Part shown: positions 1 to 64,000 of the stretch, one piece after another
How positions within the stretch are numbered: the stretch's first letter is position 1
Layout of the letters: the number at the start of each line of letters is the position of its first letter
Assembly: GCA_022072455.1 (NCBI GenBank)
Contig: JAJVHY010000003.1
Coordinates: 1 to 64,000 of the forward strand
Source: Verrucomicrobiia bacterium
GTDB lineage: Bacteria > Verrucomicrobiota > Verrucomicrobiia > Palsa-1439
Direction: 5' to 3'
DNA length: 64,000 bases
Program-made: the position numbers and the translations under genes
Notes under the pieces: generated by a model
What the model was told of the DNA's origin: nothing
Seen by the model: only the letters and a program-made list of their open reading frames with translations
Databases searched by the model: none

Positions 1-15
1 CCAGATTCCAAGACC

Positions 16-2076
16 ATGCGAACACAAGCAAGACTAATTCTCAGCCTGTTGATGCTGGCCGGATGCCAGACCACGCCGCCCACCGCCAAGCGGATCCCCC
101 ACGTCACGGCGATTCACGGTGACCGGCGCGTGGATGATTACTTCTGGTTGCGTGAGAAGGATTCGCCGGCCGTGCGGGCCTACCTGAAAGCCGAAAATGC
201 GTATGCCGACCGGGTCATGAAACCGACGCTGCCGTTGCAGGAGAAGCTCTACCGCGAGATGCTCGGGCACATTCAGGAGACTGATCGGGGCGTGGCGTAT
301 CGCGACGGGGATTGGCTCTATTATTACCGGACGGAGTCGGGGAAGCAGTACCGGATTCATTGCCGGAAACGGGGCAGCCTCGCGGCTCCGGAACAAGTCG
401 TCCTCGATTTGAATGAACTCGCCGCCGGCAAGGAGTTCATTGATCTCGGTGTGTTTGTGGTCAGCGATGATGGCTACCGGCTGGCGTATTCATTGGATGC
501 GACCGGGTTTCAGGAGTTCACGCTATTCGTCAAAGACCTGCGGACCGGTCAGTTGCTCACGGAGAAAATTCCCAACGTTGCCGGGTGTGTGTGGGCGGCC
601 GATAACAAGACCTTGTTCTATGTCACGGAAGATGATGCCAAGCGGTCCTACCGGTTATGGCGGCATGAGTTGGGGGCGTCGGCGGACACGTTGCTCTACG
701 AGGAGAAAGACGCGCTCTATTCGCTGGGGATTGGCCGGTCGCGGAGCAAGAAATATGTGTTTGCCGTCTCGGCGAGTCGGACGACGACGGAGTTCCGGTA
801 TCTGCGCGCTGATCAACCAGCGGGGGCTTGGCAGGTGGTGGCGCCGCGTGTGCCGGGGCATGAATACGACATGGATCATGCCGGCGATTTGTTTTTCATC
901 CGCACGAATGACCGGGGGCAGAACTTCCGGTTGGTCACCGCGCCGGTGACTGATCCGCAAACCTGGACGGAACTTGTGCCGCACCGGGCCGATGTGGTGG
1001 TGGCTGATCTGACGTTGTTCGCACAGCATTATGTGGTGTGGGAACGGGTCAACGGGTTGGCGCGGTTACGCGTGGTGGAGCTGGCGACCGGCAAGTCGCG
1101 GCAGATCGATTTTCCGGACGCGACCTATTCGCTGGGGGGCGAAGAGAATGCCGTGTTTCAGACGAACATCTTCCGGTATGGGTTCGAGTCGTTGCGGACG
1201 CCGTATTCGATCTTTGATTGCGATCTGGCGACCGGGCAGAGCACGTTGTTGAAGCAGCAGCCGGTCAAGAACTACGACGCGACGAAGTATCAAGTGGAGC
1301 GATTGTTTGCGCCGGCCAGTGATGGGACGCAGATTCCGATTTCGTTGGTGCGGCGGACGGATGTGGCGCGGCGCGGGTTGTTGTTGGATGGGTATGGGGC
1401 GTATGGGTTGCCGGAGGATGTTTGGTTTTCGGGGCCGCGGTTGGTGTTACTCGACCGGGGGGTGACGTTCGCTATCGCGCACGTGCGGGGCGGCGGAGAG
1501 TTTGGGAAGCCTTGGCACGACGCCGGACGGATGTTGCAGAAGCCGAATACCTTTTCCGATTTCATCGCCTGCGCCGAGTTTCTGGTCCGGCATGGGTACG
1601 ACCGACCGGTGATTACCGGCGGGAGCGCCGGGGGGTTGCTGGTGGGGGCGGTGTTGAATCAGCGGCCGGATTTGTTTCGCGCCGCGCTGGTGGAGGTGCC
1701 GTTCGTGGATGTGATCAACACGATGCTCGATGAGACGCTGCCGTTGACGGTCGGGGAGTTTGAGGAGTGGGGGAACCCGAAGGAGAAAGAGTTTTACGAT
1801 GCCATGCGCCAGTATAGTCCGTACGACAATCTCGCGGCGACGAATTATCCGCCGCTGCTGGTGAAAACGTCATTGAATGACAGCCGGGTGATGTATTGGG
1901 AGCCGGCGAAGTATGTGGCGAAACTGCGGGCGTTGAAGACCGATCGGAATCCGTTGTTGTTTAAGATCGAACTCGCCGCCGCCGGGCATAGCGGCAAGTC
2001 GGGCCGGTATGACGTGTTGCGGGATATCGCGTTTGATTACGCGTTTCTGCTCTGGCAGTGGGGAATTCGCGAGTAA
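16..2076 (+). CDS. Oligopeptidase B-like serine peptidase (S9A), lipoprotein
   Basis: Serine peptidase of the prolyl oligopeptidase family, closest in its N-terminal motifs (DDYFWLR, ENAYADRVM, QEKLYREMLG) to oligopeptidase B, which cleaves short peptides after basic residues. The N-terminus is a lipoprotein signal with lipobox LAGC (Cys17), so it is probably membrane-anchored outside the cytoplasm, unlike the usual soluble PtrB. A beta-propeller occupies roughly residues 70-420 and the alpha/beta-hydrolase domain the rest. The triad is visible: Ser537 in GGSAGG, Asp622 in LNDSRV, His658 in AAGHSG. At 686 aa it is full length. Only 15 bases lie upstream, so its operon context is unknown. It converges on the small lipoprotein gene with no gap. 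Substrate specificity is inferred. Confidence 0.9.
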   Translation: MRTQARLILSLLMLAGCQTTPPTAKRIPHVTAIHGDRRVDDYFWLREKDSPAVRAYLKAENAYADRVMKPTLPLQEKLYREMLGHIQETDRGVAYRDGDWLYYYRTESGKQYRIHCRKRGSLAAPEQVVLDLNELAAGKEFIDLGVFVVSDDGYRLAYSLDATGFQEFTLFVKDLRTGQLLTEKIPNVAGCVWAADNKTLFYVTEDDAKRSYRLWRHELGASADTLLYEEKDALYSLGIGRSRSKKYVFAVSASRTTTEFRYLRADQPAGAWQVVAPRVPGHEYDMDHAGDLFFIRTNDRGQNFRLVTAPVTDPQTWTELVPHRADVVVADLTLFAQHYVVWERVNGLARLRVVELATGKSRQIDFPDATYSLGGEENAVFQTNIFRYGFESLRTPYSIFDCDLATGQSTLLKQQPVKNYDATKYQVERLFAPASDGTQIPISLVRRTDVARRGLLLDGYGAYGLPEDVWFSGPRLVLLDRGVTFAIAHVRGGGEFGKPWHDAGRMLQKPNTFSDFIACAEFLVRHGYDRPVITGGSAGGLLVGAVLNQRPDLFRAALVEVPFVDVINTMLDETLPLTVGEFEEWGNPKEKEFYDAMRQYSPYDNLAATNYPPLLVKTSLNDSRVMYWEPAKYVAKLRALKTDRNPLLFKIELAAAGHSGKSGRYDVLRDIAFDYAFLLWQWGIRE

Positions 2077-2232
2077 TTATTGGCCGCCGGGGGGGCGGAA
2101 ACCACCGAGGGCACCGGTGCCTTCCCAGCCTTGGGGGCGATTCCAAGGAATGGTGCTGATGTCGTCGGGGTTGCGGGTCGAACTGCAGGCAGTCAGACCG
2201 GCGACCACGAGCAGTAACAGCCAGCGCGTCAT
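2077..2232 (-). CDS. Small lipoprotein, 51 aa
   Basis: A short gene that starts 10 bases after the stop of the coiled-coil gene. It encodes a hydrophobic signal ending in the lipobox LTAC (Cys at residue 16), then about 35 residues rich in Pro and Gly (NPDDISTIPWNRPQGWEG). It looks like a minimal membrane-anchored lipoprotein. Similar tiny lipoproteins with a PWNRP-like core are, from memory, common in Verrucomicrobia; their function is unknown. A longer open frame extends upstream inside the preceding gene, but the signal peptide fixes the start at the internal ATG. Its stop directly abuts the stop of the convergent peptidase gene. Confidence 0.72.
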   Translation of the reverse strand: MTRWLLLLVVAGLTACSSTRNPDDISTIPWNRPQGWEGTGALGGFRPPGGQ

Positions 2233-2242
2233 GAGTGACCTG

Positions 2243-3016
2243 TTAGTGAACGACCAAGTCACCAACGCGAAGGGCAGTGCGCTGAAATTCCGGTAAGACC
2301 TCGGCAATGCTGGTGGTCTGGCCGACAGAACGAACCTGGACCTTGCCGACCATCTTGGTGTCACGGTAAACGAGGAAATTGGTGTTGGTCTGGACGCGTT
2401 GGTTTTTGCCGAGGTCCAGAACCACAAAGCCCCAGTTCTCGCGGACTTCCGCAACGGTCCCGCGGAGATTGACGGGGGTGGTGCTGAGTTCTTCGACTTT
2501 CTGTTCCAGCTTGACGGTCTTTTCGCGCATGGCGATCATTTGTTGACCGAGCAGTTCCAAATCCTTGGTTTGGTTGACGATTTTGTCGCGCAACTTCTCG
2601 ATGTTTTCGATGTCAGTAATGCCGGCCGAAGCGAGGCTTTCCTGAATCTTCTTCATGTCGTCCTGGGATTTCGCGAGCTGGGCTTTGGTTTCGTCGAGTT
2701 CACGAGTGCGGTCGGCGACGGTGACTTTGCAGTTATCAGCTTCTTGGGTTTTCTGGGCGAGTTTGATTTTTTCGCCTTCGAGGAGGCCGACGGTGGCGAC
2801 GAGTTCTTCCTTGGTTTTCTCCAAGGTTTGCCGGGTGTTCTTCAAGGTTTCGGTGGTGGCCGCGAGATCAGCGGTCAGTTTGGTCTTGTCGGCAATCAAG
2901 CCGTCGCGGACGACCCGCAGATCGTTGCGGTCTTTGCCAAGTTGCTTGGCGAAATAGAACGCACCCCCGCAAGCCAGGATCGCAATTATCAGAGCAATTC
3001 GACCGAATATTTTCAT
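2243..3016 (-). CDS. Membrane-anchored coiled-coil protein
   Basis: 257 aa. One N-terminal membrane segment (about residues 7-24) is followed by a long heptad-rich coiled coil (about 30-180). A compact C-terminal domain (about 183-257) has a beta-rich pattern around NLRGTVAEVRENWGFVVLDL and VGDLVVH. The C-terminal part resembles a small beta-barrel seen in verrucomicrobial proteins of unknown role. The topology (short inside, coiled coil outside) suggests an envelope structural or scaffolding protein, which is inference. It is followed after 10 bases by the small lipoprotein, so the two are probably co-transcribed. No catalytic motif is visible. Confidence 0.75.
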   Translation of the reverse strand: MKIFGRIALIIAILACGGAFYFAKQLGKDRNDLRVVRDGLIADKTKLTADLAATTETLKNTRQTLEKTKEELVATVGLLEGEKIKLAQKTQEADNCKVTVADRTRELDETKAQLAKSQDDMKKIQESLASAGITDIENIEKLRDKIVNQTKDLELLGQQMIAMREKTVKLEQKVEELSTTPVNLRGTVAEVRENWGFVVLDLGKNQRVQTNTNFLVYRDTKMVGKVQVRSVGQTTSIAEVLPEFQRTALRVGDLVVH

Positions 3017-3087
3017 GAGGCACTTTCCTCCATCCAGAGAGTTTCCAGTGAACGAGCCGGGAGTCTACGCAAAGACCGATGATTGTG

Positions 3088-3588
3088 TCAACCTCGCCTT
3101 TGCCGTGGGTCGCCTTCCAGTTGCCGGCGCAGCGAACCCAACCGTCGCGGGCGGCTATGTTCGCGGATCAAGCGCGCCAGTTCGCCCAGCGCATCGGTGA
3201 TTTCGCGCTCAAATAGTTCGCAGGACGTGCTTTGCGCGCCGAGGGTTTCGACGGTGCGGCGTTCGAGATTGTCGGAAGTGATGACGGTGATATTGCCGGG
3301 GCGTTCAGCGGTTGCCACCATGCGCTCGATAACGTCGTCAGCCGTCTTGCCGGCGTCGGAGAAAATGACCGTCAAGCCGGGGGTTGGGTCGGGGTGTTCG
3401 GGTTTGTGTTTTGCGGCGTACCCGTCGAAAACCACGGTGATTTGCCAGCCGGTCGCATCGCTGTATTGGCGGAGGACCGCGAGCAGGGCATCGCGCTGTT
3501 GCGGCAAGGAGCGGCCCGCCAGTTTTCGCAAGCGGGGCCAGAAATGCAGCACGCTATAGCCGTCCACAATCAGTTTTCGGTCGGTCAT
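3088..3588 (-). CDS. NYN domain RNase (YacP/Rae1-like)
   Basis: 166 aa, matching the YacP-like NYN family, a PIN-fold endoribonuclease; the Bacillus member Rae1 cuts mRNA on the ribosome. The N-terminus KLIVDGYSVLHFWP carries the first conserved Asp. TVVFDGYAAKH and SDAGKTADDVIERMV hold further acidic residues, and ITVITSDNLER is the usual fourth acidic strand. The C-terminal tail is basic (SRPRRLGSLRRQ), suited to RNA contact. Its ATG overlaps the stop of the upstream metallo-beta-lactamase gene as ATGA, once that gene's frameshift is corrected, so the pair is translationally coupled. Activity on RNA is inferred from the family. Confidence 0.85.
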   Translation of the reverse strand: MTDRKLIVDGYSVLHFWPRLRKLAGRSLPQQRDALLAVLRQYSDATGWQITVVFDGYAAKHKPEHPDPTPGLTVIFSDAGKTADDVIERMVATAERPGNITVITSDNLERRTVETLGAQSTSCELFEREITDALGELARLIREHSRPRRLGSLRRQLEGDPRQRRG

Positions 3589-5158
3589 AGCGGGTGGTGT
3601 ATCAGTTCCGTGCGCCAGAAGGGATCAAAGAATTCGCGGAGACTTGGGCGCGGATTCAGTTCACGGAATTGCTCCAGGCGGAGTTGCCACGCGCGCCGTT
3701 TGCGGGCCACCAAGGGCAACGGATCCCGCACCGCGAGGCCGTGACGGCCACCAGCAAATCGGGCCGGCGTTCCCCCAGGCGTTCGAGGGCAAAGACCCAG
3801 CCGCGCTGGATGGGTTCGTTGTCATTATAACAAAGGACGGGTTCGGGATTGGGGGACAAGTTGAATGCATCGCCGACGAAGATGACCCGGCGGCGAGCCA
3901 GCGTCACCGCAATTCCGGCATGGTAATACGTCTGGCCGGCAAGATGGAAGATCTCCAATTCATACTCGCGCCATGGAACCACCGTGCCGTCCGGCACTGG
4001 TTGATCCACCATGATCTGCGCCTGCTTCGTCCCATACCACGGCAGCCGGCAAGCCAGTGGATAATGCGCCGGTTGCTCCAACACCGCGGCGACCACATCC
4101 AACGCAATCACTGTGGATTGATCGGCGGCGACCAGCGCCGGAATGTTTTCAACATGGTCGCCGTGGTAATGCGTCGGGATAATCACTTCGATGCGCCGGA
4201 TCTGGTAGGCACGTTTCAAGTCATCCATCACTTGCCGGTGGCGCGCGGCGCGTTCCGGCAACGGCAACCATTGGCACAAACCATCATCCACCAGTAATGC
4301 GTGGCCGCTCGACGACAGCAAGACAGCGCAGTTGCCGGCGTTATCGGTCCATTGCAGCAGATTGGGCAGCAACTCGCGGAAGCCGGCGACGCGGGCGGGC
4401 CGGGCCGGCACCTGGTGCGGTGTTTCGTCCCAAGGGGCGCCGTCCGGCGGCGAGAGCACGGCTTGCAGCCGGGCGGCGAGCCGGTTGAGGCCGGTGGCCG
4501 GCGGACCGTGCGCCGGCAAGAGGTGTGTGTGGGGCCGGTCGCTGAGGCGTTGCGCGGATTCCAGCAAGGCGTGGACGCCAGTCTGCGCCCCGTAGTCCCA
4601 TTCCAAATCGAACCAATTCCAAAGTTGGGCGTGGTCGTAAATCAGGTCGCCGCAAAAGGCGAGCTGCTGGCCGGCTACGGACGTCAGGAGTGTCACGGCC
4701 TGTTTGCCATGTCCGGGCGTCGCAACCACTGTGAACCCAGCCAGTGTGGTGTCGGGGTGGAGTGATTCAGCCAGCTTGACCGGTCGGGGCAAGGGGCGTT
4801 CATTCGGCGCGCCGGCAAGGTGGCCTTGGTATTTGCCGCGGGTGCGCCAGTCCCACGGGGGTGGCCAAGGGGTGATTTGGTTTTCGACGGCCGCTGGCCC
4901 AGCGCATAAATATTCATCGCCTGCTGGCACGTGAAGCGGTACTGCCGGGAAATTCAGACAACCGGCGGCGTTCTCCGCTTGGAGGTGGGTCACAACAATC
5001 CGCGTGATCGGGCCGGTCATGGCCGGGGTGACATCGGCGGCCGGATCAATCAGGACTCGACCGGTGGGGGTGTCGAGCAGGTAGGTGTTGACGCCGCTGT
5101 TTCGGTTGGTCCGGCAAAACAGGGCGGGAAGGAGTGATTGGAACGCAGCGCGAGTCAC
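3585..5158 (-). CDS. Tandem metallo-beta-lactamase-fold protein, C-terminus frameshifted
   Basis: Two MBL-fold modules in one chain. The first (about residues 20-230) has a ruined metal motif: THLQAEN replaces HxHxDH, although GHG and FCGD remain. The second (about 265-500) has intact THYHGDH and FVGDAF and is the likely hydrolase. Read straight through, the frame gives 500 aa and stops at 3656 with an unfamily-like tail. Reading one base back near 3745 restores HGLAVRDPLPLVARKRRAWQ and continues to a stop at 3585. That stop overlaps the next gene's ATG as ATGA, the same junction used throughout this operon. A single base is therefore missing, by mutation or assembly error; no slippery heptamer is present. 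The lost segment carries the last conserved His of the fold. Its own start also makes an ATGA overlap with the upstream gene. Confidence 0.82.
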
Positions 5159-5772
5159 CGCGCCGCGCTCTTGCGCAGGATGAGTTTGACCGGTGTGCCG
5201 ACCGGCGGGACGACGTTGGTGTTGACCTGGAAGCCTTGGTCATCGCCGCGATAGGGGTTGCCCTGGTCGCCGCGGAGGTTGATCAGGATGGACGGTTGCC
5301 ACCAGAGCGCAATGTGGGCCTGCTCGGCGTCGGCTTGGAAGATTTTGTTCGTGGTGAACAAGTCCGGCACGAACATCGAGCCGGAAAAGAAAAATGGGAG
5401 CTTGCCCGGGGGTTTGCCCGTGCGCCGGTCAATGAGCCAGTCTTCCACCGGCCCACGGCGGGGTTTGGTTTTGTCCTGCCATTCGACTTCGATGGTCAGC
5501 GGGCTTCCATTCGTCTCGCCTTCTTCACAACCGATGAGCAACAGGCCGAATTTCACCGCCGACGGTTTGGCGGTCACCGTCAGCAAACTTTCATAGTCGC
5601 GTGTTTCTGGCTCGCAGGCGAGAAATTCCAGGATGTGGTCGTAGTGTGCGACTTTGGCTTCGACCTCCACCGATTGTTGCTCGCCGCCGACGATTCGCAG
5701 GCCGGGAATCTTGATCGCGTCAGCCGCGAGTGCGGTTCCGGCAATCAGGACGCTCAGAATCAACAATCTCAT
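5155..5772 (-). CDS. Secreted YdjY-like domain protein
   Basis: 205 aa from the ATG at 5772. That start is chosen because it overlaps the previous stop (ATGA) and begins a clean signal peptide, MRLLILSVLIAGTALAADA. A longer frame upstream lies inside the previous gene. The mature part, with VEVEAKVAHYDHILEFLACE and LLTVTAKPSAVKFGLLLIG, resembles the YdjY-like domain found in exported proteins of Planctomycetes and Verrucomicrobia; the biochemical role is unknown. There are no transmembrane segments after the signal, so it is periplasmic or secreted. It sits between a response regulator-phosphatase and the MBL gene in one tightly coupled operon. Family assignment is from memory and moderate. 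Confidence 0.7.
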   Translation of the reverse strand: MRLLILSVLIAGTALAADAIKIPGLRIVGGEQQSVEVEAKVAHYDHILEFLACEPETRDYESLLTVTAKPSAVKFGLLLIGCEEGETNGSPLTIEVEWQDKTKPRRGPVEDWLIDRRTGKPPGKLPFFFSGSMFVPDLFTTNKIFQADAEQAHIALWWQPSILINLRGDQGNPYRGDDQGFQVNTNVVPPVGTPVKLILRKSAAR

Positions 5773-7004
5773 ACACCCACTCGTAGCACGTCCATCCCCA
5801 GCAGGCAAACGTCGTCCGTAAAAACGCGGCGGGATGAAAAGTGGTAGACCTCATCTAGCAAATCGCCAAAGAGCGCGGCTGTCTGCATGTGGGCACGTTG
5901 TTGGAGCGCCTGAATGAGGCGGGATTCGCCGTACTCTTGGTTGGTGCTGTCGGTGACCTCAAACAGACCGTCGGTGTAGAGGACGACCAAATCGCCGGCC
6001 GCCATGGGCGCGCTGGCGACGGCGAATTGGGTTCCCTCAAACACGCCCAAAGCGGGGCCGGGTTTTTCCGCGCCGAAGGACAGCGGTGCCACCTCGGCTT
6101 GGTGCCGATGCACGTGCAGAGGGATCGGGTGGCCGGCGCCCGCATAGTGCATCAGGCCGGCCTGCGGGTCCGCCACGAGATAGAACGCAGAGGCGAACAT
6201 CGGCATCCGGGTTCGTTTCAAGATGCGAAGGAGCCGGCGGTTCATGTCGGTGAGAAATCGGCCGGGATCATCGAGCGCGACCGGCCCCAACTCTTCGGCC
6301 AGCGCGCGCAGATATGCCATCACGAGGGCCGCGCGGACGCCGTGGCCCATCACGTCGCAGATGAACACTCCGGCGCGATTTCCCGGCAACGTGAGCACGT
6401 CGAAATAATCACCGCCAACCGTCGTAGTGGGCAAATACCGGTGGTCAAACCGGAGGGCGCTTTGTTCCGGGGCCACGCCGGCCGGGAATGTCGGGAAGGA
6501 GCTGGGCAGAAATGCTTCTTGAATTTCGCGCGCCATGTTCAGGTCGGTTTCGAACTGGGCGTTGCGGTGACGGAGTTCTTCGGTGTAGCGAGCGAGTTGT
6601 TCTTCGAGATGCCGGCGTTCGAGGGCGCTGGTGATGGCGCGCAACAGCGAGGCGACGTCGAGGTGATCCTTGGACAGGTAATCTTTCGCGCCGCGTTTCA
6701 TGGCTTCGACGGCGATTTCTTCGCGGCCCATGCCGGTCAACATGATGACCGCCGGCTGTTCGGTTGCCGGCTGGGTGCGAATGAAGTCGAGGACGGTCAA
6801 GCCGTCGCCCGTGGGGAGCCGGTAATCCAGCAAAACAAGCTCGAAGCGGTGTTGCTTGACGGTCTCCAAGGCCCGCTCGGCACTGTCAACCCAGGTGACG
6901 ACAAACTTCAGGTCGGTACCGAGTGACGGGAGCAGCCGTTGCAGAACCTCGGCATATATCGGATTGTCTTCGACCAGCAAAAGCGGAATGGGCTTCATCG
7001 GCAA
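5769..7004 (-). CDS. Response regulator with PP2C (SpoIIE/RsbU-type) phosphatase output
   Basis: 411 aa. The N-terminal receiver (about 5-125) has LLVEDN, the phospho-accepting Asp in LVLLDYRLPTGDG, and Lys in AKDYLSKDHL. A short coiled linker (130-180) leads to a SpoIIE-type PP2C domain with VGGDYFDVL, ICDVMGHGVRAAL and LVVLYTDGLFEVTD, which supply the metal-binding Asp residues. Proteins of this build dephosphorylate STAS anti-sigma antagonists when the receiver is phosphorylated. It is third in a kinase, receiver, receiver-phosphatase cassette with almost no spacing. Two STAS proteins and an RsbW-like kinase lie 37 kb away in this window and are plausible partners, but nothing here proves it. 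Confidence 0.93.
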   Translation of the reverse strand: MPMKPIPLLLVEDNPIYAEVLQRLLPSLGTDLKFVVTWVDSAERALETVKQHRFELVLLDYRLPTGDGLTVLDFIRTQPATEQPAVIMLTGMGREEIAVEAMKRGAKDYLSKDHLDVASLLRAITSALERRHLEEQLARYTEELRHRNAQFETDLNMAREIQEAFLPSSFPTFPAGVAPEQSALRFDHRYLPTTTVGGDYFDVLTLPGNRAGVFICDVMGHGVRAALVMAYLRALAEELGPVALDDPGRFLTDMNRRLLRILKRTRMPMFASAFYLVADPQAGLMHYAGAGHPIPLHVHRHQAEVAPLSFGAEKPGPALGVFEGTQFAVASAPMAAGDLVVLYTDGLFEVTDSTNQEYGESRLIQALQQRAHMQTAALFGDLLDEVYHFSSRRVFTDDVCLLGMDVLRVGV

Positions 7005-7006
7005 GG

Positions 7007-7447
7007 TTACCGGGGCGGGAGTTTGGAAAGTTCGAGCCAGTATTGCTGGATGTCGGCGATCAACTTGACGCAGTCATCGAATTGGACGGGCTTGGTCAGA
7101 TAGCTGTTGGCCCCGTATTGATAGCTGCGCCGCACGTCGTCGTCCCGGTCGGACGTGGTGAGGACGACGATAGGGATGTCTTTGAGGGCGGGCTCGGTCT
7201 TGATCTGCATGAGGATTTCGATGCCGCTTTTGCGCGGCAGGTTCAAATCCAACAGCACCAAATCCGGGCGGGGCGCGCTGCCGGCCTTGGCGAACCGGCC
7301 GCGTTGAAACAGAAAATCCAGCGCCTCCTCGCCATCCCGGCAGACGGCGACGTGATTGCCGCTGCGACTGCGGCGAAAGGCTTCGAGCGTGATCTCGACG
7401 TCGGCCGGATTGTCCTCGACCAACAAGATTTCAAACGGTTTGCGCAA
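7007..7447 (-). CDS. Stand-alone response regulator receiver (Rcp1-like)
   Basis: 146 aa single receiver domain: ILLVEDNPADVEI at the N-terminus, phospho-Asp in LVLLDLNLPRKSG, the switch region IVVLTTSDRDDD and Lys in SYLTKPV. This pattern matches Rcp1-type single-domain regulators that pair with phytochrome-like kinases. The start is a TTG at 7447 inside the end of the kinase gene. It is preferred because a perfect AGGAGG lies 5 bases upstream and translation from there begins right at the receiver fold. The longer upstream frame is the shadow of the kinase gene. Overlap with the kinase implies coupled translation and a shared phosphorelay. Confidence 0.9.
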   Translation of the reverse strand: MRKPFEILLVEDNPADVEITLEAFRRSRSGNHVAVCRDGEEALDFLFQRGRFAKAGSAPRPDLVLLDLNLPRKSGIEILMQIKTEPALKDIPIVVLTTSDRDDDVRRSYQYGANSYLTKPVQFDDCVKLIADIQQYWLELSKLPPR

Positions 7448-8903
7448 CGGGGCCTCCTTGCTTGGCGACCGACCGGGGGAGTTCCATGATCGTGCCGGAC
7501 TTGGTGGTTTCGCGTTTCGGAATCGTAAAGTAGAACGTCGTGCCCTGGCCTTCTTCGCTCTCCAGCCAAATCCGCCCGCCGTGCCATTCGATGACGCGCC
7601 GCACAATCGTCAGCCCAATGCCGGTGCCTTCCTCGTCGCGTTGCAGGCGCTGGAAGATCTGGAAAATCTTGTCGAAGTATTCTTTTTTGATCCCCTGCCC
7701 GTTGTCGCGCACGTAAAATTCGTACTCAATCAACCCGGTATCGGGATTGGGTTTCTCCGCACACCCGACTTCCACCACCGGCAACGGCTTGTCGTTATAC
7801 TTGATCGCGTTCGAGATCAAATTGTGAAACACCTCGGTCATCGCCGTCGCGTCACAAATGACGGTCGGCAGCCGGTTGACGTGCAACTCCGCCTTCTTCT
7901 GGTCCAGCGCGAACTGGAGGTTGACGCGCACGTGCATCAACATCGCGTTCAGGCCGACTGGCGTCATCGGATTGCGTTGTTGCGCCAGCCGGGAAAACTT
8001 CAACAAATCGCCGATGAGCCGTTGCATCCGCAAGGTTGAGTTGCGGATCGTGTCCACATAATGCCGGCCATTGTCATCCAGCTTCTCCCGGTAGCCATCC
8101 GACAAAAATTTGCTGAACGCCTCGATGCCGCGCAACGGCTCCTTCAAGTCGTGGCTGATCACGTAGGTGTACTCGTCCATTTCCTTTTGGGCCGCCTTGA
8201 GTTCCTTTTGCGCCTTCGCCAGCCGCGCCTGCCCGTCCTCGACGCGCATCACCACCTCATTCAACGTCCGCCCCACCTGATCGATCTCCGCCAGTTCACT
8301 CTCGAGCCGTTCCCCGCGCGATTCGCCCTTGGCGACACGTTGCACGTATTGATTCAACTCCGTCAGCGCATTCCGCACTGGGGCTGAGGCAAAATACCCG
8401 GCCGCCAAACTTATCGCCAACAATACCACCCCCAGCAGCACATCCACCCCCACCGTCTGTAAGAGGCCGCTCATCGTCTGCGCGCGGCTCACGCCCAGCT
8501 CCACAGTCCCCCAACTGTTCGTCGCCGGCCCGACCGGCGCGGTGACCACCAGCAAATCCACCACATCACGCCGGGGGATCAAACTGTACAATGAACTGCC
8601 CTTCGCGTTGACGATCCGCACCTGCACGACATCATCATCCTGCACGACGGCAGTGACGGCGGAGGCCACCTCCTGCTGATTCCCGCTCCGCACCGCGGGT
8701 GCCGCCACCGCGGCCAACTGCCGGGCCATCGTTTCCGCCCGCCCCACCAGCAATTCTTCGCGCGTGTTCAAATCGCGCAACACGTGCATCGCCGATAAAA
8801 TCACAATGGCGCCCAGCGTCGCGACCACCATCCACGCGGCGTACTGAACTTTGACGTTGTACTTTGGAACCACGCGCCCGGTATTCTCTGCTTCACCATC
8901 CAA
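7431..8903 (-). CDS. Membrane sensor histidine kinase (phytochrome-type kinase core)
   Basis: 490 aa. Two membrane segments (about 22-42 and 150-172) bracket a roughly 105-aa extracytoplasmic sensor region. A HAMP-like linker and coiled coil follow (175-245), then HisKA with the phospho-accepting His in YVISHDLKEPLRG, and an HATPase with FHNLISNAIKYN (N box), VRDNGQGI (G1) and GTGIGLTIVRR (G2). The IFQIFQRLQRDEEGTGIGL pattern is typical of kinases that pair with Rcp1-like receivers. The start shown is TTG with a GAGGG-like site upstream; a GTG ten codons later is possible. It heads the cassette that continues with the receiver and the receiver-phosphatase, and is divergent from the metal ATPase across about 50 bases. 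Confidence 0.92.
   Translation of the reverse strand: MDGEAENTGRVVPKYNVKVQYAAWMVVATLGAIVILSAMHVLRDLNTREELLVGRAETMARQLAAVAAPAVRSGNQQEVASAVTAVVQDDDVVQVRIVNAKGSSLYSLIPRRDVVDLLVVTAPVGPATNSWGTVELGVSRAQTMSGLLQTVGVDVLLGVVLLAISLAAGYFASAPVRNALTELNQYVQRVAKGESRGERLESELAEIDQVGRTLNEVVMRVEDGQARLAKAQKELKAAQKEMDEYTYVISHDLKEPLRGIEAFSKFLSDGYREKLDDNGRHYVDTIRNSTLRMQRLIGDLLKFSRLAQQRNPMTPVGLNAMLMHVRVNLQFALDQKKAELHVNRLPTVICDATAMTEVFHNLISNAIKYNDKPLPVVEVGCAEKPNPDTGLIEYEFYVRDNGQGIKKEYFDKIFQIFQRLQRDEEGTGIGLTIVRRVIEWHGGRIWLESEEGQGTTFYFTIPKRETTKSGTIMELPRSVAKQGGPVAQTV
7453..7458 (-). promoter_or_regulatory. Perfect Shine-Dalgarno AGGAGG setting the TTG start
   Basis: AGGAGG on the reverse strand, 5 bases before the TTG at 7447, inside the last codons of the histidine kinase. 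It decides the start of the receiver gene and explains how a TTG start could be used efficiently. Confidence 0.8.
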
Positions 8904-8956
8904 AACGTCAAGCCCTCGACAACCAACCCGCCTGCGACTACGCTCTCTGCGTCATC

Positions 8957-10948
8957 ATGAAATCCGTCACGCTCCAAATCAACGGCATGAACTGCGCGAG
9001 CTGTGCGCGCACCGCCCAACAAGCGCTCGCCGCCGTCCCCGGTGTCCAATCTGTCACCGTCAACTTCCTCAACAAAACCGCCACCATTACCGGCGGCGCG
9101 GAAGCTGACCTCATTGCCGCCGTCAAGGCTGCCGGCTACACCGCCCACCTCCCCACCCGCAACCGCGCTGCCGAAGAAGCCCGCGCCGCCCAACTCGCCC
9201 TCCTCCGCACCGCCGGCATCGGCGCGCTGCTGCTGGCCGGCTGGCTGCTCGATCTGCCGCCGCTGGCGATTGCCGCCACCATCCTGGCCGGTTTCCCCAT
9301 CGTCTACCGCGCCGGCAAAGCCCTCCTCGCCAAACGTCTCGACGCGGATGTCCTCGTCGCCATTGCCGTCATCGCTGCTTCTGCGATTGGCGAATTCATC
9401 GCCGCCGGCGAAGTCGCCTTCATCATGCAACTCGGCGAACAACTCGAAGCCTACACCACCCGCCGCGCCCGTCGCTCCCTCGGCAGCCTCCTCTCCCTCG
9501 TCCCGGCCCTGGCTCGTGTCCGGCGCGCTGACCAAGAAACAGAAGTTCCCACAGCCGACCTCCAAATCGGTGACATCATCATCGTCCGCGCCGGTGAACG
9601 GATCCCCGTGGACGGCATCGTTCGCAGCGGTACCGCCGCCGTCAACCAGGCGCCGGTTACCGGCGAGAGTATGCCGGTCAACAAGGAAGCCGGCGACGAA
9701 GTCTTCGTCGGCACCCTCAACGAAACCGGCGCGCTGATCATCGAAGCCCGGCGTGTCGGCGACGACACCACCCTCGCCCGCATCGCCCAACTCGTCGAAG
9801 CCGCCCAACAACGTGAAGCGCCCATCCAACGCACTCTCGACCGGCTCGCCGGCTGGCTCGTGCCGGTCATGCTCGGCCTCGCCGCACTCGTCTATCTGCT
9901 CACCGGCAACATCGAACGCTCGATCACCGTGTTGATCGTCGCCTGTCCGTGCGCGCTGATTTTGGCCACCCCCACCGCCGTCATGGCCGGGATCGCCCGC
10001 GCCGCCCGCGCCGGCATCCTCATCAAAGGCGGTCAATACCTCGAAGCCACCGCCCGGCTCCATACCATTGTTTTCGACAAAACCGGCACCCTCACCCACG
10101 GCCAACCGGAAGTTGCGGACATCCGCCGCAACTGCCACCACTCCGCCGCCGAACTCGTCGGCTTGGCGGCGATTGCAGAAAAAATGAGCTCGCACCCGAT
10201 TGCCCGCGCCATCCTCCGCAAAGCTGGCGGCACCCCGCCCGACCCGACTTCGTTCACATCGCACCAGCGGGGCGTCGTTGCCGAACACGCCGGCCAGAAA
10301 TTGGTCGTTGGCAATCCGGCCTTGCTCGCCGAACACTCCATCGCAGTGACCGGCGATCACCACGACATCTTGGTGGCGCACGACGGCCAACTCTGCGGCA
10401 GTATCGCCATTGCCGATACGGTGCGGGCTGATGCCGGCGCCGCCGTGCAGCAACTCCGGCAACTCGGCATTGCCAAGATCGTCATGCTGACGGGCGACAA
10501 CCGCCGGGTTGCCCTCGACATTGCCGGGCAACTGGGGATTGACGAAATCCAAGCCGAAGTCTTGCCGGAGCAAAAGGCGCAACACATTGAAGCGCTCAAA
10601 AAACACGGTCGCGTCGCGATGGTTGGCGACGGCATCAACGACGCGCCGGCCTTGGCGGTGGCCGATGTCGGCATGGCGATGGGGGTGACCGGCACCGATG
10701 TCGCGCACGAAGCCGCGGACGTGGCGTTGATGGCGGATGATCTCTCGAAAATCGCCTTCAGCGTCGGCCTCAGCCGGCAAGCGTTGAGGATCATCAAGCA
10801 AGGTTTGTGGTTTGCGTTGGTGTACAACGTCACAATGGTCGGGCTCGCCGGCAGCGGCCACATGCACATGATCGGCGGCGCCATCGCCCACCAGTTCAGC
10901 AGCGTCCTGGTGATATTGAATGCGATGCGGTTGCTGCGGTACCGGTAA
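8957..10948 (+). CDS. Heavy-metal translocating P-type ATPase (P1B)
   Basis: 663 aa from the ATG at 8957, chosen because it begins directly with the metal-binding HMA domain (GMNCASC); an in-frame upstream ATG would add 31 unlike residues. The order is HMA domain (1-70), membrane pairs, actuator with PVTGES, the CPC membrane motif in VACPCALILATPT, the phosphorylated Asp in DKTGTLT, SSHP in the nucleotide domain, and VGDGINDAPALA. CPC and the single CxxC HMA domain favour export of Cu(I) or another soft metal. The last membrane helices (ALVYNVTM, HQFSSVLVILNAM) are not a textbook Cu site, so the ion is uncertain. No chaperone or metal regulator is adjacent. Confidence 0.93.
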   Translation: MKSVTLQINGMNCASCARTAQQALAAVPGVQSVTVNFLNKTATITGGAEADLIAAVKAAGYTAHLPTRNRAAEEARAAQLALLRTAGIGALLLAGWLLDLPPLAIAATILAGFPIVYRAGKALLAKRLDADVLVAIAVIAASAIGEFIAAGEVAFIMQLGEQLEAYTTRRARRSLGSLLSLVPALARVRRADQETEVPTADLQIGDIIIVRAGERIPVDGIVRSGTAAVNQAPVTGESMPVNKEAGDEVFVGTLNETGALIIEARRVGDDTTLARIAQLVEAAQQREAPIQRTLDRLAGWLVPVMLGLAALVYLLTGNIERSITVLIVACPCALILATPTAVMAGIARAARAGILIKGGQYLEATARLHTIVFDKTGTLTHGQPEVADIRRNCHHSAAELVGLAAIAEKMSSHPIARAILRKAGGTPPDPTSFTSHQRGVVAEHAGQKLVVGNPALLAEHSIAVTGDHHDILVAHDGQLCGSIAIADTVRADAGAAVQQLRQLGIAKIVMLTGDNRRVALDIAGQLGIDEIQAEVLPEQKAQHIEALKKHGRVAMVGDGINDAPALAVADVGMAMGVTGTDVAHEAADVALMADDLSKIAFSVGLSRQALRIIKQGLWFALVYNVTMVGLAGSGHMHMIGGAIAHQFSSVLVILNAMRLLRYR

Positions 10949-11045
10949 ATGACACATCCAGACGTACGCTGGGCGGGGCACAGATTTGCGTTGGATTTCC
11001 GCCGGCAAGTCTGGTAGTGGTAACCGGCAGCGCGCGAGCTGTCGT

Positions 11046-11795
11046 ATGTTGATCAGCATCATCGTTCCGACTCTTAACGAAGAGACCAATTTGCCCGTCA
11101 CTCTCCGGCAATTGGCTCAGCGCCCGGATGTGGAATTGATCGTGGTGGATGGCGGCTCGACGGATCATACGATTCATATCGCCCGCAAGTTCACCTCCTA
11201 CGTTTTTCTTTCCGCGCGCGGGCGCGCCCAGCAGATGAATGCCGGGGCGCGGCACGCGACCGGCGATATCCTGTTGTTCCTTCATGCCGACACGTTTCTG
11301 TTGCCGGGGGCGTTGGAGGAATTGCAACGGCGGATTACCGGGGATGGGGCGGTGGGCGGGGCGTTTGACCTGCATATTGATTCGCCGGGGCGGCTGTTGC
11401 AGTTGCTGGCCCGGGTTTCCAATCACCGGTCACGATTCTTCCGCACGCCGGGCGGGAATCAGGGGATTTTCTGCTGGCGCCAGGTTTTCGAAAAAGTCGG
11501 CGGATATCCGGAGATTCCGATTTTGGAAGATCGCGCGTTCGCGCGCCGGTTGCGGCGGGCGGGGCGGTTGACGTTTTTGCAGACCGGCTTGGTCACCAGC
11601 GCGCGGCGTTGGGTGGCTAATGGTGTGATCAAGACGACGCTGGTGAATTGGTGGGTGAAATTCCTCCATTGTCTCTGCATCCCCCCTCAGCAACTGCGGC
11701 GCATCTACGATGGCTGGCTTGTCTGTGGAACCGCGCGCGGCGATAAATCCGCGATCATCCCCCCGGGGAAACAACGGCTCCAAGGCCAGCGTTAG
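11046..11795 (+). CDS. Family 2 glycosyltransferase (TIGR04283-like)
   Basis: 249 aa GT-A fold enzyme. The start at 11046 gives the classic MLISIIVPTLNEE beginning. Visible motifs are the nucleotide-sugar region LIVVDGGSTD, the metal-binding HAD in LLFLHADTFLLPG, and the acceptor region PILEDRAFARRLRRAG. These resemble the compact rSAM/selenodomain-associated transferases (TIGR04283); the sugar and acceptor are unknown. There are no membrane segments in the catalytic part. Its stop overlaps the stop of the convergent LOG-family gene by 3 bases, so the two transcripts collide with no room for a terminator between them. Confidence 0.88.
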   Translation: MLISIIVPTLNEETNLPVTLRQLAQRPDVELIVVDGGSTDHTIHIARKFTSYVFLSARGRAQQMNAGARHATGDILLFLHADTFLLPGALEELQRRITGDGAVGGAFDLHIDSPGRLLQLLARVSNHRSRFFRTPGGNQGIFCWRQVFEKVGGYPEIPILEDRAFARRLRRAGRLTFLQTGLVTSARRWVANGVIKTTLVNWWVKFLHCLCIPPQQLRRIYDGWLVCGTARGDKSAIIPPGKQRLQGQR

Positions 11796-12808
11796 TGCTG
11801 GTTGACGACATCGATCACGGCGCGTAACCGGCCGAAATTCGTCCGGTTGAATGGAAAAACCACCCGGTGGAGTCCCGCCAATTCTGGTTCGTTTTCTTCT
11901 TCGGGTGCGGAGCCTTCGGCGCGGAACTTCCCGCCGTTGACGCAAATGCCGGCAAAGCGGTCGTTGAGTGTTTGCAACAAGTGCTCGGTGACCGGACGCT
12001 TGACGCGCAAGACGAGATTTTCTTTGACGTACCGGCTGGAATGGTAGTTCCGGTAAAAGTGCGCAATCTCATCGCACGCCTCCTCGATGTCGTCGGTGAC
12101 TTTGAACAACGTGAGGTCGTCCTTGTTGATCAAGCCGGCATCCAGCAGTTGATCCTGCACGAACCGCCACCACGTCTTCCAGTAGCTGCCGTGCGGCCGG
12201 TCAATGAACACCAGCGGTTTCGGCTGGCTCTTGCCGGTCTGCATGAGCGTGAGCGCCTCGAAGCCTTCGTCGTGCGTGCCGAAGCCGCCGGGAAAGAGCG
12301 CAATGGCGCTGCTCTCTTTGATGAAACAAAGTTTGCGCGTGAAGAAATATTTGAAATTGATCAGCTTTGGATCGCCGGCAATTTCGTCGTTCGGCTCTTG
12401 TTCAAACGGCAGGCGGATGTTCAGCCCGAAACTGTTGTCGCGCCCTGCCCCGCGTTGTCCCGCGCCCATGATGCCTTCGCCGCCGCCGGTAATGACCATG
12501 AACCCGCGTTCGACGATGGCCTTGCTGAACGCGACGGCTTGGAGGTACTCGGGCGCATCGGGTTTCGTGCGCGCGGAGCCAAAGATCGTGACCTTGCGCT
12601 TCTCCCGGTAGGGCGTGAAGATGCGCGAGGAATACCGGAGTTCTTTGAGGGCGGAGGTCATCACCTTCATGTCGAGCCGGTCGGCCTTGTCGTCGAGGAG
12701 CCGCAGCGCGGTCTCGATCAGATCCACCGCGAGGTCGGCATTGTCGCCGTCGTTGTGTTCGTTGACGAGTTGCTGGATGAGCGCTTGGTGTTGTTTGCTG
12801 AGCGGCAT
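11792..12808 (-). CDS. LOG-family (TIGR00730) Rossmann-fold protein
   Basis: 338 aa. The family signatures are visible: ITGGGEGIMGAGQRGAG and the nucleotide-binding LFPGGFGTHDEGFE with the catalytic Glu. LOG proteins hydrolyse nucleotide 5-monophosphates, classically cytokinin ribotides. This long form has an extra N-terminal helical region (1-70) and a C-terminal domain (250-338), as in bacterial PpnN-like relatives, so the substrate is probably a purine nucleotide rather than a hormone. It is monocistronic, facing the glycosyltransferase gene. The ATG at 12808 is the only convincing start. Confidence 0.87.
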   Translation of the reverse strand: MPLSKQHQALIQQLVNEHNDGDNADLAVDLIETALRLLDDKADRLDMKVMTSALKELRYSSRIFTPYREKRKVTIFGSARTKPDAPEYLQAVAFSKAIVERGFMVITGGGEGIMGAGQRGAGRDNSFGLNIRLPFEQEPNDEIAGDPKLINFKYFFTRKLCFIKESSAIALFPGGFGTHDEGFEALTLMQTGKSQPKPLVFIDRPHGSYWKTWWRFVQDQLLDAGLINKDDLTLFKVTDDIEEACDEIAHFYRNYHSSRYVKENLVLRVKRPVTEHLLQTLNDRFAGICVNGGKFRAEGSAPEEENEPELAGLHRVVFPFNRTNFGRLRAVIDVVNQH

Positions 12809-12852
12809 GGGAGGCGCAATCTAGCCGACAAACCCGGCGAGTCAACGCGATT

Positions 12853-13560
12853 TCACACGGCGACGGGCGCGTGTTTTTCATCCAGCCGCTGGCAGCCTTC
12901 CAGTATCAACGCCGCGGCGTTTTCCTGGATGCCGATGGTGGGGGGGCGCACCGCGAGTTGAAAAACAAACTGCCCCTGCTGCATTTGCATGAGTGCGAAG
13001 AGGGCGTCCTTGTTTTTTAGACCGCTGACGGTTTCGGCGTAGGCAAATGTGCCGTTGACGAAGTAAATTTTTCCGACCAACTCGCCAGCTTGGGTGAGTG
13101 TCAGGGCGCCTTGTTGTTGTTGACTGACGAGTGTCTGCAGCAGGCTGACGATGTGTAATCCCGCCAGATCGCCAAGCATGTCGGTGGGGCGAAACTGGTT
13201 GACGTTGAGACCAGTCATGGTCCGATCAGACTTGGTGTCGTTCCGGCGGCGGGCGATCCACCGCTGCGCGTCCGCCTGCGTTCCGGCGAACACATGGAAC
13301 AATGTTTTGCCGATTTGCACCGAGTCGCCATGGTGCAAGACGGTTTCCCACGCAGGCCGGCCGTTTACCTGGACGCCATTGGCGCTGCCGCGATCGGTTA
13401 AGAGCGGCCCGTTGGCGGAGGGGGAAATGCGGGCGTGGACGCGCGATACGAGCCGGTCGTTGAGCACAATTTGGTTCATGCCCGCTCGGCCAATCAACAC
13501 ATTCTTGTTCGCCGGCAACTCGAAGAGGCTGTCATCCGCCCCGATCAAAAAAAAGCTCAT
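12853..13560 (-). CDS. FHA domain plus DUF4388 (PATAN-type) signalling protein
   Basis: 235 aa. The N-terminal FHA domain (about 5-90) recognises phosphothreonine: LIGRAGMNQIVLND, SRVHARI and DRGSANGVQVNG carry the conserved Gly-Arg, Ser-His and Asn. The C-terminal half (about 125-235) matches DUF4388, with LLQTLVSQQQQGALTLTQ, GKIYFVNGTFAYA and ALFALMQMQQGQFVFQ, a domain found with receivers and kinases in gliding and verrucomicrobial bacteria. It follows kdpE by only 27 bases on the same strand and could be read through from the kdp operon. A link to Ser/Thr kinase signalling is inferred; no such kinase is in the window. Confidence 0.85.
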   Translation of the reverse strand: MSFFLIGADDSLFELPANKNVLIGRAGMNQIVLNDRLVSRVHARISPSANGPLLTDRGSANGVQVNGRPAWETVLHHGDSVQIGKTLFHVFAGTQADAQRWIARRRNDTKSDRTMTGLNVNQFRPTDMLGDLAGLHIVSLLQTLVSQQQQGALTLTQAGELVGKIYFVNGTFAYAETVSGLKNKDALFALMQMQQGQFVFQLAVRPPTIGIQENAAALILEGCQRLDEKHAPVAV

Positions 13561-13587
13561 GCGGCCTGAAAAAGCAACTTCGATGCC

Positions 13588-14259
13588 TTAATCAGCCAGC
13601 AGCCGATAGCCAATGCCGGCTTCCGTCCGGATCAACTTTTGCTGGGGATTGCTTTCGAGCTTCTTCCGCAGATGGGTGATGTAAACGCGGAGATATTGCG
13701 ATTGCTCCTCGGCTTTCGGTCCCCAAACTGCGCGGAGCAATTGCTTTTGGGTGACGACTTTGCCGGCATGCCGGACCAACTCGTGCAGCAACGCATACTC
13801 CGTGGCCGTCAAATGCACTTCTGACTTCTGGACGGTGACCGTCCTTTGCGCGAGGTCAACTGTCAGATCGCCGACGACAAAGACCGGCGCTTGGGCTTCG
13901 GGCGCGCGCCGCTGAATCGCCCGCAGCCGCGCCAATAATTCTGCCGTACTGAACGGCTTCGTCAAATAATCATCCGCGCCGGCATCCAAAGCCGCGACTT
14001 TGTCGGCCTCCTGATTGCGCACCGTCAGGACGAGCACCGGTGTCGTGCTCCACTCACGCAGCCGCTGCAACACCACCAACCCATCCATATCCGGCAACCC
14101 CAGATCAAGCACGACGACATCCGGCCGTTTCGCCGCCGCGTCCTGCAACCCGAGCTGACCGGCTTCCGCTTCAAAAACTCGGTAGCCGGCCGGCTCCAGC
14201 GTCAGTCGCAACAACCGCCGAATCGGCGGCTCATCATCAATGATCAAAACGCTTTTCAT
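13588..14259 (-). CDS. kdpE: KdpE response regulator
   Basis: 223 aa OmpR-class regulator. The receiver (1-120) has SVLIIDDEPPIRRLL, phospho-Asp in VVVLDLGLPDMDG and Lys in DDYLTKPFS. The winged helix (130-223) has LTATEYALLHELVRHAGKVV and YITHLRKKLE. It activates the kdp genes when KdpD phosphorylates it under potassium limitation. The ATG at 14259 is inside the last codons of kdpD (23-base overlap), as in other kdpDE pairs, and begins the receiver fold exactly. Here kdpDE lies downstream of the structural genes on the same strand, so autoregulation is likely. Confidence 0.95.
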   Translation of the reverse strand: MKSVLIIDDEPPIRRLLRLTLEPAGYRVFEAEAGQLGLQDAAAKRPDVVVLDLGLPDMDGLVVLQRLREWSTTPVLVLTVRNQEADKVAALDAGADDYLTKPFSTAELLARLRAIQRRAPEAQAPVFVVGDLTVDLAQRTVTVQKSEVHLTATEYALLHELVRHAGKVVTQKQLLRAVWGPKAEEQSQYLRVYITHLRKKLESNPQQKLIRTEAGIGYRLLAD

Positions 14260-16852
14260 TCGTCTCCACCGGCAAGCGCAACGTGAACGTCGCGCCGCCG
14301 GTCGGGTGGTTCGCCGCGAACGCTTCGCCCCCATGCGCCCGGGCGATCCCGGCCACAATTGACAGGCCCAGTCCGGACCCGCCGGTCTTCGAGTTGGCGC
14401 CCCGGTAGAATTTCTCGAAAATCTTCTTCTCCTCGCCGGGGGTGAGGCCGGTGCCGTGGTCGCGGATCTCCAATTCCAGCCTGCCGGCGTCGAGCCGCGC
14501 GGCCATCTCGACCGGGGTCCCGGCCGGGCTGTGCTGGACGGCGTTGATGAGGAGATTGCACAACGCCTGTTCTATCAAACCAAAATCCAATCGCACGAGC
14601 GGTAAGTTATCCGGTAACTGAAGCCGGATGCGTTCGCGTGAAATTTCGTTCGCGAGTTGATCCACCGCCGACTCCAGCAGTTCCCGGACTTCGCCCCACT
14701 CGGGATTCAGCGGCGTCTTCCCGGACTCGATGCGCGTCATCTCGAGCAGGTTGGTGACGATGCGTTCGAGCCGCCGGTTGGCGGCATGGATTTCGTCAAT
14801 GAATGTCTTCCCCAGCGGCACATCATCCAATTGCGTCGCCAAGCCTTCCGTCGCCGCGCGAATCACAGCTAATGGCGTCTTCAGCTCGTGCGACACCGAA
14901 TCGAGCAACGTGCGATGCAACTTTTCCGACTCTTCCGCAATTCGCGCCTCGTGTGCCTGCTCCATGAGCCGGTAACTCTCGATCATCACCGCGATTTGCC
15001 CGGCCATCGTTTCGAGTAGATCCCGCTCATTCATTGTCAACGTCGTGCGTTCAGCGAACCGCACCCCCAGCACGCCGTGTTGCCGCAACGGTAAATACAT
15101 TGCGGTCGCCTCCGGCAGCGTTTCAGTGAACCGGCCGGCGATCTGCTCGTTTTGCAGCGCCCACATGGCCACGGCAAGTTCCTTCTCGTCCGGTTGAAAT
15201 GTGCTCGTTGCGTGCGGAGCGCCGTCCAACAGAATCGTCGTGTGCGCTACGAACAACGCGTCCACCTCCTTCACCGCGCGTCCCAATCCATCGGCCAGCG
15301 ACGTGCTGGCGGTCACGCTCTCCAGCAGCCGGTTCAGCGCCGCGGTGCGGCGCTCGCGGCGGCGTTCCGCAGCTTCGCGGACGCGGAGTTGATTCGTAAA
15401 ATGCCCCATCGACAGTGCCACCACAAAGTACATGAAGAACATCATCAGATCGTGGACGTGGCTAATGTGAAACGTGAAGACCGGCGGGATAAACAAAAAA
15501 TTCCAGAGCACTGCGCTCAACGTCGCCACCACCAACACCGCCCACCGGTTCAACACCATCGCCAGCAACACCACCGCGAGCAGATACACCAACGCAATCG
15601 CCCAATAGCCGGTCACCTCCTGCAACAACCAACTCACCAACGTCACCGCCCCGACTGCGCCCGTTCCCCAGCCGCAATCGCGTAACAGGTTTGAGCCCAG
15701 CCAATCCGTCACCCGTCGCCGCTGTCCGAGGCCGGTCTTCTCGCCACGCACGATGTGGATGTCGATGTCGCCACCGTGTCGGATCAATTTCGTCGCCAGC
15801 GAACCGCCGCGGAGAAATTCGCGCGCTGGATGCCCGAGCGGTTTGCCAACGACGATCTGCGTGACGCCTTGTTCGCGCGCGACCTCGAGTATCGCGGCGG
15901 CGATGTTGTCGCCGGCCGTGCTGACGACTTCCGCACCGAGCTGCCGGGCTAGCGAAAGATTCTTCGTCAACCGCGCCTTGTCCTCCTCGCCGAGCGGTGT
16001 CGAAGTCTCGACGTAAATCGCCAGCCATGGCGCATCCATCGCACTGGCAACGCGCCGCGTCCAGCGGATGAGTTGCGCCGAATACGGGCTTGGCCCGACG
16101 CCGACCGCGAGCCGCTGGGTTGCTTGCCACCGGCCACGCTTGAGTCCGCCATCGACGCTTTCCGCCGTGACCCGCAACGCAATCTCGCGTAACGCCGCCA
16201 GGTTTTCTTCCTGGAAGAAATTCTCCGCCGCCGTCGCCGCGCGGTCGCCCAGATACACTTTACCTTCGGCGAGACGCTTGCGGAGATGTTCGGGCGTCAG
16301 GTCGATGAGTTCGATTTCGTCGGCCTGATCGAGCACGGTGTCTGGCACTGTCTCCCGCATCGCGATCCCGGTGATTTGCTGCACAACATCGTTACGACTT
16401 TCGAGGTGCTGGACGTTTAGCGTCGAGTAAACATTGATGCCGGCATCGAGGAGTTCGAGCACGTCCTGATAACGCTTCGGATGCCGGGAGGTCGGCGCGT
16501 TCGTGTGCGCGAGTTCGTCGACGAGCACGAGCTGCGGTCGCCGCGCGAGAATCGCGTCGATGTCCATCTCTTCGAGCGTCACGCCCCGGTAATCAATACT
16601 CTTGCGATCAATGATCGGCAACCCGGCCAGCAACGCTTGGGTCTCGGCTCGCCCGTGTGTTTCCACGATGCCGACGACCACCTTCACGCCTTCGCGTTGC
16701 CGGGCCTGCGCCGCTTGTAGCATCGCGAACGTCTTGCCGACGCCCGGACACATGCCAAAGAAAATTTTTAGCTGGCCGCGCTTCGCCAGTTGTTCCTCGC
16801 GTTTGATCTCCGCAAGCAGTAAGTCCGGGTTGGGCCGTGGCCGCTCGCTCAT
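14237..16852 (-). CDS. kdpD: KdpD potassium sensor histidine kinase
   Basis: 871 aa, full length. The KdpD N-terminal domain (about 20-230) has Walker A FFGMCPGVGKT and VLVDELAHTNAPTSRHPKR. A universal-stress-type domain follows (about 245-370). Then come the DUF4118 membrane block of four helices (about 395-490), a GAF-like region (510-630), HisKA with His near residue 654 in DSVSHELKTPLAVIRA, and an HATPase (NLLINAVQHS, EKFYRGANSKTGGSGLGLSI). In Staphylococcus the stress domain binds c-di-AMP through an SxS motif; here the equivalent region reads GPSPYSAQ, so that binding is not evident. Overlaps kdpE and starts 4 bases after the four-helix sensor-like gene. Confidence 0.96.
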   Translation of the reverse strand: MSERPRPNPDLLLAEIKREEQLAKRGQLKIFFGMCPGVGKTFAMLQAAQARQREGVKVVVGIVETHGRAETQALLAGLPIIDRKSIDYRGVTLEEMDIDAILARRPQLVLVDELAHTNAPTSRHPKRYQDVLELLDAGINVYSTLNVQHLESRNDVVQQITGIAMRETVPDTVLDQADEIELIDLTPEHLRKRLAEGKVYLGDRAATAAENFFQEENLAALREIALRVTAESVDGGLKRGRWQATQRLAVGVGPSPYSAQLIRWTRRVASAMDAPWLAIYVETSTPLGEEDKARLTKNLSLARQLGAEVVSTAGDNIAAAILEVAREQGVTQIVVGKPLGHPAREFLRGGSLATKLIRHGGDIDIHIVRGEKTGLGQRRRVTDWLGSNLLRDCGWGTGAVGAVTLVSWLLQEVTGYWAIALVYLLAVVLLAMVLNRWAVLVVATLSAVLWNFLFIPPVFTFHISHVHDLMMFFMYFVVALSMGHFTNQLRVREAAERRRERRTAALNRLLESVTASTSLADGLGRAVKEVDALFVAHTTILLDGAPHATSTFQPDEKELAVAMWALQNEQIAGRFTETLPEATAMYLPLRQHGVLGVRFAERTTLTMNERDLLETMAGQIAVMIESYRLMEQAHEARIAEESEKLHRTLLDSVSHELKTPLAVIRAATEGLATQLDDVPLGKTFIDEIHAANRRLERIVTNLLEMTRIESGKTPLNPEWGEVRELLESAVDQLANEISRERIRLQLPDNLPLVRLDFGLIEQALCNLLINAVQHSPAGTPVEMAARLDAGRLELEIRDHGTGLTPGEEKKIFEKFYRGANSKTGGSGLGLSIVAGIARAHGGEAFAANHPTGGATFTLRLPVETNEKRFDH

Positions 16853-16856
16853 GGGC

Positions 16857-17747
16857 TTAGTGTAGTCTGTTCGACGACGGATTCAGCAACAAAAGCTCGC
16901 GGGGCGAGTAGATCGCCCGGCCGATGGGCTTGCCGGGAGTGGGCTCGTGTTCGACCGCTTGCTGCAACGCCATCAACGCTTCATCGCACGCGGCGAGCGC
17001 TTTTCGTTTTTCGTTCAACGAAAGCATGAGTGACCGGACATTCGTGTTCTCTCGCGACAACTTGATGATCTCTGCCCGCAAGGAGCTGAACTTCTCGAAG
17101 CTCGCCGTCGCGGCTGGATCGCGCACTTCAGCGAGCGCCCGGCGAACCTGCCGGTCTTCCTTCGTCATTGCGGATTCCATCGCGTCCATCTCGGCGTCAC
17201 CGTGCTCCGCGATGTGGGGCGGTAACGCTGCCAACAAACGCCACGCGCCCACGCGCGCTTCCGTTGCGGCCGACGACGTCTTCTGCGTGAGTGCCGCATC
17301 CATTTCCTTGACTGCGACCGTTGCCGGGCCAAACGCGAGACTGAACGCCTTCAAGTTCGTGTTCTTCACCGCCAACGCCAGCACTTCCTCGTCGATACGT
17401 TGCAGTTCGGCGAACGCCGTCGCGAAGTTTGTGAACAGTCCCTGCTCGTCCGGTAACAGCAGCCGCTCCAGTTGCTGACGTTCCGCCGCAGCGGACGCCA
17501 ACCGGGCACGAGCTTGCCCGGCAAATTTCTCCGAGTCCTCATCCGTGATCGCCAGTACGGCACTCTTCTCGGCCTCCGCCGCCGATTCCACACTCGAACG
17601 GATTTGGTTCACCAACGCGAGCCGTTGCGACTTCGACTCCCGATCCTCGCCCACGTGGAAATAGGCCACCACCGCCACTATCACCAGCAACACCAGCGAT
17701 CCGATCCCCATCCATACTGCTTCATTGATCCCAGGCTTGATTGGCAT
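16857..17747 (-). CDS. Membrane-anchored four-helix-bundle sensor-like protein in the kdp operon
   Basis: 296 aa. One membrane helix near the N-terminus (about 12-32) is followed by about 260 residues that are almost entirely helical and polar. They resemble the four-helix ligand-binding domain of chemoreceptors (4HB_MCP) without any HAMP, kinase or signalling domain. It lies between the 80-aa membrane protein gene (10-base gap, with a GTAGGAGG-type ribosome site) and kdpD (4-base gap), so it belongs to the operon. An accessory sensor or a modulator of KdpD or the pump is a reasonable inference. It is not a standard kdp component and I cannot assign a function. Confidence 0.75.
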   Translation of the reverse strand: MPIKPGINEAVWMGIGSLVLLVIVAVVAYFHVGEDRESKSQRLALVNQIRSSVESAAEAEKSAVLAITDEDSEKFAGQARARLASAAAERQQLERLLLPDEQGLFTNFATAFAELQRIDEEVLALAVKNTNLKAFSLAFGPATVAVKEMDAALTQKTSSAATEARVGAWRLLAALPPHIAEHGDAEMDAMESAMTKEDRQVRRALAEVRDPAATASFEKFSSLRAEIIKLSRENTNVRSLMLSLNEKRKALAACDEALMALQQAVEHEPTPGKPIGRAIYSPRELLLLNPSSNRLH

Positions 17748-17756
17748 GACAACCTC

Positions 17757-17999
17757 CTACGGCGAACCACCGCCATGCAGAATGGCAACGATCATTAACA
17801 CAAACCACGATACTACTGCCCACAGGCCGAGACGAAGCATAAAGCGGTTGGGGCGTGACACGACATCGCATCGCGATTTTGTCAGCGAAGCATCCACCAA
17901 CCAGCGCACACCTGGGCACGACCCTTGGAAACAATCCGCGATGACCGGAAACTGAAAGCTCCGGTGGGGGTGCGTTTGTGTGTTCATGGGGAAACTCAT
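17757..17999 (-). CDS. 80-aa membrane protein coupled to kdpC
   Basis: The ATG overlaps the kdpC stop as ATGA, the strongest argument that it is real. The first 50 residues are polar with three Cys and several Arg/His. A single hydrophobic helix (LGLWAVVSWFVLMIVAIL) precedes a short tail HGGGSP. A different frame covers the same bases but lacks both the coupling and the membrane helix, and is rejected. No family is recognised. Position after kdpC and before the four-helix protein suggests an accessory subunit or regulator of the Kdp pump, which is inference only. Confidence 0.68.
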   Translation of the reverse strand: MSFPMNTQTHPHRSFQFPVIADCFQGSCPGVRWLVDASLTKSRCDVVSRPNRFMLRLGLWAVVSWFVLMIVAILHGGGSP

Positions 18000-18547
18000 T
18001 TGGTTTCATCCAAAGCCATGTTCAACTCGAGCACATTGACCAGCCGGTCGGAAACGAAAACGCCGTCCGTGGCGAAAGCCTGCTGTTTGACGAGCGCTTC
18101 GATTTTTGGCAAGGCGAGCCCGCGCGCCTTGGCGACGCGCTCGGTTTGGTACAACACCGCGTGTTCGGTAATGTGCGGGTCGAGTCCACTGCCGGACGCT
18201 GCGGCGAGTTCAGCCGGTAGGGGGTTCTCGGCGGTCGCGCCGGAGGCAACGATGTTAGTCTGTGCCCGGTCGGTCAGATCGCTGCTCGTTGGCGATTTGT
18301 TACTGCCGCCCGCACCTGCAGCGTTGTAGTCTGCCGCGGAAGGCCGGGGCCAGAAGTATTGCGGCTGTGTGAATTTCTGAGCGATGAGCCGGCTGCCGAC
18401 GATCTTGCCGTCCTTCGTGACCAGCGAACCGTCCGCTCTCGCCGGCACGACCATCTGGGCGAAACCGAGAATGATGGCGGTGTAACCGGCCACGCAAACG
18501 AGCATTGTGATGACGACCAGACGAAGACTGGTGATGAGTAATTTCAT
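17996..18547 (-). CDS. kdpC: KdpC subunit of the K+ ATPase
   Basis: 183 aa. One N-terminal membrane helix (about 10-30) is followed by the periplasmic-side domain with the family block SRLIAQKFTQPQYFWPRPSA, the DPHITEHAVLYQTERVAKARG region and a conserved end (VNVLELNMAL). KdpC assembles with KdpA and KdpB and aids nucleotide affinity or complex stability. The start is 7 bases after kdpA. Its stop overlaps the next small gene. A middle segment (about 85-120) is Ser/Ala/Thr-rich, as in other KdpC proteins. Confidence 0.95.
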   Translation of the reverse strand: MKLLITSLRLVVITMLVCVAGYTAIILGFAQMVVPARADGSLVTKDGKIVGSRLIAQKFTQPQYFWPRPSAADYNAAGAGGSNKSPTSSDLTDRAQTNIVASGATAENPLPAELAAASGSGLDPHITEHAVLYQTERVAKARGLALPKIEALVKQQAFATDGVFVSDRLVNVLELNMALDETK

Positions 18548-18554
18548 ATTGCCT

Positions 18555-20219
18555 CTATTTCATGAACATCAAGTGTTCGGCGATTGGACCAAGTGTCGCG
18601 AGCGGGAAGAACGTCAGCGCACCGATGAACAAGAGTGTTCCTCCTAGCATCACGCCAAACGTCACACTCTCTGTGCCCAACGTACCGACCGATTCTGCGG
18701 TCGGTTTCTTCGCGGCCAGCGACCCGGCAATGGCCAGTGGCAAGAAGATCGGAATGAAGCGTGCGAGCATCATGACGATACCGGTCGCGACGTTCCACGG
18801 GATGGTGTTGTCGCCCAACCCCTCGAAGCCGGAACCGTTATTCGCATTGGCGGAACTGAATTCGTAAACAATTTCACTGAACCCGTGCGGGCCGGTATTG
18901 TTGAGCGTCTTCTGTCCCCAATCCGTCGCGGCAAACAGTCCGGTCGGCGCGAGCACGAAGAAGCAATGGGCGAACAAGGCGATGACCGCCAGCTTGACCT
19001 CGCGCGCCTCAATGCGCCGGTTCAGGTATTCCGGCGTGCGCCCCACCATCATGCCGGCCACAAACACAGCGAGCACGATGTAGATGAACATATTGATCAT
19101 GCCGACGCCCACGCCGCCAAACGTTGCATTCAACCACATGCCGATCATCGACATCAGCCCGGTCATCGGGTTGAGGCTGTCGTGCATGGAATTCACCGAA
19201 CCGTTGCTGGTCGAGGTCGTCAACACAGCCCACAATGGACCGGCCGCTGTCCCGAACCGCAGCTCCTTGCCTTCGAGATTGCCGGTGGTCTGCTCAATCG
19301 GCAGGCCGGCGAATGCCTGCGTCGGCGCGGCTTCGAAATACACTGCCCCGCCAATCTTGGCCACCAGAAAGACAAGCATCACGGCAAACACGACCGCCGC
19401 GTGCCGGAGGCGTTTGACGATGTGCCCAAACATCCACACGCTACCCATCGGGATGAGGATGATCGAGACTGAGGCGACGATGTTTGTCCAGAACGTCGGA
19501 TTCTCGAACGGATGCGCGCAATTCGGCCCGAAGAACCCGCCACCGTTCGTGCCGAGTTGCTTGATCGCCACAAACGCCGCGACTGGTCCGCGCGCAATAA
19601 TCTGCTCAATGCCTTCCAACGTCGTCGCCTTCGCCGCGCCCAGCAGCGTCATCGGTATTCCGCCGAGAGCAAACAGCACCGCCACGATGACCGCCACCGG
19701 CAAGAGCACGAGAAACGTGGCGCGTTGCAGATCAATGAAGAAGTTGCCCATGTCCTTGCGCCCGGCGATTCCGCGCGCCATTGCGGTCAGCGCCGCAATG
19801 CCGGTCGCCGCCGAAACGAACTGCAGCCACATCAACGCGCACAGTTGCGAGAGATAACTCATCGAAACTTCGCCGGAATAGTGCTGGAGGTTCGTGTTCG
19901 TCGTGAACGATGCAGCGGTGTTAAAGATGCAATCGAGGTTGATCGCGCCTTTGCCATCGGGATTCAAAAACAAGTGCTGTTGGAGCGCCATGAATCCAAA
20001 GCTGACGACGAACATGAGCACGTTGAACACGAGCATCGCGACGCAATACTGCTTCCAGTTCTGCGGCTCATTGCTGTAACGCCCGCCGAAGCGGTGGAAC
20101 AGCCGGTCAAACCCGTTCGGCTTGTCCGGGTCCATGGCCCATTTCATATACCGGCCCAGTGGCCAGGAAAGCAGCGCCGTGCCGCCGACGATAAACGAGA
20201 TAAAGAGTATGGCATTCAT
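18555..20219 (-). CDS. kdpA: KdpA potassium-translocating subunit
   Basis: 554 aa, about ten membrane helices, related to the KtrB/TrkH channel superfamily. Filter-type segments are visible: TAASFTTNTNLQHYSG, LGTNGGGFFGPNCAHPFENP, and the later TSTSNGSVNSMHDSLNP and NANNGSGFEGLGDN. It binds and conducts K+ while KdpB hydrolyses ATP. Its ATG overlaps the stop of the second KdpF-like ORF (ATGA), and kdpC follows after 7 bases. It lies downstream of kdpB, whereas most operons run kdpF-A-B-C. Confidence 0.97.
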   Translation of the reverse strand: MNAILFISFIVGGTALLSWPLGRYMKWAMDPDKPNGFDRLFHRFGGRYSNEPQNWKQYCVAMLVFNVLMFVVSFGFMALQQHLFLNPDGKGAINLDCIFNTAASFTTNTNLQHYSGEVSMSYLSQLCALMWLQFVSAATGIAALTAMARGIAGRKDMGNFFIDLQRATFLVLLPVAVIVAVLFALGGIPMTLLGAAKATTLEGIEQIIARGPVAAFVAIKQLGTNGGGFFGPNCAHPFENPTFWTNIVASVSIILIPMGSVWMFGHIVKRLRHAAVVFAVMLVFLVAKIGGAVYFEAAPTQAFAGLPIEQTTGNLEGKELRFGTAAGPLWAVLTTSTSNGSVNSMHDSLNPMTGLMSMIGMWLNATFGGVGVGMINMFIYIVLAVFVAGMMVGRTPEYLNRRIEAREVKLAVIALFAHCFFVLAPTGLFAATDWGQKTLNNTGPHGFSEIVYEFSSANANNGSGFEGLGDNTIPWNVATGIVMMLARFIPIFLPLAIAGSLAAKKPTAESVGTLGTESVTFGVMLGGTLLFIGALTFFPLATLGPIAEHLMFMK

Positions 20220-20290
20220 AAGTGTTCCACTCCGATGATGAGCGCGTACAGCAATCCGAAAATGACAAGTCCGAGTAGCAGATAAAGCAT
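20216..20290 (-). CDS. Second KdpF-like 24-aa membrane peptide
   Basis: A 24-codon frame, MLYLLLGLVIFGLLYALI then IGVEHL, too short for normal gene calling. It is one membrane helix with a LLYALI core, close to the LVYALI core of KdpF, the lipid-like stabilising peptide of the Kdp complex. Its stop overlaps the kdpA ATG as ATGA, and it begins 10 bases after kdpB ends, so it is placed exactly where kdpF would sit before kdpA. Because a better KdpF match sits upstream of kdpB, this would be a second copy or a diverged relative. Confidence 0.65.
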   Translation of the reverse strand: MLYLLLGLVIFGLLYALIIGVEHL

Positions 20291-20300
20291 GGTGACTCCA

Positions 20301-22325
20301 TTAGACGATGTGCAACGCCGCCACGATCATATCGATCAGTTTGATTCCGACGAACGGTACGACCACGCCGCCCAGTCCGTAGATAAGCAAGTTGCGCCGC
20401 AAGATCGCTGCCGCGCCGAGTGGCCGGTATTTCACGCCTTTCAGCGCCAGCGGAATCAGGGCGACGATAATCAACGCATTGAAAATGACCGCACTGAGAA
20501 TCGCCGTCTCCGGGGAGTGCAGGTGCATGATGTCCAGCGCCGCGAGTGGACCGCGCCCCGTCGTCGCATAGACCCCCGCAAACATGGCCGGCAGGATGGC
20601 GAAATATTTCGCTATGTCGTTGGTCAAACTGAACGTCGTCAACGCCCCGCGCGTCATGATGAGTTGCTTGCCGATCTCGACGATGTCCATGAGCTTCGTC
20701 GGATTGCTGTCGAGGTCCACCATGTTGCCAGCTTCGCGGGCGGCTTGCGTGCCGGTGTTCATGCAGACGCCCACATCGGCTTGCGCCAACGCCGGGGCGT
20801 CGTTCGTCCCGTCACCGGTCATGGCGACGAGGTGGCCGGCGGCTTGTTCTTCCCGGATGCGTTTGAGTTTTTGTTCCGGTGTCGCTTGCGCCATGAAATC
20901 GTCCACGCCAGCTTCGGCGGCGATGGCGGCGGCGGTCAGCGGATTGTCGCCGGTAATCATCACGGTGCGGATGCCCATCTTGCGGAGTTGAACGAAGCGC
21001 TCCTTGATGCCGCCTTTGACCACGTCCTTCAGATGAATCACGCCGAGCAATCTGTTCTTCTCCGCGACAACCAACGGTGTGCCGCCGGAACGGGAAATTT
21101 TCTCCACAGTTTCGGTCACGGTCTTGTCGTTGTGACCGACCCACTGGAAGATGGCGTCCGCTGCACCCTTGCGGATGCTGCGGCCATTCAGATCGAGACC
21201 GCTCATGCGCGTCTGGGCGGTGAACGGGACAAATGTGGCGTGCGGCGCGGCGACTTCCCGGCCGCGCAACCCGTATTTCTCCTTGGCCAGCACGACGATG
21301 CTGCGGCCTTCCGGCGTTTCGTCGGCGATGGATGCGAATTGTGCGGCGTCGGCGAGTTCTTCGGGTTTGACGCCGGTCGCGGGAATGAATTCCGTCGCCA
21401 TCCGGTTGCCGAGCGTGATCGTGCCGGTCTTGTCGAGCAACAATACGTCCACATCACCCGAGGCTTCGACGGCCTTGCCGCTCATCGCCAGCACGTTGCG
21501 TTGCATCACACGATCCATGCCGGCAATGCCGATGGCGCTCAACAGCCCGCCGATGGTCGTGGGGATCAAACACACGAGCAACGCAACCAATACCGGCACA
21601 GTGAACACCGTGTTGGAATACACGCCGTAGGGTTTCAGCGTCACGCAGACGAGCAGAAACACCAACGTGAGCGCCGATAGCAGAATGGTAAGCGCGACTT
21701 CGTTTGGCGTCTTTTGCCGTTGTGCACCTTCGACGAGCGCAATCATCCGGTCGAGGAAGCCGTGACCCTTTTCCATCGTGATGCGTACGACAATCCGGTC
21801 ACTCAGCACGCGCGTGCCGCCGGTCACCGCGCTGCGGTCGCCGCCGGACTCGCGGATGACCGGCGCGGACTCGCCGGTAATGGCCGATTCATCCACGCTG
21901 GCAATGCCTTCCACCACGTCGCCGTCGGCCGGTATGACATCGCCCGTTTCGCAAACGACGAGGTCGCCCTTCTGCAAGTCCGGCGCAGAGATTTTCTCCT
22001 CAGTTTTGTCGCGTAATCGGCGGGCAATGGTATGCGTGCGCGCTTTGCGCAACGCATTGGCCTGCGCCTTGCCGCGCCCTTCCGCGACCGCTTCGGCAAA
22101 ATTCGCGAAAAGCACCGTGAACCATAACCAGACCGACAGGTGGGCGATGAAGCCGCGAGCTGTCGGCGAGGTGAAAATGCCAACCGTCGTCAGGATCGCG
22201 CCGACCATCGTCACGAACATAACCGGGTTCTTGATCATCGCCCGCGGCTGCAGTTTCTTGAATGAGCCACCGATGGCTGGGCCGATGATGCGCCAATCAA
22301 AAAGCGAAGCAGGTCTCTGTGTCAT
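20301..22325 (-). CDS. kdpB: KdpB catalytic P-type ATPase subunit
   Basis: 674 aa. Actuator with [21 protein letters not shown] (the Ser in TGES is the inhibitory phosphorylation site known in E. coli KdpB), phosphorylated Asp in [14 protein letters not shown], hinge [18 protein letters not shown], and the C-terminal block [20 protein letters not shown] typical of KdpB. It couples ATP hydrolysis to K+ entry through KdpA. The ATG at 22325 has an AGGAA site upstream. It follows kdpF after 9 bases and is separated from kdpA by the second KdpF-like peptide gene. Confidence 0.97.
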
Positions 22326-22334
22326 GACAGTTCC

Positions 22335-22418
22335 TCAGAATTTCTCCGGCCGAATCACAGCCGCGAACAAGTACACAAACAGCAACAGCGAAATAATGCC
22401 GACAATGATGTTTTCCAT
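22335..22418 (-). CDS. kdpF: KdpF small subunit, 27 aa
   Basis: 27 residues beginning MENIIVGIISLLLFVYLFAA and ending VIRPEKF. The single helix plus RPEKF-type ending is the recognised KdpF pattern. The peptide fits between KdpA and KdpB and stabilises the complex. It has a good AGGAGA ribosome site (TATAGGAGAAACC before ATG) that overlaps the stop of the preceding small ORF. A longer upstream frame is not needed. Position directly before kdpB supports the call. Confidence 0.85.
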   Translation of the reverse strand: MENIIVGIISLLLFVYLFAAVIRPEKF

Positions 22419-22426
22419 GGTTTCTC

Positions 22427-22510
22427 CTATAGCTTCTCGCAGAAGCGCACAGACAGCGCGCTCACTACGAAGAACACTACGATGACGCCGATATAGATGA
22501 TGTCGTTCAC
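22427..22510 (-). CDS. 27-aa membrane peptide heading the kdp operon
   Basis: GTG start preceded by AAGGTG five bases upstream; stop TAG 8 bases before kdpF. The sequence DIIYIGVIVVFFVVSALSVR then FCEKL is one membrane helix with a Cys-Glu-Lys-Leu end. From memory, many kdp operons outside the Enterobacteria carry such a peptide (pattern FF...Y/V.R.C..L) directly upstream of kdpF; its role is unknown. It is the first gene of the operon here and so marks where the kdp promoter must lie, in the roughly 117 bases shared with the divergent thioesterase gene. Confidence 0.66.
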   Translation of the reverse strand: MNDIIYIGVIVVFFVVSALSVRFCEKL

Positions 22511-22627
22511 GCCAGCACCTTGGCACTACTACCGGCGGTGCGATAATCAAAAGGCAGGCGAAAGGTATAAAAAAAATGCTAACGCCGGTAGCTTGACGCC
22601 CCGCAGCGAATCTGCGAAACGACCGGT

Positions 22628-23059
22628 ATGGCCCGCGTCCACATCGACTTACCGGCGACGTTCCCTTTCGCGACCGAGATTCCCGTTCGCGTCACCGACA
22701 TCAACTACGGCGGGCATCTCGGTAACGATGCGCTGTTGGGTTTGATTCACGAGGCGCGGTGCCGGTTTTTCCAGCATTACGGTTTCAAGGAAACCGACGT
22801 CGCCGGCGCCGGCATCTTGATGACGGATGTGGTCATCACCTACCGGAAGGAAGTTTTCCACGGCGAGGTACTACGGTTTGAAGTCGGCGTGATGGATCTG
22901 CAGCGGACGAGTTGTGACATCGTTTACCGGGTAACGCGCGCCGGGGAGGTCACGGCCGAAGCCAAAACCGGGATCGTCTTCTTCGATTACCAACGGCGCA
23001 AGATCGTCAGGACGCCACCGGAGTTTGCGGCGTTGTTTCCGGCGTCAGCGTCTCCTTGA
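22628..23059 (+). CDS. Acyl-CoA thioesterase, 4HBT hotdog fold
   Basis: 143 aa, the normal size for YbgC/FcbC-type hotdog thioesterases. Visible are RVTDINYGGHLGNDALLGL (the usual D-x-N-x-GH region), FHGEVLRFEV and VTAEAKTGIVFFDY. It probably hydrolyses short acyl-CoA or acyl-ACP. It is divergent from the kdp operon, and its last 53 bases overlap the end of smc on the other strand, so both reading frames are coding there. The ATG at 22628 is the first good start; an upstream TATAAA-like run could serve its promoter. Confidence 0.88.
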   Translation: MARVHIDLPATFPFATEIPVRVTDINYGGHLGNDALLGLIHEARCRFFQHYGFKETDVAGAGILMTDVVITYRKEVFHGEVLRFEVGVMDLQRTSCDIVYRVTRAGEVTAEAKTGIVFFDYQRRKIVRTPPEFAALFPASASP

Positions 23060-26000
23060 CGGACTCGTTGACCGCTTGCACGGCTGCAACCGCGGCTTTC
23101 ACTTCATCGGCGATTGGCGCGGCGGCTGAGGAAAGGGTTGGCGCATTTTCGGCGACGACCGGTGGGGCGTCGGGGATTGCGGCCACGGTGGATTCCTTCG
23201 CGACCAGCAGATCGTTGTGCAGTTCTTCCTCGTGCGGGCGGAGATCGGGGCGGACGGCGGCGGCGCCGTCGATCCGGTCTTCCTGAGTTTCTCTCGCCTT
23301 TTCCGCGGCTTTGCGGGCTTTTTCCTCGCGCGGGCTGAACTTGACGCTGACGACTTTCGAGACGCCGTGTTCTTCCATTGTGATGCCGTAGAGCGCGTCG
23401 GCCATGCCGATGGTGCGCTTGTTGTGGGTGATGACCACGAACTGGCTCTGATGGATGAACCGAGTGAGGATGCGGATGAACCGATTGATGTTGGATTCGT
23501 CGAGTGGCGCGTCCAATTCGTCGAGCACACAGAACGGTGACGGTTTGACCATGTAGATCGCGAACAGCAACGCCGTTGCGGTCATCGTCTTTTCACCACC
23601 GCTGAGGAGTGTGATGCTCTGCAACTGTTTGCCGGGCGGTTTGGCGACGATCTCGATGCCGGATTCGAGCGGGTCGTTTTCGTCGGTGAGAATGAGGTTC
23701 GCTTTGCCGCCGCCGAACAACTCGGTGTACATCGTCTGGAAGTTCTCGCGGATCTTGGTGAACGTCTCGCTGAAGAGCTCCTTGGTGGTCGTGTTGATCT
23801 TCGCGATGACTTGGAGCAATTGCTCTTTCGCTTTGACGAGGTCTTCGTGTTGTTGGCTGAGGAATTTGTAGCGTTCTTCGAGTTCGTCGTATTCTTGAAT
23901 GGCTTCGACATTGACCGGGCCCATGGCGTCGAGCTTCGATTGCAGTTCGGCGACTTGGAGTTCAATCGCGTCCCAGTCGGTCGGGAGTGGGACTTGTTCG
24001 CTGATGACCGGGCCGCCATCGGCCACGGTCACGGTGATCGAGTCACTCCGAATGTCTTCGACGTTGAGCTGATATTTTTGCCAGACGCGGTCTTTGAGGT
24101 TCTGAATCTCCATCCGCTTTTGTGCCAGAGCCACATCGAGGCCGGATTTCTGGCTCTGCGCTGCGGAAGCCAGCGTACGAAGGTTGCGCAACTCGGTTTC
24201 GGTGTGTTCGATGCCGGTGGCAACCTCAGTGCGTTGGTGTTGCAAGCCGGCCAACTGTTGTTGCGATTGTTCGCGGGCGGCGGCTAGTTCGATGATCTTC
24301 TGTTCCGACTCCGTGGTTTCCACCCGGCAAAGCTCGATGCGGTTGGCGTGCGAGTCCATTTCGTTCGTGCAGGCCGTGATGCGGTCCTGCAAATCGCGGA
24401 TGCGGCCGGCGATCGGCTCGCGTTGCCCCTGAATGGCGGCGCGTTTGTGTTGGACGCCGCCGACGGCCACGCGCAGTTCGGTCAACTGCGCGATCATGCC
24501 GTCGCGATGATTGGTGAGGTCGGTGACGGTTTGCTGCAAGCCGGCCAACTCGTCGCGCAAGCCGCGTTCGCGTTCTGCCGCCTGTTCCAACGCGGCGAGT
24601 AATTCTGCGCGGCGTTGTTTTTCTTCCGTGTCTTGCTGCTCGATGGCGGTGAGTTCGAAGATGACCGTGTGGACTTTGCTTTCGAGGTCGCGGCGTTCGG
24701 TGGTCAACGCGCTGAGTTCGCCTTCCCGGCTGGCGAGGGTGACTTCGTTGGCGTGGAGTTCTTCGCGGAGCCGGTTGACCTGTTGTTCGTGGGCGAGCCG
24801 GGAATCTTCCAACTCGGATTGTCGGGTGGCGAGTTCGGTGGTGCGCGTCTGGAGTTTGCCGGCTTCTTCGGCCAGGGTCGCGATTTCGCCGATGTGGCTG
24901 TTGGAGACGGCACTGAGGATGCCGTGTGAATCAATGAACTGGCCTTGCCGGGTGGCGATGGCCAAGCCGGGTTTCCAGAGCGCCAAGGCGGCGTCGAGAT
25001 CGTCAGCGATGGCGACATTGGCGAGGAGCGAATTCAAGAGCGGCGCGAAGCGCTCGTCGCGAATGCGGACGTGTTCCAAGGCTCCACCGGACGCAACCGG
25101 GCTGTCATTGCGCCGAGAATCGGGTGCCGCAACGGGATGCTTGCCGGCCAACAGGGTGCGGGCAGCATCCAAATCGTCGGCGAGGATGGTGCGGAGATTG
25201 TGTTGGAGCGCGGCTTCGATGGCGGCGCCGAATTCAGGTTGAACGTCGAGGATGTTGCCGAGTGTGGTGCGGCCGTCGGGCGCGGCGAACATTTGCCGGA
25301 GCAATTCGAGCCGGGCGGTCTTTTTGGAGAGTTCGGCGACAGAGGCTTGGTGCTCGCGGGTGGCGCTGCGGAGTTGCTCGGTCAGTTGATCGAGGTCGGC
25401 TTGCCGGTGATTGAGCAGGTCGCTGGAGGATTCCACAGACCGGCGGAGGTCGGTCAGGCTGCCACTGAACGCGTCGAGGCGTTCTTGGAGCGTGCGACGT
25501 TGGTCTTCGAGGTTGATTTTTTCGGCGGAAAGTTTTTCGGCGCGGAACAGGTCGTGTTTCTTTTTGTGGTCGAGCGCGCCGAGTTCATTGCGGTTTTGGG
25601 CGCTCTGGCTTTCCAACGTGATCAAGCCGGTATTGGCGGCAGTCAGCGCGGCGCGTTTGGCGCCGAGTTCGTTGTCGTGCGCTTTGAGTGCGTCTTGCTG
25701 GGCTTGGACTTTGGCCTGTTCGGCGGCGAGGAGCGAGTCGATCTGTTCAAATTCCGCGTTGAGCGAAGCGAGCAACTGCTCTTGGACGTGAATTTTTTCC
25801 TGGGAGGCCGCGATTTCGAGCCGGTCATCGTCGATGCGCTTCTCGGATTCGGCAATGCGTTCGGTGTTGTAGCCGATGCGTTGCTGATGCCGGTCGGCGT
25901 CGTTGCGGAGTTCGTGGTCGTGGCTGACGGCGGCATTGATGGCGCTTTCGATTTCGTGGAGCGACCGGCGCAGTTCGGCAATTTGTGTTTCGCGGTCGCC

Positions 26001-26804
26001 AATCGCGCTGGCGAACTGTTCGCTCTGGGCGGCAATCGCGATGATTTGAGCATCGAGATCCGCGATTTCGGCGTGGAGCAGGTCGTAGCGGTGGCGTTGG
26101 AGGCGTGTGTCGAGGGTTTTGAGTTGGTCGAAGATTTCTTTGTAGCGGCGGGCTTTGCCGGCTTGGCGTTGGAGGCTGATGATCTGGCGTTTGACTTCCT
26201 TGATGATGTCGGTCAAACGCATCAGGTTTTGCTCGGTGTACTCGAGCTTGCGGAGCGCTTCTTTTTTCTGGTGTTTGTATTTGTTGATGCCGGCAGCTTC
26301 TTCGAAAATCGTGCGGCGGTCTTCCGGGTGCGCGCTGAGAATCTGGTCGATCTGCCCCTGCGCCATCATCGAGTACGACGAACGGCCAATTCCGGTATCC
26401 ATGAACATCTGTTGGATGTCGCGCAGCCGGCAGGCGGTTTTGTTGAGGAGATATTCGCCGGTGCCGTCGCGATAGACGCGGCGGGTGACGGTGATCTCGG
26501 TGAAGTCGAGATTCACGCCGGGAAGAGAAATCAGTTTTGGGTCAACATCGGCAAAGGTAAGGCTGACTTCGGCCATGCCGATGGCTTTGCGGCCGTCGGT
26601 GCCGTTGAAGATGACATCGGCCATTTCGGAGCCGCGGAGGGCTTTGGCGGATTGTTCGCCGAGCACCCAGCGGATGGCGTCGGAGACATTGGATTTGCCG
26701 CAACCGTTTGGGCCGACAATGGCGGCAACTCCAGGTAGAAATTCCAAGGTCGTTTTTTCGGCAAACGACTTAAAGCCGATGAGTTGAAGGCTCTTCAGGT
26801 ACAT
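23007..26804 (-). CDS. smc: Chromosome segregation protein SMC
   Basis: 1265 aa. The N-terminal ATPase half has Walker A VGPNGCGKSNVSDAIRWVLG (residues 30-50). Two long coiled-coil arms flank the hinge (about 500-640, around GRTTLGNILDVQPEFGAAIE). The C-terminal ATPase half has the signature LLSGGEKTMTATALLFAIY and Walker B FCVLDELDAPLD. It organises the nucleoid with ScpA/ScpB. After the ATPase (about residue 1165) there is an extra 100-residue tail rich in Ala, Glu and Pro (REEKARKAAEKARETQE onward), not usual for SMC and likely disordered. Its 3-prime end overlaps the thioesterase gene antisense. Confidence 0.97.
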   Translation of the reverse strand: MYLKSLQLIGFKSFAEKTTLEFLPGVAAIVGPNGCGKSNVSDAIRWVLGEQSAKALRGSEMADVIFNGTDGRKAIGMAEVSLTFADVDPKLISLPGVNLDFTEITVTRRVYRDGTGEYLLNKTACRLRDIQQMFMDTGIGRSSYSMMAQGQIDQILSAHPEDRRTIFEEAAGINKYKHQKKEALRKLEYTEQNLMRLTDIIKEVKRQIISLQRQAGKARRYKEIFDQLKTLDTRLQRHRYDLLHAEIADLDAQIIAIAAQSEQFASAIGDRETQIAELRRSLHEIESAINAAVSHDHELRNDADRHQQRIGYNTERIAESEKRIDDDRLEIAASQEKIHVQEQLLASLNAEFEQIDSLLAAEQAKVQAQQDALKAHDNELGAKRAALTAANTGLITLESQSAQNRNELGALDHKKKHDLFRAEKLSAEKINLEDQRRTLQERLDAFSGSLTDLRRSVESSSDLLNHRQADLDQLTEQLRSATREHQASVAELSKKTARLELLRQMFAAPDGRTTLGNILDVQPEFGAAIEAALQHNLRTILADDLDAARTLLAGKHPVAAPDSRRNDSPVASGGALEHVRIRDERFAPLLNSLLANVAIADDLDAALALWKPGLAIATRQGQFIDSHGILSAVSNSHIGEIATLAEEAGKLQTRTTELATRQSELEDSRLAHEQQVNRLREELHANEVTLASREGELSALTTERRDLESKVHTVIFELTAIEQQDTEEKQRRAELLAALEQAAERERGLRDELAGLQQTVTDLTNHRDGMIAQLTELRVAVGGVQHKRAAIQGQREPIAGRIRDLQDRITACTNEMDSHANRIELCRVETTESEQKIIELAAAREQSQQQLAGLQHQRTEVATGIEHTETELRNLRTLASAAQSQKSGLDVALAQKRMEIQNLKDRVWQKYQLNVEDIRSDSITVTVADGGPVISEQVPLPTDWDAIELQVAELQSKLDAMGPVNVEAIQEYDELEERYKFLSQQHEDLVKAKEQLLQVIAKINTTTKELFSETFTKIRENFQTMYTELFGGGKANLILTDENDPLESGIEIVAKPPGKQLQSITLLSGGEKTMTATALLFAIYMVKPSPFCVLDELDAPLDESNINRFIRILTRFIHQSQFVVITHNKRTIGMADALYGITMEEHGVSKVVSVKFSPREEKARKAAEKARETQEDRIDGAAAVRPDLRPHEEELHNDLLVAKESTVAAIPDAPPVVAENAPTLSSAAAPIADEVKAAVAAVQAVNESVKETLTPETTPQTPVAS

Positions 26805-27062
26805 GATGGGTTCCCCACCCCTTTCCTTGATTTATGGCTGTGGAGCATAGCGTCCGTGCCGTTGAATGCAAGTAAAAATCAGGCACTTACGTCAACAGCT
26901 TCGCTGTGAATATCGTTTGAAGAACATTTCTAGGCGGTGGATCTGGGGATTGCCTACTGGAGTTCGCCAAAGGTAATTTACCGGCGGCAGTGTTTGGGGA
27001 CTGACCCCAGTCCGTAATCCCTGTAATGGCAACAGCGCGAAGCGCATAGTTCCCGCTAGTAA
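26805..27062. other. Intergenic region with a palindrome, no supported gene
   Basis: 258 bases between divergently transcribed smc and the GT-C gene. A 64-codon reverse-strand frame exists but has no family features, no ribosome site and overlaps the next gene, so I do not call it. The region holds a perfect short hairpin, GGACTGACCCCAGTCC at 26998-27013 (6-base stem). Promoters for both flanking genes should lie here, but none matches consensus well. Confidence 0.5.
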
Positions 27063-28991
27063 ATGGAAGGTTCATCTTCACGGAGTGATTGGCTGGCTGG
27101 TTTGGCGGCGGCGGCCGTGGTTGGGCTGTTTGGTTTGATGTTGGCCGGTTTTTTTGTGCCGGCCTACGACGGCACGGATGAGAATGGCTACCTCTGCGCG
27201 GCCCGGCGGCTGGCGTTGACCGGCGCGGCGACCAAACACACGACCCATCCGCTCGAATTCGTCAGCGGGAACGTTGTGCAAACTGGTGACTCGGTGTTTT
27301 ATCCGAAGTATCCCTTGGGATACCCGTGGCTGGCCGCGTTGGCGTACCGGCTTGGTGGGGAATCGGCCGCGTTTTGGGTGAATCCGCTTCTCGCGACGTT
27401 GGCAGTGGCTGGAATTTTTCTGTTGGCGCGGGCAATGGTGGGCGCGCTGGCTGGGGTGCTGGCGGCGTTGGTGTTGGCGACGAATTCGTTGCACGCGGGA
27501 TTTGGGTTGTCGGCGTTGAGCCATTCAGGGGCCATTTGTTTCGCGATTTGGGGGATGTTTTACCTCTGGCGTTGGACGCAAAGCGGTGGCTGGTGGAACG
27601 CTTTCGCCGCCGGCGGGTTCACGGCCTACACGTACACGATCCGGTATTCGGAGGCGTTGCTGGTGGTGCCGGTGGTGGCGATGGTTTTGTGGCGGTATTT
27701 CAACCGGGCAGAAGGGGCAACCCCCACGGCACGGTTGTTGGCGGGGCGTCGGTGGCGCTGGGAAGTCGGCGGGATGGCGCTCGGGGCGGCGCTGTTGCTC
27801 GCGCCGTTGTGGGCGTATCATTGGAGTGCGTTCGGCGCACCGTGGAGGAATGGGTATGATCTGTGTGGGGAATCGACCGGTTTCGCGTGGAAGTGGTTTC
27901 AGGAGAATTGGTGGTTGATGTTGACGAGGTTGAACGCGCCGGGATTGCTGTTGATTTTCCCGCTCGGATTGGCTGGGTTGGCGTATCTGACGGCCCATGA
28001 TCGAAAGCGCGCGCTCTTGCTGGGATTGTGGTTGGTGCCGACCTTGTTGTTGTACTCGGCGTATTACTGGGCGCCGCAGGGTGAGGGGCGAAGCTATGTC
28101 CGGTTTTTTGTGAGCGTGTTTCCGCCGTTGATTGTGTGTGCGCTGGCGTTGTTGTGCGAGGCGGTCAAGCCGCGGCCGGGTTGGTCGCTGGCGTTAGGAG
28201 GATTCTTTGCGGTGGTGACGACGTACAATTTGCGGAGCACGTTGACGGATTTGGAGGTTCAGATGCAACGGTTGCAGCACATCCGCCGGTCATGGGATAT
28301 GGTGCAGCGGCATATGCCGGCGGGTTCGATTCTTTTGGCGGCGCGCGGGGGATTGAATCATCTCGAATTTGCCGGTGATTATGAGTTGTATGCGTTGGAG
28401 ACGTTTGACCGGAATGCCATTCAGAGCAGTCTCAAAATCTTGAACCATAACGACCCGCACCCCCTGCAGCGCCGCAAGGCGCAGGAACTCGCGCGAACAG
28501 TCGGCGCGCTGACGGACGGGCAGTTGGCCAATCTGCAACGCTCGTTGCTGGCCAGCAATGTCGCCAGTGGCCGCAGGGTGGCGGTGGTTTGTCCGCCCGA
28601 TCAACTGCGCAGCGTGCGCGGCCGGTTGGGTGAGGCGTTCATTTATGAGCCGATGACCGAATGGTTACAGACCAGTTTTGGCAAGACCGGTGAGGTGCGC
28701 GTGTCCGCCATGCGGTTGTATCAGTTGCAGGCCCGCCCACCGGGGATGCCGAGCGGGGAGAGTTTGGCGGCGTTGGAGGAAAAGGCTGATCAACTTGAGT
28801 TTCAGATGAAAGTCTTGCGGGCCGACTTCGCCACCGCCTATCCTGGCGCCCAAAAGAGTTTGGATGAAATCCGAAACTCCGAACAACAACTGCGCGAGTT
28901 GCGCGAGAAAATCAAACGCCAGGCCGGCCGCAAGCCTCCTGCACCGGCCACGAATCTTGCCGGCCGCGCTGAATTGAGAACGACCCGATGA
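27063..28991 (+). CDS. GT-C fold membrane glycosyltransferase (GT39/ArnT-like) with coiled-coil C-terminus
   Basis: 642 aa. About ten membrane helices between residues 12 and 395; the first loop carries the acidic pair in [10 protein letters not shown] expected for catalysis in polyprenyl-phosphate sugar transferases of this superfamily. The last 250 residues are soluble, ending in a coiled coil (about 560-625, [18 protein letters not shown]) and a basic tail, unusual for the family. Its stop overlaps the ATG of the prepilin gene (ATGA), and an anchored unknown protein follows, so the three form an operon. Glycosylation of a surface or pilin-like protein is a possible role, inferred from context only. 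Confidence 0.78.
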
Positions 28992-29662
28992 AACGCCGTG
29001 GTTTTACTTTGATCGAATTATTGGTGGTCATCACCATCATCGCCATTCTGGCCGCTTTGCTGTCGCCGGCCCTCGCGTCGGCGCGGCGCAAGGCGCGCAG
29101 CACCGATTGCCTGAACAATCTCAAGCAACTCGGCCTCGCTACGCTGTCGTACTGGGACGATCACGCGGGGCAACTCGCGGGACTCAGCGGCGTGTTTCCA
29201 GCGTGGAATGGTTCTGGGCCCAACGACTGGGCCGCTTGGCCGCGCGAGATCCGTCCTTATGTCGGCTCGCTCAAACCCTTCACTGACATTGGCCGTCCGT
29301 CATGGATGCCGGAGTTGCCGATTGATTACTACTTCAATCTTCTACCAGCGTACGTGGCGGCCGGCAGTACCGGCCAAGTGTTTGCCGTCGATTCAAAAGC
29401 TATCGCCAACGCGTCGGCTTTTATTATCTATAGCGATGATCTGTGGATCCGCGGGCTGACGGATGATCTGGACCCGACCAATGAAAAAGATGACAAAACG
29501 GGCTTTTCGAGCTTATCTTCGTCGAACTACCCGCCGGCGCACGATGGCTACGCGAATTTCGTTTTTGCCGACGGCCATGTCAGTTCGCACTATAAATTTG
29601 ATCTGGGGCAGATGACCTACTGGTATCACAAACTCGCCAATTGGCAGGCCACTTTACCGTAA
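28988..29662 (+). CDS. Prepilin-type protein (H-X9-DG family)
   Basis: 224 aa. A type IV prepilin N-terminus ([19 protein letters not shown]), cleaved before Phe by a prepilin peptidase, gives a hydrophobic assembly helix. [16 protein letters not shown] follows as in the planctomycete/verrucomicrobial pseudopilin family, and near the C-terminus [12 protein letters not shown] is the conserved DGHV-type motif. These pseudopilins occur in large numbers per genome and their individual roles are unknown. The start overlaps the stop of the glycosyltransferase gene (ATGA). Confidence 0.9.
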
Positions 29663-29668
29663 CTCACC

Positions 29669-30442
29669 ATGCTGCGCGACAACTGGAAACTTCTCGTCAC
29701 GATTCTCGTCACCCTGATCGTGCTGGCCTTGGCCGGGCTGCGATTCAAGCGCGCGTTCGCGCCCCAGGCACCGGCGGCGTTGAACTACGTGCAACACACC
29801 AGCCCGGGGTTCACCTTCAACGCCGACCTCCGGCGCGCGTGGAAAAGCGTCGCGGCGTTCGTGGCCCAGGCGCAACGCGAGGAAAAAGCCGCGTTGAAGA
29901 AATTGACCCAACTCTCGTTCGTGCATGTGAGCCGACTGCCGAACGAGGCGTTGATTTGGGACTCACTCGAAGCGCGCAATCCTGGTTTCGAAACGCTGCG
30001 GCGGGTGGAACGCTCTGAACCCGGTGCGCCGGCCAAGCTCATTGGCTATTACACTCTGGACGGCCAGCCGCTCACCTACGACACCAAGACCGATCTGCGC
30101 AACCCGCGGCAGACGTTGACCACGGTGACGTTGGCCGCTCCGCTCGGTCCTGGCAAGGCGGAGTTGATTTTCCGTGTCCTCAGCACCACCGCCCGCATCA
30201 CCACCAACACCCCCGGCAAGGGTGTCGTTTCCTTGGGGCGGTTGCCGGCCAATCCGGCGGAACTGCATGCGTTAGGTTTGGCGGTGCCGCAACCAGCCAG
30301 TCTGGCCAAGTATCCCACCATCGGCGCCCGGGTGCAGAACCAGGAGGCGCTGACGACGATCATTTGGTTCAACACTGAACCGGATTCGGCGCCACGGCAG
30401 ATTCAGGTCACGTTCGATTTGAACCGGTCGCTGCACCCTTGA
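29669..30442 (+). CDS. Membrane-anchored protein of unknown function
   Basis: 257 aa. One N-terminal membrane helix (about 8-24) is followed by a 230-residue extracytoplasmic domain with mixed alpha/beta character and no cysteine. A segment near residues 150-215 (VTLAAPLGPGKAELIFRVLS, GKGVVSLGRLPANPAELHAL) looks like a beta-sandwich. I recognise no family. It starts 6 bases after the prepilin and ends 52 bases before ktrB, so it most likely belongs with the glycosyltransferase/prepilin genes. Confidence 0.65.
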   Translation: MLRDNWKLLVTILVTLIVLALAGLRFKRAFAPQAPAALNYVQHTSPGFTFNADLRRAWKSVAAFVAQAQREEKAALKKLTQLSFVHVSRLPNEALIWDSLEARNPGFETLRRVERSEPGAPAKLIGYYTLDGQPLTYDTKTDLRNPRQTLTTVTLAAPLGPGKAELIFRVLSTTARITTNTPGKGVVSLGRLPANPAELHALGLAVPQPASLAKYPTIGARVQNQEALTTIIWFNTEPDSAPRQIQVTFDLNRSLHP

Positions 30443-30494
30443 CTGCATCCGGCGGACGGACAAGAATGCGCGGCATGGGTGCTGAGTGAACGCA

Positions 30495-31922
30495 ATGACC
30501 ATCGCAACGCTTGTCTGGCGGGCGGTGCATCGGCTTTCGCGCGTCGCCCGGCGCTATTCGTGGCGCAATCTGACCGCGCCGCAGCTTTTCGTGGTGTCAT
30601 TCCTGATCTTGATTGGCTTGGGCACGGCCGGGCTGCGGCTCTTGCCGGGATTGTATAACGGGACGCCGTTGTCGTGGTTGGACTCGCTGTTCACCGCCAC
30701 GAGTGCGGTATGTGTGACCGGGTTGACTATTGTCGACACCGCCACATATTTCACAGTTGCCGGCCAGGCGTGGCTGCTCCTGTTGATCCAGTTGGGGGGC
30801 TTGGGGATGTTGTCGTTCACGACACTGATCATCCGCGCTTTCGGCGGCCGTCTCCCGATGCAACACGAGCTGCTGTCGCGGAGCGTCGCGGAGGCGACGC
30901 CGCATTTGGATTACCACAAGGTGCTGCGTGATGCCGTCGTCTTCACTTTCGTCTTTGAAACGGCAGGGGCAACTTTGTTGTACCTGTGTTGGATCCCCCG
31001 GTTGGGGCTGATGGACGCATTGTGGCCGGCTTGGTTTCATTCCATCAGCGCATTTTGCAATGCCGGGTTTTCGACGTTCAGCGATTCGCTGATGCAGTTT
31101 GCGGATTCGCCGGGAACACTGATGGTGGTGATGGTCTTGATCGTGGTGGGGGGAATCGGCTTTTTGACGATCGAAGAAATTCTCGAGTGGGTCCGCGCCC
31201 GCCGGCAAACGCGGGTGTTCCGGTTCTCCATTCATACCCAGCTCGTGTTGGTGATGACGGCGGTCTTGATCGTCGGCGGCTGGGTGGGGTTGACGGTGTT
31301 TGAATGGAACGTGTCGCTGGCGCGGTTTTCGGTTGTGGACCGGTTGCTGAACGGCTTGTTCATGAGCATCACCCCGCGCACTGCCGGGTTTAACACGATT
31401 GATTATGGTCAGGCGACCGACAGCGCCAATTTTCTAACGATCCTCTTGATGTCCATCGGCGGCTCGCCCGGCTCGATTGCCGGCGGATTGAAGACCACGA
31501 CGGTGGCCCTGCTCGGGTTGCTGGCGTGGTCGCGGTTGTGCGGGTATGAAGTCGCGGTGCTGAATGGCCGTACCATACCCGAGGAAACCGTTCAGCGCGC
31601 CGTCGGTTTGTTTGTGCTGATGTTCGGTGTGGTGACGGTCGCGATCTTCGTCTATACCACGACCGAACTCGCGTGGGTGGCGCCGACCACAACTTCCTCG
31701 CACTTTTTACGGGTAATGTTCGAGGCGGCCAGCGCGTTGAACACCGTCGGACTGTCGATGGGCCTGACGCCGGAATTGTCCGAGATGGGCCGGGCGGTGA
31801 CCATTGGGTTGATGATTTTAGGGCGGGTCGGCCCGCTGACGTTTGCCGCCGCGCTGGCCCGCCGGCACGTGATCGCGGTACGGAAATTCCGGTACGCGTA
31901 TGAGGACGTGGCGATTGGCTAA
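30495..31922 (+). CDS. ktrB: KtrB/TrkH-type potassium uptake channel
   Basis: 475 aa from the ATG at 30495 (a GTG three codons earlier is possible). It is the membrane subunit of a Ktr/Trk K+ system, built of four M1-P-M2 repeats. The four filter loops are visible: FTATSAVCVTGL, SAFCNAGFSTF, MSITPRTAGFNT and ASALNTVGLSMG, each with the key Gly. The intramembrane loop before the last repeat, MSIGGSPGSIAGGLKTTT, is the KtrB gate region. It is followed by the regulatory subunit gene after 24 bases, forming a complete ktrBA pair. Confidence 0.94.
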   Translation: MTIATLVWRAVHRLSRVARRYSWRNLTAPQLFVVSFLILIGLGTAGLRLLPGLYNGTPLSWLDSLFTATSAVCVTGLTIVDTATYFTVAGQAWLLLLIQLGGLGMLSFTTLIIRAFGGRLPMQHELLSRSVAEATPHLDYHKVLRDAVVFTFVFETAGATLLYLCWIPRLGLMDALWPAWFHSISAFCNAGFSTFSDSLMQFADSPGTLMVVMVLIVVGGIGFLTIEEILEWVRARRQTRVFRFSIHTQLVLVMTAVLIVGGWVGLTVFEWNVSLARFSVVDRLLNGLFMSITPRTAGFNTIDYGQATDSANFLTILLMSIGGSPGSIAGGLKTTTVALLGLLAWSRLCGYEVAVLNGRTIPEETVQRAVGLFVLMFGVVTVAIFVYTTTELAWVAPTTTSSHFLRVMFEAASALNTVGLSMGLTPELSEMGRAVTIGLMILGRVGPLTFAAALARRHVIAVRKFRYAYEDVAIG

Positions 31923-31946
31923 CGGACGAAACAGGAGACAGACAGA

Positions 31947-32606
31947 ATGAAACGCTTTGTCGTTGTGGGACTCGGTATTTTTGGTTCAACCATTGCCGAG
32001 GCGTTGCACGAGACGGGTGATGAAGTGCTGGCCGTTGACATGGCCGGCAAGGCGGTGGATCGCTTGGCCCGGCACGCCACGCGCGCCGCCGTTGGCGACG
32101 CCCGTGAAGTCGAAACACTGGAACGCCTGGGCGCCAAAGACGCCGATGCCGCCATTGTGAGCACCGGTGACGACATCAGCGCCAGCATTCTCGCGGTGAT
32201 GGCTTTGCAGGACCTCGGCGTGAAGGACATCTACGTGAAAGTGATTTCTGCTGACCACGCGCGGGTGATGAAAAAAATCGGTGTCACTCTGACCGTTTTC
32301 CCCGAGCATGATTCGGCCAACAACCTCGCCAACCTCGTCACCCACAGCAAATCGCTTTTGAACTACATCCGGCTGGGCGAAGGGTTCGGCGTCCAGGAAA
32401 TGGCCGTCCCGGCGGCGTGGGAAGGCAAGCCCCTGCGCGACCTCGAACTCCGGCAACGGTTCGGCGTTTCGGTGGTGGCGGTGCGGGATGTTCTGACCGA
32501 TCAGATTGTGACGATCCCGGCCCCCGATGCGGAACTCAAAGTCTCCGACGCCCTGTTGGTGGCCGGCCGCGACGAAGACCTCGCCCGCGTTGCCGGTTTG
32601 AAGTGA
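31947..32606 (+). CDS. ktrA: KtrA/TrkA-type regulatory subunit (RCK)
   Basis: 219 aa. RCK_N domain (1-130) with the NAD/ATP-binding VVGLGIFGSTIAEAL, the acidic end of strand two in VLAVDM, and VGDAREVETLERLG. An RCK_C (TrkA_C) domain follows (about 140-219), ending DALLVAGRDEDLARV. It forms an octameric ring that gates KtrB with nucleotides; in Firmicutes the RCK_C domain is the c-di-AMP site, relevant because dacA lies 6 kb downstream. A clear AGGAG site precedes the ATG. Confidence 0.94.
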   Translation: MKRFVVVGLGIFGSTIAEALHETGDEVLAVDMAGKAVDRLARHATRAAVGDAREVETLERLGAKDADAAIVSTGDDISASILAVMALQDLGVKDIYVKVISADHARVMKKIGVTLTVFPEHDSANNLANLVTHSKSLLNYIRLGEGFGVQEMAVPAAWEGKPLRDLELRQRFGVSVVAVRDVLTDQIVTIPAPDAELKVSDALLVAGRDEDLARVAGLK

Positions 32607-32640
32607 CGCCGTCAATGGCCTTTGTTAGATTGCCGGGACG

Positions 32641-33894
32641 ATGAATGTACGTGTCCGCTTTGCGCCGAGTCCCACCGGTTTTCTGCACATTGGCAGTGTG
32701 CGCACCGCCCTGTTCAACTGGCTCTATGCCCGGCATACCGGCGGGACGTTTGTGCTGCGCATTGAGGATACCGACACCGCGCGCAATACCGAGCAATCGT
32801 TGCGCACGATTCTCGACGGTCTCGCGTGGCTGGGGTTGACTCATGACGAAGGGCCGTATTTTCAATCGCAGCGCGCCGCTATTTACCGGCAGCGAGTCAA
32901 ACAGCTTGTGGACGCCGGTATGGCGTACGAACGCGAGGGCGCGATCCGGTTCAAGATGACGCGCGAGCCGATCGTGATGAACGACCTCATCGCCGGCAAG
33001 GTGACGCGGGAACTCGGCGACCGGGAAGTCAACGATCCCGATTTCGTGATCGTTCGTAGCGATGGCAATCCGGTCTTTCATTTCGTCAACGTCGTGGATG
33101 ACCTGGAGATGAAAATCACGCACGTCATTCGCGGTGAAGATCATCTTTCCAACACGCCGAAACACATCGCGTTGTTCCGCGCGTTCGGCGTCGAACCGCC
33201 AAAGTACGCGCACATTCCGATGATCTTGAACAAAGACGGCACCAAGATGAGCAAGAGCGATCCCGACCCGGTCAAAGCCCGGCTCGCATCGCTGACTGGG
33301 TACATCGAGGACGGTTACTTGCCGGAGGCGGTGCGGAATTATTTATGTCTGCTCGGTTGGTCGCCAAAGGACGACCGGCAAGTCCTGCCCATCGAGGAAG
33401 TCATCCAGAAGTTTGATCTCCCGCAAGTCCTGCGCAGCAATGCGAAATTTGATGCGGCGAAATTGGAGTGGATGAACGGCCAGTACATCAACAGGCTGAC
33501 CGGCGAGGAACTCGACCGGCGGGTTACCGGGATTCCGGGCGCTGACGTGGCGTATCGGCGCAGGGTGTTGGAGTTGTTGAAATCAAAGGTGACGTTGTTG
33601 AAGCAGTTCCCGGAACGGACGAAATATTTCTTCACCGATGATTTTCCTGTCGAACCGGTGGATGCGGCGCTGTTAGGCAAACTCGCGGACCGGTATGCAT
33701 GTGTGCCGACCTGGGACGCGGCGAGTCTGGAGGCGGGGTTGAAGGCGCTGGCGACTGAGTTGGGCGTGAAGACGGGGCAGTTGATTCACCCCTGCCGGAT
33801 GGCGGTGTCGGGGCAGACAGTGGGACCGTCGCTGTATCACATGTTGGAAGTGTTGGGGCGCGACCGGGTGTTGGCGCGCTTGCGGAAAACATGA
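32641..33894 (+). CDS. gltX: Glutamyl-tRNA synthetase
   Basis: 417 aa class I synthetase. RFAPSPTGFLHIGSVRTAL contains the HIGH-equivalent HIGS, LRIEDTDTARN follows, and NKDGTKMSKSDPDPVKA holds the KMSK loop near residue 200. The C-terminal anticodon-binding domain ends VLGRDRVLARLRKT. It is shorter than the usual 460-490 aa, mainly before the KMSK loop, where the zinc-binding Cys cluster seen in some GluRS is absent. Whether it also charges tRNA-Gln cannot be told. Its stop overlaps pgsA (ATGA). Confidence 0.95.
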   Translation: MNVRVRFAPSPTGFLHIGSVRTALFNWLYARHTGGTFVLRIEDTDTARNTEQSLRTILDGLAWLGLTHDEGPYFQSQRAAIYRQRVKQLVDAGMAYEREGAIRFKMTREPIVMNDLIAGKVTRELGDREVNDPDFVIVRSDGNPVFHFVNVVDDLEMKITHVIRGEDHLSNTPKHIALFRAFGVEPPKYAHIPMILNKDGTKMSKSDPDPVKARLASLTGYIEDGYLPEAVRNYLCLLGWSPKDDRQVLPIEEVIQKFDLPQVLRSNAKFDAAKLEWMNGQYINRLTGEELDRRVTGIPGADVAYRRRVLELLKSKVTLLKQFPERTKYFFTDDFPVEPVDAALLGKLADRYACVPTWDAASLEAGLKALATELGVKTGQLIHPCRMAVSGQTVGPSLYHMLEVLGRDRVLARLRKT

Positions 33895-34481
33895 CAACCG
33901 CCAATAAAGTCACAGTCGTTCGCATCCTGCTGATCCCGGTGTTCATCTGGTTCACGCTGGATTACATCCGCAATTTTCAACGCGATCAGACTCGCGAATG
34001 GGAACGGATCATGGCGTGCCTGATTTTTGCGGTGGCCGCCATCTCGGACGGCATTGATGGCTACATCGCGCGCCGGTACAAACAGAAGAGCGAACTCGGC
34101 GCGTTCCTCGATCCCTTGGCGGACAAGGCGTTGTTAGTGTCGGCGATGATTTTATTGAGTGTGCGGTTCAAGGACGGCTCGCCGTTCGCGCTGTTGCCGT
34201 TGTGGTTTCCGATTTTGGTCATCAGTCGCGATTTGATGCTGTTGACCGGCACGGTGCTGATCCACATGCTCGCCGGCAAGATGACGCCGCGACCGCGGTT
34301 CGTCGGGAAGTGCGCCACGCTCTTTCAGATGATCACATTGGGCTGGGTGTTGTTGAAGATCGAGTACCCGCCGTATGAATGGCCGTTGTATGCAGCGGGG
34401 TTCTTCACGTTGGTCTCCGGCATCTGGTATATCTTCGATGGCGTGAAACAGCTTGGCGCGCACGAAGCGAAAAAATCTTAG
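33891..34481 (+). CDS. pgsA: CDP-diacylglycerol--glycerol-3-phosphate phosphatidyltransferase (PgsA-like)
   Basis: 196 aa membrane enzyme with several hydrophobic helices. The CDP-alcohol phosphotransferase motif is complete: DGYIARRYKQKSELGAFLDP then LADK, i.e. DG-x2-AR-x8-G-x3-D-x3-D. It makes phosphatidylglycerophosphate, the precursor of phosphatidylglycerol, at the inner membrane. It begins in the gltX stop (ATGA) and ends before the cobalamin riboswitch. Other CDP-alcohol transferases share the motif, so the alcohol is inferred from size and hydrophobic pattern (TANKVTVVRILLIPVFIW start). Confidence 0.88.
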   Translation: MTTANKVTVVRILLIPVFIWFTLDYIRNFQRDQTREWERIMACLIFAVAAISDGIDGYIARRYKQKSELGAFLDPLADKALLVSAMILLSVRFKDGSPFALLPLWFPILVISRDLMLLTGTVLIHMLAGKMTPRPRFVGKCATLFQMITLGWVLLKIEYPPYEWPLYAAGFFTLVSGIWYIFDGVKQLGAHEAKKS

Positions 34482-34514
34482 CTTGCCGGCGGGGGCCGGC
34501 TTGGTATGGTTGCG

Positions 34515-34660
34515 CCAGTTCTTTGTGAACCATGTGTCGGCGCAGGGAAGGCCGTGAAATTCGGCCACAGTGGCGCTGCTGTAACTGGATACGAAAGCCC
34601 AACAGCCACCCAAACGGGGAAGGCGGGCCGGTAGGTTCGAAGCCAGAAGTCAGAACAACG
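34515..34660 (+). ncRNA. Cobalamin (B12) riboswitch
   Basis: Conserved blocks in the correct order: AGGGAAGGC at 34544, GTGAAATTC at 34554, CTGCTGTAACTGG at 34575, GCCACC at 34605, GGGGAAGGC at 34616, and the B12-box-like GAAGCCAGAAGTCAGAAC at 34639-34656. GTTCT at 34518-34522 can pair with AGAAC at 34652-34656 to close the structure. It lies in the leader of the PEP-CTERM gene, whose AAAGGAG ribosome site is about 40 bases downstream. I see no clear terminator, so control is probably at translation initiation. Confidence 0.88.
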
Positions 34661-34706
34661 GTCGACGCATGTCAGTAATCAACCCTTCGTACCAAAGGAG
34701 TCTGTC

Positions 34707-35666
34707 ATGTTGCGTCAACGTATCTTCGCCTGCGCGCTCGCGCTGGTCGTCCCGTCGGTTGCCAGTTTTGCTCTCACGGAAGATTTTTCTTCCGACCCAT
34801 TCGTCAATTGGTCGTTCGGCATTGGCGGCGCCGATCCCGGCACCAACCGGTTTGATTGGAATGCCGGTGCCGCTCCCACTTACGTCGGGGATCCGACCGG
34901 TGAGTTAAATCTCCACCTGAATTCGTCTCTGCCCACCGTGCGACTTGACCGACCGTTGGGGGTGACGGTGACCGACACCGACAGCTTCTCCTTGACGACG
35001 CGGTTTTCGTATTCGTTGACGAGCGCGCCGGGGGATCAGTTTATGCAAATCTCGTTCGGGCTGGTGAACAGCACGCTGACCGGGGGCGATCGCACGGGAT
35101 CGCTGTTGAACTTCGGGAGTGACAATGTTTTTCATACTCTCGAGTTCAACTACTTTCCGAACGTCTCGACCTTTTTCGTCACAGGACCGACTTTGACGCC
35201 GACGGTGTTTGGCGCACAAAAGGGCAGCGGCGATGCGTTTGCCAATTTTGCGACCAGTTTCTACGGTGACAGCGATCTCGGCGATAATACAGTCGGGATT
35301 ACCGAGCTGCCCCAAAATCAGACGCTCGAAGCCGGCTTGGCATACAATGGTGCGACCAAAGTTCTCACGCTCAGTTTGAGCCGGGTCGAGGCAGATGGCT
35401 CAACCACGTTGCTCGTGACGGAGGTGCCGCCGGTGGATTTGGTTGCGGCCGGTTATGATACCAACTTTCCGTTCGTGGTGAATTCGCTGGCCATCATGGC
35501 CTACCAAGACGGTTTTACCAGCAGCGGGGATCCATCCTTGGTGGCGGATTTGACGTTTCAGAAGTTTGATTTTGCGGTGGTGCCGGAGCCGACGACCAGC
35601 TTGCTCGTGCTGGGCAGCTTAGGTCTGTTGATCTGTGGCCGGCGCTTCCGCCAGAAGCTGTCGTGA
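34707..35666 (+). CDS. PEP-CTERM surface protein under B12 riboswitch
   Basis: 319 aa. Signal peptide (about 1-24), then a beta-rich domain resembling a lectin-like jelly roll (strand pattern around [14 protein letters not shown] and [14 protein letters not shown]-like segments). The PEP-CTERM sorting tail has [18 protein letters not shown] followed by CGRRFRQK: the PEP motif, a helix and basic residues. Such proteins are sorted to the envelope or exopolysaccharide by an exosortase. The gene follows a cobalamin riboswitch, so it should be repressed when B12 is plentiful. That suggests a role in corrinoid capture or in a B12-dependent lifestyle; this is inference. It overlaps the next prepilin gene (GTGA). 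Confidence 0.85.
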
Positions 35667-36412
35667 AAAAACGGGCGTTTACGCTGATCGAGCTGTTGGT
35701 CGTCGTCGGCATCGTGGGACTGTTGAGCGGCTTGTTGTTACCGGCCCTCAAACAGTCCCGCGAAGCCGCGCGAAGCGCCGCTTGTTCCTCAAACCTGCGG
35801 CAGATGGGGCTGGCGATGACGATGTACTTGGATGATTACCAGCGCTACTTTGCATACTTCACGACGGTGGGGAGCGCCCGGCTGTGGTATTTTGGTCTGG
35901 AGTCGCCCTACAATCCAGCCGGAGCACCCGGCGCAAGGGCGATTGATCTGACAAAGGCCAAGCTCTATCCCTACATCAACTCCCTGCACGGCGTCGAAAT
36001 CTGTCCGAGCTACGATTACCGGTCGCCGTTGTGGCGGAAAAAATTCGACCAGATCACAGCGGGGTACGGTTACAATCTCTACGGGCTGACCACCAATAAC
36101 GTCGGCAAACTCCCCGGCGAAATCACCAAGCCGGCGCAGATCCTGTGTTTTGCGGATGCCGCCCAGATCAACACCTTCCAGGCACCGGCCTCCAGTCTCA
36201 ACCCGATGATCGAAGAGTTCTATTTCATCAGTTTCAAGAGCGGCACCGACTTGCCCAATACCCACTTCCGCCACAATGAACGCGCCAACGCGCTCTTTGT
36301 GGACGGTCACGTCGCCGCCCGCGCGATGGCCCCGGGGACACAAGATAGTCGCATCCCTGCCGCAAAAATTGGCCGCTTCAATCCCGATGGTGACACCAGC
36401 CTATTCTGGTAG
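35663..36412 (+). CDS. Prepilin-type protein (H-X9-DG family) in the B12 riboswitch operon
   Basis: 249 aa starting at a GTG that overlaps the PEP-CTERM stop. N-terminus [20 protein letters not shown] with the prepilin cleavage site. [20 protein letters not shown] is the family block after the helix, and [20 protein letters not shown] gives the H-x(n)-DGHV motif. Because translation is coupled to the riboswitch-controlled gene, this pseudopilin should share B12 control. Its end overlaps the DUF1289 gene in another frame. Confidence 0.9.
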
Positions 36413-36593
36413 TCCGGTCCAGTCGCCGTGCCGAAACATCTGTCAGATGGACGCGGCGGACCAGTTTTGTCGAGGCTGTGATCGCACTCGGGACGAAATT
36501 GCGGCGTGGCCAGGAATGACCGCCGCCGAAAAGACGGCAGTGCTGCAACAGGTGCAGCTTAGGCGCCGATTGTTTCGCGAATCCGCCCGGTAA
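36387..36593 (+). CDS. DUF1289 protein (Cys-rich, Fe-S-like)
   Basis: 68 aa. [20 protein letters not shown] is the hallmark four-Cys arrangement (CxxxC...CxxC), followed by [17 protein letters not shown], both typical of DUF1289. The domain probably binds a metal or Fe-S cluster; its role is unknown. The ATG at 36387 is the last sensible start before the motif, and it overlaps the end of the prepilin gene by 26 bases, so it may be read from the same riboswitch transcript. Its 3-prime end overlaps glmM antisense by 35 bases. Confidence 0.82.
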
Positions 36594-37971
36594 TCTTGTC
36601 GGCCAGCGCCTTGATCTGATTACCGTCGCGGCCCTCGATGAGGAGCCGCGCTTTCGGCTCGGTGCCGGAGTAACGCAGAAAGACGCGCCCTTCGGCGCCG
36701 AGCGTCTTCTCGGCGTCTTTCACCAAGGCGAGCACATCCGGCAAGGCTTCCCACGCCGGTTTCGCTTTCACCTTAACGTTCACCACGAGCTGTGGGAATT
36801 TCGTCATGACTTGCCGGAGTTCGCTGAGGCGTTTGTCGGAGTCCATCATGATGCGCAAGACTTGCAACGCAGCCACGATGCCGTCGCCGGTTGTCGCGAA
36901 GTCACGGAAAATCATGTGCCCGGACTGCTCGCCGCCGACGTTGAGATCGTCGGCCAACATTTTTTCGAGAACGTACCGGTCGCCGACGTTGGTGCGCACC
37001 GTCTGGCCGCCAGCATTCTTCAAGGTGAAATCCAAGCCGAGATTGCTCATCACCGTCGCGACGAGGGTGTTCTTCTTTAACGCGCCACGCTTGAGCCAGT
37101 CGAGCGCGGTAATTGCCAGCACGTCGTCGCCGTCCACCAAGGTGCCCGTTTCGTCGCAGAGTTGCACCCGGTCACCATCGCCGTCGTGCGCGATGCCGAC
37201 ATCGGCGCTGAGTTTGCGAACCGCCTCACACATGACTTCGGGGTAGAGCGAGCCGCAGTTTTTGTTGATGTTGGTGCCGTCGGGCGCGTTGTTGAGAACG
37301 GTGACGCGCGCGCCGAGTTCGCGGAGGACGCAGGGCGTGCTTTTGTACGTTGCGCCGTGGCCGGCATCCACGACAACTTTCAAACCTTCCAGCGTCATGC
37401 CTTTGGGAAAGGCGGCTTTGGCATATTCGATGTACCGGCCAAGGGCGTCGTCAATGCGCATGGCTTTGCCGATTTCATGGGCGGTCGGGCGGATGTTCTC
37501 AATCGCGCCGCTGAAAACCAAGTCCTCGATCTCGGCTTCGACGGCATCATCGAGTTTGTAGCCATCGTGCTGGAAAAATTTGATGCCGTTGTCCTCGTAG
37601 GGATTGTGCGAGGCGGTCAGCACGATTCCGGCATCGGCGCGCAGCGACCGGGTGATGTAGGCGACTCCCGGCGTCGGCAATGGTCCGATCATCAAGACAT
37701 CCACACCCATGGAAAGCACGCCGGCGGCGATGGCGTTTTCGAGCATATAACCGCTGAGCCGCGTATCTTTGCCGATGACGATCTTGTGCCGGTCATGACC
37801 GCGCGGCAACGGGGTGCGGCTCTTGAATACGTGCGCCGCCGCCCGGCCCAATTTCAAGGCGGTTTCGGCGGTGACCGGCTCAACATTCGCGGTTCCGCGG
37901 ACCCCATCAGTTCCAAAAATTTTTCGTTCGTTCACAAGATTCTTGTACACTTCCCCGCCGGCGGGAGTCAA
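36559..37971 (-). CDS. glmM: Phosphoglucosamine mutase
   Basis: 470 aa. It converts glucosamine-6-phosphate to glucosamine-1-phosphate for UDP-GlcNAc and peptidoglycan. Motifs: FGTDGVRG near the N-terminus, the phosphorylated Ser in VLTASHNPYEDNG (about residue 120), metal-binding AHDGDGDRVQ, sugar-binding GGEQSGH, and phosphate-binding RYSGTEPKARLLIEG. The start used is a TTG overlapping the cdaR stop (TTGA); GTG codons a few residues on (before NERKIFG) are alternatives. In Firmicutes GlmM binds and inhibits the cyclase DacA, and the dacA-cdaR-glmM order is retained here. Confidence 0.95.
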   Translation of the reverse strand: MTPAGGEVYKNLVNERKIFGTDGVRGTANVEPVTAETALKLGRAAAHVFKSRTPLPRGHDRHKIVIGKDTRLSGYMLENAIAAGVLSMGVDVLMIGPLPTPGVAYITRSLRADAGIVLTASHNPYEDNGIKFFQHDGYKLDDAVEAEIEDLVFSGAIENIRPTAHEIGKAMRIDDALGRYIEYAKAAFPKGMTLEGLKVVVDAGHGATYKSTPCVLRELGARVTVLNNAPDGTNINKNCGSLYPEVMCEAVRKLSADVGIAHDGDGDRVQLCDETGTLVDGDDVLAITALDWLKRGALKKNTLVATVMSNLGLDFTLKNAGGQTVRTNVGDRYVLEKMLADDLNVGGEQSGHMIFRDFATTGDGIVAALQVLRIMMDSDKRLSELRQVMTKFPQLVVNVKVKAKPAWEALPDVLALVKDAEKTLGAEGRVFLRYSGTEPKARLLIEGRDGNQIKALADKITGRIRETIGA

Positions 37972-38351
37972 TCCGTCGACTTTTCAAGACGGACGGTGAT
38001 ATTCGTCGGCTCGACGCTCATGACTTGAACCCGGCGCGGATGCCGGACGTCCCGCGTGGTCAGCGCGACCTGATGCCGGCCGATCCGGTCAATGCGCGAC
38101 AAATCCACCACGGTGAACAATTCGTAACGGGAGGCTTGCCGGAGGTCTTCGGCGGTGCCGCGGACGGTGACGTTGATGGTTTTCGGGGAGAGATACACGG
38201 CAGTCAGACCGGGGGCGACCTTGACTTCGACCGGAACGCCTTCGACCGTGCGGGCGTCATTGGTCACTGCTTTGACGAAAAACCAGACAAAGATCGCCAA
38301 AGCCAGCGCAACGACCTTCAACCCGGTATTGGTCATGATCCACTGTTTCAT
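37968..38351 (-). CDS. cdaR: CdaR/YbbR-domain regulator of the c-di-AMP cyclase
   Basis: 127 aa. One N-terminal membrane helix (GLKVVALALAIFVWFFVKAV) and a single YbbR domain on the outside (about 38-123), with YLSPKTINVTVRGTAEDLRQ and VMSVEPTNITVRLEK. Firmicutes CdaR has three or four YbbR repeats, so this is a minimal form. It controls DacA activity in those bacteria. Its ATG overlaps the dacA stop (ATGA) and its stop overlaps the glmM TTG, so the three proteins are translated as a unit. Confidence 0.9.
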   Translation of the reverse strand: MKQWIMTNTGLKVVALALAIFVWFFVKAVTNDARTVEGVPVEVKVAPGLTAVYLSPKTINVTVRGTAEDLRQASRYELFTVVDLSRIDRIGRHQVALTTRDVRHPRRVQVMSVEPTNITVRLEKSTD

Positions 38352-39235
38352 CCGTTTGTATCCTTGTGGTCATGGGGAACCGATTCCGCCGATTGCACAG
38401 CGGTTGAGCCGCTCCGCGCGGTCATCAACATGGCCACCAATTTCCGGACACGATCCACGAACCAGTTGCCCGTCCGGGCGGGCGGCGCCAGCGTGTTGGC
38501 GAGAAATGTTCGCAGCGTGTTCGCGTCGAAGTCCTGCAACAGATGCCCGCGCCGCGCGACGCCAATCTGGCCGGTCTCTTCGCTAACCACCAGTATAATG
38601 GCGTCCGTCTCCTCGCTTAACCCGATGGCTGCACGATGGCGCATGCCCAGTTGTGTGCTCAGACCGCCTTGCTGGGTCAATGGAAACACACACCCGGCTG
38701 CAACCACCCGGTCCCCGCGCAAGACCACCCCACCATCATGCAACGGCGTGTTCGTGTGAAAAATCGTGGTCAACAATTCCGTGCTCGCCTTGGCGTCAAT
38801 CGCCACGCCGGTTTCCGTCAACCCGCGAAACCCGATCTCCCGCTCGATGGCAATGAGCCCGCCGAAATGTTTTTGGGATAATGCGCGCGCCGTTTCGACC
38901 AACACACTGATCAACTCGCCCCGTTGCTGTGAACTGCTGAACAACGGTTGACTGCCCAGCTGCGCCAGCGCCCGGCGCAATTCCGGCTGGAAAATAATCA
39001 ATACGCCAATCGCCAAGAATGCCAACACGCGGCTCAGAATCCAATTCATCACATCCAGCTCAAAAATCCGCGTCAACCCGGTCACCACCAGCAACGCGAT
39101 GACAAACCCGGTAAACACCGCCGCGCCGCGCGTCCCGCGGAACAGCAGTAGAAAATAATAGATGATCGCTGCCAGCAGCAGGATCTCAAACGTCGCCCGC
39201 CACTGCGTGATTAGTAATTCGATTACACGTTGCAT
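38348..39235 (-). CDS. dacA: Diadenylate cyclase DacA (CdaA type)
   Basis: 295 aa from the ATG at 39235. Three N-terminal membrane helices (about 14-85) are followed by a DAC domain (about 100-250). It makes c-di-AMP from two ATP. The catalytic region reads NTPLHDGGVVLRGDRVVAAG, so the usual DGA is DGG, and the second motif MRHRAAIGLSEE supplies RHR. The start is placed inside the last codons of folP (13-base overlap), giving the normal short leader before the first helix. A further upstream frame adds only folP shadow. It is coupled to cdaR and glmM. Confidence 0.93.
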   Translation of the reverse strand: MQRVIELLITQWRATFEILLLAAIIYYFLLLFRGTRGAAVFTGFVIALLVVTGLTRIFELDVMNWILSRVLAFLAIGVLIIFQPELRRALAQLGSQPLFSSSQQRGELISVLVETARALSQKHFGGLIAIEREIGFRGLTETGVAIDAKASTELLTTIFHTNTPLHDGGVVLRGDRVVAAGCVFPLTQQGGLSTQLGMRHRAAIGLSEETDAIILVVSEETGQIGVARRGHLLQDFDANTLRTFLANTLAPPARTGNWFVDRVRKLVAMLMTARSGSTAVQSAESVPHDHKDTNG

Positions 39236-39993
39236 GTTTGTAATTGCTCGATCAACCGCACGACCGCCACGGTCGCGGCGACATCGTGGACGCGCACCAC
39301 ACGCACGCCCTGCGCCACCGCCCAGCCGGCCACTGCCAACGACCCCGGCAATCGGTCGGCCACCGCCCCGCCGAGAAACGACTTGCGGGACGCACCGACA
39401 AGCACCGGACAACCCAAGTCGCCGAACTCCTTCAACCGTGCGAGTAATTGCCGGTTGTGCTCGGCAGTTTTGCCGAAGCCGATACCGGGGTCAACGGCGA
39501 TTTGTGATTTTTGCACTCCGTGCGCTTCCGCCGCCGCGATTCGATCGGCCAGAAAATCATGGACCTCCCGGACCACGTCGGCATACCGGGGTGCTTGCTG
39601 CATGGTGGCCGGCGTGCCCTGCATGTGCATCAACACCAACCCGGCGCCGGTCTCCCGCGCCGGCGCGAACAGACTGGCGGAGATGTCGTTGATGATGCGC
39701 GCCCCCGCCGCCACGGCTTGCCGGGCGACTTCGGGTTTGGTCGTGTCAATCGAGACCAGTAAATCCGGCAGGCTTTTGATAATCGGCAAGACCCGCTGCA
39801 ACTCTTCGGCAACGGAGACCGGTTGCGAACCCGGCCGGGAACTTTCGCCGCCAATATCGATGATGTCGGCCCCGGCCGCCGCCAGGGCGCGCGCGCGCGC
39901 AACGTGATCGCCCCGGCCACCATCATAAAATGAATCGGGCGTGACGTTGAGAATCCCCATCACCAGCGTGCGGGTGGTGTTCCATTGAAACAT
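39223..39993 (-). CDS. folP: Dihydropteroate synthase
   Basis: 256 aa TIM barrel. Motifs: MGILNVTPDSFYDGG, ADIIDIGGESSRPGSQPV, ARIINDISASLF, VDPGIGFGKTAEHN and GASRKSFLGG. It joins p-aminobenzoate to hydroxymethyl-dihydropterin diphosphate in folate synthesis, the sulfonamide target. The ATG at 39993 is chosen because the frame before it has no family similarity. It precedes dacA with a short overlap; folP-dacA-glmM clustering is also seen in other phyla. It is divergent from the nitroreductase gene. Confidence 0.95.
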   Translation of the reverse strand: MFQWNTTRTLVMGILNVTPDSFYDGGRGDHVARARALAAAGADIIDIGGESSRPGSQPVSVAEELQRVLPIIKSLPDLLVSIDTTKPEVARQAVAAGARIINDISASLFAPARETGAGLVLMHMQGTPATMQQAPRYADVVREVHDFLADRIAAAEAHGVQKSQIAVDPGIGFGKTAEHNRQLLARLKEFGDLGCPVLVGASRKSFLGGAVADRLPGSLAVAGWAVAQGVRVVRVHDVAATVAVVRLIEQLQTCNV

Positions 39994-40050
39994 GCCGGGA
40001 GTGTACGCGGTTGCTTGCGCGGCGACAACAGTTCCGCTACGGTCGCCGCC

Positions 40051-40695
40051 ATGATTTCGCACACGACCTTGTTGCAACAGCTCCGGTGGCGCTATGCCAC
40101 GAAGAAGTTTGATTCCACGAAAACCATCCCGGCTGCTGACTGGCAGGCATTGGAGGAAGCGCTCGTGCTGACGCCGTCCTCGTACGGACTGCAACCGTGG
40201 AGGTTCATCGTCATCACCGACCCGGCCACAAAGGAAAAGCTCGTGCCGGTCTCGTGGGGCCAGCGGCAAGTTGCCGATGCGTCGCACCTCGTGGTCTTCA
40301 CAATCAAGAAGAACATGAGCGCCGCCGACGTGGACCGGCATCTTGAACGCATCGCCGCCGTTCGCGGCGGCACCGCCCAATCGCTGGCGTCGTTTCGCAA
40401 AATGATGCTCAGCGACGTGATCGAAGGCCCACGCAGCAAGATCGTGAACGAATGGGCGACCCGGCAGGTTTACATCGCCCTCGGCAATTTCATGACTAGC
40501 GCCGCCATGCTTGGGATTGACACCTGCCCGCTGGAAGGCATCGAGCCGGAGAAATATGACGCGATCCTCGGCCTGCCGGCTCGCGGGTTGGCCACGATGG
40601 TCGGGTGCGTGGCTGGCTACCGGGCCGCGGACGATAAGTATGCAGCGTTACCGAAGGTGCGGTTTCCGCACGAAGCGGTGATCGAACGGATTTAG
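40051..40695 (+). CDS. NAD(P)H-dependent nitroreductase (NfsB-like)
   Basis: 214 aa FMN-dependent oxidoreductase. RYATKKFDSTKTIPAADW gives the FMN phosphate-binding Arg/Lys near the start, LTPSSYGLQPWRFIVITD the classic SSxxxQPW loop, and GIDTCPLEGIEPEKYD the C-terminal family block. It reduces nitro, quinone or flavin substrates; the natural one is unknown. The start at 40051 is just upstream of the fold. It ends before a palindromic repeat and converges on ftsH. Confidence 0.9.
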   Translation: MISHTTLLQQLRWRYATKKFDSTKTIPAADWQALEEALVLTPSSYGLQPWRFIVITDPATKEKLVPVSWGQRQVADASHLVVFTIKKNMSAADVDRHLERIAAVRGGTAQSLASFRKMMLSDVIEGPRSKIVNEWATRQVYIALGNFMTSAAMLGIDTCPLEGIEPEKYDAILGLPARGLATMVGCVAGYRAADDKYAALPKVRFPHEAVIERI

Positions 40696-40705
40696 TCACC
40701 TTCGT

Positions 40706-40734
40706 TGTAGCGTCGGTCTATGACCGCCGCTACA
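40706..40734. repeat. Palindromic intergenic element
   Basis: Near-perfect inverted repeat: arms 40706-40718 (TGTAGCGTCGGTC) and 40722-40734 (GACCGCCGCTACA) with a TAT loop, 12 of 13 pairs. It fills the 43-base gap between the convergent nitroreductase and ftsH genes. It may act as a bidirectional terminator or be one copy of a dispersed REP-like family; I have seen similar sequences in verrucomicrobial genomes, which is recollection and not tested. Confidence 0.75.
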
Positions 40735-40738
40735 GAAC

Positions 40739-42751
<2,013 letters not shown>

Positions 42752-42865
42752 AGAGATACTTATTCCGGGGCGCGGGAAGCTAGCATACGCCTTCCGGCAA
42801 TGCAACGGCGAAGCCGATAAGTTGTTTACGCCCGCGCGCGTCGCCTGTTAGACTATCCCCACACC

Positions 42866-43711
42866 ATGCTGCTCATTCATTCGCCACGCTGTTTGGAATA
42901 CTCCGCCGCCGGTCATCCGGAGACGCCCGACCGGGTGCGCAGCACTGTGGCGTTGTTGCATAAATCCAATTATGTCTGGCTCAATCCCGAACCCTGTACC
43001 GAAGCCGATATTTTGCGGGTCCATGCGCCGACGGTTTTGGAAGCGGTGAAGAACGGCCATTATTTCGATGCCGACACACCACATTTTCCGAACATTTACG
43101 AGTTGGCGTGTCTCTCGGCTGGGGGCGCGATTCTGGCCGCCCAAAAGGCGGTTGAGGGTCAACCGGCGATCTCACTGATGCGTCCGCCCGGCCATCATGC
43201 CGAGCGGGGGCGGGTCATGGGTTTTTGCTACTTCAACAACATCGCCATCGCCGCTGCAAAGCTGCTGGCCGAACACAAACTCCCACGCGTCGCGATCCTG
43301 GATTTCGACTGTCATCACGGCAATGGCACCGAGGACATCTTCTTTGGCAATCCGCAGGTACTCTTCGCGTCCTTGCATCAATCGCCCTGTTATCCCGGCA
43401 CCGGTCTTGAAAACCGCGATAACTGTCTCAATTTCCCCCTGCCACCTCAGACCGAGCCAGCGGTGTTTCTCAAGGCCCTCGAACAAGCCTTGGAAAAAAT
43501 CCGCGCGTTTCAACCGGCCGTGCTGGCAGTCTCGGCGGGATTCGATGCGTTCCGGCATGACCCCATCACCGAGATGGCGTTGGAAATTGAGACCTACCAT
43601 GAGATCGGCAGCCGCCTAGCCCAGACGGGACTGCCGACGTTTGCGGTTCTCGAAGGCGGCTACGCCCGCCAATTGGCGGAGTGCGTCGAGGCATTTGTCA
43701 CTGCTTGGTGA
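42866..43711 (+). CDS. Histone deacetylase-like amidohydrolase (AcuC/HDAC superfamily)
   Basis: 281 aa arginase/deacetylase fold, a little shorter than the typical 300-350. Catalytic features: RPPGHHAERGRVMGFCYFNN with the tandem His, ILDFDCHHGNGTEDIF with the zinc Asp and His, SAGFDAFRHDP with the second zinc Asp, and VLEGGYARQ. Bacterial members remove acetyl groups from acetylpolyamines, acetyl-lysine or related amides; the substrate is unknown. It is alone between divergent ftsH and the STAS gene, so the neighbours do not help. A near-consensus promoter follows it. Confidence 0.9.
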   Translation: MLLIHSPRCLEYSAAGHPETPDRVRSTVALLHKSNYVWLNPEPCTEADILRVHAPTVLEAVKNGHYFDADTPHFPNIYELACLSAGGAILAAQKAVEGQPAISLMRPPGHHAERGRVMGFCYFNNIAIAAAKLLAEHKLPRVAILDFDCHHGNGTEDIFFGNPQVLFASLHQSPCYPGTGLENRDNCLNFPLPPQTEPAVFLKALEQALEKIRAFQPAVLAVSAGFDAFRHDPITEMALEIETYHEIGSRLAQTGLPTFAVLEGGYARQLAECVEAFVTAW

Positions 43712-43730
43712 ATTACGTCGGATACCAGCC

Positions 43731-43758
43731 TTGACTGGCCGGAAGCGCCTCCTATAAT
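43731..43758 (+). promoter_or_regulatory. Sigma-70 promoter for the STAS operon
   Basis: TTGACT at 43731-43736 and TATAAT at 43753-43758 with a 16-base spacer, an almost ideal housekeeping promoter. It lies 54 bases before the ATG of the first STAS gene and 20 bases after the stop of the HDAC-like gene. This suggests the partner-switching genes, and perhaps grpE-dnaJ, are transcribed from here. Confidence 0.72.
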
Positions 43759-43811
43759 TGCCTTTCGCGGAGCGCCGGATTCTAGGTTATGGTACGCGTG
43801 GTGGATGATAA

Positions 43812-44366
43812 ATGGAATTACCTAAAGGAATTTCAGTCTGTTGCCTGACCGGCGAGTTGCACGTCCGGGTCTGCGGGCGCGGCACGTTTCAAAACGGCCA
43901 ACCGTTACGGCGATTTGCACTGGAAATGATCGAGAAGGGGGCCACCCAATGTATCGTTGACTTGGCTGGCTGCGAGGGGATGGACAGCACGTTTCTCGGG
44001 GTGCTCGCCGGCATCGGCCTGCGTCTCAACCAAAACAACGGTCACAACCGGATGCGCGTGACCAACGTCAGCCATCGCCACCTCGAATTACTCCAAACCC
44101 TCGGACTCGACCGCCTCTTCAGCATCACCCCCGCCGGTACCACCCCCGCCTACGTCGCGCCGGCCAACGCGAACTTTCAACGCCTCCCCGACTCCGACAT
44201 TTCGCAGCTCAATAAACCACTCAACAAGAATGACACCGCCGACCTGATGCTCGAAGCCCACGACAATCTCATTGAGGCTGACAGCCGCAACCTCGCGAAA
44301 TTCAAAGACCTCACCCAATACCTGCGCGACCGCGCCACCAAACACGACCCCAGCAAGACCTCATAA
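43812..44366 (+). CDS. STAS-domain protein with C-terminal extension
   Basis: 184 aa. An N-terminal STAS fold (about 8-105) has the core strand TQCIVDLAGCEGMDSTFLGV, where the Ser-Thr after Asp is the usual phosphorylation position of anti-sigma antagonists. The remaining 75 residues are helical and charged, a non-standard extension. STAS proteins bind RsbW-type kinases and release them from their targets when unphosphorylated. It is first of three partner-switching genes behind a strong promoter. The target could be a sigma factor or another output; none is encoded nearby. Confidence 0.83.
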   Translation: MELPKGISVCCLTGELHVRVCGRGTFQNGQPLRRFALEMIEKGATQCIVDLAGCEGMDSTFLGVLAGIGLRLNQNNGHNRMRVTNVSHRHLELLQTLGLDRLFSITPAGTTPAYVAPANANFQRLPDSDISQLNKPLNKNDTADLMLEAHDNLIEADSRNLAKFKDLTQYLRDRATKHDPSKTS

Positions 44367-44381
44367 TCCACGGAGACCACC

Positions 44382-44732
44382 ATGAAAGATTTTCGCATTG
44401 AGCAAGAAACCAAAGGGAACATCCAGATCGTGCGCCTGACCGGGTCACTCGACATGTACTCATTCCCGCGGCTGGAGACCCAACTCAACACCCACCTCCA
44501 GCAGGGCCATTACGCCATCTTGCTCGACTGCAAAGACCTGGATTACATCGGCAGCGCCGGTCTCGGCGCGCTCATCGGCTTTGCCAAACAAGCCCGCGAA
44601 AAAGGCGGCGACGTCAAACTCCTCAATGTCCCCGAGCGCATTTACAAAATCATCGAATTGCTCGGCTTCACCAAAGTACTCCAGGTCCACACCGACGAAT
44701 CCGCCGCCCTCGCCAGTTTCACCGCCCACTAA
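44382..44732 (+). CDS. STAS-domain anti-anti-sigma factor (SpoIIAA/RsbV-like)
   Basis: 116 aa, classic size and fold: VRLTGSLDMYSFPRLETQLN at the N-terminus and ILLDCKDLDYIGSAGLGALI with the phosphorylatable Ser. It would bind the RsbW-like kinase encoded immediately downstream (13-base gap). Dephosphorylation could be done by PP2C proteins such as the receiver-PP2C at 5769-7004, which is inference. A good ribosome site (GGAGACC) precedes it. Confidence 0.92.
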   Translation: MKDFRIEQETKGNIQIVRLTGSLDMYSFPRLETQLNTHLQQGHYAILLDCKDLDYIGSAGLGALIGFAKQAREKGGDVKLLNVPERIYKIIELLGFTKVLQVHTDESAALASFTAH

Positions 44733-44745
44733 CCCCCACCGGGTC

Positions 44746-45225
44746 ATGTCTCAACCCGCCCACGATGCCGGCCACGCTGCAGATCGCAAGCTCTCCATCC
44801 ACACCCCCGGCCATGGCAGCTATCTGACCTACATCCGCAACTTCGTCGGCGATCTCGCCCGGCAAGTCGGCTTTCCGGAAGAAGACATCGCCAAAATCGA
44901 AATGTCCGTGGACGAAGCCTGCTCCAACGTCGTCAAACACGCCTACGCTCCGAAGAAAAAGTGGCTCTGGCAACACCGGCACCCGGAGATCCGCCTCGAC
45001 CTGCAAGTCCAAGCCAACCAGATCATCATCGAAATCCACGACCACGGCCAGCAATTCGACTTCGCGGCTTACCGGCCGGATGCCATCCCGGAGCGCCTCA
45101 AAGACATGAAAACCAATGGCTACGGCATCTCCATCATGCGCGAATTCATGGACGAGGTCACCTATTCCTCCTCGGACGCGACCGGCAACACTCTCCGGCT
45201 GGTCAAGTACTTGAAAAAAACCTAG
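44746..45225 (+). CDS. Anti-sigma factor-type serine kinase (RsbW/SpoIIAB-like)
   Basis: 159 aa GHKL ATPase. EMSVDEACSNVVKHAY is the N box, IIEIHDHGQQFDF the G1 box, and MKTNGYGISIMREFMDEVTY the G2-type region. It phosphorylates STAS partners and sequesters a regulator when not bound to them. The ATG at 44746 follows the second STAS gene by 13 bases. Unlike SpoIIAB no sigma gene is beside it, so the output is open. Confidence 0.9.
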   Translation: MSQPAHDAGHAADRKLSIHTPGHGSYLTYIRNFVGDLARQVGFPEEDIAKIEMSVDEACSNVVKHAYAPKKKWLWQHRHPEIRLDLQVQANQIIIEIHDHGQQFDFAAYRPDAIPERLKDMKTNGYGISIMREFMDEVTYSSSDATGNTLRLVKYLKKT

Positions 45226-45252
45226 GCGTACCCCATCTTACCCGCCGCTGTT

Positions 45253-45804
45253 ATGACCACTGAAAATCAACCCGACCAAACTGCACCGCCACCGGCCGCC
45301 GCGGAACCCACCGCGCCGACCCTCGAACAACAACTTACCGAAGCGCAAGCCGCCGCGGCTGCGAACTGGGATAAATTCCTCCGCGCCACGGCCGACTTCG
45401 ACAATTACCGGAAGCGTGTCACGCGGGAACGCGACGAACTCATCCGCAATGCCCGGGAAAACCTCATCACCGCCCTCTTGCCGGCGCTCGACAACCTCGA
45501 ACGCGCCCTCGAGCACAGCCCCGAAGGCACCCCGCTGCACGACGGCCTGCTCCAAGTCCAAAAACAATTCGCCCGCTCCCTTGCCGAATTCGGCCTTGCC
45601 GAAATCACCGTCAACCCCGGCACCACCTTCGACCCCAACCTCCACGAAGCCGTCAGCCAGGTTGAATCAACCGACCATCCCGACGGCAGCGTGGTTGAAC
45701 AACTGCAAAGCGCCTACAAACTCGGAGACCGGCTCCTTCGCCCTGCTCGCGTCGTCGTCAGCAAAGGGTCACCCGCCGCGGCGGGCTCCCCCACCCCGGC
45801 ATGA
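45253..45804 (+). CDS. grpE: GrpE nucleotide exchange factor
   Basis: 183 aa. A Pro/Ala-rich N-terminus, a long helix (about 25-70), [20 protein letters not shown] as the family signature, and a C-terminal beta domain with [17 protein letters not shown] and [12 protein letters not shown]. It exchanges ADP on DnaK. It overlaps dnaJ (ATGA); dnaK itself is not in the window. It follows the RsbW-like gene by 27 bases. Confidence 0.95.
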
Positions 45805-46973
45805 GCACCAAACGCGATTACTACGAAGTGCTCGGCGTCGAGCGCGGCGCGGCAGCGGAGGACATCAAGAAAGCCTACCGCAAGCTCGCCATCAAATATC
45901 ATCCCGACAAAAATCCCGGCGATCACACTGCTGAGGAAAAATTCAAGGAACTCGGCGAAGCCTACGAAGCCCTCTCCGACCCGCAGAAACGCGCCGCCTA
46001 CGACCGCTTCGGTCACGCCGCGTTTGCGCCCGGCGGCGGCGGCCCGCGACCCGGTGGCGGTGGCGGCGGCGGCGGCGGCTTCCACGACCCGCGCGACATC
46101 TTTGAAACCGTCTTCGGTGGTGGCGGTGGCGGCATCTTTGAGAACATCTTCGAACAGGCTTTCGGCGGTGGTGGCGGCGAACGCTCCACCCCCGGCCGCG
46201 GCAACGATCTCCGGTACGACCTCGAAGTCGAATTCGAGGAAGCCGCCAAAGGCATCGAAAAAGAAGTCGCCTTTAACGTTCTCGACACCTGCGAAGAATG
46301 CCACGGGCGCGGCGGCGCTGCCGGCAGCAAGACCGAAACCTGTTCCACCTGCCACGGGCGCGGCCAAGTCGCCCACTCGCGTGGGTTTTTCACCGTCGCC
46401 TCGACCTGTCCGCGCTGCAATGGCGCCGGCCAGATGATCAGCAACCCCTGCAAAAAATGCGGCGGCGAAGGCCGCACCCAGCAACGCCGCAAAATCAAAA
46501 TCAAAATCCCTGCCGGCATTGACGACGGCTCCCGCCTCCGCAGTTCCGGTCACGGCGAAGCCGGCATCCGTGGCGGCCCGCACGGTGATCTCTACGTTGT
46601 CGTCCGTGTCAAAGAACATGAGATTTTCGTCCGGCAAGACGATGACCTCCTGTGCGAAATGCCGATTGGATTCACCACCGCCGCGCTCGGTGGCGAGATC
46701 GAAGTCCCCACGCTTCACGGCTCCGCCCGCCTGAAAATCCCCGCCGGCACCCAGTACGGCACCATGTTCCGTCTCCGCGGTCAGGGCTTGCCCAATGTCC
46801 ACGGCCACGGCTTGGGCGATCTCCTCGTGCGAGTCCTCGTCGAAGTCCCCTCGAAGCTGACCCGGCCACTCCGCGACAAACTCGAAGAATTCGCCAAACT
46901 CGCCAACAACGAAGCCTACCCGCAACGGCAGTCATTCCTCGACAAGGCCCGGCGCTTCTTCAGCAGCCGGTAA
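45801..46973 (+). CDS. dnaJ: DnaJ co-chaperone
   Basis: 390 aa. J domain (1-70) with [12 protein letters not shown], a very Gly-rich linker (about 75-135, runs of GGG encoded by repeated GGTGGC), four CxxCxGxG zinc repeats ([32 protein letters not shown]; about 163-230) and the substrate-binding C-terminus. It stimulates DnaK ATPase and delivers clients. The start overlaps grpE, and rsmE follows 3 bases after, an order common in many phyla. Confidence 0.97.
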
Positions 46974-46976
46974 TTC

Positions 46977-47675
46977 ATGCACCGCTTTTACCTGCCGAAC
47001 TTTCAACAACCGGCGCTCTCCACCGCCGAGACACATCACGCCACGCACGTCTTGCGGCTGAAATCCGGTGACATCGTCAACGTCTTCGACGGCCGCGGCC
47101 ACGAAGCCCAGTGTCGCTTCAATGAAGCCGGCAAGCTCACTATTCTACAACAGACCCAAACGCTGCCATTGCCGTGCCGGATTACGCTCGCCCAGGCCGT
47201 CCCGAAGAAAAACATGGATCTGATCGTCGAAAAAGCCACCGAACTTGGGGTGGCGACCATCATCCCGTTGCTCAGCGAACGCACCATTGTCCGCCTCGAT
47301 GAGAACGCCGGTAAGCTCGACCGCTGGCGCGAAATCGCCCTCGAATCCTGCAAACAATGCGGCAACAACTGGTTGCCGGTCATTGAGCCGCCCCGCAAGG
47401 TGCCGGCTTTTCTTGCCGGCACCGGCGCGTCCGATCTCAAACTCATCGCCTCACTCCAACCGGGCGCGCAACCGTTGAAGACCATCCTCGGTCCCACCCG
47501 GCCCCGGTCGGTCTTAATCCTCATCGGCCCCGAGGGGGATTTCACTCCTGCCGAGATTTCCTCGGCGAAAAATGCCGGCTGTCTGCCCTTGTCGCTCGGT
47601 CCGCTCGTGTTGCGCGCCGAAACTGCGGCAATTTACACGTTGAGTATTTTGCATCACGAACTCCAATTGGCTTGA
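46977..47675 (+). CDS. rsmE: 16S rRNA m3U1498 methyltransferase
   Basis: 232 aa SPOUT enzyme. An N-terminal PUA-like part (THHATHVLRLKSGDIVNVFDG) is followed by the trefoil-knot region with AVPKKNMDLIVEKATELGV, ILIGPEGDFTPAEISSAK and LSLGPLVLRAETAAIYTLSI, the family's SAM-binding motifs. It methylates N3 of U1498 in the small subunit. It is directly after dnaJ, as in many bacteria. Confidence 0.95.
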   Translation: MHRFYLPNFQQPALSTAETHHATHVLRLKSGDIVNVFDGRGHEAQCRFNEAGKLTILQQTQTLPLPCRITLAQAVPKKNMDLIVEKATELGVATIIPLLSERTIVRLDENAGKLDRWREIALESCKQCGNNWLPVIEPPRKVPAFLAGTGASDLKLIASLQPGAQPLKTILGPTRPRSVLILIGPEGDFTPAEISSAKNAGCLPLSLGPLVLRAETAAIYTLSILHHELQLA

Positions 47676-47725
47676 GTTACCGGCGGAGTTCGGCTACAAA
47701 ATCACCTGTCCGGAGGTCAGCGGTT

Positions 47726-48190
47726 ATGGACACCGTTCTCCAGCAGGTAAGTGCAGCGAGCTCACCCGCCAAGCTCGAATGTTTTCACGTTCTGGTGATT
47801 GACGATAACGAGATTGATCGCGAAATCATCATCCACCATCTCGGCAAAGCTTGGCCGTTTGAACGCGAGATGGCCACCGACACCGCCGCCAACGGCCACG
47901 AAGCCCTCGAACTCATGCGCACCAAACGTTTCGCGCTCATCGTCCTCGACTGGAAGCTGCCCGGCTTGGGCGGCGGCGATGTGTTGCGCGTGATGCGCAA
48001 GACCGGTATCCGCATTCCGGTCATCGTCATGTCTGGCCTGCACCGCGATCAGATCACCGAAAAGCTCGACGCCTTGGGGGCGGCCTTCCTCAACAAAGAT
48101 GACATGAGCGCGGACAACTTCCGCACCGCCATCGCCACCTCGCTGCAACTCCTCGGTGTCAAACGTCCCCTCACCGCGGCTGCGGTCTGA
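47726..48190 (+). CDS. Single-domain response regulator
   Basis: 154 aa receiver: FHVLVIDDNEIDREIIIHHL, phospho-Asp in ALIVLDWKLPGLGGGD, IPVIVMSGLH and Lys in AAFLNKDDMS. No output domain. The start at 47726 is taken because a GGAGG lies 11 bases upstream and the earlier frame lies in the rsmE end. Partner kinase unknown; it may be cotranscribed with rsmE. Confidence 0.88.
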   Translation: MDTVLQQVSAASSPAKLECFHVLVIDDNEIDREIIIHHLGKAWPFEREMATDTAANGHEALELMRTKRFALIVLDWKLPGLGGGDVLRVMRKTGIRIPVIVMSGLHRDQITEKLDALGAAFLNKDDMSADNFRTAIATSLQLLGVKRPLTAAAV

Positions 48191-48217
48191 CGCGGGCTGG
48201 GTGCCCCGCTGTTCCTG

Positions 48218-49597
48218 TCATTCGTAACGGAGCGCTTCGATGGGGTGATACCGGGAAGCCTTGAAAGCGGGGTAGAGACCGGCCAGCGCGCCGACGGTGG
48301 CTGAAAACAGGAAGCTAATCACCAACGACTGCGGCCGGACGATCGGCGTGAAATCAAACGGCGCGAGCAGCATCAACAATTTCACCAACCCAAACGCGCA
48401 CGCGAGACCGATCAGTCCGCCAATGATTCCAATGACAACGCTCTCGACCAGAATTTGAATGAAGATGTCGCGCTGCCGGGCGCCGACGGCTTTGCGGATG
48501 CCGATTTCACGGATTCGTTCGCTGATGGACGCGAGCATGATGTTCATGATACCGATGCCGCCCACCACCAATGAGATCGCCGCAATGAGCCCGCCGGTAT
48601 TGACCATGTTGGTGTTCTGCTCGCGGATCCGATCGGCGAAATTTTCCTGCGTGCTGAACCCAAAATCCTCGACGCCGTTGTGCGTTACCAACAGCGTATT
48701 GCGCACTTGCTGAATTGCCTCATTCAAGCGCGCCGGGTCGGTCACGCGCAGGTTCAATGCCGACAATTGCGTGTGGGCCGCGCCGTCCGTCTTCATGCCG
48801 GACTGGAAAACCGACTGCATTGTGGTCAGGGGGATGACAACGATGTTGTTTTTCCAATCAAACCAATTGCCGCTGCGATGCGTGCTGCCGGCGCGCACCA
48901 CCCGCCGTTCGAGATTGCGTTTCATGATGACGTCGGGCTGGCCAGCCACGCGTTTTTTCCGCGCCACTTCCGATTCGTAGAACCGCAACACGCCCACAAT
49001 TGTGAAAGTCTGGTCGTTGATCGCGATGGTTTCGCCCAGCGGAATGGCGGTCTCCGAAAACAACTCATCGCGGACACGGGTGCCGATGACGCAGACCCGC
49101 TGAAACCGTTCGAGGTCAAGATCGCTGATGAACCGGCCATGCTCCACCTCGTGCCGGTTGACTTCGAGAAACGCCTGTGTCGCCCCGGTTACTTGCATGG
49201 GCCGCCAAGTCTTATCCTTCGCGATCAGTCGGGGGCCGCGCAATTCCACCTCCGGCGAAATCAAATCAACCAACGGACAGCTCGCCCGAATCGCCGCCAC
49301 GTCGCGCAAGGTCCGTTTCGGCGACAAATCCGCAAGGTGTTCTTGACCGGAGGGTGGCTCCTGGTCGATCACCCCGACTTTTTCCAATCCGCCGATCTCA
49401 TAGAGCGCATTGTTCATCCCTTGGGTGACGCCGGCGACGAGCGCAAACATCCCGACGAGACTGCAGACACCAAGAATGATCCCGAGCATCGTCAGCGCCG
49501 AGCGAAACTTGTGCGCCGCGATTTCCTTCAGACCGACTTGGATGCCGAGCCAGAAATTCACGCCGCCAGTGTAGGCAAGCTGGCGCATTCTGACCAT
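48218..49597 (-). CDS. MacB-like ABC transporter permease
   Basis: 459 aa. One N-terminal helix, a large extracytoplasmic MacB domain (about 60-310), then three C-terminal helices (FtsX domain, TGGLIAAISLVVGGIGIMNIML onward) and the final block AGLYPAFKASRYHPIEALRYE, diagnostic of the MacB permease family. These systems export substrates or act mechanically on envelope partners. No ATPase or fusion protein gene is adjacent, so it must pair with one elsewhere. The start may be the ATG given or a GTG 12 codons later (before NFWLGIQVGLKE). Confidence 0.88.
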   Translation of the reverse strand: MVRMRQLAYTGGVNFWLGIQVGLKEIAAHKFRSALTMLGIILGVCSLVGMFALVAGVTQGMNNALYEIGGLEKVGVIDQEPPSGQEHLADLSPKRTLRDVAAIRASCPLVDLISPEVELRGPRLIAKDKTWRPMQVTGATQAFLEVNRHEVEHGRFISDLDLERFQRVCVIGTRVRDELFSETAIPLGETIAINDQTFTIVGVLRFYESEVARKKRVAGQPDVIMKRNLERRVVRAGSTHRSGNWFDWKNNIVVIPLTTMQSVFQSGMKTDGAAHTQLSALNLRVTDPARLNEAIQQVRNTLLVTHNGVEDFGFSTQENFADRIREQNTNMVNTGGLIAAISLVVGGIGIMNIMLASISERIREIGIRKAVGARQRDIFIQILVESVVIGIIGGLIGLACAFGLVKLLMLLAPFDFTPIVRPQSLVISFLFSATVGALAGLYPAFKASRYHPIEALRYE

Positions 49598-49656
49598 GCC
49601 GAAAAGCGGCAGGTTCCGATTTGCTTCTCCCCACTGGCCCCGGTATCTTCGCCGCC

Positions 49657-49842
49657 ATGCCGAAGAATCGTTTGCTCTACGCGGGGATTGTGGTGCTGGT
49701 CGCCACGGCGTTGGTGTGGGTGGGGGCCGAACTGGCCAAACGCATCGAATGGCTGCTGCCGTACACCGCCGTGATCGGGATCGTGTTGCTCGTGATTGGC
49801 GTCGCGCAGGAAATCAACCACAACCGCCGCGCAAAATCCTAA
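49657..49842 (+). CDS. Small two-helix membrane protein, 61 aa
   Basis: MPKNRLLYAGIVVLVATALV begins the first helix; a second runs through PYTAVIGIVLLVIGVA and a basic end NHNRRAKS follows. It is divergent from the MacB-like permease gene with about 60 bases between them. No family is recognised. The ATG at 49657 is preferred over an upstream frame because the N-terminus PKNR is a positively charged lead before the helix. Confidence 0.6.
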   Translation: MPKNRLLYAGIVVLVATALVWVGAELAKRIEWLLPYTAVIGIVLLVIGVAQEINHNRRAKS

Positions 49843-49879
49843 CCAAGCGGCGTCAAGCCACCGCACTCCACAGGTTTCG

Positions 49880-50620
49880 TTAACTCACCTGCCGGCAAAT
49901 AAAATCCGCGACTGGTGTGGGATCGGTCAGCCCATGCGGGTGATGCCCAACGCCCGGTTTGTGAATGACCGTGATCGCCCCGCCCAACTGCCGGTAGCGC
50001 TCTGCCACAATCGCCGTATTCTCCGCGACCGGCACCACCACATCCGCGTCCCCAACCACATGAATCAGCGGAATCCCGGCCCGCGCCAATGGTGCCAGCG
50101 AATCAATCGGATTGCCGGGATACGCCAACGCTTCCGCCTCGGACGCGAACTCATACCGGTGCAACAGCAACGCCCAATCCGCCGCGTTCCCCTTCTTCCC
50201 GGCCGGCCAACTCTTGAAATCGCACACCGGTGCGTCGCCATAAATCACCGCGACCTTCGCCGGATTCTCCGCCGCCCACCGGTACGCCGACAACCCGCCG
50301 CGACTGATCGCGATCAACGCCGCGCGCCGCGCCAGTCCCTGTGTGGTCAGCAAATCATAAAACGCATTGAATACCCGGAGCGCTGCGGGACTGCCGAAAT
50401 TGTTGTGCAAATCAAGATACACATGGTGAAACCCGCGCTCCAACAACGTCAGTGCCGCGCATTCCCGCGTAAAAAATTGCGGAAACTCCAGACACCACGA
50501 CCACGGTTGCCCCGGCGCGGCCGTGACCGGCTCCACCACCCACGCAGTCGTCTCCGCGAACGGAAACACATGCCGGCGAAAACCGTGCCAGTCGTCAATT
50601 GTGCCGGCCGGCCAAGTCAT
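49880..50620 (-). CDS. Alpha/beta hydrolase family protein
   Basis: 246 aa. The nucleophile elbow region reads ALIAISRGGLSAYRWA (Ser in SRGG), followed by AVIYGDAPVCDF, IHVVGDADVVVPVAE with the acid, and GVGHHPHGL with the catalytic His. It resembles hydrolases linked to carbohydrate utilisation in Verrucomicrobia. The start at 50620 overlaps the stop of the isomerase-like gene (ATGA), making it the last gene of a coupled run that begins at the antitoxin gene. Substrate unknown; an ester on a sugar is a guess from context. Confidence 0.8.
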   Translation of the reverse strand: MTWPAGTIDDWHGFRRHVFPFAETTAWVVEPVTAAPGQPWSWCLEFPQFFTRECAALTLLERGFHHVYLDLHNNFGSPAALRVFNAFYDLLTTQGLARRAALIAISRGGLSAYRWAAENPAKVAVIYGDAPVCDFKSWPAGKKGNAADWALLLHRYEFASEAEALAYPGNPIDSLAPLARAGIPLIHVVGDADVVVPVAENTAIVAERYRQLGGAITVIHKPGVGHHPHGLTDPTPVADFICRQVS

Positions 50621-51372
50621 CCTTGCCGCCACGCCTCGCGCACGAAATCCACCGCGCCCACAAATCCCGACCGGCCGGTGCGACTGGCTTCCTCGATGCA
50701 CAGCCAACCGGCGAAGCCCCGCCGCTTCAGAAAACTCAAACACTCCCGGATCGGTGCCGCTCCGGTGCCGATCACCACCGGCTCCAACTTCCCCCGGCGC
50801 GCCGTGTCGGCAATGTGAACCGTCACGACTTGATCCGCGACCTGCTCCAAAACCGGCAACGGATCATCGCCGTAGACCAGCGTGTTGGCGGTGTCGAAAT
50901 TGATCGCGATACCGGTCTCCTTGGCGATCTTCAGAAAAATATCGGTCGGATGACTGAAGTCCGGGTACTGCCACACACCGGGTTTGGAATGATTCTCAAA
51001 GACGAGCGTCACGTCTGTGGCGAAGTCCATGGCCTGCCGGAATGCGTCCACCACCCACCGCACATCACCCCCCGGATGCGCCTGTCCGGCCGTGATCCGC
51101 ACGTACTTCGCGCCGGCTTGTGCCGCCAGCGTCATGTCAGCACGAAACTTCTCCATCTCGCGGACGCGCTGCCCGGCATCGGGATGACTGAAGTCTGGAT
51201 ACGTCGTCACCATCACCACCGGCAATTCGTGGAAGAACTTCGGGTCGCGATTTCGCAGTTGGAGGATGCTGAGATCAAAGCCATCGAGGCCGAGTTCCTT
51301 CGCCAGCCGCGCCCAGTCTTCGAGCGGCGGATTCTCGCGAAACAACGACACCGGCAAGCAACTCAACTTCAT
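50617..51372 (-). CDS. Sugar phosphate isomerase/epimerase-like TIM barrel
   Basis: 251 aa AP-endonuclease-2/xylose-isomerase-like barrel. Metal ligands are suggested by LVFENHSKPGVW, AINFDTANTLVYG, VVTVHIADTAR and WLCIEEASRTG. Members isomerise or epimerise keto sugars or dehydrate inositols. It is translationally coupled on both sides (ATGA overlaps with the transaldolase-like gene upstream and the hydrolase downstream), so the three act in one pathway, probably breakdown of an uncommon sugar. Confidence 0.88.
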   Translation of the reverse strand: MKLSCLPVSLFRENPPLEDWARLAKELGLDGFDLSILQLRNRDPKFFHELPVVMVTTYPDFSHPDAGQRVREMEKFRADMTLAAQAGAKYVRITAGQAHPGGDVRWVVDAFRQAMDFATDVTLVFENHSKPGVWQYPDFSHPTDIFLKIAKETGIAINFDTANTLVYGDDPLPVLEQVADQVVTVHIADTARRGKLEPVVIGTGAAPIRECLSFLKRRGFAGWLCIEEASRTGRSGFVGAVDFVREAWRQG

Positions 51373-52322
51373 GGCCGGTACGCTTCGATCGGCTTCCAGC
51401 CGGTCTCGACGAATTGCGCCAACGTCCGCTGCGTCGCGCCGTACGCGAGAAACTCATCCGGCTTCAGCCCGTCCGGCTCGAAGGCGCGCCGAAAATCCGC
51501 CAGCGTCGCCAACCGCTCAATCACCTCTGCCGGCACCGCGCGTTGGATGCCCGGCTCCAGCGGTAAATTGGAAATCAGCGCCTGCACCTTCGGATGAATG
51601 GACATGACCAAGTCCGCCCCGGCCAATTCCGTCAAATGATACGTCCCGCGCAACGCCGCGATGCACAACCGCGTCGGATATCCGCGCTCCCGGTAAATTC
51701 CATAGGCGCGTTTCACAACTGCCAGTCCCGCTTGCCGGATGTCCGCTTCCGTTGCCGGCGATTTCGCATCCCTGGCCAAATCGCGCAAATAATCATCAAT
51801 CCGCCCGATCATGATCACCGCGAAACATTTCCCCGTTCCCCCGCCCGCCACCGCCCGGCGGTGCATTTCCGCAATCGCCACCGCTTGCGCCACTGAAAAG
51901 CTGACCGTCAACGTCACCGTGATACCGTTGGCAATGCAATCTTCCGCCACCGCCAACCCAGCTGCTGTCGCCGGCAATTTCACCGCGATGTTCGGCGCAA
52001 TCGCGTGCAGGTAATCCGCCATCGCTCGCATCGCCGCCCGGTCGCCCACCGCGACCGGACTGACTTGGGCGCAGACTGTTCCCGGAAATTTTGCAGCGAC
52101 AGACCGGACGACCGCGCCGGTAATCTGCAACGCGTTACCGGCTTCGAGTTGGTCGCGCCACAATTTCCCGCTGCTCCGCAACGCATCCGCGATCAACGGT
52201 GGATTCGTCGTCACGCCGGTCGCGCCATTTGCCAAAGCCCGCTCCAGTTCCACCGGATCGGCGGAGTCGTGCCACCACGCGGTCTTGGTCTGCGTCGTCA
52301 GCCATTGGAAGTAATCGTTCAT
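51369..52322 (-). CDS. Transaldolase-family protein
   Basis: 317 aa. TGVTTNPPLIADAL is the transaldolase strand, NIAVKLPATAAGLAV holds the Schiff-base Lys, and FAVIMIGRIDDYLRDLARDA is a later family block. It is longer than the small FSA type and diverged, so the aldol reaction is inferred. The ATG at 52322 overlaps the stop of the truncated toxin gene (ATGA), and the next gene overlaps its own stop. The frame upstream of 52322 belongs to the toxin region. Confidence 0.87.
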   Translation of the reverse strand: MNDYFQWLTTQTKTAWWHDSADPVELERALANGATGVTTNPPLIADALRSSGKLWRDQLEAGNALQITGAVVRSVAAKFPGTVCAQVSPVAVGDRAAMRAMADYLHAIAPNIAVKLPATAAGLAVAEDCIANGITVTLTVSFSVAQAVAIAEMHRRAVAGGGTGKCFAVIMIGRIDDYLRDLARDAKSPATEADIRQAGLAVVKRAYGIYRERGYPTRLCIAALRGTYHLTELAGADLVMSIHPKVQALISNLPLEPGIQRAVPAEVIERLATLADFRRAFEPDGLKPDEFLAYGATQRTLAQFVETGWKPIEAYRP

Positions 52323-52555
52323 GAATTGAACCTCGCACGCGTGTAGAAAATGCCGCAGGGGAACACACGGCTCAGGGCTCGATGGTAGTCGCGATAGACG
52401 ATTCGATGCACACCGGCGGTCAGGCGCAACCCCTCGATGTCCGCCCGCAGGCAACTGACAAAATAGTCGCCCAAACCGGCTTGCTGGGCCTCATAGAACA
52501 GGAAGCCGTCGTTGAGATCGTGGAGTGCGTCATCGGAAATCCGAATCCGGATCAT
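52319..52555 (-). CDS. RelE/ParE-type toxin, shortened C-terminus
   Basis: 78 aa. The fold is recognisable: MIRIRISDDALHDLNDGFLF (first helix-strand) and LTAGVHRIVYRDYHRALSRV then FPCGIFYTRARFNS. In typical members the FPYxIYY strand is followed by about 20 residues with the last catalytic strand (DCRRDP-like), and here the chain ends almost at once. The stop overlaps the ATG of the transaldolase-like gene. It may be inactive. The ATG at 52555 overlaps the antitoxin stop (ATGA), the normal coupling in such pairs. Confidence 0.78.
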   Translation of the reverse strand: MIRIRISDDALHDLNDGFLFYEAQQAGLGDYFVSCLRADIEGLRLTAGVHRIVYRDYHRALSRVFPCGIFYTRARFNS

Positions 52556-52761
52556 GGTCTTCCGATTGTGGACTTGACCGCATCCCAATCGTGAAGTTTC
52601 GCGACGCCATTCTGAACGCGGGTGCGCCGCTCATCCAAAAGTTCCTTATGGGACGGCGTGATCTCCAGCCGCTCAAAATGCTCCCGCAAATCGTCCCACA
52701 GCGCCTCCATGATCCGCAGCTTCTCTTCGATCGGCAACTGATGAATCTCAGCGATGCTCAT
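52552..52761 (-). CDS. Antitoxin, addiction-module component (TIGR02574-like)
   Basis: 69 aa. IAEIHQLPIEEKLRIMEALW then DDLREH is the hallmark of this small family (the LP.EEKL.L.E.LW pattern), and the second half is charged (HKELLDERRTRVQNG). It neutralises the ParE/RelE-type toxin encoded directly after it. It is the first gene of the coupled run toxin, transaldolase, isomerase, hydrolase, so it may effectively set expression of the metabolic genes. Confidence 0.85.
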   Translation of the reverse strand: MSIAEIHQLPIEEKLRIMEALWDDLREHFERLEITPSHKELLDERRTRVQNGVAKLHDWDAVKSTIGRP

Positions 52762-53126
52762 AACAGCGAGACTCTACCGCGCCCAAGACAGCAACGCAAT
52801 TCCGTTCACCTGCTTACCCTCTCCAAGATGCGATCGAACACCTCGCGCACCACCGGCCCGCTGCCGCCGAAGTTCACGCTCCACCCGTGAGACGTGGTTT
52901 CGATCCGGCAAGTGTAGCGCTTCGATCCGTTCCGATCTGTGGCTGGACTGTGGGATTGACCAAGCCCGGGCCGCCGGCTCGTCCGCTCCAGGGTGGCCCG
53001 AGTCAGGAAAAGATTTCCACCAGCATGCAGTGGCTGGTGTCCGCCTCATGCCGCGGACTTTCCGTCTGGCCAGAGGCACTGCCGAGACGCGGAGCACGCG
53101 GAGAGTGACGGACCGGGGATACACGC
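52762..53126. other. Gene-poor stretch with coding debris
   Basis: 365 bases between the antitoxin start and the TPR gene end. A reverse-strand frame with GWSVNFGGSGPVVREVFDRI then LERV is open but lacks a start and a recognisable family; it looks like the 3-prime remnant of a lost gene. The stretch contains the left copy of the 26-base repeat (52810-52835) and a second short repeat (52956-52973). CGGAGCACGCGGAG at about 53094 resembles dispersed intergenic repeats. Confidence 0.5.
52810..52835. repeat. 26-base direct repeat, left copy
   Basis: 26 bases that match 54701-54726 at 25 positions (difference: T versus C at the fifth base). The two copies lie in direct orientation and bracket the lower-GC TPR gene. 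This copy is in gene debris; the other overlaps the last codons of the M81 peptidase gene. Confidence 0.85.
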
Positions 53127-54623
53127 CTAATTTTTAGGGGACAACTGAACCCTTGGTGGCTGGTCGGTCTTTTTTTTTGCCAAGTCGAGCCACGGCTGAG
53201 CTTGAGATTCAAGTGACGGCTTGATTGCAACCGCGGCTGTCAGGTCGACATACGCATCATTCCAGCGGTCAAGATGTGCATAGCAGATTCCTCGCACTAG
53301 GCGATATTCAGCAATTTTTGGAAACTTTTCGATGGGCCTAGCGCTGTCCTCAATAGCCCCAGTCCAATTCTCTTGATTCATTTTGCCAATGGCCCGGTTT
53401 GCATACGCAAGTAGACAGGGCAACCCGCAGTCGTTTCCTTCTATCTCGATCGCTTTGGTGCAATCTTGGATTCCTCCGGTCACATCTCCTTGCTTGATAC
53501 GTGCGAGTCCACGCGTCGCATACGGATCCGGCATGCGGGGATCAAGCTCAATGGCCTTATCACAGTCGGCAATAGCATCCTTGATCTTACCGAGGAAGAG
53601 TAGCGCACCCCCACGAGTGACGTATGCCGATACTAGCGTTGGATCAAGCTGAATAGCCGTAGAGCAATCCGCAATCGCGGCAATTTCATCCCTGTTAAGA
53701 TACTTAATAAATCCACGGTTAGCGTAAGACGTAGCAGGTACGCGGCTGAGTTCTATGCCTTTATTGCAGTCAGCGAGTGCAGCTTCCTTGTTGCCCAAAT
53801 ACGTGAAGGCTATCGATCTTTCGGTGTAAGCTTCCTCGTAGGCTGGATCGAGTCGAATCGCCTCTGAACAGTCATTGATCACGTTAGTCCACGACTCCGT
53901 TTTTTTGTAAGCCGCCGCTCGGTATCGGTAGGCAACGGCGAGGTCCTTTTCTTCAGCCGCCGCATTGGACAATGCGTTCTGAACAGCCCCCAATTTGCCT
54001 TTATCGATGTCAAAGGGAATTCGATTGCGACTGCTAGCCAGATGACCCAGCGTTACTTCGATTGCTTTAGTGTAGTCCGCAATAGCTCCATTCCAATCCT
54101 GTTGGTGAAGTCTTGCGAATCCTCGATAACGGTAATCGATGGCGGAGTTGGGATGATGCTCAATCACCTTGTCACAATCCTCAATCACGCCCTTCCAGTC
54201 GCCGGTATGTGTGCGGGCAACTTTACGAACCGCGTAAGCTGTTGTCTGGTTTGGGTGAAGTTCTATCGACTTATCGCAATCCGCGATGGCGACCGCCCAA
54301 TTCTCCACTTGATTATTAAGCTCGCCACGAAACCGATAGGCAGAAAAATGTTTTGAGTCTAAAGCAATCGCGGTATTGACGTCTTGCAGCGCTATTGCTG
54401 TCTTGCCGAGCTTGCCGTAACAGATTGCACGCCAGTAATAGGGTTCAGCATTCCTCTGAGCCCGTTTTGCGGCTTTCGTGAATATCGCGATTGCCTGATC
54501 GAGCTCCTCGTGATCCAGATGGTTTCGTCCCTGCTTAAGCAGTTCTCGAATGTCTGATCGGGGATACAGTGCCCAAGCGATCACCGCTAAGCCACAAAGC
54601 ATTAGTAGTCTTTTCGCTCGCAT
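53127..54623 (-). CDS. Exported TPR-repeat protein
   Basis: 498 aa. An N-terminal signal or anchor (RAKRLLMLCGLAVIAWALYP) is followed by about 12 tetratricopeptide repeats of 34 residues. Many repeats have the DCxKAIEL or DCSTAIQLDP core (e.g. AIADCDKAIELDPRMPDPYA), and they are notably Cys-rich at the DC position. A short basic end KKKTDQPPR closes it. It is a protein-protein scaffold on the outside of the membrane; partner unknown. The gene is visibly richer in A+T than its neighbours and sits between two copies of a 26-base repeat, which suggests it arrived as a unit. Confidence 0.88.
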   Translation of the reverse strand: MRAKRLLMLCGLAVIAWALYPRSDIRELLKQGRNHLDHEELDQAIAIFTKAAKRAQRNAEPYYWRAICYGKLGKTAIALQDVNTAIALDSKHFSAYRFRGELNNQVENWAVAIADCDKSIELHPNQTTAYAVRKVARTHTGDWKGVIEDCDKVIEHHPNSAIDYRYRGFARLHQQDWNGAIADYTKAIEVTLGHLASSRNRIPFDIDKGKLGAVQNALSNAAAEEKDLAVAYRYRAAAYKKTESWTNVINDCSEAIRLDPAYEEAYTERSIAFTYLGNKEAALADCNKGIELSRVPATSYANRGFIKYLNRDEIAAIADCSTAIQLDPTLVSAYVTRGGALLFLGKIKDAIADCDKAIELDPRMPDPYATRGLARIKQGDVTGGIQDCTKAIEIEGNDCGLPCLLAYANRAIGKMNQENWTGAIEDSARPIEKFPKIAEYRLVRGICYAHLDRWNDAYVDLTAAVAIKPSLESQAQPWLDLAKKKTDQPPRVQLSPKN

Positions 54624-54700
54624 TCCCAGCCAAGATACTGCCGCCGGCGTAGCCCAAATGCCAGCCGGAGTTTTCGTTCGACTTGACCCAGCCCGAGCCG

Positions 54701-54726
54701 CTGCCTACCCTCTCCAAGATGCGATC
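54701..54726. repeat. 26-base direct repeat, right copy
   Basis: Partner of 52810-52835 (25 of 26 identical). It contains the stop codon and last codons of the M81 peptidase gene. Immediately beside it, at 54683-54700, is an 18-base segment matching 52956-52973 at 16 positions. Confidence 0.85.
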
Positions 54727-56180
54727 TCATCCAGCGGATAAATCGGGCGAGGCACGCGGCGCCACGGCAGACCGCGCACGTCCGACTGACCGGGACCGCG
54801 GGTATTGACGCGGATGACCTCCGAGGAAATCGGCGCGAAAAACTGGAAATTCGACGCCGTCTTGAGCACGGCCATCTTGTAGTCCTTCGGCTCGATGCCG
54901 AACGCCCGGTAAGCGTCGGGGACGTTACCGGCCGAGCCGCTTCGCTCGCTGATCATCAGTGTTGCCGGGCCGACGTCGAAGATGACTGTCTGCCCCTGAT
55001 CGAACGACGGCTGCTGGAAGACCGGCACGTTCACCTTCCCCGGCGCGATCTTGCGGACGCGCCCGGTCACGGTCAACGGCTGGAAGAATCCGCTCGTGCT
55101 GCCGCCGACCGGCAACGTGACTTGCGCGCCCACGCCGGCCGCGACGAGTTGGGCGACGGTCTGCGGTTCGATCAACGGCATGAGTGCGCGGCTCTGGATG
55201 CCGAGGCGCAAGATGGCTTCGAGAACGAGGTTGCTGTCCCCGGCCGCGCCGCCAAACACCGTGTCGCCGGTATCGCTCAGGACGACCACTCCCTTCGTTG
55301 CCGCGTCTGCTTGCCGGATCGCGTCGTCCACTGGAATGGAATCCATCTTCATGAACTCAGCGCGCATCGACCACGCGAGATCAGCGGACTCGTCCGCAAG
55401 CCGTTCCGCCAACGCTCGGTCGCCATCGGTGACGACGACCGTCGCCCAGCCGCCTTCCGCGACATCGAGCCACGGTTGCATCGGGTAATTGCCGACGTGC
55501 AGGACGCGCGGATCCGTTTCCATGGCCCGGGCTTGGTCGAACCAGATTTTCATCGGCCCGCGCGAAGTCAGGTATTGCTCCTGGTGCGTAATCAGCCGCA
55601 ATTTCCGCCACGCCATGACGGGCTTAACTTCGCCGCGCAGGATGCGCACGAGCATCTGTCCGGCAAGGCGGCCGGTATCATACTGGTCGTGCGGCTGGTG
55701 CCGGTGACCGACGATGGCATTGCTTAATGCGACCATCTGGCGCGTGATGTTGGCATGATGATCGAGCGAGAGAACCACCGGCAGATCCGGGCCGACAATC
55801 GCCCGGCACAGCGCCAGTTGCGCGCCTTCGACATCATCCACCCCCTCCGCCGCACACGCGCCGTGCAGGTGGATCGCCAGGGCATCGAGCTTGCCGGCGT
55901 GGCGGAGGCCGGCGACGATTTTTTCCTCGAAAAACAGCCGCGCGTCCGTCGTGATCCGTCCGCCCGCCATGCCCCAGGCGACGATGATGGGAATCCATTC
56001 CACGGCCAACCCAGCCGCCGCGACTGCATCGACGCACCCGCCGAACTGTCCGGTCCCGCGCATCTTGGCGAGACACTCCGCGCCTTCGTAAATGCCATAG
56101 CCGGCAAAGTCCGCGAGCGTGGCCGAATTGGGATTGAAGTCGTTGGTTTCTTGTCCGATTTGAAGGATTGCGATTCGCAT
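54705..56180 (-). CDS. M81 family metallopeptidase (MlrC-like)
   Basis: 491 aa. RIAILQIGQETNDFNP is the family start; VVLSLDHHANITRQMVAL and AIHLHGACAAEGVDD contain the zinc-binding Asp/His residues, and LSDTGDTVFGGAAGDSN is the second-domain block. MlrC finishes microcystin degradation in sphingomonads, but most relatives occur in sugar or amino-acid catabolic clusters with unknown substrates, as here. It follows the SDR gene after 3 bases. The end (EIASWRG) lies in the repeat that borders the TPR insertion. Confidence 0.9.
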   Translation of the reverse strand: MRIAILQIGQETNDFNPNSATLADFAGYGIYEGAECLAKMRGTGQFGGCVDAVAAAGLAVEWIPIIVAWGMAGGRITTDARLFFEEKIVAGLRHAGKLDALAIHLHGACAAEGVDDVEGAQLALCRAIVGPDLPVVLSLDHHANITRQMVALSNAIVGHRHQPHDQYDTGRLAGQMLVRILRGEVKPVMAWRKLRLITHQEQYLTSRGPMKIWFDQARAMETDPRVLHVGNYPMQPWLDVAEGGWATVVVTDGDRALAERLADESADLAWSMRAEFMKMDSIPVDDAIRQADAATKGVVVLSDTGDTVFGGAAGDSNLVLEAILRLGIQSRALMPLIEPQTVAQLVAAGVGAQVTLPVGGSTSGFFQPLTVTGRVRKIAPGKVNVPVFQQPSFDQGQTVIFDVGPATLMISERSGSAGNVPDAYRAFGIEPKDYKMAVLKTASNFQFFAPISSEVIRVNTRGPGQSDVRGLPWRRVPRPIYPLDEIASWRG

Positions 56181-56183
56181 GGA

Positions 56184-56939
56184 TTACCGGGGTGGAAAAT
56201 AGAGTGGGACGGATTGGCCGCCGTCCACGATGATGTTGGCGCCGGTCATGAACTTGCACCGGTCCGACGCCAGAAACGCCGCCGTCTCGCCGATGTCCTC
56301 CGGCAAGCCGAACCGGCCGTAGGGAATGTACGGCTTGTACTTCGCACGGTCGGCCTCGGACAGCGGCTCTTTCTCGACCGGCACGAAGCCGGGGCTGAGG
56401 GTGAGGACTTGGATGTTGTGCGGCGCGAGTTCGAACGCCAACGTGCGTGTCATCTGGTCAATCGCGCCTTTCGTCGAGACATACACGCTGCTGTTGCCGG
56501 TGACATTTTCTGTCTGGAACGTGGACACATTGATGATGCGGCCGTGTCCCTGCTTGAGCATCATGCGGGCGGCGCGTTGGGCACAGAAGAACGTGCCGCG
56601 CGCGTTGATGCCGTACACGCGCTCGAACATTGCCGGCGTCACTTCCAGAAATGGGCACCGCTCCGTCGTGCCGGCGTTGTTGACGAGGATGTCAAACGCG
56701 CCCGCGGCATCGAAGACCCGGTCGATCTCCTCGATCCGGCTGAGGTCGGCCTGGATGCCGGTCGCTTTGACTCCGTGGGCGCGCAACTGCGCCAACGCCG
56801 CGTCCATGCCGGCGGTGTTTTCCCGGCAAGTGATGATGAGGTCCGCGCCTTCCCGGGCGAACACCTTCGCGATCCCCAGCCCGATCCCACTGGAGGCGCC
56901 GGTCACAATCGCTTTCTTGCCTTCGAGCAGCTGGCTCAT
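56184..56939 (-). CDS. Short-chain dehydrogenase/reductase
   Basis: 251 aa. TGASSGIGLGIA (cofactor loop), ADLSRIEE, LVNNAGTTERC, INVSTF, and the catalytic Tyr-Lys in YVSTKGA. The C-terminal DGGQSVPLYFPP is usual for the gluconate or 2-deoxygluconate dehydrogenase-like SDRs. The start at 56939 overlaps the stop of the aminotransferase gene (ATGA). It probably oxidises a sugar acid or alcohol in the same pathway. Confidence 0.93.
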   Translation of the reverse strand: MSQLLEGKKAIVTGASSGIGLGIAKVFAREGADLIITCRENTAGMDAALAQLRAHGVKATGIQADLSRIEEIDRVFDAAGAFDILVNNAGTTERCPFLEVTPAMFERVYGINARGTFFCAQRAARMMLKQGHGRIINVSTFQTENVTGNSSVYVSTKGAIDQMTRTLAFELAPHNIQVLTLSPGFVPVEKEPLSEADRAKYKPYIPYGRFGLPEDIGETAAFLASDRCKFMTGANIIVDGGQSVPLYFPPR

Positions 56940-58249
56940 GCGATCTCCTTCAGGCACGTGTCGAGTCGGTTCAGGATTTCATCCACGTCAGCGTCAGTAT
57001 GAGCGGCGGAAATGCCGTGGTGGTAGCCGGCCCAGGTAAAGACGCCGGCAGCCATGGCGGACTGGAAAAACTTCCCGGTGCGCGCGCTGTCCCGGCTGTC
57101 CACCATCTCCCGGTAATTTGTCGGCTCACGATCCGCCCCGAACAGGAAACAGAACCGCGCGCCGGTTTGTGACAGCCAACATTTCACGCCGCGCTGGGCG
57201 ATGATCTGGCGCAGGCCGGCGCAAAGCCGGTCAGTACGCTGGAGCAAGTCGGGCCAGAAATCGGGCCGTGCGATCTCATCGAGAAACGCGTTGCAGGCGT
57301 GGATCGCGGTCGGATGCGCGAGGTAGGTGCCGGAGTGGCTGACTTTTCCCAGTGGCGACAGATGGTCCATGATCTCGGCGCGACCGGCGAACGCGCTCAA
57401 CGGCATCCCAGCGGCGAGGGCTTTGCCGAGCGTGCAGAGGTCGGGCGTCACGCCGAGGTGCGCTTGCATGCAGCCGGGGCCGGTGCGGAAGCCGGACAGA
57501 ATCTCGTCGAAGATGAGAACGATGCCGTGTTGCTTCGTCAAGGCGCGGACCGCTGCCAGAAAATCGGGGCGCGGGCGAATTCCGCCGGAGTTGAAGTTGA
57601 CCGGCTCCATGATGACGGCGGCAATCTCGGCGTGCCGGGCGCGGAGCGTTTTCTCCAGCGCGCCGGTATCGTTGAATGGGAGCACGACGATGTTTTTCTC
57701 GATATCGGCCGGCGCGCCTTGGGATTCGACGTAAAGCGCCGGCAAGCCTTGGCCGCGCGGTGGCCAGAAGTTGTATTGCAGATAATCGTTGAAGCCATGG
57801 AAGTGGCCCTCGAACTTGATGACCACGTCGCGCTTTGTGAACGCGCGCGCCAATTTGATGACCGCATACGTCGTTTCCGTCCCCGTTCCGGTAAAGCGCA
57901 CCTTTTCGGCGCAGGGAATGATTTTCACCAACTTACCTGCCGCGATACTGGCCGTTTCGGTTTCCATGGCGCACAAGATGCCGGCGGCGAGGGCGTCTTG
58001 GATTGCGGCGACGATTCGGGGGTGGCCGTGCCCGAGCAGCGCCGCGCCGAATGACGTGTGCAAATCCAGATACTCGTTGCCGTCCACGTCCGTGATGCGG
58101 CTGCCGGCCGCGCGCGCAGCGTAGAACGGGGTCGCGAACAGCGAGTTCGCCCGCGCGCCGGCAGTGACGCCACCGACGAGGCATTGCGAGGCGGCGGTGA
58201 AAATTCGGTGAGAGACAGAACCAGTTTGCATTCCCGGGGAAAATGTCAT
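56936..58249 (-). CDS. Class III aminotransferase (glutamate-1-semialdehyde aminomutase-like)
   Basis: 437 aa PLP enzyme. VDGNEYLDLHTSFGAALLGH (N-terminal family block), RFTGTGTETTYAVIKLARA (phosphate loop), IVLIFDEILSGFRTG with the PLP Asp, and TLGKALAAGMPLSAFAGR with the PLP Lys. GSA-aminomutase relatives in catabolic clusters transaminate odd sugars or amino acids, and the context argues against haem synthesis. The start used is the ATG at 58249; a GTG two codons earlier or an ATG six codons later are alternatives. It is first of the aminotransferase, SDR, M81 run and divergent from GH38. Confidence 0.9.
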   Translation of the reverse strand: MTFSPGMQTGSVSHRIFTAASQCLVGGVTAGARANSLFATPFYAARAAGSRITDVDGNEYLDLHTSFGAALLGHGHPRIVAAIQDALAAGILCAMETETASIAAGKLVKIIPCAEKVRFTGTGTETTYAVIKLARAFTKRDVVIKFEGHFHGFNDYLQYNFWPPRGQGLPALYVESQGAPADIEKNIVVLPFNDTGALEKTLRARHAEIAAVIMEPVNFNSGGIRPRPDFLAAVRALTKQHGIVLIFDEILSGFRTGPGCMQAHLGVTPDLCTLGKALAAGMPLSAFAGRAEIMDHLSPLGKVSHSGTYLAHPTAIHACNAFLDEIARPDFWPDLLQRTDRLCAGLRQIIAQRGVKCWLSQTGARFCFLFGADREPTNYREMVDSRDSARTGKFFQSAMAAGVFTWAGYHHGISAAHTDADVDEILNRLDTCLKEIA

Positions 58250-58322
58250 TCCCACAGGATGCCGGCAAGATTATTTCCGACAGGATTGACGCCCACTCGA
58301 CAACCCGCTATCGGTTGCCGCC

Positions 58323-60665
58323 ATGATCACCATCCATCTCATTGCGAATGCCCATCTCGACCCGGTCTGGCTCTGGGATTGGCGCGAGGGCCTCAACGAA
58401 GGCATCACCACGTGCCGGACGATGCTCGGCTTGATGGACGAGTTTCCGGAGTTCACCTTTATCCGAGGCGAGGCGGCAATTTATCAACACATCGAGCAGC
58501 ACGACCCGGTCACGTTCCGCCGAATCCAACGCGCCGTCCAAGCCGGGCGCTGGGAGATTGTCGGCGGCACCTACATCCAGCCCGACACCAATCTGCCGGC
58601 GACGGAGACGTTCCTCCGGCATTTCACCCGCGCGCAAAACTATTTCCAGACGAAATTCAACTTTACTCCGACGGTCGCGTGGGCGGCGGATTCGTTTGGG
58701 CATAGCGGCGGGTTGCCGGACATTCTCGCGGCGGCCGGCATGCGAGGCTTCGTCTTTACCCGCCCGGCCGAAGCCCAATGTCATCTCCCCGCGCCGGTGT
58801 TCCGCTGGGAAGGCGTGGGTGGCGGCAGTGTGATGGCGTACCGGCCGCCGGATGGCAATTATCTTACTGAACGCGTTGAGATGCCGGCGCGGCTCGATCT
58901 TTGCGTCCACAGTGCGCAGAAACACCGGCTGGCGCATGTCGCCTGTTTCTACGGCCTCGGCAATCACGGGGGCGGGGCGACGCGCCGGCAGTTGGGGGAG
59001 ATTCGCGAGTGGGCGGCCCGGCATCCGGAAGTCCGGGTGATCCATTCCGGGTTGCATCGATTGCTCCAGGCGGTGAGGACGCGGAATTTGCCGGTGCATC
59101 GGGGTGAATTAAATTTCTGCAACCGGGGCTGCTACTCATCTGCCGCGCGGTTGAAGTTCGCTTACCGGAAAGCCGAGGCGCTCGTGAGTCGCGCGGAAAC
59201 GACCGGGGCGGCCATCAGCGCCGCACTGGGCGGTCCGCCGCCAAATCTCCGGGAAGCTTGGGACGCGGTCTTGTTTAATTCGTTCCACGACATTTTACCG
59301 GGGTCGAGCATCGAACGCGGGTTGGAGGATCAGTTGCAGTGGGTGAACAGTGCGCTGTATCAGAGCCAGCGCGCCGAGCTGACTGCACTCAACACCCTCG
59401 CCGCGCACGTCGATACCACCGTGCCCAAGGTCACCGGCGACCAGCCGACGGCGGTGCCGTTTCTGGTGTGGAATCCGCAGCCGCATGAATTTATCGGGCA
59501 CATTGAGTTGGAGGCGGCGCTCGATTACCGGCCGTTGTTCCAGTATCAGCATCGGCCCGACGAGATTCCGGTGGAAGTCCGCGGGGCGGATGGGCGGCGG
59601 TTGCCGTTTCAAGTCATCGCGCACGAACATAATTTTTATCCGACGTTTTATCCGTGGCGAAAGCGGGTGGTGGTGCCGGTGAAACTTCCCGCGTTGGGAT
59701 GGAATGTGATTTCGGTCGGGTACGTTGAGGGCGCAACGCAACGGCCCCGGCCGGCGGTCAAGTTGCCGGTGCGGATTGCCGGCAACGAGATTCGGTTGTG
59801 GGAAAAGATTCGCCTGAGCGCGGTGACGGTTGAGGATCCGTGGGGTTCGTGGGGCGGGATCAACGAGGAGCCGGAGTCGTTTGAGTTGTCGAAAGTCCGG
59901 CACCGCTGGAAGGTGACGCGCCGGCAAGTGGTGGAGACGGGGCCGGAATGTACGACATTGTGGATGGAAATGACCGGTGGACAATCCCGGTTGGAGCTGC
60001 ATTTCACGCAATACCGGGGGCGCGCGGCCTTGGATGTTCAAGCCCGCGTGGTTTGGAACGACCGGAGCGCGCGGTTGAAGCTGGCTTTCGCCGGTCTGCC
60101 TGCCGGTGAGGCGGAGTTCGAGGTGCCGGGCGGCGCGATCAGGCGCGGGCCGGCCGGGGAAGTGCCCGGCGGGCGGTGGGTGCGGGTCGGCAATTTTGGT
60201 TTCGCGAGCGATGCGCTTTACAACTTCGACACGCAACCCGGTGTGTTCCGGACGACGGTGGTGCGGGGGGCGCGGTTTGCCGCCGGGGAGGAACATCCTG
60301 AACCGTGGAAGGCGACGATGGATCAGGGGGAGTTGAAGTTTCGGTTTTTGGTCACGCCGGTGGCCGGGCAATTGGCGCGATTGGCGCAGGAATTGGAGCA
60401 GCCGCCAATTGCGCAGACGGTGTCCGCCAAACCCGGCAAGTTGGCGCGGGTGGGTTCGTTGGTGGAGTTGCCGGCGGGGGTGCGATTGCTGGCATTGAAG
60501 CCGGCGGAAGATGGGCGGGGTTGGATTTTGCGGGTGCAAGGGACTGGTAGAAACTGCACGTGGCTGGGACAGCGGTTGCGCTTGCCGACGACCGGGATTG
60601 CGACGTGGCGGTTGGTGCGGGCGGGGACGAAATGGAAGGCTTCATTGACGACGGTAACTGGGTAA
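58323..60665 (+). CDS. GH38 alpha-mannosidase
   Basis: 780 aa. The N-terminal catalytic domain starts IHLIANAHLDPVWLWDWREG with the zinc-binding His-x-Asp, and TVAWAADSFGHSGGLPDILA carries the nucleophile Asp. VLFNSFHDILPGSSI is the later His-Asp zinc pair. The middle and C-terminal domains are the beta-sandwiches normal for GH38. It removes alpha-mannose residues from glycans; no signal peptide is seen, so it works on imported oligosaccharides. It is divergent from the aminotransferase/SDR/M81 genes with about 70 bases between, implying one regulated glycan locus. Confidence 0.93.
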   Translation: MITIHLIANAHLDPVWLWDWREGLNEGITTCRTMLGLMDEFPEFTFIRGEAAIYQHIEQHDPVTFRRIQRAVQAGRWEIVGGTYIQPDTNLPATETFLRHFTRAQNYFQTKFNFTPTVAWAADSFGHSGGLPDILAAAGMRGFVFTRPAEAQCHLPAPVFRWEGVGGGSVMAYRPPDGNYLTERVEMPARLDLCVHSAQKHRLAHVACFYGLGNHGGGATRRQLGEIREWAARHPEVRVIHSGLHRLLQAVRTRNLPVHRGELNFCNRGCYSSAARLKFAYRKAEALVSRAETTGAAISAALGGPPPNLREAWDAVLFNSFHDILPGSSIERGLEDQLQWVNSALYQSQRAELTALNTLAAHVDTTVPKVTGDQPTAVPFLVWNPQPHEFIGHIELEAALDYRPLFQYQHRPDEIPVEVRGADGRRLPFQVIAHEHNFYPTFYPWRKRVVVPVKLPALGWNVISVGYVEGATQRPRPAVKLPVRIAGNEIRLWEKIRLSAVTVEDPWGSWGGINEEPESFELSKVRHRWKVTRRQVVETGPECTTLWMEMTGGQSRLELHFTQYRGRAALDVQARVVWNDRSARLKLAFAGLPAGEAEFEVPGGAIRRGPAGEVPGGRWVRVGNFGFASDALYNFDTQPGVFRTTVVRGARFAAGEEHPEPWKATMDQGELKFRFLVTPVAGQLARLAQELEQPPIAQTVSAKPGKLARVGSLVELPAGVRLLALKPAEDGRGWILRVQGTGRNCTWLGQRLRLPTTGIATWRLVRAGTKWKASLTTVTG

Positions 60666-60697
60666 CCACGAACTTGTCCGCCAAAGGCTTGGCGACG

Positions 60698-60715
60698 GTG
60701 GAAATGCACGAAAGG
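60698..60715. repeat. AATGCACGAAAGG-type repeat, left of hicBA
   Basis: GTGGAAATGCACGAAAGG in the gap between GH38 and hicB. The 13-base core (60703-60715) recurs exactly at 61262-61274 on the other side of the hicBA pair. Such CCACGAAATGCACGAAA-like tracts are often dispersed in genomes of this kind (recollection). Confidence 0.6.
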
Positions 60716-60793
60716 ATGCGAAAGACGACGTGAAAAACACGGCTGGTCGGTAAATGGCTTGTTTTGCACTTTTTTTTCGATGATAGTTTGCCC

Positions 60794-61000
60794 ATGGAAA
60801 TCGTTTTCAGTGTGACTCAGGAAAATGATGGCGGATTTGTCGCTGAATGTTTGTCGCACGACATTTTCACGCAAGGCGACACATGGGAGCAATTGCGCGC
60901 GAATGTCCGGGAAGCGGTGAGTGCGTATTTTTTCGACCAGCCAAAACCCAGCGCTGTGCGCTTGCATTTGGTGCGGGATGAGTTGCTCGCCGGCGGATGA
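60794..61000 (+). CDS. hicB: HicB-family antitoxin
   Basis: 68 aa. MEIVFSVTQENDGGFVAECL then SHDIFTQGDTWEQLRANVRE is the HicB partial-Rossmann pattern (strand, G-G-F-V-A, G-x-T, helix). No separate DNA-binding domain is present, as in short HicB forms. It neutralises HicA. Its TGA overlaps the natural hicA ATG as ATGA. Order hicB then hicA is the reverse of the commonest arrangement but occurs. Confidence 0.85.
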   Translation: MEIVFSVTQENDGGFVAECLSHDIFTQGDTWEQLRANVREAVSAYFFDQPKPSAVRLHLVRDELLAGG

Positions 61001-61235
61001 AGTTGCCCGGGATCTGGGCGGGGCGGAGTTGGTCAAACTGCTCTGTAAACACCATGGCTACCAGCGCATCAATCAGGAAGGAAGTCATATTATCCTCCAA
61101 ACTGATTCACCACAGTCACACCGTTTGGTTGTACCCGACCACCAACCGTTGCGCACCGGCACCCTCAACGCAATCTTGCGCGCCGTGGCAATGACCAAGG
61201 GGATTACCAAGGATGAAGTTCTGAATCCACGTTAG
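60997..61235 (+). pseudogene. hicA: HicA toxin gene with one-base frameshift
   Basis: From the ATG coupled to hicB the frame reads MKLPGIWAG and fails. One base more in the CCCGGG at 61006-61011 gives MKLPRDLGGAELVKLL, the standard HicA start. The other frame then continues perfectly: CKHHGYQRINQEGSHIILQ with the catalytic His in GSHI, VVPDHQPLRTGTLNAILRAV, and LNPR at the end. HicA is an mRNA-cleaving double-stranded-RNA-binding toxin. As written it is not translatable from its normal start. Either the toxin is disabled or the assembly lost one C. Confidence 0.82.
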
Positions 61236-61707
61236 TTTTGGCGGCGACTGCGAAACCACGGAATGCACGAAAGGGCACGGAAGTCAGAGGGTAAGGAACT
61301 GCGGATTACGCGGATGGCGCGGATGGGCGGGCAACCGGGCGCAGCACCCCACGCGTTCCATTTGCCGGTCGGGAAAATCAACAGTTTCGTGTGCAAGCCA
61401 TACAGCGCAAGGGTCTGAATTGGCGTGCCCCGCGTCGTCCAAATGCCATTGTCCATGGCGTGCTATTGGCGTTCATCCGAATCGGAAAGATCGACTCGAC
61501 CCCGGGCTGTGACCCGTAGCACACCGGAAACCGCCCATAGTCCGTGCCAAAACTGTGGGCGACCACGCCCCATTGGCGGAGGTTGGAGCGGCAGACGCTG
61601 CGCCGTCCGGTCTTGCGAGCCGTGGTCAACGCCGGTAACAGGAACGCGGCCAAGATTGCGACAATGACAATCACCACCAACAACTCGATCCGCGTAAAGC
61701 ATCGCAT
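61232..61707 (-). pseudogene. Decayed prepilin-type gene
   Basis: From the ATG at 61707 the frame gives MRCFTRIELLVVIVIVAILA, a prepilin helix, then RRSVCRSNLRQWGVVAHSF as in the family. After about residue 85 it derails. A one-base shift near 61450 recovers NGIWTTRGTPIQTLALYGLH then TKLLIFPTGKW, a natural continuation. The C-terminal DGHV motif is absent and the frame runs into repeat sequence near 61253-61282. Note also FTRIELL in place of FTLIELL. It is a truncated, frameshifted relic next to an intact copy at 61760-62584. Confidence 0.72.
61253..61282. repeat. AATGCACGAAAGG-type repeat, right of hicBA
   Basis: Tract containing AACCACGGAATGCACGAAAGG and then GCACGGAA, sharing an exact 13-base core with 60703-60715. 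It lies at the point where the decayed prepilin frame loses family similarity, so insertion or recombination here probably removed that gene's end. Confidence 0.6.
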
Positions 61708-61759
61708 GGTCGCTGTTGACGTGGTGCGGTGCGCTTTCAAAAGCCTCCGGTTGGCTAGA

Positions 61760-62584
61760 TCAGAAATCTCCAGAGAAGGCGGCCCCTCGGTTGATCGGCC
61801 AGTGCAGCCACGTGCGGCGCGCTCCGTTATACGCCAGGTACCGGATCCCCGGCCAAAAGTTCCGGCCGTCGCGGCCTTCAACGTGACCGTCGAAAAACAG
61901 TCCGTTCTGGGCAGTGCCATGGCGCAGTTCCGTGGCCCCGGTCACTCCGTAGTAGTCCACTTCGTGCATGAACGGGCTGCGGTGACTGGTCACGCTGTCC
62001 CCGATCCACAACCCGCGGTCCTGATAATCAATGAGGCTCATCCGAAAAGGTTTCGGCTCTTGCAGGCTGTATTGTTGCCAGATCGTTCCATTCAACGGCG
62101 CGCCAAGCCACGTGGTTGGCATGAAGAACCGCGACATCTGATAGCCGATCACCGGGCCGTAACCGCCGGGGATGGCGCCTTTGAACTTGGGACAATCGAA
62201 AATCGCCGCCGGCAAGTATTGATTGTCCACCAACAGATCGGCATACATCGGCGCGGAGGTGGCGGCCTGCGCGGGTGTGTTGCCGGAATGTTGCCAGCGG
62301 CTATACGGCGGTGCCGCCGCCAGCGCCGTTGTGCTCAGGACGGGCGGCGGGGAGTAGTCCGAGTTGTCGCTGCTGTAGTGCGCCGTCGCCAGTCCGATCT
62401 GTCGCAGATTGCTCTGGCAGACGACGGCGTAGGCCCGGTCGCGCGAACTGCGCAATGCCGGCAACAACAACGCCGCCAATACCGCGATGATCGCGATGAC
62501 CACCAACAACTCGATCAGCGTGAATGCTATCTGCGATCTGGCAGCCCGCGAGCGTTGAAGCGTCGACTTCACTGTCGCCCGCAA
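61760..62584 (-). CDS. Prepilin-type protein (H-X9-DG family)
   Basis: 274 aa. [20 protein letters not shown] is the prepilin segment; [20 protein letters not shown] is the family block, and [20 protein letters not shown] gives the H-to-DGHV motif. The leader before the cleavage site is long (about 19 residues). The start shown is a TTG with GGAG four bases upstream; a GTG four codons later is an alternative. It lies directly upstream of the decayed prepilin on the same strand, so the two may be tandem duplicates. Confidence 0.85.
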
Positions 62585-62691
62585 CCTACTCCGTTTCCGC
62601 TGGCGTGACTTGGGTTATTTGGTTTCAATATGTCGTTTTTTCGGCGGAGCCAAACGAACTGGAAGTAAACCGCGATAGGCAACGTAGGTGG

Positions 62692-62710
62692 CACGGACGT
62701 CCCGTCCGTG
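62692..62710. repeat. Perfect palindrome in the 62.6-62.8 kb gap
   Basis: CACGGACGTCCCGTCCGTG: 8-base perfect stem with a TCC loop, in the gap between divergent genes. It is followed by a GCGGGCGGGACGCCAGC-type segment. Together they resemble a dispersed intergenic repeat; the count elsewhere in the genome is unknown. The rest of the 235-base gap shows nothing else I can support. Confidence 0.75.
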
Positions 62711-62819
62711 ATTCGTCCGATGGATTCGCGGCGGCAGCGGGCGGGACGCCAGCTATCCTTGGGTGATCGCGGCTATCTCTTCGCTTGAGCTTGCCGGCGG
62801 GCGGGACTATGAAAGGCGC

Positions 62820-63482
62820 ATGAAATCCCGGCAAATGATTCTGGTGGTGGTGGCGGTGGTCTCACTCATTGTTGCGGGTGTCGTGATCGGCAAACGGTAT
62901 CTTAAGCCGAGTGGACCGGGAAAATTTGGCATTGGAGTCGTTGGCGAGGTGGCGGCAGAGGAAATCGTGCGGCTATTGGGTGGCCGAGGGCAAGTCGTGG
63001 TGGTCTTTCTGAATCCCAAATCCACCGGTTTGAAGGGGCCGGAACGGATCGTTCAAAAGCTCGAGTCACGGTTGAAACGGGAGCCGGGGTTGCAATTGCT
63101 GCCGCGGGAGTCGGTTTCGGCAGTGGAGCCAAATTCATCGCGCCGGTGCGCCGAGTTGGTGCGGCAATACTCCAATGTGGACGCCGTGGTCTTGGTCGGC
63201 GGTGTGGGGCAGGTGTATGCGCACGATTTTGCGGAGTTGGCAGGTTCAAGTCGCAAACTGGTGAGCATTTTGGCGTTTGGTTTGGCGGAGAGCCGCGACT
63301 TGTTGCAACAGTCGGTTTTATCCTTGGCGATTGTTGATCATCCCGAGCCGCCGCCCGTCTTAGCTGACGGGCCGAGCGGTCAGGAATGGTTTGCGGCCCG
63401 GTACTTGGCGCTAACGCCGCAGACAGCCGGGCAAATCCAGATTCAACCGCCGCCGGCTACAAGGGATTCTGGACCGAATTAG
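62820..63482 (+). CDS. Membrane-anchored protein of unknown function
   Basis: 220 aa from the ATG at 62820, which has an AAAGG site and starts a clean anchor: KSRQMILVVVAVVSLIVAGV. The rest is an alpha/beta domain with a Rossmann-like feel (KFGIGVVGEVAAEEIVRLLG, VDAVVLVGGVGQVYAHDFAE) and a Pro-rich tail. It resembles the ligand-binding half of periplasmic proteins, but I recognise no family. Its end overlaps the next gene on the other strand by 26 bases. Confidence 0.65.
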   Translation: MKSRQMILVVVAVVSLIVAGVVIGKRYLKPSGPGKFGIGVVGEVAAEEIVRLLGGRGQVVVVFLNPKSTGLKGPERIVQKLESRLKREPGLQLLPRESVSAVEPNSSRRCAELVRQYSNVDAVVLVGGVGQVYAHDFAELAGSSRKLVSILAFGLAESRDLLQQSVLSLAIVDHPEPPPVLADGPSGQEWFAARYLALTPQTAGQIQIQPPPATRDSGPN

Positions 63483-64000
63483 TGATGGTGGTGCCGGCAA
63501 ACTCGACAGGGCCATTAAGGATGTTGGTAGTTAATGTGGTGTGCAACTCCACGCGCCCTCCGCCAAAGAGTATGTTTCCCGCACCGATGTGATTGCCGTT
63601 TGTCCAAGTGGCTCCTACCACTCCATCGGCCGGTTCGAGCAGTTCAAAACCATTGGTCGATGTGCCCACTCGGTCAAGGGTCACAATCGAATCCGTGAAG
63701 CCAGTTCCCCATTTCATTGTCCGAGCGTGGGAGTAACTGTTTGCGTTGGTGATGGTGACAAAGGAGGCAAAATTCGTGATGGACCGCACGGGCGTCCGTT
63801 GATCGCTTGGACATTTGAAAATGGCATAGGACTCATTGACGTAATTCGACAGCAGCCCAAATGAATGGTTGGAGCGGTCGAAGATGGGGCGAACAGCCAC
63901 AACATTGGTCGTCGCGTAAGGGGCTCTCTGATAGTAATCATCGGCGTACATTGCAACGCCTTGTCCAATTTGCCGGAGATTGTTGGCACAACTGAGCCGG
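63457..64000 (-). CDS. Prepilin-type protein, 5-prime end outside the window
   Basis: Partial; the first residues inside the window are RLSCANNLRQIGQGVAMYAD, the conserved segment after the prepilin helix, so the missing part is the N-terminal FTLIELL region. About 180 residues are present. The C-terminal half has GNILFGGGRVELHTTL where the DGHV motif is normally found (GGGRV in place of DGHV), a variation. It is a member of the same pseudopilin family as three other loci here. Confidence 0.82.
   Translation of the reverse strand, partial: RLSCANNLRQIGQGVAMYADDYYQRAPYATTNVVAVRPIFDRSNHSFGLLSNYVNESYAIFKCPSDQRTPVRSITNFASFVTITNANSYSHARTMKWGTGFTDSIVTLDRVGTSTNGFELLEPADGVVGATWTNGNHIGAGNILFGGGRVELHTTLTTNILNGPVEFAGTTITNSVQNPL

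Follow-up and report, generated by a model that had tools for sequence, protein, structure and literature searches.

A membrane-anchored helical-bundle protein encoded beside kdpD belongs to a family linked to several potassium importers

Introduction

Control of K+ uptake is thought to rest on KdpD itself, on c-di-AMP and on cytoplasmic partners. The KdpD of Escherichia coli is reported (PMC5936718) to detect outside K+ unaided, and the N-terminal domain of KdpD, a serine kinase, also phosphorylates the pump (PMC11018627), so that a helper protein would be dispensable and could tune either output. Two systems may serve, by analogy, as precedents for an accessory protein acting from outside. 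LprJ/LprF of Mycobacterium tuberculosis bind KdpD, and signalling to it has been proposed (PMC3610689); the lipoprotein QseG, encoded beside the kinase QseE, activates that kinase (PMC12691602).

Helical bundles with a comparable architecture are found among sensor domains. The HBM domain of McpS from Pseudomonas putida (2yfa/2yfb, PF16591) is formed by two stacked four-helix modules outside the membrane and belongs to a chemoreceptor with HAMP and signalling domains that binds organic acids; HBM domains in general bind organic acids or act via binding proteins (PMC5126104). The sensor domain of TorS (3i9y, 3o1j) is likewise a two-module bundle, works through a partner protein, TorT, and is part of a histidine kinase. 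Here we analyse a gene of the kdp cluster in a 64,000-nucleotide stretch (hereafter the window) of a Verrucomicrobiia bacterium, whose product, the target, resembles these sensor domains in its predicted fold and, unlike McpS and TorS, carries neither a chemoreceptor signalling part nor a kinase.

The gene, its product and its operon

The gene and the parts of its product map as follows:

16857..17747, minus strand: target gene, encoding a 296-aa protein predicted to be a membrane-anchored extracytoplasmic two-module helical bundle (ORF call, Pfam, AlphaFold2, Foldseek)
17664..17720, minus strand: N-terminal membrane anchor, residues 10-28 (hydropathy; a lipobox instead in some relatives)
16950..17630, minus strand: helical-bundle domain, residues 40-266 (AlphaFold2 pLDDT mostly 94-98; Foldseek matches to McpS and TorS)

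The reading frame is intact from ATG to stop, fills exactly these coordinates and is single-copy, with no second copy in the window's genome and no match among the PLSDB plasmids. It is a real gene, having full-length homologues of 48-56% identity with dozens of invariant columns. Hydropathy gives a single hydrophobic segment (residues 10-28). HAMP, HisKA, HATPase and MCPsignal domains are all missing from the Pfam result, in which PF12729 (4HB_MCP_1) is the sole relevant match, at 25.2 bits for a cut-off of 27. Its relative L073 scores 32.1 bits, and all 34 aligned family members match this profile at E ≤ 0.01 (best E 8.7e-14); judged by profile similarity, PF12729 is a related superfamily, with the target itself below the curated cut-off. 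The target differs from 4HB_MCP_1 proteins in having no second transmembrane (TM) helix, HAMP or MCP part, and is about twice as long as a simple 4HB sensor domain. With one TM segment and no HAMP or MCP domain in Pfam or NCBIfam, it does not qualify as a methyl-accepting chemotaxis protein. The HBM profile PF16591 matches neither the target nor any other of the 34 members, NCBIfam gives only chance matches, and PDB sequence searches with the target alone and with the family profile returned nothing relevant. The family is absent from Pfam and NCBIfam as a named family.

On the minus strand the cluster reads kdpB, kdpA, kdpC, target, kdpD, kdpE:

20301..22325, minus strand: kdpB, first gene of the cluster (Pfam E1-E2_ATPase and Hydrolase; used as tblastn query for the kdpB of relatives)
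18555..20219, minus strand: kdpA (PF03814)
17996..18547, minus strand: kdpC (PF02669)
14237..16852, minus strand: kdpD, complete, with KdpD-Usp-DUF4118-HisKA-HATPase architecture (Pfam), 4 bp downstream of the target
13588..14259, minus strand: kdpE response regulator (Pfam, NCBIfam), overlapping the kdpD end; start set at the ATG of MKSVLIIDDEP

The preliminary description of this stretch had read the gene as a membrane-anchored protein devoid of HAMP, kinase and methyl-accepting parts and lying directly upstream of kdpD. All three points stand, the target ending 4 bp before the kdpD start at 16852. It had also described the kinase as almost lacking a periplasmic domain, which is correct and usual for KdpD: the DUF4118 membrane block (residues 394-499, Pfam) has outside loops of about 4 and 10 residues, as read from the sequence. 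Such short loops appear ordinary since E. coli KdpD, going by the account in PMC2440551, has four TM regions within aa 401-498.

The order B-A-C of the importer genes (22325-17996, minus strand) is A-B-C in the relative L007. Between kdpC and the target lies an 80-aa reading frame, ORF80 (17757-17999, minus strand), whose start overlaps the kdpC stop as ATGA and whose end is hydrophobic; considered as a KdpF-like small subunit, it had no convincing match among 40 loci (best E 0.056). No promoter-like site emerged from a scan of 16800-18100, and terminator-like matches in the same interval were not taken as real, lying inside coding sequence.

Predicted structure and conserved motifs

The AlphaFold2 model, built with the family alignment as input, is all-helical with a mean pLDDT of 91.3, as the preliminary description had anticipated. 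Its four long helices are broken at residues 65-68, 129, 181-183 and 234, at conserved motifs, and these four interruptions imply two stacked modules. Foldseek places the TorS sensor domain as the best PDB match (E 1.2e-3, about 14% identity), along with that of McpS (TM-score 0.56-0.57 by query and 0.68 by target, the highest values obtained; 14-15% identity). The E-values are moderate (1e-3); the top nine matches are all TorS or McpS, other helical bundles scoring far lower. A model of the lipoprotein relative L073 shows the same helix breaks and matches PilJ, McpS and TorS, the top match being the periplasmic region of PilJ (7zjr; E 8e-4, TM 0.51-0.56). PilJ, from the twitching pathway, is itself of chemoreceptor type and has an output domain. 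On predicted models, then, the target has the two-module all-helical outside sensor fold of the HBM/TorS/PilJ structural class, and structure prediction of the isolated protein, proposed earlier as a check, returned a chemoreceptor or kinase sensor-domain fold.

The four helix breaks coincide with these motifs:

17532..17546, minus strand: T68-D69-x-x-S72, kink of helix 1 (alignment, T68 nearly invariant; break 65-68)
17346..17366, minus strand: K128-N-T-N-L-K-A134, kink of helix 2 (N129, N131 and K133 invariant in 34 sequences; break at 129)
17205..17219, minus strand: P177-H-I-A-E181, kink of helix 3 (H178 invariant in the alignment; break 181-183)
17031..17057, minus strand: S231-R-E-N-T-N-V-R-S239, kink of helix 4, a repeat of the helix-2 motif (alignment; hhalign; break at 234)

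Most of the 21 invariant columns of the 34-member alignment fall into four clusters, D69/S72, N129/N131/K133, H178 and S231-R232-N234-N236-S239-L244-K247. There is a partial internal repeat: hhalign matches the NTN helix of the first half to the ENTN helix of the second (probability 78.7, E 1.7e-5). In the model the polar signature TDxxS/NTNxK/PHIAE/SRxNTNxxS lies at a common kink level and is the likely ligand- or ion-binding or switching site; its conservation inside the bundle suggests a specific function.

Location and distribution of the family

The target itself has a TM anchor and not a lipobox. In L073, L074, L075, L089, L090, L091 and the second copy of L067, a lipobox-type Cys after a signal peptide replaces the membrane helix (called by pattern in the first three and read from the sequence in the remainder). 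Because these relatives carry a lipobox in place of the helix, the target domain should lie outside the cytoplasm; homology thus supports the extracytoplasmic placement given in the preliminary description. Charge counts around the TM helix, taken alone, do not decide the orientation.

The family is uncommon, with members spread across many phyla. In the class sample it occurs in 5 of 236 genomes, all in the window's own taxonomic family, and the phylum sample held no homologue beyond the window itself. A scan of GTDB genome contigs yielded 36 loci labelled Verrucomicrobia, Planctomycetota, Omnitrophota, Bacteroidales, Myxococcales, Riflebacteria, Spirochaetaceae and others, many of them from metagenome-assembled genomes, where binning errors and wrong taxon labels are possible. 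Searching the order of one labelled genome, a Polyangiaceae bin, with a profile added three more; the order of L073's genome has 4 carriers among 145 genomes.

Potassium importers in the neighbourhood

Searches by tblastn with the window's Kdp proteins found kdp genes at 15 of 41 target-family loci. Target and kdpD lie on the same strand about 4-55 bp apart in six of them, with the target first in the window, L040 and L043 and kdpD first in L047, L050 and L052. Elsewhere kdpC overlaps the target (L007), the genes are divergent (L044, L066) or convergent (L091), or the target sits between two kdp operons (L053). The binomial p for this linkage is 5e-20 at an assumed background of 1% (3e-17 without near-duplicate loci) and 5.6e-10 at 5%, the background rate per locus being an estimate from genome size and not a measured value. 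Context did not bias the locus set, since loci were found by protein sequence only. On a quick 41-row tree with long branches, the kdp label requires at least 10 changes, 4 of them forced by starred branches, so that the linkage has been formed or broken repeatedly; it is present in TM-anchored and lipoprotein branches. Among the 4 carriers in the order of L073's genome, 2 are kdp-adjacent, one of these being also beside Kup.

In an all-against-all comparison of neighbours, kdp was joined by a second recurrent companion of target homologues, a permease of about 660 aa. It is KimA-like (L047 protein against Bacillus subtilis KimA 6s3k, E 6e-64) and occurs at 8 loci, five of them without kdp (L051, L058, L063, L067, L068). 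In L090 Kup is divergent from the target homologue, with kdp genes beyond, and in L062 and L065 the homologue adjoins genes for an ammonium transporter (Amt) and GlnK. About 18 of the 41 loci have no K+ gene in the examined stretch, some contigs being short; L008, L009, L010, L048 and L059 have none despite 16-17 kb of sequence.

KdpD exceeds the family cut-off in 23 of 33 carrier genomes. The other 10, some of them incomplete assemblies, have no confident KdpD; six of these have KimA (G374, G378, G380, G385, G387, G391), G391 with KdpA in addition. Neither KdpD nor an L047-type KimA was found in the remaining four, G392, G394, G396 and G397, whose assemblies are partly incomplete; G396 and G397 are divergent lipoprotein carriers, and in G394 (L072) the neighbouring permease is distantly KimA-like (E 2e-4). 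Within the class sample KdpD is present in 5 of 5 carriers versus 84 of 231 non-carriers (p 0.007), and the comparison of 23/33 carriers with 89/236 class-sample genomes gives p 6e-4, a rough value as the taxa differ. Genus g2, which belongs to the same taxonomic family as the window, has KdpD, yet there the gene lies away from kdp. Since KdpD-less carriers mostly have KimA, KimA, Kup and Amt occur as neighbours and the g2 gene is unlinked, the family goes with K+ uptake broadly: what the neighbourhoods share is K+ import and not KdpD alone.

Other features of these loci were recorded. Genes of ZnuABC-type metal ABC transporters recur near the target homologue and KimA, lying near the homologue at six loci (L043, L050, L051, L054, L056, L062). 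Outer-membrane beta-barrel-like genes lie between or beside kdp genes in L047, L050, L052, L054, L040 (435-1706), L066 (4502-5797) and L095 (1373-2662), and are possibly porins for K+ entry. Several KdpDs adjoining the target homologue end near HisKA and lack the ATPase end (L043 5735-7915; L052 5756-7942; L047/L050 5902-7962); the phospho-acceptor motif of the L043 protein reads SYELPEPL, and L047/L050 have a separate DUF4118 histidine kinase at 3712-5211. On the Bacteroidales-labelled contig L054, a helical HAMP protein without kinase (14767-15663) stands between kdpC and the KdpD gene and is possibly another sensor without output in a kdp operon. The kdp operons of L060 and L091, which also hold a target homologue, encode histidine kinases with a helical outside sensor behind a short KdpD (5804-7618 and 5408-7294; HAMP-HisKA-HATPase for the L060 kinase, the L091 kinase being read from the sequence). 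In genus g2, universal-stress-protein-like and Ser/Thr-kinase-like genes occur between kdpC and kdpD (L093 8192-9801; L094 814-3930). In L044 kdpB is split over several frames (3883-5910), from a pseudogene or an assembly error.

Discussion

The occurrence of relatives beside several K+ importers in unrelated bacteria indicates that the target is probably an outside component or sensor of K+ uptake. We rather favour an extracytoplasmic sensor or adaptor that acts by contact with the K+-uptake machinery, a reading built on what was computed: the protein's anatomy, the class of its fold, its placement outside by homology and the repeated linkage to importers. The N-terminal membrane helix, or a lipid anchor in some relatives, would hold an elongated two-module four-helix bundle outside, where the polar signature at the common kink level of the four helices may be a ligand or ion site or a conformational switch. 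Having no transmitter, the protein would have to work by touching the membrane-embedded part of whichever K+ system is encoded beside it, and so change the activity or signalling of that system. In the window the likeliest partner is either KdpD, through its DUF4118 block, or the KdpFABC pump; at other loci it would be KimA or Kup. Physical contact, a ligand and either stimulation or restraint of uptake are inferences of this reading. Linkage alone is also compatible with mere co-expression with K+ genes, and a sensor-like fold is no proof of sensing.

The preliminary description had assigned the protein more narrowly, as a source of external signal for KdpD. The sensor fold, the outside location and the kdp linkage across phyla agree with it; KdpD as the dedicated partner is not supported, as homologues also stand beside KimA, Kup and Amt and the g2 gene is apart from kdp. 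The family's presence in genomes lacking kdpD, which it had named as an argument against itself, was found in 10 of 33 carriers on the basis of no confident KdpD match, some being incomplete assemblies and six having KimA. An accessory sensor dedicated to KdpD, with an outside signal setting its kinase/phosphatase (or serine-kinase) state through the membrane block, is accordingly a doubtful explanation, even if the same-strand adjacency at 4-55 bp, a KdpD almost without outside domain and the precedents of QseG-QseE and LprJ/LprF-KdpD speak for it. Besides the carriers without confident KdpD, it has against it that E. coli KdpD is reported to sense outside K+ alone and that the adjoining KdpDs of L043, L052, L047 and L050 lack the kinase end; output there would pass through the N-terminal serine kinase (PMC11018627) or a separate kinase. 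The shared importer invites another explanation, in which the target is an outside accessory or regulatory subunit of KdpABC, KimA and Kup that gates, stabilises or assembles them, for example, and does not work via KdpD. The KimA-only loci, the kdpC-target overlap in L007 and the divergent Kup of L090 fit this proposal, which we also regard as unlikely: the target has the fold of a signal sensor, and it is hard to see how one protein could serve both a P-type ATPase complex and the structurally unrelated permeases of the APC superfamily.

A still less probable view sees a general helical protein of osmotic or envelope stress, co-regulated with K+ uptake without touching it. It would account for the isolated copies (L008, L009, L010, L045, L059), for the ZnuABC-type and outer-membrane barrel genes that also recur nearby, and for lipoprotein forms with a non-Asp residue after the Cys, which could reach the outer membrane; however, K+ genes are foremost in the recurrent linkage, which has been re-formed in separate branches, and conservation of the polar residues within the bundle hints at a specific role. 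The PF12729 superfamily match might recall a chemoreceptor or kinase in decay, with the output domain gone. We reject this extremely improbable origin because the family is conserved at full length: homologues in many phyla have like ends, including the C-terminus, and the same motifs, and the lipoprotein forms also lack a second membrane helix.

Returning to contact with the K+-uptake machinery, its extension to the family as a whole is more tentative. Free-standing HBM/TorS-like proteins, with a TM anchor in most bacteria and a lipid anchor in Myxococcota-type genomes, could be an external sensor or regulator shared by Kdp, KimA and Kup, K+ importers of unrelated kinds, and perhaps by NH4+ uptake, reading a ligand or ion at the polar waist where the four helices kink. 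LprJ/LprF resemble the target in being anchored outside with proposed KdpD signalling, and QseG shares the lipid anchor of some relatives and, like the target, is encoded beside a kinase, both being likened by description and not by homology; QseG, unlike the target family, is kinase-specific and has no K+ link. The fold and the idea of an accessory sensor are already known; the literature searched contained no paper on a free-standing family of this fold tied to several K+ importers. If the proposed role is true, a chemoreceptor-type sensor domain would act without a transmitter of its own, and K+ homeostasis would gain an external layer, formed by a conserved outside protein that accompanies Kdp, KimA and Kup in different phyla.

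What the first reader, a model, noticed from the sequence alone, without database searches (positions are those of the whole stretch)
34515..36593. Cobalamin riboswitch controlling a PEP-CTERM surface protein, a pseudopilin and a DUF1289 protein
Seen: all conserved B12-riboswitch blocks, then a PEP-CTERM gene, a prepilin gene coupled by GTGA, and a DUF1289 gene overlapping the prepilin. Known: these riboswitches usually control B12 synthesis, transport or B12-independent isoenzymes. Here the targets look like an envelope-sorted beta-rich protein and a pilus-like component. Inference: a surface corrinoid-capture or scavenging apparatus not matching BtuB/BtuCDF.
Basis: partly seen in the sequence, partly recalled or inferred. 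Interest (0 to 1): 0.82.

Follow-up and report, generated by a model that had tools for sequence, protein, structure and literature searches.

The report
Pilin cassette replacing vitamin B12 receptor
A vitamin-B12-sensing RNA switch in this bacterium controls a small set of surface genes (an anchored ligand-binding-type protein, a dedicated pilin and a cysteine-rich protein) that, across its phylum, stands in exactly where other species keep the standard outer-membrane B12 receptor BtuB and never occurs together with it, suggesting a previously undescribed way for bacteria to capture vitamin B12.

Summary
An Rfam cobalamin riboswitch (53.4 bits, the only one in the 4.8 Mb genome) precedes PEP-CTERM, prepilin and DUF1289 genes. 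It is not an isolated oddity. In Verrucomicrobiota one pilin subfamily, one copy per genome among up to >100 prepilins, sits behind a cobalamin riboswitch in 63 of the 71 best class hits, and in 9 of 10 hits from other classes.

In the window's own family the slot riboswitch-X-glmM holds either this cassette or a riboswitch-controlled TonB receptor (BtuB type). Class-wide, 109 genomes have the pilin, 140 have BtuB and none have both (expected 40).

Surface genes sharing the cassette include homologues of proven B12-binding proteins: BtuH-type domains (top PDB profile hits 8BLW, 7BIZ) and DUF4465/BtuJ. The window-type jelly roll is fused to the BtuH-type domain in seven loci.

The genome has MetH, a BtuFCD-like importer and exosortases, but no BtuB and no cobyric-acid synthase. 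Best explanation: a B12-repressed, exosortase-anchored corrinoid-capture system whose pilin substitutes for BtuB and feeds BtuFCD. Regulation, linkage and exclusivity are shown; B12 binding by the window protein and pilin-driven uptake are inferred. No paper in the searched library describes it.

The parts
34521..34680 (+). Cobalamin riboswitch aptamer (RF00174), full length
   Evidence: 53.4 bits, GA 31.5; sole copy in genome
34683..34700 (+). Possible expression platform: CCCTT (34683-34687) can pair with the Shine-Dalgarno AAAGGAG (34694-34700); no room for a terminator before ATG 34707, so control is probably translational (inference)
   Evidence: sequence; pairing in the MFE fold, but that fold is no better than shuffles (z 0.14)
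34707..35666 (+). PEP-CTERM (exosortase-sorted) surface protein, 319 aa, legume-lectin/ConA-like beta jelly roll, family A1
   Evidence: TIGR02595; pLDDT 83.5
35663..36412 (+). Dedicated prepilin/pseudopilin of the B12-riboswitch subfamily (A2), GTG start coupled by GTGA; conserved AQINTFQxPASxxNPMxEExY-type motif
36387..36593 (+). DUF1289 small cysteine-rich protein (likely start ATG 36387); in 15 sister pilin cassettes a Cys-rich CWC protein is found instead

Best explanation
The operon is a B12-repressed corrinoid-acquisition cassette that does the job of the outer-membrane receptor BtuB. When corrinoid is scarce, the riboswitch allows expression of (1) an exosortase-sorted PEP-CTERM jelly-roll protein that captures corrinoid at the cell surface, (2) a dedicated type IV-like pilin, made in the inner membrane and probably assembled into a short pseudopilus, that brings the captured corrinoid across the outer membrane or presents it to the periplasm, and (3) a small Cys-rich accessory protein. 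BtuF/BtuCD, encoded elsewhere in this genome (G000:C10), then imports the corrinoid for MetH. Shown here: riboswitch, operon, class- and phylum-wide linkage, single-copy pilin, exclusion with BtuB, shared slot with BtuB, homology of partner surface proteins to known B12 binders, and absence of cobyric-acid synthase and of a BtuB-like receptor. Inferred: B12 binding by the window's jelly roll, pilin assembly, the route across the outer membrane, and the role of DUF1289.
For: Riboswitch. Pilin subfamily in 109 of 384 class genomes, one copy each (two in 2) although up to >100 prepilin candidates exist per genome; cobalamin/AdoCbl riboswitch upstream on the same strand in 55 plus 8 = 63 of 71 best hits, 52 of 56 at E<1e-80; 9 of 10 in other classes, the tenth on a truncated contig. 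Exclusion: 109 pilin against 140 BtuB genomes, 0 both, expected 39.7; both states inside 6 families and 4 genera; 0 overlap for the 10 pilin genomes of other classes. Slot: glmM lies convergently downstream of the cassette or of the TonB receptor in all 9 riboswitch-bearing genomes of the family, and in more distant ones; the glmM tree needs at least 3 swaps, and window genome and same-genus G004 are sisters in opposite states. B12-binder homology: A4 family hits the BtuH domains of 8BLW (E 4e-5) and 7BIZ (E 0.0046); DUF4465 (152-184 bits) lies between riboswitch and pilin in 6 of 9 other-class cassettes, a family shown to bind B12 (PMC13398666). Window-type jelly roll is fused with the BtuH-type domain in 7 loci, one in the same family. 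BtuF or BtuFCD in several cassettes, e.g. L012. Own genome: MetH, no cobQ above cut-off, exosortases, BtuFCD-like, TonB receptors best matched to heme, siderophore or copper models, no BtuB.
Against: The window PEP-CTERM protein itself is not profile-similar to the BtuH-like family; its best folds are legume lectins, so B12 binding rests on position and fusion. No translocation step is demonstrated, and the pilin's C-terminal domain has no structural relative. Secretin and pilus motor genes were not searched. The same-genus TonB receptor (G004) is divergent: best model is a siderophore receptor, TonB-B12 only fourth. Eight of the 71 best pilins lack a detected riboswitch, one of them (G278) in a single-contig genome. 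Exclusion depends on cut-offs (1e-40, 1e-90) and on the search scoring only the top few candidates per genome; the Fisher value ignores phylogeny.
Confidence: 0.78

Rival explanations
1. Capture only: the PEP-CTERM proteins bind corrinoid at the surface, like BtuH/BtuJ of Bacteroides, and the pilin is merely a scaffold that displays them; corrinoid crosses the outer membrane through some unrecognised TonB receptor or porin.
For: BtuH/BtuJ work as accessory binders next to BtuB in Bacteroides; the window genome still has five TonB plug matches; two riboswitch loci (L053, L062) combine BtuH-like hits with BtuB.
Against: Zero of 109 pilin genomes carry a BtuB-profile receptor and the cassette sits in BtuB's slot, which an accessory would not require. 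None of the four window-genome receptors tested against NCBIfam has the B12 model as best hit.
Confidence: 0.3
2. B12-starvation adhesin: under corrinoid limitation the cell makes a lectin-like protein and pilus to attach to B12-producing neighbours or algae.
For: Lectin-like fold of the window PEP-CTERM protein; pilins often serve adhesion (general knowledge).
Against: An adhesin would not be mutually exclusive with BtuB; cassette partners are homologues of B12-binding proteins and some cassettes include BtuF/BtuCD.
Confidence: 0.08
3. Coincidental placement: PEP-CTERM and DUF1559 prepilins are so common in Verrucomicrobiota that one happens to follow the riboswitch.
For: The window alone has other unrelated prepilins (28988-29662 and one more).
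Against: The same single-copy subfamily follows riboswitches in 63 of 71 cases and in other classes.
Confidence: 0.01

Closest known systems
BtuB/TonB-dependent B12 uptake (BtuB-TonB-BtuFCD)
   Same: Same cobalamin riboswitch control, same genomic slot (riboswitch-X-glmM), same inner-membrane importer type BtuFCD.
   Different: No beta-barrel receptor; a PEP-CTERM protein and a pilin take the place of BtuB, and the two never co-occur.
BtuH / BtuG1 H-domain of Bacteroides (PDB 7BIZ, 8BLW)
   Same: The A4 PEP-CTERM family in sister cassettes is homologous to this B12-binding domain; surface-exposed, riboswitch-controlled.
   Different: Anchored by PEP-CTERM/exosortase instead of a lipid; associated with a pilin instead of BtuB/BtuG; the window's own protein belongs to another jelly-roll family.
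BtuJ / DUF4465 (PF14717, IPR027828)
   Same: First gene of 6 of 9 other-class pilin cassettes; members bind B12, including one from Coraliomargarita, a verrucomicrobial genus (9HMU).
   Different: The published gene-context analysis reports TonB receptors, plug domains, ABC transporters and beta-propellers as neighbours; 'pilin', 'PEP-CTERM' and 'Verrucomicrob' do not occur in that paper.
DUF1559 / H-X9-DG prepilins of the PVC superphylum
   Same: N-terminal methylation signal, long N-helix, H-X9-DG.
   Different: A distinct subfamily, one per genome, with its own conserved motif and riboswitch control.
Pilus-like dextran-binding fibres of Planctomycetes (PMC5394234)
   Same: Pilus-like fibres bind a macromolecule at the surface and may aid its uptake.
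   Different: Genes of those fibres are not named in the passages read; substrate is dextran; no link to B12.

Membership tests
Cobalamin riboswitch (RF00174) | Covariance score above the gathering threshold over the full model | tested here: met
   53.4 against 31.5 bits, positions 1-189
Cobalamin riboswitch (RF00174) | Binds corrinoid and represses the downstream gene | not testable with these tools
   needs in-line probing or a reporter
PEP-CTERM/exosortase substrate | C-terminal PEP motif, hydrophobic helix, basic tail | tested here: met
   TIGR02595 17.3 bits, cut-off 16; Pfam PF07589 18.4, just under 20.7
PEP-CTERM/exosortase substrate | Exosortase in the same genome | tested here: met
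   PF09721 matches in G000, best 188 bits
Type IV pilin-like prepilin | Class III signal/N-methylation motif and long N-helix | tested here: met
   PF07963 and TIGR02532 above cut-off; helix 8-59
Type IV pilin-like prepilin | Assembles into a pilus or pseudopilus | not testable with these tools
   needs microscopy or genetics
BtuB receptor | TonB plug plus beta-barrel, B12 subfamily | tested here: not met
   absent from the cassette; no BtuB-profile match in the genome at 1e-90
BtuH-type B12-binding protein | Profile similarity of the window PEP-CTERM family to the BtuH-like family A4 | tested here: not met
   hhalign probability 0.4%; homology to BtuH is met only by sister-cassette family A4
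DUF4465/BtuJ | PF14717 match in the window PEP-CTERM protein | tested here: not met
   met by L192, L193, L196-L199
Corrinoid-acquisition locus | Corrinoid binding and B12-dependent growth phenotype | not testable with these tools
   needs protein and genetics work

The most novel reading that the evidence does not exclude
A TonB-receptor-independent outer-membrane vitamin uptake route: a riboswitch-controlled pseudopilus, loaded by exosortase-anchored B12-binding proteins, carries corrinoid through the outer membrane and has replaced BtuB (or been replaced by it) several times independently in Verrucomicrobiota.
Probability: 0.42. Interest if true: 0.95.

Novelty: new variant of a known kind. 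Interest (0 to 1): 0.86.

Why it matters
B12 is generally held to be too large for porins, and BtuB with TonB is the textbook way across the outer membrane. A phylum-wide gene cassette that never coexists with BtuB and occupies its slot implies a second solution, gives a first functional handle on one of the many PVC prepilins and on PEP-CTERM proteins (both large families mostly without assigned functions), and adds new candidate corrinoid-binding proteins relevant to B12 competition in soil, water and gut communities.

Tried and rejected
Chance neighbour of abundant families: rejected by subfamily linkage. Missed BtuB elsewhere in the genome: TonB receptors examined one by one; heme, siderophore and copper models rank first. 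De novo B12 synthesis making uptake needless: no cobyric-acid synthase above cut-off in any family genome. Window PEP-CTERM as a BtuH or DUF4465 member: not met. Pilin structure search: only the N-helix resembles known pilins, no lead on the C-domain. Family A5 ('FDDVxFWVGxGxNRAA') against the PDB: nothing significant. A sequence motif for the pilin: the strict regex catches only 28 of 41 aligned members, so it is descriptive only. Literature: seven searches combining riboswitch, corrinoid, B12 uptake, PEP-CTERM, exosortase, pilin, DUF1559, BtuB or Verrucomicrobia gave nothing describing the association.

Full report
1. The observation. The window holds one full-length cobalamin riboswitch at 34521-34680 (+), 53.4 bits against a curated threshold of 31.5. 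It is the only one in the 4.82 Mb genome, which is 95.6% complete. It is followed by a PEP-CTERM ORF (34707-35666), a prepilin ORF (35663-36412, GTGA overlap) and DUF1289.

2. Relatives of the riboswitch locus. Of 11 genomes of the window's family, 9 carry the riboswitch. In five (window, G006, G008, G009, G010) it is followed by the PEP-CTERM and prepilin pair; in four (G001, G002, G003, G004, the last from the window's own genus) by a TonB receptor, with a TonB-like gene in three of them. In all nine the next gene is glmM, convergent and 76-85% identical to the window's. The same arrangement with glmM is found with the pilin in L066, L094, L108 and L120 and with BtuB in L107. So one ancestral slot, riboswitch-X-glmM, is filled either by a receptor or by the cassette. 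On a glmM tree the two states need at least three changes, and the window genome and G004 are sisters (96/97) in opposite states.

3. Class survey. RF00174 is found in 226 of 384 class genomes. I read 5 kb downstream of 80 of these riboswitches, plus the family loci and L012 (about 91 in all), and classified genes with iterated profile HMMs. Thirty-four loci carry the window-type jelly-roll protein, 47 the pilin on the same strand, 22 a BtuB-type receptor; no locus has jelly roll and BtuB together, and only one (L053) has a divergent pilin with BtuB. Recurrent companions are a second PEP-CTERM family (A4, 'VVxYxPG'), a third (A5, 'FWVGxGxNRAA'), small Cys-rich proteins (CWC PF14375 or DUF1289), BtuF and sometimes BtuCD. 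L012 has jelly roll, pilin, BtuF, BtuC and BtuD in a row. CWC also follows the TonB receptor in G001 and G002.

4. The pilin is the constant part. A profile from 41 cassette pilins (A2, mean column identity 51%) finds, at E<=1e-40, 109 class genomes, with one copy each except two genomes with two, although up to more than 100 prepilin candidates exist per genome. Of the 71 best hits, 55 have a listed riboswitch upstream on the same strand (median 2.1 kb) and 8 more when upstream DNA was scanned. At E<1e-80 the figure is 52 of 56; one of the four exceptions lies at a contig end. In other classes of the phylum, 9 of 10 homologues follow a cobalamin or AdoCbl riboswitch; the tenth is on a truncated contig. 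Two further loci, L143 and L151, show sub-threshold AdoCbl-II matches.

5. Exclusion with BtuB. A profile of riboswitch-controlled BtuB-type receptors (A3) finds 140 class genomes at E<=1e-90. None of them is among the 109 pilin genomes (expected 39.7; Fisher 5e-27, not corrected for phylogeny). Six families and four genera contain both states in different genomes, so the replacement happened repeatedly. None of the ten pilin genomes of other classes has BtuB either. Limits: cut-offs, only the top few candidates per genome scored, mostly draft genomes.

6. Link to known B12 binders. A profile of the A4 PEP-CTERM family has as its two best hits among 177,635 PDB sequences the BtuH domain of BtuG1 in 8BLW (E 4e-5, two collinear segments) and BtuH2 in complex with B12, 7BIZ (E 0.0046) (identities of the entries from PMC10404256 and PMC8941943). 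In other classes the gene between riboswitch and pilin is DUF4465 in six of nine loci (152-184 bits). DUF4465 members were shown to bind B12, including one from Coraliomargarita akajimensis (PMC13398666; PDB 9HMU). The window-type jelly roll is encoded in one ORF with the BtuH-type domain in G010, L105, L110, L113, L126, L130 and L136. Hence the window protein occupies a position held elsewhere by proven B12-binding folds, although it is not itself similar in sequence to the BtuH-like family A4 or to DUF4465. AlphaFold gives a confident jelly roll (pLDDT 83.5) nearest to legume lectins.

7. Physiology of the window genome. MetH is present, no cobyric-acid synthase passes its cut-off, exosortases are present, and a BtuF/BtuC/BtuD-like operon at G000:C10 has a counterpart in G004. 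Five TonB plug matches exist; of the four tested, the best models are heme, Fiu-type siderophore, siderophore and copper receptors; the fifth is a 1005-aa protein not tested further. The genome therefore appears to need external corrinoid and to have the inner-membrane importer, but no recognisable B12 receptor.

8. Mechanism. Shown by computation: regulation by a B12 riboswitch, operon structure, conserved linkage, exclusion with BtuB, same slot, B12-binder homology of partners. Inferred: the PEP-CTERM protein captures corrinoid at the surface; the pilin forms a short fibre that moves it through the outer membrane, or holds binders in place; BtuF and BtuCD finish import. A precedent for pilus-like fibres binding an external macromolecule is known in Planctomycetes (PMC5394234). 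Translational control through SD sequestration is likely but unproven.

9. Novelty. The riboswitch, BtuH, BtuJ, BtuFCD, PEP-CTERM and DUF1559 are known separately. Their combination as a BtuB substitute with a dedicated pilin is not described in any paper found in the searched library; subscription papers and preprints are not covered. I file it as a new variant of riboswitch-controlled corrinoid acquisition; if the pilin does the outer-membrane step, it would be a new mechanism.

Noticed in passing
G000:C26, locus L175:1086-5347 (own genome, outside the window): A second prepilin + PEP-CTERM protein + Peripla_BP_2 binding protein + FecCD permease cluster without a cobalamin riboswitch; possibly the same pilin/PEP-CTERM principle used for another metal chelate.
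   Followed up: partly
L019:2678-4555 (G010) and L105, L110, L113, L126, L130, L136: BtuH-type domain and window-type jelly roll fused in one ORF; in G010 an internal PEP-CTERM motif lies between the two domains.
   Followed up: partly
L143:1894-1967 and L151:4849-4923: Sub-threshold AdoCbl-II riboswitch matches (33.9 and 25.1 bits, cut-off 36.5) upstream of pilin-family genes, suggesting a divergent riboswitch class controlling the same cassette.
   Followed up: no
L138 (G278, single-contig genome): Complete cassette (BtuH-type/jelly roll ORF and pilin) with no detectable cobalamin riboswitch, though a member of the same genus (G119) has one.
   Followed up: no
L057, L076, L079, L081, L082, L085, L096, L099, L100, L111, L113, L114, L118, L125, L126, L014, L017: Small Cys-rich CWC (PF14375) genes recur in both pilin-type and BtuB-type B12 loci; DUF1289 seems to play the same part in the window, L083, L088 and L104.
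   Followed up: partly
window 28988-29662 (+): Unrelated DUF1559 prepilin directly behind a glycosyltransferase-like membrane protein (27063-28991).
   Followed up: no
G009:C121 and G000:C13: MetH activation-domain matches that each contain one in-frame TGA; may only be the natural end of the gene or an assembly error.
   Followed up: no
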